A DNA stretch of 33,657 nucleotides from positions 1 to 33,657 of the forward strand of contig VGZI01000053.1 of the NCBI GenBank assembly GCA_016872605.1, written 5' to 3'. The position numbers were made by a program, and so were the translations under genes. The notes beneath the pieces are model-generated. The model worked only from the letters and a program-made list of their open reading frames with translations, was not told the origin of the DNA and ran no database searches. The stretch comes from Planctomycetota bacterium. GTDB taxonomy: Bacteria; Planctomycetota; Planctomycetia; Gemmatales; Gemmataceae. This document shows, in pieces, positions 1 through 33,657 of the stretch (positions are counted from its first letter, which is position 1; each line of letters begins with the position of its first letter).

Positions 1-1
1 C

Positions 2-106
2 ATCAGTAAAGAACGCGTCCGCCAAATACAGAACCGCGCCCTCGAAAAGCTGCGGGCGAGCGCCGAACGAGTCGGCTGGGAACCGAGCCTGTTGTTGGGC
101 TGCTAG
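2..106 (+). CDS. C-terminal fragment of a sigma-70 family RNA polymerase sigma factor
   Basis: Only the last 34 codons are in the window and the start lies upstream. The visible peptide begins ISKERVRQIQNRALEKLR, the classic helix-turn-helix of sigma region 4.2, which recognises the -35 element. This motif is typical of group 1/2 sigma factors (RpoD/RpoS-like) rather than ECF factors. It then has a short tail ending in LLLGC and a TAG stop at 104-106. It would act in the cytoplasm as a promoter-specificity subunit of RNA polymerase. Which sigma group it belongs to cannot be settled from this fragment. Confidence 0.85.
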   Translation: MSKERVRQIQNRALEKLRASAERVGWEPSLLLGC

Positions 107-121
107 AAATCGTTCCGTCCA

Positions 122-275
122 CTAGTGCGTCGTCGAGACTAAATTTTCGGGTAGGAGAGTATTGTAGCGTGGACTCCAGTCCACGCGGCCTAGCTCCGGG
201 AGCCGCCTAATCGTGTGGACTGAAGTCCACACTCCGATCGACTAACTCGAAAACTTAGTCAGGACAGGGCACTAG
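122..275. mobile_element. 154-bp CTAG-bounded MITE-like element, family A, copy 1
   Basis: A 154-bp unit with near-perfect terminal inverted repeats of about 28 bp. The left end reads CTAGTGCGTCGTCGAGACTA and the right end is its imperfect reverse complement, ending GGCACTAG. Inside are two perfect small hairpins built on GCGTGGACT and GTGTGGACT arms. A second copy of exactly the same length lies at 22314-22467 with a small number of base differences. There is no coding capacity. The CTAG borders suit the IS630/Tc1 group, which duplicates TA and is known to prefer CTAG targets; this parentage is inferred. Confidence 0.8.
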
Positions 276-320
276 CCCGCAGCGCCCGCAAGGCCCGCCT
301 TTGCTGGCGCTGCGGGCTAG
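272..320. repeat. 49-bp CTAG-bounded hairpin repeat, family C, copy 1
   Basis: An inverted repeat with arms CTAGCCCGCAGCGC and GCGCTGCGGGCTAG around a short GC-rich loop. It shares its first CTAG (272-275) with the right end of the family A element. A second 49-bp copy lies at 7006-7054, also sharing its CTAG with a mobile palindrome. It could act as a transcription terminator-like hairpin, but no uridine tract follows directly. Confidence 0.75.
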
Positions 321-334
321 TTTGTTTTACTCTC

Positions 335-736
335 ATGGCGACGAATTGCAAAAGCTGCGGGGTCACCCTTTCTCCCGTCGAAGCTCCCGCGGGATTTTGC
401 TACCAGTGCGAACGTCAGCTTGATGTCTCTTCCGGCGGGCATCAAGGTCCCCACGACGGGCCGCTGCCCTGCCCTCAATGCAGTGAATCCACCGACAGCT
501 TGAAGTACTACTCTGTGCCCTTCGTACTGTTCTTCTGGATCGCGGGAACCTGGTCGTTGCGCAACGAGATCGGCTGCCCGAGTTGCATCCGCAAGTCGAT
601 CTTGCTCTACGGCTTGATCAACATCGTCACCGCGAATTTGCTTTGGCCGTTCATTATCCTACCGTGGACGCTGATCAACCTAGCCCGCTCGTTCACGTCG
701 GGCCATTCCAGCAGCGTTCACGAATTGCTGCACTGA
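335..736 (+). CDS. Small membrane protein with paired-cysteine zinc-ribbon motifs, unknown function
   Basis: A 133-residue protein I do not recognise by name. It has four CxxC pairs (C5/C8, C22/C25, C46/C49, C81/C84), spaced as two zinc-ribbon-like knuckle pairs. Hydrophobic stretches at about residues 60-75 and 89-117 suggest one or two membrane segments, with cysteine pairs on both sides of the first. The ATG at 335 follows the family C hairpin closely, and its promoter may lie in the repeat region. It converges on glgA. Role unknown; zinc binding is inferred from the cysteine spacing. Confidence 0.65.
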   Translation: MATNCKSCGVTLSPVEAPAGFCYQCERQLDVSSGGHQGPHDGPLPCPQCSESTDSLKYYSVPFVLFFWIAGTWSLRNEIGCPSCIRKSILLYGLINIVTANLLWPFIILPWTLINLARSFTSGHSSSVHELLH

Positions 737-750
737 TAACGGGCATACCA

Positions 751-798
751 GCCCAACGCGAAAGCGAGGATCGTCTCGCGCCTTGCGCGTTGAGCGGG
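751..798. repeat. Degenerate inverted repeat between convergent genes
   Basis: Arms GCCCAACGCGAAAGCGAG (751-768) and CTCGCGCCTTGCGCGTTGAG (from 775) form an imperfect hairpin in the 65-bp gap between the zinc-ribbon gene and the end of glgA. Its position suits a bidirectional terminator, but there is no T tract. Confidence 0.45.
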
Positions 799-801
799 CA
801 T

Positions 802-2349
802 TTATTCGGCGAGTGCTCGTCGATAGAGGCGTTCGTACTCGGATGCACTTCGGCGCCAGCTCCAGTCCTGGGCCATCGCGGTTTGCTGTATCTTCCACCA
901 GGTCGTTGGATGGTTGCGATATATCGCAACGCAGCGCTGCAGGGCGTCGGCGAACGCTTCCCTGGTGTGCGGTGTGAACGAGAAACCCGTGGCTCGGCCG
1001 GCGGCGACATTCTCCGGCGTCGCGTCCGCTACCGTGTCCGCCAGGCCACCCGTTCGATGCACGACCGGCAGCGTGCCGTAGCGCAAGCTGTAGAGCTGAT
1101 TCAGCCCGCATGGCTCGTAGAGGCTCGGCATCAAGAAAACGTCTGACCCTGCCTCGATCTGATGGGCCAACGGTTCACTGTAGCCGAGCATCAGGCCGAC
1201 CTGGCCTGGAAACGCCGCCCGCAGCTCTGTCAACAGGTCGCGGTACTTCTTCTCGCCGTCGCCGAGCACCGCCAACTGCACGCCCTGACGCACGAAATCG
1301 GGGAGGACCTCGTTAATCCGCTCGAAGCCTTTTTGATAGGCGAGCCGCGATACGATGCCCAAGAGCGGCGTGCGCGGCTGCACGTCGAGGGCGAAATGTT
1401 GCTGCAGCGCCGCTTTGCACCTGGCCTTGCCGACGTCGAGGGTAGTGGAGTCAAAGGAGGCGGCAAGGTGCGGGTCGGTCGCCGGGTTCCAGACCTGCTC
1501 GTCGATACCGTTGACAATGCCGAACAGCTTGTTGCTCCGCTGCATGAGAACGCCGTGCAGCCCGGCGCCGCGCAGCGTCGTCTGAATTTCCTTCGCGTAC
1601 GTGGGGCTGACGGTCGTAAGAAGATTCGCGTAGACGAGGCCCGCTTTGAGGAAGTTCAGTTGACCGTGAAACTCGAGCAGGTCCATCGTGAAGAGTCGCC
1701 AGGGCAGGCCGAGCATGGGCAGGTCGAGGTGCGAGAACGTCCCCTGGTAGTCGAGATTGTGAATGGTGAGGACCGTGCGGATGGCGGCGTAGTTGCCGCG
1801 CAGATCGGGCTTGGCGTGCTTCTGATAGATTTCGCGCAGAAAGACGGCGGCCAGGCCCGTTTGCCAATCGTGCAGGTGCAAAATCTCAGGCCAATAGCCT
1901 AGCAATCGCATCGTTTCCAGAATTGCCCGCGAGAAGAAACCGAAGCGAGCGCTGTTGTCGGGATAGTCGACCTTGTCGCCGGCGGCATTCGTGAGTTGAT
2001 AAAGGCTCTGCTGCGTGGCGGGATCGTCGCGATCGAAAAACTCGGGCTGCTCGATCAAGTAGACCGGGACATCGGAATCGGGAAGCGTCGAGCGCCAGAG
2101 CCGGCCTTCAACCATGCGCTCGCCGATCGGCACGCGAAAACGCAGATCGAGCGGCTCCATCGGCCGTTTCGAGTTTCGGCAAGCGCGATAGAGCGGCATG
2201 ACGACGATCGACTCAATGCCGCGCGATTTCAAGGCGATCGGCAGCGAGCCGACGACATCCGCGAGCCCGCCGGTCTTGGCGAACCCGGCCACCTCCGAAG
2301 CAGCATGCAAACACTTCAACCGCACGGTCCTTTCCAAGAATTGAGCCAT
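802..2349 (-). CDS. glgA: Glycogen (starch) synthase, GT5 family
   Basis: ADP-glucose-dependent alpha-1,4-glucan synthase that elongates glycogen in the cytoplasm. At 515 residues it is slightly longer than the usual ~480. The N-terminal KTGGLADVVG motif (K25 onward) binds ADP-glucose. LHLHDWQTGL and the C-terminal EPCGLNQLYSLRYG segment (E412 onward) are standard GT5 signatures, and LGIVSRLAYQKGFE marks the second Rossmann domain. The annotated ATG gives ten residues before the usual start region (RLKCLHAASEVAGF). No other glycogen gene is adjacent, so the gene appears to stand alone. Its start lies about 20 bp from the end of the TIGR03067 gene on the same strand, so the two may be cotranscribed. 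Confidence 0.95.
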   Translation of the reverse strand: MAQFLERTVRLKCLHAASEVAGFAKTGGLADVVGSLPIALKSRGIESIVVMPLYRACRNSKRPMEPLDLRFRVPIGERMVEGRLWRSTLPDSDVPVYLIEQPEFFDRDDPATQQSLYQLTNAAGDKVDYPDNSARFGFFSRAILETMRLLGYWPEILHLHDWQTGLAAVFLREIYQKHAKPDLRGNYAAIRTVLTIHNLDYQGTFSHLDLPMLGLPWRLFTMDLLEFHGQLNFLKAGLVYANLLTTVSPTYAKEIQTTLRGAGLHGVLMQRSNKLFGIVNGIDEQVWNPATDPHLAASFDSTTLDVGKARCKAALQQHFALDVQPRTPLLGIVSRLAYQKGFERINEVLPDFVRQGVQLAVLGDGEKKYRDLLTELRAAFPGQVGLMLGYSEPLAHQIEAGSDVFLMPSLYEPCGLNQLYSLRYGTLPVVHRTGGLADTVADATPENVAAGRATGFSFTPHTREAFADALQRCVAIYRNHPTTWWKIQQTAMAQDWSWRRSASEYERLYRRALAE

Positions 2350-2368
2350 TGATGAACGCGAATGCGGG

Positions 2369-2851
2369 TCACTTCGACTGCTTCCGCCAGGTGACGACGA
2401 AGTAGTTGGTGTTCGGCCAGGTCGCGAGCTGGCGCGGCCGCTCTTGGTCCGCGCTCAGGCCGCGGCAAATCTTCAGCGTGTCGTTCTCGAGAGAATAAAT
2501 CCCTTTGATGACTTCATCGCCGCCGGGGCTTGTTCGAATCATGTCGATGGCTTTGGGATCTTTGGTCGGATCGAGCTTGAGACGAAAGCCGGGCTGTTCA
2601 TTGTCCTTGACCTTCGTGACGTACTTGTCCCCTTTGATGATGAGCACAGTGTTCTCCAACTGCTTCTGCCCGACGTCCTTGCCATTGATCTCGAGGGCGT
2701 GCAGGACCCATGTTCCTTGCATTCGGTCAAGGTCCGGCTTGGCTTTGCCGGTGTCCGCGGTTTCGATGAGGGCAGGGCAGAGAAACATGCCGTAGAGCAG
2801 TAACGTGAAGAGCATAGCCGTTGCGCTCCGTTTGCCGCGCGAGTGTCGCAC
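2369..2851 (-). CDS. Secreted TIGR03067-type planctomycete protein
   Basis: A 160-residue protein with an N-terminal signal peptide (basic start, hydrophobic core at about residues 13-28). The following segment, DLDRMQGTWVLHALEINGKD, matches the conserved opening of the TIGR03067 domain, which is expanded in planctomycetes and has no assigned function. The mature part is rich in beta-strand patterns, compatible with a lipocalin-like small barrel. It is upstream of and codirectional with glgA, but no functional link is evident. Export is inferred from the leader. Confidence 0.75.
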   Translation of the reverse strand: MRHSRGKRSATAMLFTLLLYGMFLCPALIETADTGKAKPDLDRMQGTWVLHALEINGKDVGQKQLENTVLIIKGDKYVTKVKDNEQPGFRLKLDPTKDPKAIDMIRTSPGGDEVIKGIYSLENDTLKICRGLSADQERPRQLATWPNTNYFVVTWRKQSK

Positions 2852-2926
2852 ACTGGCCGATCGCCATGCGGATTGCTACCGATACTAAAGCGGTTTCAAT
2901 GTCGTTCGCCTAGCCCATGAGCCGAC

Positions 2927-3484
2927 ATGACCCACGTGGTTTGCGAGCCCTGTACCGATTGCAAGTACACCGATTGTGTGGTGGTGTGCCCGGTCGAGTG
3001 TTTTTATCAAGACGACCTGCTGCTGTACATTGATCCGGTGGACTGCATCGATTGCGAAGCATGCATCCCGGAGTGTCCGGTCAGTGCAATCTTTATGGAT
3101 CATCAGGTGCCGCCGCAGTGGCATCGATATGCCGAGTTGAATGCCCGCCGGTCACGGGACCTGAAGTCACGATCGTCCGGGCATATTATCGAGACACAAC
3201 CGGCGAAGCTCGGACCGCGGTGCGGCAAAGGGACGAATGCCGCTCTGAGTCGGTCGGGCGCAAGTGCGTCCAAGCCAGCGCCTGCCGCCAAGGCGTATGA
3301 CCCTATAAGAAGCGCAGCAGGCCCAGACCTTGCTCGACAAAGCGTTCGACGTTGTCGGCAAGTTGACCGGCGCGGAACGGCAGAACCTCGACCATGCGAT
3401 CCGCGCGTTGCAAACCGCCTTGGCCGCTCGCAACGGCGCACAGATCGAGTTGGCGTACGACCGCTTGGCCGATATGTTGTTTGA
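2927..3484 (+). CDS. fdxA: 7Fe-type ferredoxin with aberrant C-terminal extension (tandem copy 1)
   Basis: The first ~75 residues are a seven-iron ferredoxin like Azotobacter FdI. C9, C12 and C17 plus a distal cysteine suit a [3Fe-4S] cluster. C21 followed by the CIDCEACIPECP block suits a [4Fe-4S] cluster. It is a soluble electron carrier. Similarity to the downstream copy fades after residue ~85. The family usually has 100-110 residues, but this frame runs to 185. The last ~60 residues are arginine-rich and lie over a better reading frame that resembles an Hsp70 tail. A frameshift or fusion-deletion has probably removed the natural stop. The ferredoxin domain is intact; whether the tail is translated is uncertain. 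Confidence 0.8.
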   Translation: MTHVVCEPCTDCKYTDCVVVCPVECFYQDDLLLYIDPVDCIDCEACIPECPVSAIFMDHQVPPQWHRYAELNARRSRDLKSRSSGHIIETQPAKLGPRCGKGTNAALSRSGASASKPAPAAKAYDPIRSAAGPDLARQSVRRCRQVDRRGTAEPRPCDPRVANRLGRSQRRTDRVGVRPLGRYVV

Positions 3485-3506
3485 TATCCAAATGAATCGG
3501 AAATAA
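3309..3506 (+). pseudogene. Remnant resembling the C-terminal end of an Hsp70/DnaK-type chaperone
   Basis: In the frame offset from the ferredoxin ORF, an open stretch after a stop at 3306-3308 encodes about 65 residues including LLDKAFDVVGKLTGAERQ, then RALQTALAARNGAQIELAYD and a LADMLFDIQMNRK ending before TAA (3504-3506). The helical, Ala/Glu-rich pattern resembles the lid region of DnaK/HscA proteins. It has no start codon or upstream ATPase domain. It is either a relic or, with one frameshift, a domain fused to the ferredoxin. The family assignment is by pattern only. Confidence 0.4.
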
Positions 3507-3609
3507 GACCTGGGGTTTTGGCCCCATGGATCAAGCTTGGCCCATCGACCCGCGGATGGGCTTGCGTTTCTTTTTCTTCCATGGGCGGGCTGGAAATGGG
3601 TGGGACCAT

Positions 3610-3921
3610 ATGACGCATGTTGTTTGCGAACCGTGCACGGACTGCAAGTACACCGATTGCGTGGCGGTTTGCCCGGTTGAGTGCTTCTATCAAGACGATA
3701 TTCTGCTCTACATCGATCCAGGCGACTGCATCGATTGCGAGGCGTGCGTGCCGGAATGCCCGGTCGAAGCGATCTTCGCCGAGGCCAACGTCAAGGCCGA
3801 ATGGCAATCGTACACCGCCCTGAATGCCCAAAAAGCGGGCGAACTCAAGGCTGCCGGCACCCCGCCGATCAAGGAAAAGCAAGAAGCCAAGAAAGGCCCC
3901 GGCTGCAAAGAAAAGAAGTAG
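3610..3921 (+). CDS. fdxA: 7Fe-type ferredoxin (tandem copy 2)
   Basis: A 103-residue seven-iron ferredoxin of normal family length. The ATG at 3610 was chosen because the protein then aligns from its first residue (MTHVVCEPCTDCKYTDC) with copy 1. An upstream in-frame ATG at 3526 would add an implausible Phe-rich leader. All cluster cysteines are present (C9, C12, C17, C21 and the CIDCEACVPECP block). The tail is Lys/Glu-rich and ends GPGCKEKK. It differs from copy 1 at several positions, so the duplication is not recent. A strong terminator follows directly. Confidence 0.9.
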   Translation: MTHVVCEPCTDCKYTDCVAVCPVECFYQDDILLYIDPGDCIDCEACVPECPVEAIFAEANVKAEWQSYTALNAQKAGELKAAGTPPIKEKQEAKKGPGCKEKK

Positions 3922-3940
3922 GCAGTCGACGTCATTCATT

Positions 3941-4006
3941 AGCCGCGCACGAAGTAAGCGATCGCACGCAGGGCCGCTTACTTCGTGCGCGGCTCCTTGT
4001 TTTTTT
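3941..4006 (+). terminator. Strong rho-independent terminator after the second ferredoxin
   Basis: A perfect 20-bp inverted repeat (AGCCGCGCACGAAGTAAGCG at 3941-3960 and its reverse complement at 3975-3994) with a 14-nt loop is followed by CCTTG and a run of seven T. It separates the ferredoxin transcript from hemH. Confidence 0.9.
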
Positions 4007-4013
4007 CGTGGCA

Positions 4014-4991
4014 ATGAGAGTCTCCATGGTTGGCGTTCTTCTCATCCAACTCGGCACGCCTGATGCGCCGACGCCCGAAGCACTCAGGCCCTATCTGCGC
4101 CAGTTTCTCGGCGATCCTCGCGTCATCGAGGCTCCGCCGTGGTATTGGCCGATCATCTTTCAATTCATCCTCTGGACCCGCCCCGCCCAGTCGGCTGCCA
4201 AGTACGCGCGCATCTGGGACAAGGTCACCGGCTCGCCACTCATGCACTGGACGAAACGTCAAACGGAGCTGCTTCAGGCGAAGTTTCCAAACATGCCCGT
4301 GCGATTCGGCATGCAGGTCGGCAACCCACCGGTCGCCAAGGTCGTCGACGAGATGATCCGCGCCGGCGTCGATCGCCTTATCGTGTTCCCGATGTACCCG
4401 CAATACTCGGCCACCACCACCGCGTCGGCGACCGACGTCTTGTTCAAATGCCTGCTCGACCAGCGATGTGTGCCGGCCCTGCGCATCGTGCCGCCGTACT
4501 ACGAACATCCGGCGTACCTGGCCGCAATGGCGAATGTGATTACGGACGAACTCGCGAAATTGCCGTGGAAACCCGATCATCATGTGTTGAGCTTTCACGG
4601 CTTGCCGGTCCGCTATGCCGAGTCGGGCGATCCGTATCCGAAGCATGTCGAACGGACGACGCAAGGCGTGATTGCCAAACTCGGTTGGCCCCGCGATGCG
4701 TGGACCCAGAGCTATCAGTCGCTGTTCGGCAAGGAAGAATGGCTGCGTCCCTACACGGACGATGTGCTGACCGACCTCGCGAAGCAAGGCAAGAAAAAGG
4801 TGTTCGTTGCGCTGCCAGGCTTTACGGTAGATTGCCTCGAAACTGTCGACGAGATCGGCAACGAGTCACGCGAAACGTTTCTGCACGCGGGCGGCGAGAT
4901 TCTGCATCCGTGCCCGTGCCTAAACGATCATCCATCGTGGATCGAAGCGATGCGGACGATCATCCTGGAGGAGGGGCAGGGATGGCTCTAA
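4014..4991 (+). CDS. hemH: Ferrochelatase (haem/coproporphyrin ferrochelatase)
   Basis: Inserts Fe(II) into the porphyrin in the last steps of haem synthesis. It has 325 residues, the usual bacterial length. It opens VGVLLIQLGTPDAPTPEALR and contains the catalytic VLSFHGLP motif (H195) and the conserved glutamate in CLETVDEIGNE (E276). VFPMYPQYSATTTAS is the other family signature. Start choice: ATG at 4014 or at 4026; GAGAG upstream of 4026 could serve as a ribosome site, so the shorter form is possible. It begins just past the ferredoxin terminator. Nearby ferredoxins could supply electrons for iron handling, but that is speculation. Confidence 0.94.
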   Translation: MRVSMVGVLLIQLGTPDAPTPEALRPYLRQFLGDPRVIEAPPWYWPIIFQFILWTRPAQSAAKYARIWDKVTGSPLMHWTKRQTELLQAKFPNMPVRFGMQVGNPPVAKVVDEMIRAGVDRLIVFPMYPQYSATTTASATDVLFKCLLDQRCVPALRIVPPYYEHPAYLAAMANVITDELAKLPWKPDHHVLSFHGLPVRYAESGDPYPKHVERTTQGVIAKLGWPRDAWTQSYQSLFGKEEWLRPYTDDVLTDLAKQGKKKVFVALPGFTVDCLETVDEIGNESRETFLHAGGEILHPCPCLNDHPSWIEAMRTIILEEGQGWL

Positions 4992-5235
4992 TCCCAGGGA
5001 TTCGCTGCGATCATCCCAGGGCTTCCCGAGAGCCCGCACGGTTTGCCCAGATTGACGGAAATCCCGCCGATTGCGTATTTTTTCTCGAAGATTGACCATT
5101 CTGCCCGTTTTTGCCGATTGATGAAGAAGGGCAAAATCGCCCTGCCGTTGCATTTCTTGGTCGGATCGTTATAAACGAAGGTTGGCTGAAAACGCTTGCG
5201 AAGGACACGCGAACGCTAAGCCGCACGCGGCAAGG

Positions 5236-6267
5236 ATGCGCATGACGTTGCAACTTCATCCGATCGACGATCGCTTGAGCTACGCACGCCAGATCGTGCG
5301 CGGCGAGGCCGCGGCGCTGTTGAGCGTCGCCGATCGGCTCGACGATTCATTCCTTGCTGGCGTCGAACTTCTCCATCGCTGTCCGGGGCGAGTCTGCATC
5401 ACCGGCACCGGCAAGTCGGCCGACGTCGGTCAGAAAATCGCCGGCACGCTCAACTCCACCGGCACCCGCGCCTACACTCTCGACGCCACCCGCGCCGTAC
5501 ACGGCGACCTCGGCATGATTCACCAGCACGATGTCGTCCTTGCCCTATCTTTGAGCGGCGAAACCGAAGAGATCGTCAAGGTGCTGCCATCTTTCAGACA
5601 GCTGGCGATGGCTCTGGTCGCCATCACCAGCAACGCCCAGAGCACGCTCGCCAAGAATGCCGACGTCGCGCTGGTCCTCGGACCGCTCGAAGAGGTCTGT
5701 CCGCTCGGACTGGCGCCCAGCACCAGCACGACCGCGATGATCGCCGTCGGCGACGCCCTTGCCTTCGTGCTGATGCGCATGCGCGAGTTCACGCACGAGG
5801 ATTTCGCACGCTTTCATCCCGCCGGCAGCCTGGGACGCAAACTCGTCAAGGTCGAAGCGGTCATGCGTCAGGGCAACGACCTGCGCATCGCCCCGTGCCA
5901 CAAGACGATTCGTGAAGTCTTCGCCCAGGAAAGGCGCCTGGGGCGACGCACCGGCGCGGTCATGCTGACGGACGATGCCGGCAAGCTAACGGGATTGTTC
6001 ACCGACAGCGATCTTGCCCGACTGTTCGAGCAGCATCGCGATCCGGCTTTCGATCGCCCGATTCGCGAAGTGATGACGCCGGCGCCGCTCATGGTCTCTG
6101 TCGGCACGCGCCTCAGCGATGCGGTGGATATTCTGCGCAATCGAAAGATCAGCGAGCTGCCGGTCGTCGATGCGGCGGGCAAGCCCGTCGGGTTGATCGA
6201 CATCACGGACCTGATCGGCCTGGTGTCGCGCGAGGAGGCGGAGAGTTATCTGCGCGCGGCAGGGTGA
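5236..6267 (+). CDS. kdsD: D-arabinose-5-phosphate isomerase (KdsD/KpsF/GutQ family)
   Basis: Converts ribulose-5-phosphate to arabinose-5-phosphate, the first committed step of KDO synthesis for LPS. The SIS domain spans about residues 40-180 and two CBS domains follow (about 205-335). K60, E109, E152/E153 and H194 (in HPAGSLGRK) sit where the catalytic residues of E. coli KdsD are expected. The HGDLGMI motif is also present. The frame is open from a TTG at 5182, but ATG at 5236 or 5242 fits the family start better (343 or 341 residues). It is the first gene of a kdsD-kdsC-lptC-like series, with 60 bp to kdsC. Confidence 0.93.
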   Translation: MRMTLQLHPIDDRLSYARQIVRGEAAALLSVADRLDDSFLAGVELLHRCPGRVCITGTGKSADVGQKIAGTLNSTGTRAYTLDATRAVHGDLGMIHQHDVVLALSLSGETEEIVKVLPSFRQLAMALVAITSNAQSTLAKNADVALVLGPLEEVCPLGLAPSTSTTAMIAVGDALAFVLMRMREFTHEDFARFHPAGSLGRKLVKVEAVMRQGNDLRIAPCHKTIREVFAQERRLGRRTGAVMLTDDAGKLTGLFTDSDLARLFEQHRDPAFDRPIREVMTPAPLMVSVGTRLSDAVDILRNRKISELPVVDAAGKPVGLIDITDLIGLVSREEAESYLRAAG

Positions 6268-6271
6268 TCAA

Positions 6272-6317
6272 TCTTCGTTTAGCGTTCGGAAAGCGCCCTG
6301 CGAACGCTGAACGAAGA
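6272..6317. repeat. Hairpin between kdsD and kdsC
   Basis: Arms TCTTCGTTTAGCGTTCG (6272-6288) and CGAACGCTGAACGAAGA (6301-6317) form a 17-bp stem with one mismatch and a 12-nt loop. It lies between the kdsD stop and the kdsC ATG and has no T run. It could stabilise mRNA or attenuate transcription, or be another dispersed palindrome. Confidence 0.65.
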
Positions 6318-6327
6318 CGAGGACGTT

Positions 6328-6873
6328 ATGACCGATTCGACGTTGCCCCAGCGATGCGCTCGCATTGAGATGTTGGTCCTCGATGTGGACGGCGTGCTGA
6401 CCGACGGGCGGATCGTCTACACGGACACCGGCGAAGAGATCAAGGCGTTCCATGTGCGCGACGGATCGGGCATGAAGTTGTGGACATCGCTCGGCAAAAA
6501 GATCGGCATCATCACCGGACGCCGATCGGCCATCGTGGAACGACGGGCGAAGGAGTTGGGCGTCCACGCCGTCGTGCAAGGCGCGGACGACAAGTTGGCT
6601 GCCCTGACGCGGATGCTGGCGTCGCTGGGCGTCACAGCGGAACAGACGTGCGCGGTCGGCGATGACTTCGTCGACCTGGCCGTGATGCGAACGTGCGGCG
6701 TTGCGGTTGCTGTCGCCGACGCATGCCCAGAGGCGAAGGAAGACGCCGATTACACGACGCAGGCGCCAGGTGGACGCGGCGCAGTGCGGGAGGTGATTGA
6801 GTTAATGCTGCGGGCCCAAGGCATGTGGGAGACATTGGTGGCGCGCTATCGCGATCGTGGAGTTGTGAACTAG
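6328..6873 (+). CDS. kdsC: 3-deoxy-manno-octulosonate-8-phosphatase (HAD superfamily)
   Basis: Removes the phosphate from KDO-8-phosphate in the LPS core pathway. It has 181 residues, normal for KdsC (C0-type HAD). The motif LVLDVDGVLTDG carries nucleophile D19 and acid/base D21. IITGRRS (motif II), K89 and GDDFVDLAVM (D112/D113, Mg binding) complete the active site. Its TAG stop (6871-6873) is supplied by the CTAG border of a 140-bp palindromic element, so insertion of that element defined or altered the natural C-terminus. The catalytic core is complete. Confidence 0.93.
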   Translation: MTDSTLPQRCARIEMLVLDVDGVLTDGRIVYTDTGEEIKAFHVRDGSGMKLWTSLGKKIGIITGRRSAIVERRAKELGVHAVVQGADDKLAALTRMLASLGVTAEQTCAVGDDFVDLAVMRTCGVAVAVADACPEAKEDADYTTQAPGGRGAVREVIELMLRAQGMWETLVARYRDRGVVN

Positions 6874-7009
6874 TGCTCTGTCACATCTCGAATGAGGGGT
6901 AGAGCCGCAACGAAGCTTGCACGCGCATCAATTGGCGATTCACCACCGCCAATGCCCGCATCAAGCTCAAGCGGCTCTACCCCTCATTCGAGATGTGACA
7001 GAGCACTAG
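6870..7009. mobile_element. 140-bp CTAG-bounded MITE-like element, family B, copy 1
   Basis: It has perfect 39-bp terminal inverted repeats starting CTAGTGCTCTGTCACATCTC and ending with the exact complement. Inside, a smaller ATTGGCG/CGCCAAT stem and AGCTTG/CAAGCT arms let the whole unit fold into one long hairpin. By eye it is base-for-base identical to 22033-22172. It has no open frame of its own. CTAG borders at a TA target point to an IS630/Tc1-type transposase acting in trans (inferred). It overlaps the kdsC stop codon. Confidence 0.88.
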
Positions 7010-7054
7010 CCTGCAGCGCAAGCAAGGGCCGCCCTTGCTTGCGCCGCGGGCTAG
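7006..7054. repeat. 49-bp CTAG-bounded hairpin repeat, family C, copy 2
   Basis: Arms CTAGCCTGCAGCGCAAGCAA and its imperfect complement ending GCGCCGCGGGCTAG. It has the same length as the copy at 272-320. Its first CTAG is also the last CTAG of the family B element, so the two palindromes are fused head to tail. Confidence 0.75.
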
Positions 7055-7069
7055 TGAGTCCGAGATTAC

Positions 7070-10000
7070 ATGATGTGGACCGGTAAGCGAATCCTGATAC
7101 TGATAGGTACGCTCGGCGCGAGCTTGATCGCGTTCACGATCTACGCGGTCGTGCTGGGCGGGATCGACGGCGTGCAGCCGTTGCCGGTGAATTATTTGCC
7201 GCAACCGGATGAGGAATGGGTCCCGCCCTTGCCTCCGCCGACCGACAAGTACCTGCAGATGGCGTTCGGCTCCGGCTGTCCGGAATTGCAGCGGCCGTTG
7301 CGTCTCTTCGACCCGGGGCGAGGCATTGCGTTTGTTGCCGGCGAGTGTGTCATCGACAAGGGGAAAGTGCGTCTGGCGCCGTTCAGCGCGGCCGTCTTCC
7401 ACAAGAGCAAGAGCCCCACAGCCCACCCGGAGATCAGCACCATACGCTGCGAAACCGCCCTCCTAACGCTCGATCGTCCGGTAACTCAGTTCGCGGAACT
7501 CTCCAATCGCAAGGTAAAAGTCGTCGAGATGGAAGGCAAACGCATCACGCTCAACAACAACCGCGGCACGATCGAGCAGAACGACGACATCGACGTCCTG
7601 ATCATCAACGGGGCGCTCATCTACGAGGAACGCTACGACTTGATCAAGACCGACGGCGTCGTCTGCCTTACAGATCATCAGGCGAAACCGCCTACGGTCA
7701 TCAGCGGCCACGGGCTAAAGATGTTTCTCTCGAAGGATTCGAGCCCGAATCGGCCCAAGAGCAATCGGCCCAACGCCAAAGGGGACAGCAACGCGGTTGA
7801 GCGCATCCAACTCATGTCCGACGTCGATATGCGCTTCTGGGTCGAGCCCGGATCGGGATTCCTGGGCGGCACCCCGAACGTCAAGAAGGCGCCGACCGTG
7901 ACGCCCACCATCGCCAAGGTCGCGCCGGCCGACAAGGCGCAGATCCACATTCGCACGGCCGGACCGTTCGTCTACGACCTTGTCAAGGAGACGGCCTGGT
8001 TCGAGAGCCCCGCGCGCGACATCAAGCCCGTTCGCGGCGGCGACCGGCCGGGCCAGAACGATCAGGTAAGCGTCGAGCGCATCCAGAAAACCAAAGGCGG
8101 CGAGAAGATCGACCAGCTCACATGCGATCGGCTTGACCTGCAGTTCCGCCGCAAGGTGACGCCCGTTTCGCCTCAAGCCGGCGGCGACAAGGAGATCGAA
8201 ACCGCCCGCGCCACAAGGCGCGACGTCAACCAGGTCGTTTTGGCGCTTGTCAGCGAAGGCATCGACGCCTATGGCAACGAGATGATCTACCGCGCCGGCG
8301 ATCACGGCAACGGACCGCTGACGATCCTGCGCGGCGACCCACTCCTCACTGCCAAGGATGGACACAAGATGGTGTGCAAGGAGCTTCACCTCCACGCCGC
8401 CAATCATCTGGGCGAAGGGCAGAAAGCCTGGGCCAAGGGGCCGGGGCAGATCGACATGCTCGACAGCAAGAATCTCGACAAGAACGTCTTCCCGATGCAC
8501 GTTCTCTGGCGCGACACTCTCGATGTGGTCAAGGTCAAGGAAGGCGGCCAGGTCTTCGATCTTATGACCGTTGTCGGCGAGGCATCGTTCATCGACGACA
8601 TTCAGAAACAGCAGCTTCACGGTGAGAAAATACTGGTCTGGATGTGGCAAGCGCAAGAATCGGAACGCAAAGTGGACGCTACGTTCGCCAATCGCCAGGA
8701 GGTCCGCCGCGTCCTGGCCGTCGATCGCGTTCGGGCGTCGGCGCCGGAATATGTCGTGCGCAAGGCCAATCGTTTGACGATCACGTTTCTGCCAAAACTT
8801 GCGCCCGATCGAGGTCCGACGATGCTGCCAACGTCGATCCAGCCGACGGAAAAAAAGGGCCCCATGGCCATCGTCGACAACGCGGGCACGAAGATCGTCA
8901 AAACCGAGCCGACGGTTGAGGCGAAAAAAGCGCCGCCGATCGAACTTGAAGCCAAAGACATCACCGTTGCCATTGCGGATCTTGGCCCGAAGAAGGACCT
9001 CCAGGAACTCATCGCCAAGGAAAACGTCTACGTCTTTCAACCCGGCGACAAGCCCGGCGAAAAGCGTCTCGACATCACCGGCACGCTCCTCACCGTGCGC
9101 GGCAACGAACAGACACGCACCATGATCGTCTACGGCGAAAAAGATCGCCTCGCCCAGGTCGAAGTCGGCGACACCATCATCTGGGGCCCGGTGGTCATCG
9201 TCAATCAGGCTGACAACAAGGCCGAGGTCGACGGTATGGGCGCCATGGATATGCCCAGCAACAAGAGCGTCGATGGCAGCCCGGCCAGCAAGAAGAACAC
9301 CCGCATCCGCATCGACTGGAAAAAGAACATGACCTTCGACGGCATGTACGCCCGCTTCTACGGCGGCGTCCAGGCCCGCGAGCACGGCGCCCATTCCCGC
9401 GCCTTGTGCGAAATCCTCGAAGCCAAGCTCGACAAGAACATCTCCTTCAAGGACGGGCAGAAGAAGGACGCCGACAATGCCAAAATCGATCGGCTCGTCT
9501 TCGACAAGAATGTGTTTATCGAGGACTACAAGCTCGACGACAAGAAACAGCCGTTGCAGTACAGCAAGTTGCAAGGCTGGGTGCTCATCAACCACGAAGA
9601 AGGGCGGGCACACGTCCGCGGCCCGGGCTGGGTCAAGCTCTTGGCCAAGGGAAGCCCGGATCAGAACTTCGCGCCGGCCGGCCAACCGGGCGTTGTTCAG
9701 AAACCGCCGCCGTCGAAACTCGAATGGAAGCTCACCCACGTCCGCTTCGGGCACAGCATGAATTCGATTCCCAGGCCCGACGGTCGAAAGACGACGTTCT
9801 TCGGCGAGAACGCCGGCGTCGAAGTTTTTCATTTCTCGACGGTCAACATCGACGCGGCCATGAACCCCGATCAGCCTCCGGAGGGGGGGCTGTATCTTCG
9901 CTGCGATGATCTCGTCCTGGAAGGCAAGCAAAATGCCGACCGCACGACGCACATCATGATTGCCACGCGCAACGTCTACTTCCGCACCGATAAGCACGTA

Positions 10001-10195
10001 GGCTACGCCGACATCATGAAGTTTGACGAGGTCAACGATCGCGTCATTCTCGAAGGGGTCAACGGCAACCCCGTGCGGCTCTATGAGGTTAACGGCGACC
10101 GCCTTGTCCCGGCTTCAATCAAATCCAGCAAGGTGCTCTACAATCGCAGGACCGGCCAAATCGACACCGAAGGGGTCAAGTCGATCTCGAACTAG
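7070..10195 (+). CDS. Giant LptC/LptA (OstA)-like envelope protein
   Basis: A 1041-residue protein with an N-terminal membrane anchor (about residues 7-30, hydrophobic, preceded by K/R) and a long extracytoplasmic part. The rest is rich in short alternating beta-strand units with repeated phrases such as IDVLIINGALIYEE, KIDRLVFDKNVFIEDY and TIIWGPVVIVNQA, the pattern of OstA/LptA-LptC beta-jellyroll domains. Position after kdsD-kdsC matches lptC-lptA in proteobacteria, so a role in LPS transport across the periplasm is likely. It is several times longer than LptC or LptA (both under 200 residues). Repeats fill the 196 bp between it and kdsC. Assignment rests on context and fold pattern, not on a conserved motif. 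Confidence 0.55.
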   Translation: MMWTGKRILILIGTLGASLIAFTIYAVVLGGIDGVQPLPVNYLPQPDEEWVPPLPPPTDKYLQMAFGSGCPELQRPLRLFDPGRGIAFVAGECVIDKGKVRLAPFSAAVFHKSKSPTAHPEISTIRCETALLTLDRPVTQFAELSNRKVKVVEMEGKRITLNNNRGTIEQNDDIDVLIINGALIYEERYDLIKTDGVVCLTDHQAKPPTVISGHGLKMFLSKDSSPNRPKSNRPNAKGDSNAVERIQLMSDVDMRFWVEPGSGFLGGTPNVKKAPTVTPTIAKVAPADKAQIHIRTAGPFVYDLVKETAWFESPARDIKPVRGGDRPGQNDQVSVERIQKTKGGEKIDQLTCDRLDLQFRRKVTPVSPQAGGDKEIETARATRRDVNQVVLALVSEGIDAYGNEMIYRAGDHGNGPLTILRGDPLLTAKDGHKMVCKELHLHAANHLGEGQKAWAKGPGQIDMLDSKNLDKNVFPMHVLWRDTLDVVKVKEGGQVFDLMTVVGEASFIDDIQKQQLHGEKILVWMWQAQESERKVDATFANRQEVRRVLAVDRVRASAPEYVVRKANRLTITFLPKLAPDRGPTMLPTSIQPTEKKGPMAIVDNAGTKIVKTEPTVEAKKAPPIELEAKDITVAIADLGPKKDLQELIAKENVYVFQPGDKPGEKRLDITGTLLTVRGNEQTRTMIVYGEKDRLAQVEVGDTIIWGPVVIVNQADNKAEVDGMGAMDMPSNKSVDGSPASKKNTRIRIDWKKNMTFDGMYARFYGGVQAREHGAHSRALCEILEAKLDKNISFKDGQKKDADNAKIDRLVFDKNVFIEDYKLDDKKQPLQYSKLQGWVLINHEEGRAHVRGPGWVKLLAKGSPDQNFAPAGQPGVVQKPPPSKLEWKLTHVRFGHSMNSIPRPDGRKTTFFGENAGVEVFHFSTVNIDAAMNPDQPPEGGLYLRCDDLVLEGKQNADRTTHIMIATRNVYFRTDKHVGYADIMKFDEVNDRVILEGVNGNPVRLYEVNGDRLVPASIKSSKVLYNRRTGQIDTEGVKSISN

Positions 10196-10198
10196 CAT

Positions 10199-10297
10199 CA
10201 GAAGTCAGAGCTCGGAAGTCAGAAATCAGAGGTCAGAAAATCTCCCTTTATTGAAACGAATCTTGTGCGTTTCGGGCCTGACGTCCGACTTCTGCCG
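10199..10297. repeat. Degenerate AGTCAG-type inverted repeat after the lptC-like gene
   Basis: A cluster of GAAGTCAG-like units (CAGAAGTCAGAGCTCGG and relatives) at 10199-10240 is partly complemented by CCTGACGTCCGACTTCTG at about 10279-10296. The unit resembles the GGAGTCAG repeat inserted inside topA at 23781-23882. It lies between convergent genes. Confidence 0.5.
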
Positions 10298-10310
10298 TCT
10301 GGTACTCGTT

Positions 10311-11672
10311 TCACGTTTGAATGCCCAACTCGGCAATGCGGCGATACAGGGAACTCAAGCCGACGCCGAGCAAGCGAGCGGCCTCGCGCTTGTCGGGGAC
10401 GCGGCGGAGGATGCGCTCGATGTGCTGCTTCTCGAAGCGCCGCGTCGCCTCGCCCAAATCGTCCACGAGGTGCGGATCGTCGAGCTGCGGCGTCAGATCG
10501 GGCGGCAAGTCCGCGGGCGTCAAGAGCGGGCCATCGCCAAGGATGACGGCACGCTGCAGGGCGTTGTCCAGTTCGCGCACATTTCCCTTCCACAGGCACG
10601 CAAGCAGGATTTGCATCGCCTCGTGGCTGACCCCCGTGATCCGCTTGCCCAACGTTGCGACGTGCCGCGCCAATAGATGCTCGATCAAATCCGGGATGTC
10701 CTCGCGCCGTTCGCGCAAGGGGGGCAGCGTGATGCAAACCACATTAAGGCGATAGTAAAGGTCCTCGCGGAATCGGCCCGCTTCGACTTCCTTGGCCAGT
10801 TGCTTGTTGGTCGCGGCCAGGATTCGGGCGTCGAACGCGATCGGCTCATTGGCCCCGACGGGAATGAACTCCTTCATCTCGATGGCACGCAAAAGCTTCG
10901 CCTGCGTCGCCAACGACAGCTCCGCGATCTCGTCGAGGAACACCGTCCCTTGCCCTGCGTGAACAAAGACGCCGGTCTGATCGCGATCCGCCCCGGTGAA
11001 CGCGCCTTTGCGATGGCCGAAGAGCTGGTTCTCCAGAAGATCGTTGGGGATGGCGGCGCAATTGACGGGGATGAAGCGTGCATCGGCGCGCGGCGATTGT
11101 CGGTGAATCGACCGAGCAATCACTTCCTTGCCCGTGCCGCTCTCCCCGGCAAGCAAGACGGTGGCCAAGGTCGGCGCGACCTTGCGGGCCATCTCGAAGA
11201 CACGCAGCATCGCCGGACTTTTGCCGACGATCGTGCCGTCGCTGGCCCGATTCAGTTCGCGGCGAAGCCATTGGTTGTCAAGCGAGAGCTGGCGATACTG
11301 CAAGAGCCGGCGAATCTTGGCGAGCACCTCGTCAAGCAAGATAGGCTTCATGAGGTAATCGTGCGCTCCGCGCTGAAACGCGCTGACCGCGCTATCGACA
11401 GTCCCGTAGGCGGTTATGAGGATGACGAACGTGTCGGGGCTGATCTTGAGCAAGCGATCGAGCAGGGCGATGCCGTCGAGCCCCGGAAGCTGCACGTCAC
11501 AGAGTGCAACATCGAAACGCGACGATTCGGCCAAAGCGAGCGCTTCTTCCGCGGACCCGGCCACGCTGACCGTGAATCCCTCTTGCGTGAGGAATTCGCA
11601 AAGGCTGTCGCGGATGATCGGCTCATCGTCGACCACGAGCACGTTTGCGGAGGTTTCTGCGGGCATGGACAT
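10311..11672 (-). CDS. Sigma-54-dependent response regulator, NtrC/AtoC type
   Basis: A 453-residue activator with three domains. The receiver (1-120) has acidic pocket D15/D16, phospho-acceptor D59 and K109. The AAA+ domain has Walker A GESGTGKE (176-183), the sigma-54 contact loop GAFTGA (223-228) and Walker B FLDEIA (245-250). A Fis-type helix-turn-helix ends the protein (KREAARLLGVGLSSLYRRI). It would open sigma-54 promoters when phosphorylated, most likely by the histidine kinase encoded upstream. The 250-bp gap to that kinase is filled by repeats. Its targets are not evident here. Confidence 0.95.
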   Translation of the reverse strand: MSMPAETSANVLVVDDEPIIRDSLCEFLTQEGFTVSVAGSAEEALALAESSRFDVALCDVQLPGLDGIALLDRLLKISPDTFVILITAYGTVDSAVSAFQRGAHDYLMKPILLDEVLAKIRRLLQYRQLSLDNQWLRRELNRASDGTIVGKSPAMLRVFEMARKVAPTLATVLLAGESGTGKEVIARSIHRQSPRADARFIPVNCAAIPNDLLENQLFGHRKGAFTGADRDQTGVFVHAGQGTVFLDEIAELSLATQAKLLRAIEMKEFIPVGANEPIAFDARILAATNKQLAKEVEAGRFREDLYYRLNVVCITLPPLRERREDIPDLIEHLLARHVATLGKRITGVSHEAMQILLACLWKGNVRELDNALQRAVILGDGPLLTPADLPPDLTPQLDDPHLVDDLGEATRRFEKQHIERILRRVPDKREAARLLGVGLSSLYRRIAELGIQT

Positions 11673-11696
11673 ACTCGCGATTCTTCAAATACCTAA

Positions 11697-11911
11697 CCAC
11701 AGAGCCACAGAGATCACAGAGAGAGAGAAGTGTTATAGGTAAACACACTATGCCTCTGTGTTCTCGGGAATCTCTAAGGAAGGCAGGAAAGCAGGAAGAA
11801 TCGGCTATCGACTTCTCCTGACTTCCTGCTTTCCTTATTGTTAGCCGACGTCAATCGGCCAAAGTCGTAGTTCCATGGATTTTCTCTGTGTTCTCTGTGT
11901 CTCTGTGGCAA
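11697..11911. repeat. Nested inverted-repeat block between kinase and regulator genes
   Basis: The outer arms are ACCACAGAGCCACAGAGA (from 11697) and a complementary CTCTGTG-rich stretch ending near 11909. An inner palindrome uses AAGGAAGGCAGGAAAGCAGG and TCCTGCTTTCCTTA arms. The internal phrase ATAGGTAAACACACTATGCC also recurs, inverted, at 22227-22247. It fills most of the 251-bp gap and is non-coding. Confidence 0.65.
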
Positions 11912-11923
11912 ACAAAATTCGGG

Positions 11924-13264
11924 CTAAGCGAGGACGGATTCCACCGGCGTCGCGGCGGGGAGACGGAGACGGAACTGCGTCCCCGCGCCGGGCCGCGAGG
12001 TCACGCCGATCTCGCCGCCGTGATCGACGATCAGCTTGCGGGTCACGAACAGGCCCAAACCGGTGCCGTGCTTCTTCGTCGTAAAGTAAGGCAGAAACAA
12101 CTTGGGCAGGTGCTCCTCGGCAATGCCGACGCCCGTGTCGTCGATGTCGATTAGCAGTTGATCGTCGGCGACGTCGGCGCGAACGATGATTTGGCCTCCG
12201 GTGTCCGTGGCGTCGATGGCGTTGAGGATCAGGTTGAGAAACACTTGTACGAGTTGATCGCGCACGCCAAGGACGGCGGGGAGTTGTTCGGGCAGGCGCG
12301 TCTCGATCTGCCGGCTCTTGGTCCGTTTGTAATACTTGGCGATGTTGAGCGCTTCTTGCACAACTTCGGCGATGGAGACTCGGCCACGGACCGTGCTGGC
12401 GGGACGGCTGAAGTTGACCAATTCGCGCAAGGTGGTCTGGATGCGTTCGAGCTGCCCGATGATCAGTGCGAGTTTTTCCTTCGTGTAGGCGTCCTGATCC
12501 CGGCGCTGAAGCATCTGGATGAGCGAGCTGATAGAGGTGAGCGGGTTGCCGACTTCATGGGCGATGCCGGCGGCGAGCAGCCCGAAGGCGGCCATCTTCT
12601 CCTGGTGCAGCACGTGGGCCTGCGCTTCTTGTAGCTCGCGCGTCCGTTCATCGACGCGCGCCTGAAGCTGGGCCCGATTCTCCTCCAATTCGCGATTAAG
12701 CTCGCTCAGGTAATCGCCGACGCGCTTGAGCAACGTCGCCAGCGCGGAACTGGCCCAGGTCACCCAGCCGATGATGACGAGCGTGAGGACAAGCGGCATC
12801 GCCAGCCGTCTGTCCTCGTGCAGTACGAAGTACAAAGCCAAGAAACTAAGGCTATGCAGCGCCCAGGTCGCATAGGTGACGGCCGGCGTATGGCGAATCG
12901 CGCAGCAGATCAGCGACAGAATGTAGTAATACCGAAAGGCGCTTTCGAGTCCTTTGTGGTAATAGCAGAGCATGGCGATGAAGATCGCTTCCATGACGGA
13001 GATCAACATCGGCCAATGGCGCAGGAAAATCTCGCCGCGCAGGCTGTAGGCGGTATCACACGCCGCATAGACGACGCCGAGCGCGAGAATGGCGTTGAGG
13101 ATCGCTTGATGCTCGCCGACATCGCCGAGGTTGACCAGGACGTAGCCAAAGAGGATGCCGAACCAGCGGATTTTCACTGCGATATTCTCGGCAGCGAGTT
13201 CCCAGCGCGAAAGCTCGGCGTTCATGATGACGAATTCCTGAATGGTGATGGGGGACGCCGTCAT
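11924..13264 (-). CDS. Membrane-bound sensor histidine kinase
   Basis: A 446-residue kinase. About five or six hydrophobic helices occupy residues 30-180. A coiled coil (about 185-222) leads to the dimerisation domain with phospho-acceptor H236 in AAGIAHEVGNPLTS. An HATPase domain follows, with N-box LNLILNAIDA and G-boxes DTGVGI and GTGLGLFV. It is of the NtrB/ZraS/AtoS-like group that usually partners NtrC regulators, which fits the downstream regulator gene. The ATG overlaps the mobA TAA (TAATG), implying translational coupling; an in-frame ATG at residue 14 is an alternative start. The input signal is unknown: no PAS or periplasmic sensor domain is seen. Confidence 0.93.
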   Translation of the reverse strand: MTASPITIQEFVIMNAELSRWELAAENIAVKIRWFGILFGYVLVNLGDVGEHQAILNAILALGVVYAACDTAYSLRGEIFLRHWPMLISVMEAIFIAMLCYYHKGLESAFRYYYILSLICCAIRHTPAVTYATWALHSLSFLALYFVLHEDRRLAMPLVLTLVIIGWVTWASSALATLLKRVGDYLSELNRELEENRAQLQARVDERTRELQEAQAHVLHQEKMAAFGLLAAGIAHEVGNPLTSISSLIQMLQRRDQDAYTKEKLALIIGQLERIQTTLRELVNFSRPASTVRGRVSIAEVVQEALNIAKYYKRTKSRQIETRLPEQLPAVLGVRDQLVQVFLNLILNAIDATDTGGQIIVRADVADDQLLIDIDDTGVGIAEEHLPKLFLPYFTTKKHGTGLGLFVTRKLIVDHGGEIGVTSRPGAGTQFRLRLPAATPVESVLA

Positions 13265-13905
13265 TATACGCGAGTGCCGCTTTGAAGGGATTGCACGACG
13301 CGCTCGTAGTCGTCCGGCGTGTTCACGTTGTCGAGCGATCGAAGGTCCGGATCGATGTCGCGCAGCTCGTCGGCGCCGACGACGCGCGTCGTTGCGAAGT
13401 CGACGAGGTCCAGCATCGCGAACCGGCCGGCTTTGATCAACTGCTCAATCAACGCCAATACCTCGACGCGGTAGACAGCCGCTAACGGATGCAACCGATC
13501 CGCGAGCTTGGGAAGACAGAGTTGGCTGTGCCCAGCCAAATCGATCATGCGCAGGACGAATGCCGGTTGGAGGAATGGCGCATCGCACCCGGTGACATAA
13601 ACCATGTCTACCAGGCCTTGTAGCGCGTGGAGCGCGTTTCCCAGACCATGCAGCGGCCCTCGGCCACTTTCGGCGTCTCGAACTACCCGTACCGAATCGG
13701 GCAACGGCGGCAGGTCTTGGTCGGGCCCCGCTGCCACCACGATCGGCTGCACTACTTCTTGAAGCAGTCGCACGACGCGTGGCAACATCATTTCCGCGCC
13801 GACCTGAAGCCAGGCTTTCGATCGCCCCATGCGCCGGCTTTCGCCGCCGCATAGGACGATTCCGGCTACCCGCATTCGAGAAGCAAGTTCAGACGGCTGA
13901 TTCAC
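13264..13905 (-). CDS. mobA: Molybdenum cofactor guanylyltransferase
   Basis: Transfers GMP from GTP to molybdopterin to form the MGD cofactor. It has 213 residues, close to family length. The nucleotide-binding signature LCGGESRRMGRSK is at residues 18-30 and the metal-binding TGCDAPFL motif near residue 100. DNVNTPDDYE near the end is also typical. Translation may begin at M1 or at M11, which sits just before the first strand. It is the first gene of the mobA-kinase-regulator series and is divergent from cysH across a repeat-bearing gap. No other Mo-cofactor gene is adjacent apart from the ThiF/MoeB-like gene 2 kb away. Confidence 0.9.
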   Translation of the reverse strand: MNQPSELASRMRVAGIVLCGGESRRMGRSKAWLQVGAEMMLPRVVRLLQEVVQPIVVAAGPDQDLPPLPDSVRVVRDAESGRGPLHGLGNALHALQGLVDMVYVTGCDAPFLQPAFVLRMIDLAGHSQLCLPKLADRLHPLAAVYRVEVLALIEQLIKAGRFAMLDLVDFATTRVVGADELRDIDPDLRSLDNVNTPDDYERVVQSLQSGTRV

Positions 13906-13948
13906 GTTGACTAAACTCTATTAAGATGATAAAGATGATGTCATAGGC

Positions 13949-14008
13949 GTAGGTCAGGCTTTCCAGGTTTGCTTTGGCGGCATCGTCAGGCCAGAAAACC
14001 TGACCTGC
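13949..14008. repeat. AGGTCAGGCTTTCC-type hairpin repeat upstream of cysH
   Basis: Arms AGGTCAGGCTTTCCAGG and CCAGAAAACCTGACCT lie between mobA and cysH and end about 15 bp before the cysH ATG. The same unit, better conserved, occurs at 25453-25514, so this is a dispersed family, not a cysH-specific operator. Confidence 0.65.
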
Positions 14009-14022
14009 TTCGAGGATCAGTG

Positions 14023-14742
14023 ATGCAGGCCTTCTCGGCGGACCAGATTACCGCCGCTTGTGCTATGCTTGACGGACAGCCTCCGCAGACCGTCTTGGCG
14101 TGGGCGGTGCAGACATTCTATCCGCGTTTGACCATGGCGACGGCGTTCGGCCCGGAAGGCAACTGCATCATCCATATGCTCGCCGCCATCGAGCCACGCG
14201 TTCGCATTTTCAACTTGGAGACCGGCTATCAGTTTCCCGAAACTTTGGAGCTTCGCGAACGCATCAAGGAAAAATACGGTATCGAGGTGGAGTTTGCCAA
14301 AGCCGAGATGACCGTCCAGGAATATGAAGAAGAACACGGTGGTCCGCTCTACGTGATCCGCCCGGACCAATGCTGCCACGATCGCAAGATGATTCCGCTG
14401 CGCAAGGCGGTCGAAGGCTATGATGCCTGGATCTCGGCCATTCGCAAAGACCAGACCGCCGATCGTGGTCAAGCGTCGGTTGTCCAGTGGGATCCGAAGT
14501 TCAGCCTGGTGAAGGTCAATCCGCTGCTTCACTGGACCAAGAGCGACGTGTGGCGCTTCATCGTCAAGAACGATGTGCCCTATAACCCGCTGCACGATCG
14601 CGGCTACCCCAGCATCGGCTGCTGGCCTTGCACCGCTCCAGTCGGCGAAGGCGAAGACGATCGGGCCGGGCGATGGCGCGGCACAGGAAAAAAAGAGTGC
14701 GGCCTTCATGTTGTCGAACACGAAGGCGGCAGCGGCATCTAG
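14023..14742 (+). CDS. cysH: Phosphoadenylyl/adenylyl-sulfate reductase (Fe-S type)
   Basis: Reduces activated sulfate to sulfite in assimilatory sulfur metabolism. It has 239 residues from the ATG at 14023, which has GAGG about 8 nt upstream. All four [4Fe-4S] cysteines of the APS-reductase type are present: C117/C118 in CCHDRK and C200/C203 in GCWPCT. The C-terminal catalytic cysteine is C226 in KKECGLH. The cysteine set indicates that APS, rather than PAPS, is the likely substrate. The gene lies just upstream of an Rrf2 regulator, a common arrangement for sulfur regulation. A frame extending upstream to 13969 runs through the repeat and is unlikely to be used. Confidence 0.94.
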   Translation: MQAFSADQITAACAMLDGQPPQTVLAWAVQTFYPRLTMATAFGPEGNCIIHMLAAIEPRVRIFNLETGYQFPETLELRERIKEKYGIEVEFAKAEMTVQEYEEEHGGPLYVIRPDQCCHDRKMIPLRKAVEGYDAWISAIRKDQTADRGQASVVQWDPKFSLVKVNPLLHWTKSDVWRFIVKNDVPYNPLHDRGYPSIGCWPCTAPVGEGEDDRAGRWRGTGKKECGLHVVEHEGGSGI

Positions 14743-14757
14743 CGGGATTGCAGAACT

Positions 14758-14822
14758 TTTAGCCGGCGTTCGAAGAACGCCGCGTGCCCGACCACTGCGG
14801 TGTTCCTTGAACGCCGGCTAAA
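14758..14822. repeat. Hairpin between cysH and the Rrf2 gene
   Basis: Arms TTTAGCCGGCGTTC (14758-14771) and GAACGCCGGCTAAA (14809-14822) are perfect complements. An inner imperfect stem (GAAGAACGCCGC with GCGGTGTTCCTT) extends the hairpin. It sits 26 bp before the regulator start. It could be a terminator-like element or another dispersed palindrome. Confidence 0.7.
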
Positions 14823-14848
14823 CACCCAAGAACGTCACGAGACCCTTT

Positions 14849-15283
14849 ATGCGCCTGTCCGCCAAAGCTCAGTACGCGTGCGTGGCGATGCTCGATCTTG
14901 CGTGCGCTTACCGCGATCCGAATCCGGTGCATCTGAAGCACATTGCCGAGAAGCATGGCATCTCGCAGCGGTTTCTGGTGCAGATCATGCTGCAACTCAA
15001 GGGGGCGGGGTTGGTCGACAGCACGCGCGGGGCGACAGGAGGATATCTGCTGACCAAGTCGCCCGGGCAAATCAGCCTTGCCGACATCGTTCACGCCATC
15101 GATCAACCGCCGCCGCCTGCTCCATCGGCCTTGAGCGGGCTTTATGGAACGCCCGCGGTTCAAGTCGTCAGCGATATGCTTCAGGACGCCCAGGACCGCG
15201 AGCAACGTCGGCTTGCGGAAGTCACGCTCGAAGACCTCGTCAAGCAGCACCACCAACGCAGCGAACTCGTATACCAGATATAG
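14849..15283 (+). CDS. Rrf2-family transcriptional regulator
   Basis: A 144-residue winged-helix protein opening MRLSAKAQYACVAMLDLACA, the standard Rrf2 start. The recognition region is ISQRFLVQIMLQLKGAGLVD and the wing is STRGATGGYLL. It lacks the three-cysteine cluster near residues 90-105 that binds Fe-S in IscR/NsrR (its only cysteines are C11 and C19). It is therefore more like CymR, the cysteine-metabolism repressor. Its place next to cysH suits that role. The truncated haemoglobin follows 65 bp downstream. The effector is unknown. Confidence 0.88.
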   Translation: MRLSAKAQYACVAMLDLACAYRDPNPVHLKHIAEKHGISQRFLVQIMLQLKGAGLVDSTRGATGGYLLTKSPGQISLADIVHAIDQPPPPAPSALSGLYGTPAVQVVSDMLQDAQDREQRRLAEVTLEDLVKQHHQRSELVYQI

Positions 15284-15347
15284 TCGTTTAGCCGTTCGCC
15301 TTCGGCGAGCGCGCTGTCGGCCCCTGCCGCAAACTCAGAGAAAATCC

Positions 15348-15728
15348 ATGCCTTCCTCCACCCTTTACGAGCGCCTTGGCGGCGTGTATGCGATTGCTAC
15401 GGTTGTCGACGACTTCATCGACCGGGTGATGGCGAATCCGATCTTGAACGCCAATCCCAAGGTGAACGAAGCCCATCACAAGGTTCCTCCGCCCGGCTTC
15501 AAGTACTTGGTTACCGAAATGGTGTGCTGGGCGACCGGCGGACCGCAAAAGTATACCGGCAAATCGATGCGCGACTCGCATGCACATCTCGACATCACTG
15601 AAGCGGAATGGCTAGCCTTCATGAAAGACCTGCGCGATTGCTTTGCCAAGTTCAAGATTCCGATTCCGGAACAGAATGAATTGATCGCCATCGTTGAGAG
15701 CACCAAGAAAGACATCGTGCTCAAATAG
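15348..15728 (+). CDS. Group 1 truncated haemoglobin
   Basis: A 126-residue haem protein of the TrHb1 (GlbN) type. It starts STLYERLGGVYAIATVVDDF and has the GGPQKYTGKSM loop, followed by SHAHLDIT, which supplies the proximal histidine (H78). The usual B10 tyrosine, expected right after F23, is an isoleucine (I24), so ligand stabilisation may differ from typical NO- or O2-binding TrHb1 proteins. ATG at 15348 was chosen for family length; the longer open frame upstream overlaps the Rrf2 gene out of frame. It is followed after 11 bp by the ThiF-like gene, so the two are probably cotranscribed. Confidence 0.9.
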   Translation: MPSSTLYERLGGVYAIATVVDDFIDRVMANPILNANPKVNEAHHKVPPPGFKYLVTEMVCWATGGPQKYTGKSMRDSHAHLDITEAEWLAFMKDLRDCFAKFKIPIPEQNELIAIVESTKKDIVLK

Positions 15729-15739
15729 AGTTCGGCTCC

Positions 15740-16492
15740 ATGTCAGAACACTCCGCACTGACCGACGAAGAACGCGCCATCTACGAATGGCAGCTATGGG
15801 TCGCCGGGTTCGGCGGTGAGGGCCAGGTGCGCTTGAAGAACGCGACGGTGCTCGTCACGCGCGTCGGCGGCGTGGGCGGCATGGTAGCGATGCATCTGGC
15901 GGCCGCCGGTGTCGGGCGATTGATCCTCGCCCACGCCGGCGACCTGCGTCCCAGCGATCTCAATCGGCAACTCCTAATGAGCCACGCCGGTCTGGGAAAA
16001 TCTCGTGTCGAGCAGGCGGCCGATCGGCTGCGGGCGTTTAATCCGCGCGTCGAGGTGGTTGCCGTGGCAGAGAACATCTCCGACGCCAATGCCGATCGTT
16101 TGGTGCGCGATGCCGATCTGATCGCGAGTTGCGCCCCGCTTTTCGAGGAACGTCTGCGGCTTAACCGCGCGGCGATCGCGTGCGCAAAGCCACTGGTCGA
16201 TGCAGCGATGTACGAGATGGAAGCACAACTCACGTGCGTGCTGCCGGGCCAGGGCCCCTGCTTGGCGTGTTTATATCCGACGCCGCCGGCCGACTGGAAT
16301 CGGCGATTTCCGGTGCTCGGCGCCGTCGCCGGGACGGTCGGCAGTCTGGCGGCCGTCGAAGTCATCAAGATCCTCGCGGGATTCGGCGAGCCGTTGATCG
16401 GAAAGATGTTGATCTGCGACCTTTCGGCGATGACGTTTCGCAAGATCGAAATGCGCCGCGACCCCGGATGCCGGGTATGTGGTCATTCTTGA
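15740..16492 (+). CDS. ThiF/MoeB/HesA-family (E1-like) protein with altered ATP motifs
   Basis: A 250-residue Rossmann protein related to enzymes that adenylate ubiquitin-like sulfur carriers (ThiS, MoaD). Conserved features are the glycine loop GGVGG (43-47), SDLNRQLL (73-80), K87 in GLGKSRVE, and two zinc-type pairs, CLAC (174-177) and a C-terminal CRVC. The glycine loop begins with R41 where a Gly is usual. The CTDN motif carrying the essential Asp of MoeB reads SCAPLF (130-135). It may be a degenerate or non-adenylating member, or use other residues. Neighbours cysH and trHb suggest sulfur transfer. mobA 2 kb away hints at Mo cofactor, but MoeB activity is not assured. Confidence 0.8.
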   Translation: MSEHSALTDEERAIYEWQLWVAGFGGEGQVRLKNATVLVTRVGGVGGMVAMHLAAAGVGRLILAHAGDLRPSDLNRQLLMSHAGLGKSRVEQAADRLRAFNPRVEVVAVAENISDANADRLVRDADLIASCAPLFEERLRLNRAAIACAKPLVDAAMYEMEAQLTCVLPGQGPCLACLYPTPPADWNRRFPVLGAVAGTVGSLAAVEVIKILAGFGEPLIGKMLICDLSAMTFRKIEMRRDPGCRVCGHS

Positions 16493-16533
16493 ACGAAAGA
16501 TAGCGGTGCCGTTTCGTCTCGTAAAGAGCGGCG

Positions 16534-16539
16534 TATAAT
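16534..16539 (+). promoter_or_regulatory. Probable -10 box upstream of the ABM-domain gene
   Basis: A perfect TATAAT at 16534-16539, 41 bp before the ATG at 16581. Only a weak -35 (GTTTCG at 16511) lies at 17-bp spacing. It suggests the ABM gene has its own sigma-70 promoter. Confidence 0.45.
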
Positions 16540-16580
16540 GCCGGTGTTCTACAACTACAGCCTTCGCAACAGGAGTGCAC

Positions 16581-16997
16581 ATGTCCTTCATTCGCATCGC
16601 GAGTTTCTTGGCCATCCTCACGTCTATAGTGCCGACGGCGGCCGGGCAGGATAAAGTCAATCCGATCGAAGCCGAGGTGAAGGCCAACCTCAAGGATTTG
16701 AAGAAGCCGTTCACGATGCTGGTGATCGTCAAAATCAAGGAAGGAGCCGCGGAGAAATTTGAGTCGGCGTTTGTCAAGGCTCGCGTGGCTACGCGAAAGG
16801 AGAAGGGGAACAAGGCGTACAGCCTGAATCGCTCCACCAAAGCGCCCAACGAGTATTTCGTTTACGAACGCTGGGACAACTTCGCGGCCCTTCAAAAGCA
16901 CCTCAAGGCGCCGCACATCACAGCGCTGCTGGCGGACATCGGCGACCTGCTCGATGGGCCTCCGCAGGTGAAGGTGTTCTTGCCGATACGGGAATAG
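16581..16997 (+). CDS. Secreted protein with antibiotic-biosynthesis-monooxygenase (ABM) fold
   Basis: A 138-residue protein. The start at 16581 is set by AGGAG (16571-16575) five bases upstream; a GTG at 16575 is in frame but would overlap that site. A signal peptide covers about residues 1-22 (hydrophobic core ASFLAILTSIVPTAA). The mature region has the ABM pattern: MLVIVKIKEGAAEKFESAF, then YSLNRSTKAPNEYFVYERWD and a helix AALQKHLKAPHI. ABM proteins include small-molecule monooxygenases and haem-degrading enzymes, but most secreted ones are unassigned. I see no proof of catalysis. It follows the ThiF-like gene by 88 bp. Confidence 0.78.
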   Translation: MSFIRIASFLAILTSIVPTAAGQDKVNPIEAEVKANLKDLKKPFTMLVIVKIKEGAAEKFESAFVKARVATRKEKGNKAYSLNRSTKAPNEYFVYERWDNFAALQKHLKAPHITALLADIGDLLDGPPQVKVFLPIRE

Positions 16998-17039
16998 GTC
17001 GCGACGAAGAAAGCGACGTTGTGTGCCCTTCGCTGGCGC

Positions 17040-17765
17040 TCAGGGTCGGACCGCGGATCGGCATAGTTTAGCGAGGCGGCGCACGCGCTCGGCGCTAACG
17101 CTTGACTCGCGATCCCCGGACTCGCAGGCGGCGCCGCGGACGGCGAACCAATCGGGTTGCGCGGGCAGGAGGCGGCTGATCTCCTCCAGCCCGAGCGAGC
17201 CGGCCAGCGCAATCCTCACGCCCGCCTGCCGCGCCAGGGCACACATCGACTCGACCTCGGCAACGGACAGCCAATCGAGCATCGTCGGCCGTCCCGTCCC
17301 TCGGCCTCGGTCCTTGCAGTGGGTGTCTACCAACAGCATGCTGCCGGGATGGTGACACGCCAGAGCCAACACATCATGGATCGACGGCGCAACGGCGCAC
17401 TGCCAATCGGCGTAGGCGACGAGGACATGCTGCGGCCGGCGTCGCCAATGCTCCCAGCCGTCGCGCCAGTCGCTTCTGCGTTGGCAGCCCGCCAGCCCCC
17501 ATTTCACATAGGTCAAGTCGACGTCGGGGACGTCTTTTGCCGATGCGTCGATCCATTCGCCCAGTGCGGCACTCAGCGGACGGCGTTTTCCGACCGTTTC
17601 CTGGACAGCGCGGATTACAGCATCGTCGGCACGGCCGAGCGGACCACGCGCCGGCTCCTTGATGTCGATCAGGTCCGCTCCTCCGTCCAGCGCCTGCAGC
17701 GCCTCCTCGGCCGACCGCACGCTGACCAACAACCCTGGGCCGGCCCTCGGTGCTTCGTGGTTCAT
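17040..17765 (-). CDS. mfnB: (5-Formylfuran-3-yl)methyl phosphate synthase homologue (MfnB, UPF0264/DUF556)
   Basis: A 241-residue TIM-barrel aldolase-like protein. The opening GLLVSVRSAEEALQALDGGA followed by DLIDIKEPARGPLG is diagnostic; K36 corresponds to the Schiff-base lysine region of MfnB. K88 (YVKWG) and K151 (DTHCKD) are other likely active-site lysines. In methanogens MfnB condenses two glyceraldehyde-3-phosphates into the furan ring of methanofuran. Planctomycetes and methylotrophs with H4MPT/methanofuran-type C1 pathways carry homologues. It overlaps the upstream ASCH gene by 4 nt (ATGA), so the two are translated from one mRNA. No other C1 gene is in the window. Confidence 0.88.
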   Translation of the reverse strand: MNHEAPRAGPGLLVSVRSAEEALQALDGGADLIDIKEPARGPLGRADDAVIRAVQETVGKRRPLSAALGEWIDASAKDVPDVDLTYVKWGLAGCQRRSDWRDGWEHWRRRPQHVLVAYADWQCAVAPSIHDVLALACHHPGSMLLVDTHCKDRGRGTGRPTMLDWLSVAEVESMCALARQAGVRIALAGSLGLEEISRLLPAQPDWFAVRGAACESGDRESSVSAERVRRLAKLCRSAVRP

Positions 17766-18202
17766 TTTCTTGACATGCAGTTGGGTGCCGCTCCGGGTAC
17801 CTTGAAGAAGCGAAACCAGCCGGGGAATTTTTGAAAAGGCAGGATTTCCGGATCAACGAATCGAAAGCCATAAAGCAAGGGCGGCTTGAACCAGCTGGCC
17901 TCGTTAAAGTGTTTCGCCTGGTCCGAAACAAACTCTGTTAGGTCGCGGTACGAGCGACATTCTTCCAGAATGACAGCCCCGATGATGCCCCCCTTGTACT
18001 CGGTCAAAGCCCGGAGATTCTCAGGAACGTGGTTCCACGCCTCGGGTCGTTCATCCGCCACGCCAGCTGCGTGGATCAGGATGCGGCCACGCCGCGCCGT
18101 CGGCCAACGGCGGATTTCGATGGTTTTCACCCCTGCTATCACCAGCGCTGCCCACGGCTGCTTAATCGACAGAGCAAACGCAACATTGGCTGCTGTAATC
18201 AT
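17762..18202 (-). CDS. ASCH-domain protein
   Basis: A 146-residue protein with the ASCH signature ALSIKQPWAALVIAGVKTIE then IRRWPT near the N-terminus. HAAG near residue 45 and GGIIGAVILEECR form the next strands. ASCH domains adopt a PUA-like fold that binds RNA or modified nucleotides; some are cytidine amidohydrolases. The frame is open to an ATG at 18250, but a good promoter ends at 18262, which would leave almost no leader. I therefore prefer the ATG at 18202 (MITAANVAFALS). It overlaps mfnB by 4 nt. Why an RNA-binding-type domain is paired with MfnB is not known. Confidence 0.8.
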   Translation of the reverse strand: MITAANVAFALSIKQPWAALVIAGVKTIEIRRWPTARRGRILIHAAGVADERPEAWNHVPENLRALTEYKGGIIGAVILEECRSYRDLTEFVSDQAKHFNEASWFKPPLLYGFRFVDPEILPFQKFPGWFRFFKVPGAAPNCMSRK

Positions 18203-18261
18203 CGGTCCGTTGCCTCGCCACCACAACGACTCGGCGTGGCCAATCCTCATTACTGTTTCTT

Positions 18262-18290
18262 TGTATAGATATTCAACGCTGCTTGGTCAA
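18262..18290 (-). promoter_or_regulatory. Sigma-70-type promoter for the ASCH-mfnB operon
   Basis: Read on the minus strand: -35 TTGACC (18290-18285), a 17-bp spacer and -10 TATACA (18267-18262). Start of transcription is expected near 18255. It lies in the AT-rich gap divergent from the kinase-tubulin gene. Confidence 0.6.
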
Positions 18291-18387
18291 TCATTCTTAA
18301 TCGATCTGTATCCAAAAGTTTGCAGGACACCTACTTGCGACCTAGGCTTCGGGTGGAAGCAGGTACCTTCTCGCACAAGGCATTGCT

Positions 18388-21300
18388 ATGCCCCTACACA
18401 TTGAACCGAATGCTGAGCCCATCCCCGGCTATCGGCTCATTGAACGGCTCGGCAGCGGCGGTTTCGGCGAAGTCTGGAAAGCTGAGGCGCCCGGCGGTCT
18501 GTTCAAAGCGATCAAGTTTGTTCAGCGCAGCGCCGACGACGACTGCGCTGTAAGCATGACTAGCGGCGATCGCTCGCGTGCTGAGCAAGAATGGAAATCT
18601 CTCGGGCGCGTCAAGTCGGTCCGTCATCCGTTCATTCTTCTTCTGGATCGCTTCGAATACATCGACAACTTCCTGGTCATCGTGATGGAGTTGGCGGACC
18701 GCACGCTCGCGGACCGATTCAAAGAATGCCGCTGCCAAGGCCTTCCCGGGATCCCGCGCGATGAACTCTTGAGTTATCTTGCCGAGGCAGCCGAAGTGCT
18801 CGATTTGATGAGCGCCCAGTATCAGTTGCAGCACCTCGACATCAAGCCGCAGAATCTGTTTCTCGTTCACAATCACATCAAGGTTGCCGACTTCGGACTG
18901 GTCAAGGACACCAACAGCGGCGGCAAACTGATGACCATCACCGGCGGCGTCACCCCGGTTTACGCGGCCCCAGAAACATTTGATGGCAAATTCAGCCGGC
19001 AGAGCGACCAATATAGCCTGGCCATCGTCTATCAAGAAATGTTGACGGGACAAAGGCCGTTCACGGGCACGACCATGAAGCAGATGATACTTCAGCACCT
19101 TCAAAATGCCCACGATCTGACGCCGTCGCCGGTGCACGATCGCCCGATCATCGCCCAGGCGTTGTCCAAGAACCCCGATGACCGCCACACAACCTGCAGT
19201 GACCTCATTCAGCATCTGCGCAGGATAACGGTCAAGACCAACGGTTCCGACGTCCCGGCAGCGCCCTTGCCGCTGCCCGTGGAGAAGCCGTTCGCCTCCC
19301 ACAACAAGACGATCGGGGCGCGTGGCGTGTCGGGCCCGGTGGTGCCGGTGGCGCCGAACTTCGCCGTGCATGCCGACCTATTCGTCGGCGGAAAGCCTGA
19401 GCCGCGCGAGCCAGCATTGGACTCGCCCAAGAGCGATCCGGTCAGCCGGACGTCGATTAACGTCTTCGCGCGCAAAGCTGCCGGTCGCGCCGCGCCCGCT
19501 GCCACGCACGAGTTGCCGGGCATCGTCCAGCCGGCCTTGATTGTGGGCATCGGGCATATGGGAGTCGAGACGCTGGTGCAGATGAAGCGACGGCTGGCCA
19601 CAGAGTTTGGACTCGATGCCGCGATCTCGCATCTTCGCATGATCGCCATCGATACCGACCCGGATACGCTGCAAGCCGCGACCGCCGGCATTTCCAGCAC
19701 CACGTTGCGCAACCAGGAAACCTTGCTGACCCGCTTGCAGCGCCCGAGCCATTTTCTCAAGACACGCGACGGCAAACTTCCCACCGATATTTGGCTCAAT
19801 TCCAAACTGCTGCATCGTATCCCGCGCGATCTGAGCAGCGCCGGCCTCAGACCCCTGGGCCGATTGGCGTTCGTCGACAACTACCGCGGCATCGCGCGCC
19901 GACTCGACAGCGAAATCGTTGCTCTGTGCGCGCAAGATACGCCGCATGCGTCAACATCGGTCCTGGACCTAGGGCTGCGCACCGCTCGGCCTCGCGTTTA
20001 TGTTGTGACATCGCTCTCGGGCAACACGGGAAGCGGCATGTTCATCGATGTCGCCTACTTGCTGCGCCAACTCCTCAACGATCACGGGCATGCCGACGCT
20101 GAGATTGTCGGCCTCTTCTACTTGCCATCCGCGCTGCGAACCGCCGGTTCGGCGGCGCCCCTGGCCAATGCCTATGCCGCTCTCACCGAATTGCAGTTCT
20201 ACACTCAGCCGAATGCGATCTTCTCGGCAAACTACGAAACGGCGGCGTCAGGCCGCGGCGAGCGCGTCAGCACCGTCGGCCCGGCGTTCCAACGCTGCAT
20301 GCTTCTGCCGCTGACTGAGCCGAGAGGTAAGCTCTCCAACGCCGACAATAGCCAAGCCACCGGGCGCGCCGGCGATTTTCTCTATCGCGACCTGACGACG
20401 GTGCTCGGCCAGGCCATCGACGAACGACGGGCGCGCCTCGCCGCGCCGAGCGCCGCCGGCGCCGGCCCCTTGCTGCAATCCATCGGCATGTCGCGCATCC
20501 TCTGGCCTCGCCATGCTCTGGTGTCCGAAAGCGGACGCTGGTTGAGCATTCAACTCGTGAAGCGCTGGATGAGCAAAGACGCCTCGTCGTTCGTGAGCAC
20601 GATTCAACAATGGGCGCAGGAACGCTGGGAATCGATCGGCATGAGGCCCGAAAGCCTCATCGAATGCTTCCAAACAAAAACCGAGCACGCGTTGCAGCAA
20701 AAGCCAGATTCACTTTTCGCCGATGTCGTCGCCACGCTAAAGAAGGGGCTTGCCGACGCGTCTCGCAGCGTGACTACTTTGACCACCGTGGTTCCGGTCG
20801 TGCAAGCAATGGATTGCCTGGAGCGCATCCTCGGCATACCCGACGATGCACGCACCACGCACCCCGATCCTTCGATGATCGAACGCTCGCTGGACAACAT
20901 CGTCCATGAAATCACCGACGAGTGCGAGCAGAAGCTGGCGGAGTTGGCCGTTTCACTCCTGGAGGACCCGAATTATCGTCTGGCGGGCGCCGAGGAAGCG
21001 CTGCGGCAGTTTTGCCTGACCGTGGAACAGTCGCTGCAATCGCAGGAAACGCTGGCGAAGGAACTCAGCGACAATGCCAGTCAGCTCTACCAGCGAATTC
21101 GCAGGTGCATCGACACCTCGGTGCAGACCAACGCCCCGACCACGAGCCAATGGACGCTTATCGCTCGCCGCAACGCTTCGGGAACGGGATTGCCGAACGC
21201 CAACGACATGGTCGAGCTTGTGCGCACCTACGCGAAAATGCGCTACCACAGCATGGTGCTCGCGCATCTGAACCGTCTCTATATCGGCTTGCGCGGGCAT

Positions 21301-22065
21301 CTTTCGGATCAGATTCGCGAAGTCGGTTTTTGCCGGGCACGGCTCGGCGAGTTGCTGTCGCTCTTGCAGCCGACCGCTTCGAACCTGTCCGATGGTTCGC
21401 TGCGCGGCGACCGATCGCTATTTCCGCCGGGCTGCCTCGATCTCCGAGCCGCCATCGACCAACTCACCTCGACGATCACGACCGATGAAATCCTGCAACT
21501 CGACGACCGTGTTCAGGAGTGGCTCAAAACGCACTGCCAGGCGCTCCTCGAAGTCTGCATGGGTTCCGGCACAATGGTGCGCAATCTGGCGCCGGCCCTC
21601 TTGCGAGAGGCCGAGGTATTCATGAGCGAGCGGCTACATGGCGCATCGGTCGCGGAAATGTACTTGACCCGCAAGCGCAATGAGTTCAACGACAACTCCG
21701 ACGCCTTGATCGCCGACGAGTTGCAACACCTCTTCGACGACGCGACGCCGGACTTCGGCCGCATCGTGGATTCGAACGAAGTCTCCGTCATTTGCCTGCC
21801 CGATGACGCAGCAGGCCAGCAATTGCACCAACTGCTGCAACCGCAGTTGCCGAACGCCAAATTCCTCCTGACGGATCGGGCTGACGAAATGACATTCTAT
21901 CACGAGCTCAACAATCTCAAGTGGGAAGACCTTCCCCAGTTGGGCCCGAACGGCCGATCGGCCTATCAGCAACGCTGCACCGCCGACCCCGGTTCGCTTC
22001 ACAGCCGCGAAGATGTGTTCGAGTGGCAGGCGCTAGTGCTCTGTCACATCTCGAATGAGGGGTAG
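18388..22065 (+). CDS. Ser/Thr protein kinase fused to a tubulin/FtsZ-like GTPase domain
   Basis: A 1225-residue fusion. The kinase domain (about 15-282) has the P-loop GSGGFG (22-27), K43, catalytic HLDIKPQN (149-156, D151), DFG (168-170) and APE (194-196), so it looks active. A proline-rich linker (about 284-378) leads to a domain starting PALIVGIGHMGVETL (382-396) and carrying VVTSLSGNTGSGMFIDV, where GNTGSG (545-550) matches the tubulin/FtsZ GGGTGSG phosphate loop; this fits the Tubulin_2 (PF13809) class. A long helical C-terminal part (about 740-1200) follows. No transmembrane segment is seen. The last ten residues and the stop come from the 140-bp family B element. Function is unknown; kinase-regulated filament formation is a hypothesis. 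Confidence 0.85.
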   Translation: MPLHIEPNAEPIPGYRLIERLGSGGFGEVWKAEAPGGLFKAIKFVQRSADDDCAVSMTSGDRSRAEQEWKSLGRVKSVRHPFILLLDRFEYIDNFLVIVMELADRTLADRFKECRCQGLPGIPRDELLSYLAEAAEVLDLMSAQYQLQHLDIKPQNLFLVHNHIKVADFGLVKDTNSGGKLMTITGGVTPVYAAPETFDGKFSRQSDQYSLAIVYQEMLTGQRPFTGTTMKQMILQHLQNAHDLTPSPVHDRPIIAQALSKNPDDRHTTCSDLIQHLRRITVKTNGSDVPAAPLPLPVEKPFASHNKTIGARGVSGPVVPVAPNFAVHADLFVGGKPEPREPALDSPKSDPVSRTSINVFARKAAGRAAPAATHELPGIVQPALIVGIGHMGVETLVQMKRRLATEFGLDAAISHLRMIAIDTDPDTLQAATAGISSTTLRNQETLLTRLQRPSHFLKTRDGKLPTDIWLNSKLLHRIPRDLSSAGLRPLGRLAFVDNYRGIARRLDSEIVALCAQDTPHASTSVLDLGLRTARPRVYVVTSLSGNTGSGMFIDVAYLLRQLLNDHGHADAEIVGLFYLPSALRTAGSAAPLANAYAALTELQFYTQPNAIFSANYETAASGRGERVSTVGPAFQRCMLLPLTEPRGKLSNADNSQATGRAGDFLYRDLTTVLGQAIDERRARLAAPSAAGAGPLLQSIGMSRILWPRHALVSESGRWLSIQLVKRWMSKDASSFVSTIQQWAQERWESIGMRPESLIECFQTKTEHALQQKPDSLFADVVATLKKGLADASRSVTTLTTVVPVVQAMDCLERILGIPDDARTTHPDPSMIERSLDNIVHEITDECEQKLAELAVSLLEDPNYRLAGAEEALRQFCLTVEQSLQSQETLAKELSDNASQLYQRIRRCIDTSVQTNAPTTSQWTLIARRNASGTGLPNANDMVELVRTYAKMRYHSMVLAHLNRLYIGLRGHLSDQIREVGFCRARLGELLSLLQPTASNLSDGSLRGDRSLFPPGCLDLRAAIDQLTSTITTDEILQLDDRVQEWLKTHCQALLEVCMGSGTMVRNLAPALLREAEVFMSERLHGASVAEMYLTRKRNEFNDNSDALIADELQHLFDDATPDFGRIVDSNEVSVICLPDDAAGQQLHQLLQPQLPNAKFLLTDRADEMTFYHELNNLKWEDLPQLGPNGRSAYQQRCTADPGSLHSREDVFEWQALVLCHISNEG

Positions 22066-22172
22066 AGCCGCAACGAAGCTTGCACGCGCATCAATTGGCG
22101 ATTCACCACCGCCAATGCCCGCATCAAGCTCAAGCGGCTCTACCCCTCATTCGAGATGTGACAGAGCACTAG
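22033..22172. mobile_element. 140-bp CTAG-bounded MITE-like element, family B, copy 2
   Basis: Identical to 6870-7009, with the same perfect 39-bp terminal inverted repeats. It is inserted in the 3' end of the kinase-tubulin gene, where it provides ten codons and a TAG stop. Removing it so that a single CTAG remains would reopen the frame to a TAA at 22283-22285, adding roughly 38 codons. Identity of the two copies suggests recent spread or gene conversion. Confidence 0.88.
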
Positions 22173-22226
22173 GTTCCCGTGGTTCTTATTTCTGTCGCGT
22201 GGGCCGAGAAGTTCCAAGAAAACAGT

Positions 22227-22295
22227 GGCATAGTGTATTTTTCCTATCGAGCATTTTCTCGGTAGTAGCTGTGCCTCTGTGGTAAGAAAATTTGC
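22227..22295. repeat. Partial copy of the CCTCTGTGG repeat family
   Basis: GGCATAGTGTATTTTTCCTA followed by TGTGCCTCTGTGGTAAGAAA resembles, in part inverted, the block at 11697-11911. It fills the space between the two MITE-like elements. There is no convincing gene in 22066-22504: that stretch holds family B, this fragment and family A. Confidence 0.5.
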
Positions 22296-22313
22296 TCAGT
22301 AGAATCATCCGGG

Positions 22314-22467
22314 CTAGTGCGTCGTCCAGACTAAATTTTCGGGTGAGACAATATTGTAGCGTGGACTTCCGTCCACGCGGCGTAGCTCCGGGAGCCTCCT
22401 AATCGTGTGGACTGAAGTCCACACTCCGATCGACCAACTCGAAAATTTAGTCTGGACAAGGCACTAG
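22314..22467. mobile_element. 154-bp CTAG-bounded MITE-like element, family A, copy 2
   Basis: Same length as 122-275 and with better-preserved ends: CTAGTGCGTCGTCCAGACTA on the left and its near-complement ending CAAGGCACTAG on the right. The two internal hairpins are retained; the first has changed its loop (CTTCCG for CTCCAG). It lies 38 bp from the end of topA. Confidence 0.82.
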
Positions 22468-22504
22468 AAAGACCTCCATGTATCGTTTGGTTTGGAAGGC
22501 GCCA

Positions 22505-25210
<2,706 letters not shown>

Positions 25211-25250
25211 TCCGATCTCCGTGTGGCCGCCGGCGGATTCGCATCGTAGA

Positions 25251-25291
25251 CCTCACGCTCCGCGTGAGGAATCCGTCACGCGGAGCGTGAC
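25251..25291. repeat. Paired CTCACGCTCCGCGTGAG palindromes
   Basis: Two adjacent short palindromes, 19 and 17 bp, separated by 5 bp. Each is nearly the complement of the other, so either two small hairpins or one larger hairpin can form. They sit just upstream of topA. Confidence 0.65.
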
Positions 25292-25452
25292 GCAAACGGT
25301 GCGAAGCCGCGAGCGGCGGAACTCTATTGCACGCGTTTTTACGGCTTCGTTGTCCAAGTGTCCAGCACCGGCATCTCCAGGACGGCGTGAACGACTAGCA
25401 AATAGGGGCGAATTCTCTACAATCGTATCGTCGGAACAAGTGTACCCCGAAA

Positions 25453-25514
25453 GTAGGTTAGGCTTTCCAGCCTGACGCAGAAAGAGGAACGTCAGGCTGG
25501 AAAGCCTGACCTAC
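25453..25514. repeat. AGGTTAGGCTTTCC-type hairpin repeat, second copy
   Basis: Arms GTAGGTTAGGCTTTCCAGCC (from 25453) and GGCTGGAAAGCCTGACCTAC (to 25514) make a stem of about 24 bp with one mismatch. It is related to 13949-14008. Confidence 0.75.
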
Positions 25515-25621
25515 GAACGGAACAAAACCGTCCGAGCGTCCCAATATCTATATGGTAGCGTCCGGTGTCAAGTACTCATGGGGCATGACGGCGGGCATGA
25601 TGTCCTAACGTGAGGCAACCT

Positions 25622-28600
25622 ATGGCGTTCAATCCGTTCGTCACCTTTCAGAAGAACAAACGCTTCTGGATGGCCGCCATCTTGATGATCTGCATGGTCA
25701 GCTTCGTCTTCTGCACCGGCATGCGCGGCGATATGTCCGAACGCATTCCTCAATGGTTCGGGTTCGGCAAAGGCGGCGGCAGCGTCGTTCGCATCGCAGG
25801 GCGAACGTACACCCGCAAAGACCTCGAAGACGTAAAAAGCCAACGCAATCTCGCCAATGCTTACATGCGCCACTGCAATGAAAGCGCCTATCGCAATGCC
25901 GACAAGGCCTACTTCGACGAGATCAGGAAAGAAGAGGAAGCCGAGAACAGAGCCGAGCGGCTCACTGAGCTTTCCAAACGGCTTCGCACCTTGGGCATTC
26001 GCAAACTACGGCCCCGTTACTTCGACGGCGATGTCAAGTATCGCGATCTTGAGGAATTTTTGCTCTGGCGGGCCGAGGCGGACCGTCTGAGTATTCGCAT
26101 CGATGACGAGCATCTGAAGCATCTCTTCCATGGCGAATTCTTCGACATGCTGCGGCCTGAAGACAGATCCAACGCCGAGCTCGAGGCACGCCGCGCCGGG
26201 GATCACCGTGATGCGACCCCTGAGCAGGTTCGCCAGGCGGTAGCCGACGAATTCCGCGTGCGCATCGCTCAGTACGCGGTGTTCACTGCCCAGCCGTATT
26301 CGTTTTTCCAGCGCAAGGATCGCCGCCTTTTGGACGGAAAGTTCCTCGATCCGAACATGCCGGACCAGCAGCGGGCGCTGATGACGTTGGCGCAAATTTG
26401 GGATTTCTACAAGGAAAAACGCTCCGCGTTCACGGTGAAGTTCACGCCGGTCTATGTGGAGGACTTCGCGCTGAACAAATTCTTCGACCCCAAGGCGAAG
26501 GACGCGAAATCGTTTTTGAACAAGAAGATCGAAGATCCCGATCCGCAGCTTCTGCGGGATTTCTTCGACGCCCACAAGAACGAAGCGTACGATCCGACGT
26601 CGTCGGGCTGGGGATTGGAAACGCCGGTGAAGATCAAGGTCGAGTATCTGTACGCCGATCCGAAGTCACCGGAATACCTTGGCGTTGCGGCGACGCTGGC
26701 GCAACTCAGCGTGACGCCGCCGCTCGTGTATGATCCGTTCCAGTCGCCGCTCGTGGCGGTAATCCGCCACGGCGCCTTGGAGAGTGACTATCGCCACAAG
26801 CTGGAAGCCCAGTACGAAGCGGTCAGAAAGAAAGAGCGTTACGACTCCGCGTCGCCGCTGATGACCAAAGACTACGCGACGCCCGTTCTGGAATATTTCG
26901 CCGTGCGGCATACCGAGGCGGCGGCAAGCTTGGTCGGCGCGGGAGCGATGGGCTCGCTAATGGGCGGTGGGACCTTCGCCGTTAGCGGAGACGCTGGCTT
27001 CCGAACCTGGGGAATGATCCAGCACCCGCTGGTAGGCGAGCCCGCCCCGCATCCAGAAAAGAAAGACGTCACGGTGCTGACGAAGCTCAAATCCAATACG
27101 TCGTACAACTTCGGCACGCCGGACGATTCCAAGAAACTCGATCCCAAAGCCAAGGGATGGGACTTGGCGGACCCGGATCTGGTTCTAAGGGAACTGGATG
27201 TCGCGCTGCGTTCCGAGGCCAAACGTCGCAACCTCAACTTCTTCACAAGTCCGGAGTTTACTCGGTATAACCGATGGAAGTACGCGGGCATGGTGGGCAC
27301 GGGCGCGACCGGTTCGCCGCTCGACGTGGGAGCGGCCTTCCTGCACTTCGATCCTGTGTTTGAGCCGCAAAATCACACCGTCGACACGGTGCGGCGCGAG
27401 CTGGAATCGATGCTCGATCATCGCACCGCCGAGCGCTGGGCGCAGGAGAACATGTGGAATGCCAAGAGAGACCTCGAGGCGGCCAGCGGCGATGCGTCCA
27501 AGTACAAACGCGAATTGAAGATCATCGTCCCAAAATACAATCTCGTCTACGGCCCACCCGAGGACAAGAAGGGGAATTACTACGACCAGTTCTCGATCGG
27601 CGCCGCGCCGGAATTCGCGGGACTTAAGGAATCGTACTTGAAGTACATGCATCAGATCAATCTCTTCGAGGGACGCGACACGCCGGACCGCCAGTTGACC
27701 GAGAAGGACTTTCACAAGCTGTTCTTCGGGGAAGCGGCATTCGTCGCCTCGGGAAAATTCGACGCCAAGCCTTGGCCTCCGGAGGTGAAAGCCAATCGGA
27801 CGCGCGACTTCCGATTTGTCGAGCCGCGTTTAAGCCGAGGCGTGACGCTACAAGCATGGGAGGAGCTCCGCAAGCACGTCGAAGGGCTCGATCCGACGCA
27901 GCCGGTGCCGAGCCTTGATCTTTTTCGCACGGCTCAAAAGCCGATGCTCTATTGGCGCACGGCCGTCATCCCCGCGCGGCGCGAGAACGACTATCGAAAG
28001 ATCGTTGATGACCTGCGTGCCATCGACGATCTGCGTCGCGCGCGTGCCGGCCTGGTCATTCTCGAAACGCTCGGCCGGGCGCTGGGCATCGATGGCCCTG
28101 AAAAGCTTTTGCGCGACCGTGCGGCGCAAATTGCCGTCAACGAGGCTCAACTTGAAAAAGACGAGGCCGACTTCCGCTTCATCGAGAATCGCGTGTTCGA
28201 GGGGCTCAAGTTCAAGCGTGCCCGCGAAGAGGCCGCCCTGCCGCATGCCAAAGCGCTCGCGCTCGAGTTGATCGACGTCAAAGACATCAAGGCCCGCGTC
28301 ACGCTCATGGAAAAGCACGCTGCCACCATGCGGCGGTCCACGATCGACATTCCGAATCTCACGGAGATGCACGCGGAGGACATCCTGCGCACCGAGGATA
28401 CCAACACCGGTGAAGTTCGCATGCCCAACAAGGACTATTTCCTGCCGTCTCTGGCAGACGGGACCATTATGTTCCCGCATGACAAGACGGTTGAGCAACT
28501 GATCAGCTTGCACGGCCTGAAAAAGCCGATCGAAGTCGGGACGCGGGAAATCGACGACATCAACAAAGATCTTTTCGAGAAGGCCAAGAAGAATAACCAG

Positions 28601-28888
28601 CCGGACGGCTACGTGCAAATCCTGACCAACAAGCCGCGCACCATTTTTTATGTCGCCACGATCACCGAAGGCCCGACGACGAACGATGCCGGGTTCGTTC
28701 GTTCGATGAGCGGCGCCAGTTCGATAGCCGGCGTCCTGCAAGGGCATCGCGACCTCTTCATCGAACGGGCGCAAAAAGCGCACGCGGAGCAGTATCGCCA
28801 GGCAATGCTCACCAGCTTGCGCATCACGCACGACTACAAGCTGATCGGCCCCGAGCTAGTTCGTCAAATCGACGGCGAACGCGAGTAG
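25622..28888 (+). CDS. Giant membrane-anchored SurA/PpiD-like periplasmic protein
   Basis: A 1088-residue protein. The ATG at 25622 has TGAGG six bases upstream. Residues 15-33 form one transmembrane anchor after FQKNKRFW, the topology of PpiD (short cytoplasmic start, large periplasmic body). The region after it (VVRIAGRTYTRKDLEDVKSQ) resembles the SurA/PpiD N-terminal chaperone domain. The remainder is highly charged and helical. I cannot find a parvulin (PpiC) signature, so isomerase activity is not supported. A role as a periplasmic folding factor is inferred from layout only. It stands alone between topA (divergent) and a convergent methyltransferase. Confidence 0.55.
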   Translation: MAFNPFVTFQKNKRFWMAAILMICMVSFVFCTGMRGDMSERIPQWFGFGKGGGSVVRIAGRTYTRKDLEDVKSQRNLANAYMRHCNESAYRNADKAYFDEIRKEEEAENRAERLTELSKRLRTLGIRKLRPRYFDGDVKYRDLEEFLLWRAEADRLSIRIDDEHLKHLFHGEFFDMLRPEDRSNAELEARRAGDHRDATPEQVRQAVADEFRVRIAQYAVFTAQPYSFFQRKDRRLLDGKFLDPNMPDQQRALMTLAQIWDFYKEKRSAFTVKFTPVYVEDFALNKFFDPKAKDAKSFLNKKIEDPDPQLLRDFFDAHKNEAYDPTSSGWGLETPVKIKVEYLYADPKSPEYLGVAATLAQLSVTPPLVYDPFQSPLVAVIRHGALESDYRHKLEAQYEAVRKKERYDSASPLMTKDYATPVLEYFAVRHTEAAASLVGAGAMGSLMGGGTFAVSGDAGFRTWGMIQHPLVGEPAPHPEKKDVTVLTKLKSNTSYNFGTPDDSKKLDPKAKGWDLADPDLVLRELDVALRSEAKRRNLNFFTSPEFTRYNRWKYAGMVGTGATGSPLDVGAAFLHFDPVFEPQNHTVDTVRRELESMLDHRTAERWAQENMWNAKRDLEAASGDASKYKRELKIIVPKYNLVYGPPEDKKGNYYDQFSIGAAPEFAGLKESYLKYMHQINLFEGRDTPDRQLTEKDFHKLFFGEAAFVASGKFDAKPWPPEVKANRTRDFRFVEPRLSRGVTLQAWEELRKHVEGLDPTQPVPSLDLFRTAQKPMLYWRTAVIPARRENDYRKIVDDLRAIDDLRRARAGLVILETLGRALGIDGPEKLLRDRAAQIAVNEAQLEKDEADFRFIENRVFEGLKFKRAREEAALPHAKALALELIDVKDIKARVTLMEKHAATMRRSTIDIPNLTEMHAEDILRTEDTNTGEVRMPNKDYFLPSLADGTIMFPHDKTVEQLISLHGLKKPIEVGTREIDDINKDLFEKAKKNNQPDGYVQILTNKPRTIFYVATITEGPTTNDAGFVRSMSGASSIAGVLQGHRDLFIERAQKAHAEQYRQAMLTSLRITHDYKLIGPELVRQIDGERE

Positions 28889-28910
28889 ATCGTCAGGGCC
28901 ATGCTTTCTC

Positions 28911-28977
28911 GTTTAGCCCCGCCTCGTAGAGGCGGGCGGGCGCGTCGTCCGCCTGCCTCTACGACGGGGGGCTAAAC
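28911..28977. terminator. Hairpin between convergent genes, likely bidirectional terminator or dispersed repeat
   Basis: Arms GTTTAGCCCCGCCTCGTAGA (28911-28930) and TCTACGACGGGGGGCTAAAC (28958-28977) form an almost perfect stem; the inner GCGGG/CCGCC arms extend it. It overlaps the last codons of the minus-strand methyltransferase, whose stop codon lies in one arm. Confidence 0.65.
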
Positions 28978-29732
28978 TTGGCAAAATGCAAAACGACATA
29001 TCGACAATAGCGCTGCCAGCCGGGCCATTTCATCAGCAACCAGTCATCGCACCAGCGCAAGCCGGCGAGTAACCACGACGACCGACAAAGCCGGCCCAGC
29101 ATCGCCAGTATCTGATAACCGCGAACGCGAAGGCGTGGGAACGATCGCTTCAAGCGGCACAGATCGGCGAAGGTTAGGGGAGATTCGTCGGCGGTGCGGT
29201 GTTTACCTGGGTACGGGAGTTCGCGTCGCGCCCAGTTGAGCAAGCGGTTGCCTGCCCACGGTTCGCAGAAGACGGCTTGTCCGCCAGGGGCCAAAACGCG
29301 GCGAAGCTCGGCCGCGGCGAGCTCTAGGTCGAGGTGGTGCAAGATGGCGTTGCCCCAGATGCCGTCGAACGCCTCGTCGGCGAAAGGAAGTCGCTCGGCA
29401 TCGCAAACCACGTGTTGTACCGAGGCATGATTGGCCTTGGCCCGCTGCGACGCTTCCTGTACATACCCGGCCGACAGGTCGCATCCGATGACCTGGGCGC
29501 CGCGTCTCGCCAGGACGACCGACGCCATGCCGTGGCCGCAGCCCAAATCCAGAATGCGCTTGCCTCGGACTTCGCCCAACAGATCCAATGCCGGCGCGAT
29601 CCAGGATTCGTGCTGCAGATAGGCGTCGTCGCTGAAGACGTAATCGCAGGGGCGCAGCGCACCGGCGCGCTGAGCGGCCTGCTCGTCGTGAAAAAGCCGT
29701 TCACTTTCCAGGCGAGTCCGATGCATGGGCAT
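28959..29732 (-). CDS. Class I SAM-dependent methyltransferase
   Basis: A 257-residue protein with the SAM-binding motif ILDLGCGHGMA (60-70), motif II around QVIGCDLSAGYVQEA, the acidic DAERLPFADEAFDGIW segment and ILHHLDLELAAAELRRVL, all typical of Methyltransf_11/UbiE-like enzymes. The basic C-terminal region (about 165-250) has aromatic, partly hydrophobic helices, perhaps a membrane-surface or lipid-substrate module. The substrate is unknown. Its final residues (FSPPS) and stop are formed by the shared hairpin at 28911-28977. It is divergent from the nitrilase gene across about 77 bp. Confidence 0.85.
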   Translation of the reverse strand: MPMHRTRLESERLFHDEQAAQRAGALRPCDYVFSDDAYLQHESWIAPALDLLGEVRGKRILDLGCGHGMASVVLARRGAQVIGCDLSAGYVQEASQRAKANHASVQHVVCDAERLPFADEAFDGIWGNAILHHLDLELAAAELRRVLAPGGQAVFCEPWAGNRLLNWARRELPYPGKHRTADESPLTFADLCRLKRSFPRLRVRGYQILAMLGRLCRSSWLLAGLRWCDDWLLMKWPGWQRYCRYVVLHFAKFSPPS

Positions 29733-29809
29733 CTCCGCGGCGTGGGCGATCCGTAATATACCCGGCGAGCCTTATTGACAACAACCCGAAGGTGGAGGGA
29801 GGCCGCGAG

Positions 29810-30649
29810 ATGACGCGTTGGAAGATTGCCGGCGTGCAGATGGATTGCGCTTTCGCGGATCGGGTGAAGAACCTGGACGCGATTCGCGCTCGCCTGCGCG
29901 AAGCCGCGGGAAATGGCGCCCGGCTCGTGATTTTTCCCGAGTGTGCGCTGCCGGGCTATTGCTACGAAAGCAAGGATGAGGCGCTGCCGCACGCCGAGAC
30001 GGTGCCGGGGCCATCGACCGAGAGATTGGCGACCGATTGCCGAACGCTGGATGTCTTCTCGGTGGTCGGATTGCTGGAGCGAGCTGGGGACAAGCTGTTT
30101 AACGTCTGCGCGCTGATTGGGCCGAGCGGTTTGATCGCGAGTTATCGCAAGATTCACTTGCCATTTCTGGGCGTCGATCGCTTCACGACGCCGGGGGATC
30201 AGCCGTTCGCGGTGCACGACATCGGCGGGCTTAAAGTCGGCATGAATATCTGTTATGACGGGAGCTTTCCGGAGTCGGCCCGGTGCATGATGCTTCTGGG
30301 CGCCGACCTCATCGTCCTGCCGACGAACTGGCCGACCGGCGCGATAGGGACGGCCAAGACGCTCATCCCCGCTCGCGCTCTGGAGAACCACCTCTACTAC
30401 GCTGCCGTCAATCGCATCGGCACGGAACGCGGCTTTCGCTTCATCGGCATGTCGCGCATCCTGGGGTGCACGGGCGAATTCCTGGCCGTCAGCGACGACG
30501 ACACTCCAACGATCCTCTACGCCGATATCGAGGCGCAAAAAGCGCGCGACAAGCACCTGGTGAACATTCCCGGCAAATATGAACTGCACCGCCTGCGCGA
30601 CCGCCGACCTGAGATGTACGGGACAATCGCCGCGACGAATGAAGAGTGA
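29810..30649 (+). CDS. Carbon-nitrogen hydrolase (nitrilase superfamily)
   Basis: A 279-residue amidase-type enzyme with the complete catalytic triad: E44 (FPECALPGY), K115 (YRKIHLPF) and C149 (NICYDGSFPE). The ATG at 29810 has GGGAGG about 7 nt upstream; a GTG at 29792 is in frame but less likely. Members hydrolyse amides or nitriles or condense N-carbamoyl groups. The substrate cannot be told from motifs, though the GDQPF and ARALENHLYYAAVNR segments are typical of the omega-amidase/carbamoylase-like branches. It is cytoplasmic, with no leader seen. Confidence 0.9.
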   Translation: MTRWKIAGVQMDCAFADRVKNLDAIRARLREAAGNGARLVIFPECALPGYCYESKDEALPHAETVPGPSTERLATDCRTLDVFSVVGLLERAGDKLFNVCALIGPSGLIASYRKIHLPFLGVDRFTTPGDQPFAVHDIGGLKVGMNICYDGSFPESARCMMLLGADLIVLPTNWPTGAIGTAKTLIPARALENHLYYAAVNRIGTERGFRFIGMSRILGCTGEFLAVSDDDTPTILYADIEAQKARDKHLVNIPGKYELHRLRDRRPEMYGTIAATNEE

Positions 30650-30712
30650 AGCACTTCGCCAAACGTGCCAAGCACGGTCCTCCGTTGCCAGCGCGTTTGG
30701 CCAACGCTCGGC

Positions 30713-31072
30713 TCATGGGAAGAATATCGAAGAGGACGGCCTGGTCTTCTCCGGCGCCGGCTGTGCGGGCTGCTTGGGGAGAAACGGGATTTGAATCACC
30801 GCTTGCGGCCCCGTGAACACGTTGCGCATCAGCATCGCGTTTTGGAAATGAGACCACGACGGCATCATCGCGCCGAAGTTGAGCGGCGTCGGCATCATTG
30901 GCCGAATCGACATCCCGGAGAAGTCAGGCTTGGCAAACGGCGCCGAAAAGAAGGATGATCCGCTCGGCAGCGCCGTCGTCCTCGCTCCGCCGGAGACGCC
31001 CAGCTGCGCCGACGCCGGCATCGCCAACGCCAGCGCCGCCCCGATCGCCAAAATCCAAACCTGTATGCGCAC
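30713..31072 (-). CDS. Small secreted protein of unknown function
   Basis: A 119-residue protein with a clear signal peptide (VWILAIGAALALAMPASAQ, cleavage likely after ASA). The mature part is rich in Pro, Ser, Phe and Met (KPDFSGMSIRPMMPTPLNFG) with no cysteine or recognised domain. Low-complexity composition suggests an unstructured envelope-associated protein. It is convergent with the nitrilase gene, and its start is divergent from the next plus-strand gene. Confidence 0.55.
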   Translation of the reverse strand: MRIQVWILAIGAALALAMPASAQLGVSGGARTTALPSGSSFFSAPFAKPDFSGMSIRPMMPTPLNFGAMMPSWSHFQNAMLMRNVFTGPQAVIQIPFLPKQPAQPAPEKTRPSSSIFFP

Positions 31073-31283
31073 GGTCCACCTCCCCCGTTTTCGACAATCG
31101 TTCTATTTCACCGTTTGACGAGCTGGCACAATACCGGGCGATCACGGGCCGTCAAGCCCGAAATCGAACCATAAGAGCTTGCGGCCACAACAATTAGCCA
31201 AGAACGCCCCTCTTTTTCATTGCACTCGCCCTTGGAATTGGACACAATAGCAGCGTGCATCATTCTCCTCGTGGGTCTTCATC

Positions 31284-32861
31284 ATGTGCCGATACATTTT
31301 TGGTTGGTGTTGCATTGCCATCCTGCCGTTGGCGTTGCTTTCCGGCGATGGCAAGGACGCTCAGGCGGAGAAAGCGAAGAAAAAGCGCGGCAGCTTTAGC
31401 ATCGGAAAGGACACGACCTTCGTCGATGGGCCGGTCGACGCGGATGGCTACGTCGATTACGAGACGGCTCTCAACGAACAGCAGCGAAAGGAAATCACGC
31501 CCGACACCAACGCCAATGTCGTGTTGTGCCGAGTGTTCGGCCCGCGCCCGGAAGGCGCCACCATGGCGCCGGCGTTCTACAAGTGGATGCAAATGGTCGC
31601 GCCACCTGACGAAGGAGAGTATTTCGTATCGCACAGCACGTACCTCTCGGGACTCAAGCTCCAATCGGATGCGTTGGAGGCGGCGCTGAAACAGTACGAG
31701 CAGGTCATGACGAAGCCGTGGTCTGCCAAAAAGTTTCCCGATGTGGCCGCATGGCTGGAGAAAAACGAAAAGCCGCTCGCCCTGGCCATCGAAGCGACCA
31801 AGAGGCCACGCTATTACTATCCGCTCGTGGCCCAACGCAAGGCCGGCAAATCGCAGGGGCTCTTGACGGCGCTCCTGCCCGGCGTGCAAAAGTGTCGAGG
31901 CCTGGGCAGCGCCCTCATCGTTCGCGCCATGCTCCGCATGCACGAGAAAAAAATCGATGAAGCCTGGAACGATCTGCTCGCGGTCCATCGGTTGGCTCGC
32001 CTCGTAGGCCGCGGCGGCACGCTCATCGAGGGGCTGGTCGGCGTCGCTCTCGACAATATCGCCTGCAATGCCGACCTGGCCTTCATCGAAGCCGCCAAGC
32101 TCGACTCCAAGAAGCTCAAGCAATGCCTGGTTGACTTGAAGGCGCTGCCCCCCATGCCGCGGATGGCCGACAAGATGAACCTGGCCGAACGGTTCTGGTT
32201 TCTGGAGTTTGTCATGATGCTCGACCGCGACGGCGTCGAGCAGCTCAAACAAGTCATGGCCAAAGAAAACGATGCCACGACGAAGCTCCTCGCCAAGATC
32301 GCCTTCACCGATATTCAGTGGGATTCGGCAATGCGAGCGAGCAACAAGTTCTACGATCGACTGCACGCCGCCATGTCGCTCAAGGAACGATCGGCACGCG
32401 AACGGGCGATGACGCTGGTCGAGAGGGACATCAAGGTGCTCAAGGGGTCGATCTCCAACATCGAAGATGTTTTGGCCCGAATCACGCGTGCGCCGAACCA
32501 TGCCGAGGCCAAGGGAAAGTACCTCGGCGACCTGATGATTTGCTTGCTGATGCCGGCGGTGGCCAAGGTGCAGACCGCGGCCGATCGAATCGAGCAGATG
32601 GAGCGCAACCTGCATGTCGCTTTCGCCCTGGCTGCGTACAAGTCCGACAATGGGAGCTTTCCGATGACGCTCGAAGCGTTGGCGCCGAAATATTTGGCGA
32701 AGGCGCCGAACGATCTGTTCAGCGAGAAGGCGTTGATCTATCGCACGACGGAAAAAGGCTACTTGCTCTACAGCGTCGGCGTCAACGGCAAGGACGATGG
32801 AGGCCGCGGCTACGATGACGATCCCGCCGGCGATGACCTCGTCGTCCGCATGCCTCGCTAG
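31284..32861 (+). CDS. Exported planctomycete protein of unknown function
   Basis: A 525-residue protein with an N-terminal hydrophobic leader (residues 4-20, YIFGWCCIAILPLALLS) and then a Lys-rich segment. The mature part is mainly helical. Its C-terminal end (LHVAFALAAYKSDNGSFPMT, then LAPKYLAKAPNDLFSEKALI and GYLLYSVGVNGKDDGG) resembles the C-terminal half of type II secretion pseudopilins, without the N-terminal pilin helix or prepilin cleavage motif. This pattern is common in planctomycete hypothetical proteins. I do not recognise the rest. The Cys pair in the leader does not form a convincing lipobox. Confidence 0.65.
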   Translation: MCRYIFGWCCIAILPLALLSGDGKDAQAEKAKKKRGSFSIGKDTTFVDGPVDADGYVDYETALNEQQRKEITPDTNANVVLCRVFGPRPEGATMAPAFYKWMQMVAPPDEGEYFVSHSTYLSGLKLQSDALEAALKQYEQVMTKPWSAKKFPDVAAWLEKNEKPLALAIEATKRPRYYYPLVAQRKAGKSQGLLTALLPGVQKCRGLGSALIVRAMLRMHEKKIDEAWNDLLAVHRLARLVGRGGTLIEGLVGVALDNIACNADLAFIEAAKLDSKKLKQCLVDLKALPPMPRMADKMNLAERFWFLEFVMMLDRDGVEQLKQVMAKENDATTKLLAKIAFTDIQWDSAMRASNKFYDRLHAAMSLKERSARERAMTLVERDIKVLKGSISNIEDVLARITRAPNHAEAKGKYLGDLMICLLMPAVAKVQTAADRIEQMERNLHVAFALAAYKSDNGSFPMTLEALAPKYLAKAPNDLFSEKALIYRTTEKGYLLYSVGVNGKDDGGRGYDDDPAGDDLVVRMPR

Positions 32862-32880
32862 CGGCGACGACGGGATTGAG

Positions 32881-33165
32881 TCACATGATCTTGACGTCGT
32901 GGACTGTATTGGTGCTTGTGGTGTTCACGGGGTCTGCCTGATTGTTCGGAGCGGGAGCCGGGTCGATGCGTGAGTAAATCTCCAGAGCATGCATGACGAT
33001 TTCCGCGTCGATGCCGCGATAGCGCGTGAAGTACGTGAGTTCGCCCTTGATGATGCCTTCCAACTCCACCACCCACTCGGTGAGTCCGTTTTTGAGCGCT
33101 TTATTGACGCGAACGCGAACGATGTGATCGAGATTGACATATTCCCCAGTGAGCTTAACCCACAT
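32881..33165 (-). CDS. Small hypothetical protein
   Basis: A 94-residue protein with no recognised family. It begins MWVKLTGEYVNLDHIVRVRV, a pattern of short strands often seen in small beta-rich proteins of unknown function. It has an acidic/aromatic middle and a polar, Asn/Thr/Pro-rich end. No leader or membrane segment. The stop lies 20 bp from the end of the convergent 525-residue gene. Confidence 0.5.
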   Translation of the reverse strand: MWVKLTGEYVNLDHIVRVRVNKALKNGLTEWVVELEGIIKGELTYFTRYRGIDAEIVMHALEIYSRIDPAPAPNNQADPVNTTSTNTVHDVKIM

Positions 33166-33319
33166 GACTTGCCCCGCATCGGATGTCCAAGCGTCCGTTC
33201 GGGATCGGATGCCCGGCTCTGTGCCTATACAAACTGTAGCACGAAAATCGCAAAGGCAAGCTTAAAAATAGCTTAAGACGAACGCAATCGGCGCCAGGGC
33301 GAAAAAACGGCATTCGGTC

Positions 33320-33349
33320 TTGGCGATTCGCGATCCGGTATCGTATCAT
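33320..33349 (+). promoter_or_regulatory. Possible promoter for tRNA-Leu
   Basis: TTGGCG (33320-33325) and TATCAT (33344-33349) with an 18-bp spacer lie 25 bp upstream of the tRNA 5' end. Match is moderate. Confidence 0.4.
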
Positions 33350-33374
33350 GAATTCACAAGCCGTTGCCCGGCAT

Positions 33375-33458
33375 GCCGAAGTGGCGGAACTGGCAGACGC
33401 GCCAGCTTCAGGAGCTGGTTCCCGTTAGGGAGTGGAGGTTCGAGTCCTCTCTTCGGCA
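33375..33458 (+). tRNA. tRNA-Leu, anticodon CAG
   Basis: An 84-nt cloverleaf. Acceptor arms GCCGAAG (33375-33381) and CTTCGGC (33451-33457) pair perfectly and A33458 is the discriminator. Anticodon stem CCAGC/GCTGG encloses the loop TTCAGGA, giving anticodon CAG at 33409-33411 (reads CUG). A long variable arm (TTCCCGTTAGGGAGT) is typical of class II leucine tRNAs, and GGTTCGAGTCC forms the T arm. CCA is not encoded. An integrase gene begins 123 bp downstream. Confidence 0.96.
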
Positions 33459-33581
33459 CTGTTGTAGGATAAGGGGTTGTGGCAAACACGGCCCCTTTCC
33501 TTTCCCCGGCAGCCCTTCATTTTCCGCCAAATTTCCGCCAGTAGGGGCTTTTCAGGGCGTTTCCAAAGTTGGGAGACGCAC

Positions 33582-33657
33582 ATGGCAGGCATCCGAAAAA
33601 AAGGCGACGGCTATCACTGCACCTTTCGATTTCAGGGGCAACGCTACTATTTTGCCA
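33582..33657 (+). CDS. Start of a phage-type (tyrosine) integrase, cut by window end
   Basis: Only the first 25 codons are visible: MAGIRKKGDGYHCTFRFQGQ then RYYFA. This is the compact strand-rich N-terminal arm-binding motif found at the start of many tyrosine recombinases. GGGAG lies about six bases upstream of the ATG. Together with the tRNA-Leu gene just upstream, the usual attachment site for such enzymes, this suggests the left edge of an integrated element. The catalytic domain is outside the window, so the family is inferred from the N-terminus and context. Confidence 0.65.
   Translation, partial: MAGIRKKGDGYHCTFRFQGQRYYFA

Follow-up and report, generated by a model that had tools for sequence, protein, structure and literature searches.

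How do planctomycetes without FtsZ, the tubulin that normally serves in division, organise their cells and divide? A locus in a Gemmataceae genome bears on this question, as it encodes in one chain a predicted tubulin fold, intact T1–T4 loops and what by sequence is an apparently active kinase, in part of the family beside a condensin-subunit gene. Within the window, i.e. the whole stretch of 33,657 nucleotides analysed, the relevant features are:

17040..17765, minus strand: gene for an MfnB-like 4-HFC-P synthase (PF04476, E 8.3e-52), overlapping the ASCH gene; conserved neighbour
17762..18250, minus strand: gene for an ASCH-domain protein (PF04266, E 3.6e-8), divergent, 138 bp from the fusion gene; conserved neighbour
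18388..22065, plus strand: kinase-FtsZl1 fusion gene, clade A copy, 1225 aa, member of an 88-ORF family
18430..19215, plus strand: Hanks-type Ser/Thr kinase domain, residues 15-276 (PF00069, E 5.2e-31), non-RD type (H-L-D at 149-151)
19216..19536, plus strand: variable linker rich in proline/alanine, residues 277-383, without family match
19537..20520, plus strand: Tubulin_2/FtsZ-like-1 domain, residues 384-711 (PF13809, E 2.3e-39)
19546..19563, plus strand: T1 loop GIGHMG, residues 387-392, aligning with FtsZ GVGGGG
20020..20037, plus strand: T4 loop GNTGSG, residues 545-550, aligning with FtsZ GGTGTG
20521..22062, plus strand: helical C-terminal region and small alpha/beta end in the AlphaFold2 model, without Pfam match above cut-off

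Re-reading of the ORF (ATG at 18388, stop at 22063-22065) upheld the strand, length and motif positions given in an initial annotation made from the letters alone. The domain order is Hanks-type kinase, linker, Tubulin_2/FtsZ-like-1 domain and helical tail, and the Pfam scan scored the kinase (PF00069) at 108 bits (cut-off 31.7) and PF13809 at 136 bits (curated cut-off 27). While the proposed PF13809 membership was thereby borne out, the second tubulin family to which the annotation had pointed, PF00091, fell short of its cut-off (19.7 against 33 bits). A membrane-helix-like stretch was absent from the protein (top 19-residue Kyte-Doolittle mean, 1.47). Around the gene, neither promoter-like (1 versus 1.7 expected) nor terminator-like sequences (3 versus 6.0 expected) occurred beyond chance.

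An AlphaFold2 model of residues 378-1225 (mean pLDDT 90.6) predicted the tubulin fold that the annotation had anticipated: it matched 75 PDB entries at E <= 0.001, and every one of the 50 listed is a tubulin, CetZ, FtsZ or TubZ, or a complex that contains tubulin, with E 3.9e-6 for the best and target TM values around 0.4-0.5. Residues 708-1118 are mostly helical in the model, with two long helices at about residues 864-913 and 938-993 and lengths of up to 56 residues, in keeping with the long helical tail first described; among the 50 listed fold matches of 75, this tail had none of its own. When solved structures were searched by sequence with the family profile, only weak matches appeared (E 0.0015 at best), and most of them fell on helical segments in unrelated proteins. 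Comparison with a profile of ten FtsZ proteins gave a match over T1-T4 (E 1.4e-5, probability 80), consistent with the earlier reading of a glycine-rich first loop and of GNTGSG as the tubulin-type phosphate loop. Both loops are conserved among homologues: in the 88-ORF alignment, where each denominator is the number of rows reaching that site, the T1 glycines are kept in 83/87, 87/87 (G389) and 83/87 rows, and the T4 glycines in 85/88 (G545) and 88/88 (G550). The usual T4 form is GGTGSG, N546 of the window protein being a minority letter (4/88). Neither of the two outcomes that the annotation had named as counting against it, a missing tubulin fold or an unconserved T4 loop, was obtained. No FtsZ profile match extended beyond S5, and that alignment located neither the H7 helix nor the T7 catalytic loop, which in FtsZ drives GTP hydrolysis and polymer turnover.

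The kinase half carries the full Hanks-type set, comprising a VAIK-type lysine, the alpha-C glutamate, the catalytic D and N, and DFG, with D151, N156, DFG 168-170 and APE 194-196 in the window protein, which supports its original description as a complete kinase. Across the family, K43 (82/82), E68 (81/82), D151 (81/82), N156 (82/82) and D168 (82/82) are conserved in the same alignment, as is L150 of H-L-D (80/82). Judged by these residues, the built-in Ser/Thr kinase looks active. A role in a defence system was considered and rejected, as the 25 PADLOC matches listed (best mad6, PD-T4-6) all fall in the kinase half and denote merely 'Hanks kinase'.

Among the 137 distinct copies in the planctomycete set, the kinase is almost constant: 132 have it, and of the five that do not, four are truncated by contig ends. 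It is absent from all 14 family copies fetched from Armatimonadota and cyanobacteria. The family comprises two old paralogue lineages, A and B, in a quickly built tree of 84 of the 88 rows, four fragments being left out; clade labels for 49 genes (loci L113 onward) come from the best BLAST hit. Trees of the kinase and tubulin domains are concordant (matrix correlation 0.70 over 128 genes, with 0/500 permutations as high): the two domains were inherited jointly. Strict monophyly of the fusion kinases did not hold, as the best split of the kinase tree, with a branch support of just 0.59, unites all 130 fusion kinases used with two other ORFs, L109 4375-5616 and L142 3850-4845. Since each begins shortly after a fusion gene and extends to the contig end, they are probably cut-off second copies. 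In total, 17 tandem pairs of fusion genes were found, two of whose gaps (-3585 and -471) are artefacts of first-start-codon ORF calling.

In the window, the fusion gene is adjoined by ASCH, MfnB-like and topA genes, the MfnB-like protein scoring under NCBIfam equivalog cut-offs. In a survey of homologue neighbourhoods, as the annotation had suggested, divergent mfnB/ASCH neighbours accompany 43 of 64 clade-A genes versus 0 of 32 clade-B genes, and nine fusion genes are followed on their own strand, within 1 kb, by the condensin-subunit gene scpA. scpA is not in the window; in the window genome it is on another contig. Paired A-lineage copies (A1 and A2) are encoded head to tail, in some genera with scpA behind them. 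Besides mfnB, ASCH and scpA, genes for kinases and M41 peptidases recur near the fusion genes. This context was read from mechanically called ORFs, each begun at its first start codon, and neighbour ORFs were picked by length, such that some may be non-genes.

The combination of kinase and FtsZ-like domain is not new: it has been in print for Planctomycetes since 2010, when Makarova & Koonin (PMC2875224) described four planctomycete FtsZ-like proteins with an extra N-terminal kinase. According to that paper, T7 was not identified in the FtsZ-like 1 family either, and its members may not form filaments. A direct division role was judged unlikely there because the family usually coexists with FtsZ, reasoning that does not apply to hosts without it. 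The paper also reports a vWA protein, a GTPase or an OmpA-like protein in the majority of FtsZ-like 1 operons and names kinases among the frequent operon partners. Their vWA/GTPase/OmpA membrane remodelling was the only published functional prediction that we found for the FtsZ-like 1 family, and our literature search found no published functional test of the fusion family. The present analysis adds the kinase prevalence, the two paralogue lineages, the tandem pairs and the mfnB/ASCH and scpA neighbours. Since some hosts are cultured or named (Zavarzinella formosa, Limnoglobus roseus and Gemmata sp. IIL30), a direct functional test is feasible.

What might such a protein do? The architecture, the conserved catalytic and T1/T4 residues, the tandem pairs and the neighbours are direct observations; the tubulin fold of residues 378-1225 is a prediction. 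The fusion protein is likely a kinase-regulated GTP-binding scaffold. In its specific form, to which we assign about even chances, it would be a planctomycete-type FtsZ-like-1 (PF13809) soluble scaffold whose built-in Ser/Thr kinase regulates assembly or partners. The tubulin fold would bind guanine nucleotide, the helical tail would mediate assembly or partner binding, and the protein's own kinase would phosphorylate scaffold or partners, thereby switching assembly on or off. Given that some genera have scpA nearby and that tandem copies exist, the A lineage may conceivably act with chromosome or cell organisation, and tandem copies might pair with each other. Against a scaffold stand the lack of an FtsZ match past S5, the scpA link, limited to nine genes and absent in the window, and the genomes of the window's family and genus, described below, that show no copy or no A-lineage copy.

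The annotation had tied the protein to missing FtsZ, and replacement of FtsZ as the division cytoskeleton of these planctomycetes is one rival reading. Neither the window genome nor any of 59 related genomes yielded a canonical FtsZ, the sole PF00091 match in the 59-genome set being the fusion protein itself (genome G007). Moreover, FtsZ was present in 10/10 genomes tested with the unfused family member (10 of 14 such loci), versus 0/4 named planctomycetes with the fusion. However, although the fusion family was detected in 39/44 genomes searched of the window's order, only 18/244 genomes phylum-wide had any match (15/244 over the cut-off), counted irrespective of the kinase, such that most sampled must divide without the fusion protein. 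This patchy spread rules out a general FtsZ substitute across the phylum. In the window's family, 5/37 genomes show no copy, and among seven genomes of its genus, three (G000-G002) show an A-lineage copy, three (G003-G005) B alone and one (G006) none; therefore, the protein is dispensable or assemblies are incomplete. The lack of a detectable FtsZ in the window genome and its relatives was upheld, while its link to the fusion protein is weakened by the patchy phylum spread and own-genus genomes without the A lineage. Together with the published judgement on division, made for FtsZ-coexisting members (PMC2875224), this leaves replacement the least probable of the readings.

A different possibility, which we consider rather unlikely, is that the protein acts as a kinase in signalling and that its tubulin-fold half, serving only as a docking platform or as a switch that senses nucleotides, never assembles into filaments. 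The T7 and H7 elements missed by the profile, here as in PMC2875224, and a structural match confined to the tubulin fold, with the long helical tail unmatched among the 50 listed hits, speak for it, yet the long helices and tandem pairs suggest structural assembly, and the T1-T4 loops are retained as in polymerising relatives. That the protein forms the core of the membrane-remodelling system of Makarova & Koonin appears improbable: PF13809 membership and the kinases among operon partners agree with it, but vWA and OmpA families are absent from the 25 commonest Pfam families of 114 clade-A and 96 clade-B neighbour ORFs (25 of 180 and of 170 families, respectively, so rare cases may lie below) and from the 28 window ORFs scanned. 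Very unlikely, too, is an extension of the scaffold in which paired A1/A2 kinase-tubulins of FtsZ-less Gemmata-type planctomycetes would form a two-component phosphorylation-gated cytoskeleton coupling SMC-ScpA chromosome condensation to division or nucleoid shape.

Compared with known systems, the fusion protein resembles FtsZ, CetZ and tubulin in its modelled fold and, by profile match, in its T1-T4 loops; it differs in falling under the PF00091 cut-off, in its added kinase, in a long insertion that separates T4 from the T2 region, and in having no T7 identified. With Hanks-type PknB-like kinases it shares all catalytic motifs, and its best NCBIfam profile is of a PknB type, yet the score is far under the equivalog cut-off. 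Hanks-type bacterial kinases have H-R-D where the fusion kinase has H-L-D, and whereas PknB combines its kinase with a membrane anchor and sensor, here the kinase is joined to a tubulin-fold protein. Relative to the account of the FtsZ-like 1 family (FtsZl1; PF13809) in PMC2875224, the tandem pairs are a difference, although its supplements may hold some such facts, and the neighbours are mfnB/ASCH, sometimes scpA, instead of the vWA/GTPase/OmpA operons of the family at large. With the planctomycete branch described there, the protein shares the order of kinase, FtsZ-like domain and helical C-terminal region, the T1/T4 loops without a recognisable T6-H7-T7, and vertical descent within the Planctomycetes.

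The window carries a single open reading frame that joins a protein kinase to a tubulin-like domain:

18388-22065, + strand: kinase-tubulin fusion gene, single open frame of 1225 codons with an ATG start
Residues 15-276: protein kinase domain (Pfam PF00069, E 5.2e-31)
Residues 384-711: Tubulin_2 domain (Pfam PF13809, E 2.3e-39)

The kinase and nucleotide-loop residues from which the initial annotation had proposed this fusion were confirmed at their positions in the protein. Among tubulin families the match is to PF13809; the classical tubulin/FtsZ family PF00091 scored only 19.7 bits against a Pfam cut-off of 33. Because the peak mean in a 19-residue hydropathy scan was only 1.47, the protein contains no membrane-helix-like stretch. 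In an alignment of 88 homologous ORFs (from 80 fetched regions plus the window, a few PF13809 matches being left out), kinase residues K43 (82/82), E68 (81/82), D151 (81/82), N156 (82/82) and D168 (82/82) were near-invariant, and L150 (80/82) indicated a non-RD type kinase. Equally constrained were the three glycines of nucleotide loop T1 (83/87, 87/87 and 83/87) and the outer glycines of loop T4 (85/88 and 88/88); GGTGSG is the common T4 sequence, with GNTGSG of the window protein representing a minority (N546 in 4/88).

An AlphaFold2 model of residues 378-1225, computed from an alignment of 84 rows, reached a mean pLDDT of 90.6 and a pTM of 0.85. Foldseek comparison of this model to the PDB returned 75 matches at E ≤0.001, and all 50 among the matches listed were CetZ, FtsZ, TubZ, tubulin or tubulin-containing complexes, with CetZ 3zid at the top of these (E 3.9e-6, target TM 0.49). 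The tubulin fold initially suspected was thus recovered by structure prediction. When compared to ten FtsZ proteins of armatimonadotal and cyanobacterial origin, the fusion-family profile aligned across T1, the T2 region, T3 and T4 (E 1.4e-5, probability 80), and nothing past S5 aligned. In FtsZ filaments, the T7 loop completes the GTPase site; since the profile alignment ends after S5, this loop was not identified in the fusion family. Passages of Makarova and Koonin (PMC2875224) report a similar alignment limit for the FtsZ-like-1 family.

Searching the window's genome together with 58 relatives, 59 genomes in all, revealed PF13809 in 44, i.e. in 32 of 37 from the same family, 7 of 7 from the order's second family and 5 of 15 from the rest of the class. 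A scan of named genomes detected 263 relatives, from which 78 loci were retained; Zavarzinella formosa, Limnoglobus roseus, a Gemmata strain and Planctomycetes bacterium Pan216 are among their hosts. Planctomycete loci from the two sets, including a few records with only a vague title ('Bacterium'), were pooled, and removal of duplicates by their last 300 residues gave 137 distinct genes, 132 of which encode the kinase. Of the remaining five, four are truncated by a contig end at their start; the fifth (locus L046, genome G036) is without a kinase despite 5.2 kb of upstream sequence. This Tubulin_2 protein (L046 5233-8778) stems from a same-family genome that also carries fused copies, and the gene following it has a weak Hsp70-type match. 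All 14 family members retrieved from Armatimonadota or from cyanobacteria lack the kinase.

Agreement between the kinase and tubulin trees (r 0.70, 128 genes, 0/500 permutations) fits a single old fusion and subsequent joint descent of both domains, tempered by weak support for the kinase clade (0.59) and by a divergent fusion copy (L081 6899-10339). The degenerate kinase of the latter has H-G-R replacing H-L-D and D-W-G replacing D-F-G, and judged from these motifs the protein looks like a pseudokinase-tubulin. A quick tree of 84 proteins separated two deep lineages, clade A with the window gene and clade B with the other copy of the same genome (L032). Across seven genomes of the window's genus, only three show an A copy, three show a B copy alone, and one shows none. 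A planctomycete-type fusion gene also resides on a contig of 50878 bases titled Bacteroidales bacterium (L160), a record name that is probably wrong.

As to FtsZ itself, a PF00091 search found no match in the window's genome and, over the 59 genomes, a single match, namely the fusion protein; 13 of 14 control genomes were positive. FtsZ was present in all ten tested genomes with a kinase-less family member and in none of four named planctomycetes bearing the fusion. In a phylum-wide draw, PF13809 occurred in 18 of 244 genomes (15 over cut-off), with the window's own genome as the sole member of its family among the matches, so that the draw samples mostly other orders. Given this count of only 18, FtsZ loss does not need the fusion protein.

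Upstream of the window gene, and separated from it by 138 bp on the ASCH side, lies a divergent unit:

17040-18250, - strand: MfnB-like synthase gene overlapping an ASCH gene; recurs beside many clade-A fusion genes

Among clade-A genes that are first in their row and have at least 1.6 kb of upstream sequence (17 behind another fusion gene were excluded), 43 of 64 showed divergent mfnB and/or ASCH within 2.5 kb (window's group, 15/30; subgroup A1, 25/28; second family, 3/6), as did 0 of 32 clade-B genes. The next genes at two checked loci matched Hydantoinase_A over the cut-off and AA_kinase just under it, both typical of methanofuran-type cofactor clusters. Downstream, scpA follows nine fusion genes on the same strand within 1 kb (8/44 in testable clade A, 1/30 in subgroup A1, 0/6 in the second family, 0/34 in clade B), at <200 bases in eight cases and 865 in the ninth (L118). 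Where found, scpA was a single match in 49 of 50 relatives; in the window genome it sits on another contig. Most simply, the scpA link goes back to a single ancestral arrangement that many lineages have since lost, and is therefore a hint of joint function rather than proof.

Fusion genes also occur in tandem, in 17 head-to-tail pairs, of which 11 are spaced by 0 to 217 bases; the window gene has no tandem fusion partner. At five loci (L070, L111, L045, L095 and L048), a separate same-strand kinase gene is located upstream of the clade-B fusion gene. The window further contains a 1092-aa ORF (25610-28888, +) with no Pfam or NCBIfam match, which together with topA is also found beside the clade-B fusion gene in same-genus L037 and L039, and a 1041-aa ORF (7070-10195, +) with no Pfam match at E 0.1.

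The window protein is real, conserved and of a known but poorly understood kind. Its architecture, predicted fold and conserved residues are shown; the most likely inference beyond these is a nucleotide-binding scaffold under kinase control, in which GTP or GDP would be bound by the tubulin fold via T1-T4, the helical tail may assemble or bind partners, and the kinase would modify the scaffold itself or such partners. The main rival is a non-polymerising nucleotide switch attached to a signalling kinase. Extending the scaffold to paired A1/A2 kinase-tubulin proteins, forming a phosphorylation-gated cytoskeleton that couples SMC-ScpA condensation to division or nucleoid shape, strikes us as improbable, the more so because A copies are missing from some genomes of the window's own genus. 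The interest of the fusion protein lies in its function and in a connection, testable if still weak, with the way FtsZ-less bacteria organise their chromosomes.

The fusion was already in print in 2010, when Makarova and Koonin (PMC2875224) described an N-terminal kinase on four FtsZ-like proteins of planctomycetes. The literature search, over titles and abstract starts outside subscription papers, retrieved no report of experiments on the fusion among the matches listed, and a few terms each found nothing on it within PMC6952346, PMC5147048 and PMC12283558 on planctomycete/PVC division. Some of the gene contexts described here may already be known from subscription literature or from the PMC2875224 supplements. 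FtsZl1 is listed for Gemmata massiliana in part of PMC4672568, and PMC9871819, in the portion treating this group, repeats the earlier published account and sets the group apart from FtsZ and tubulin proper.
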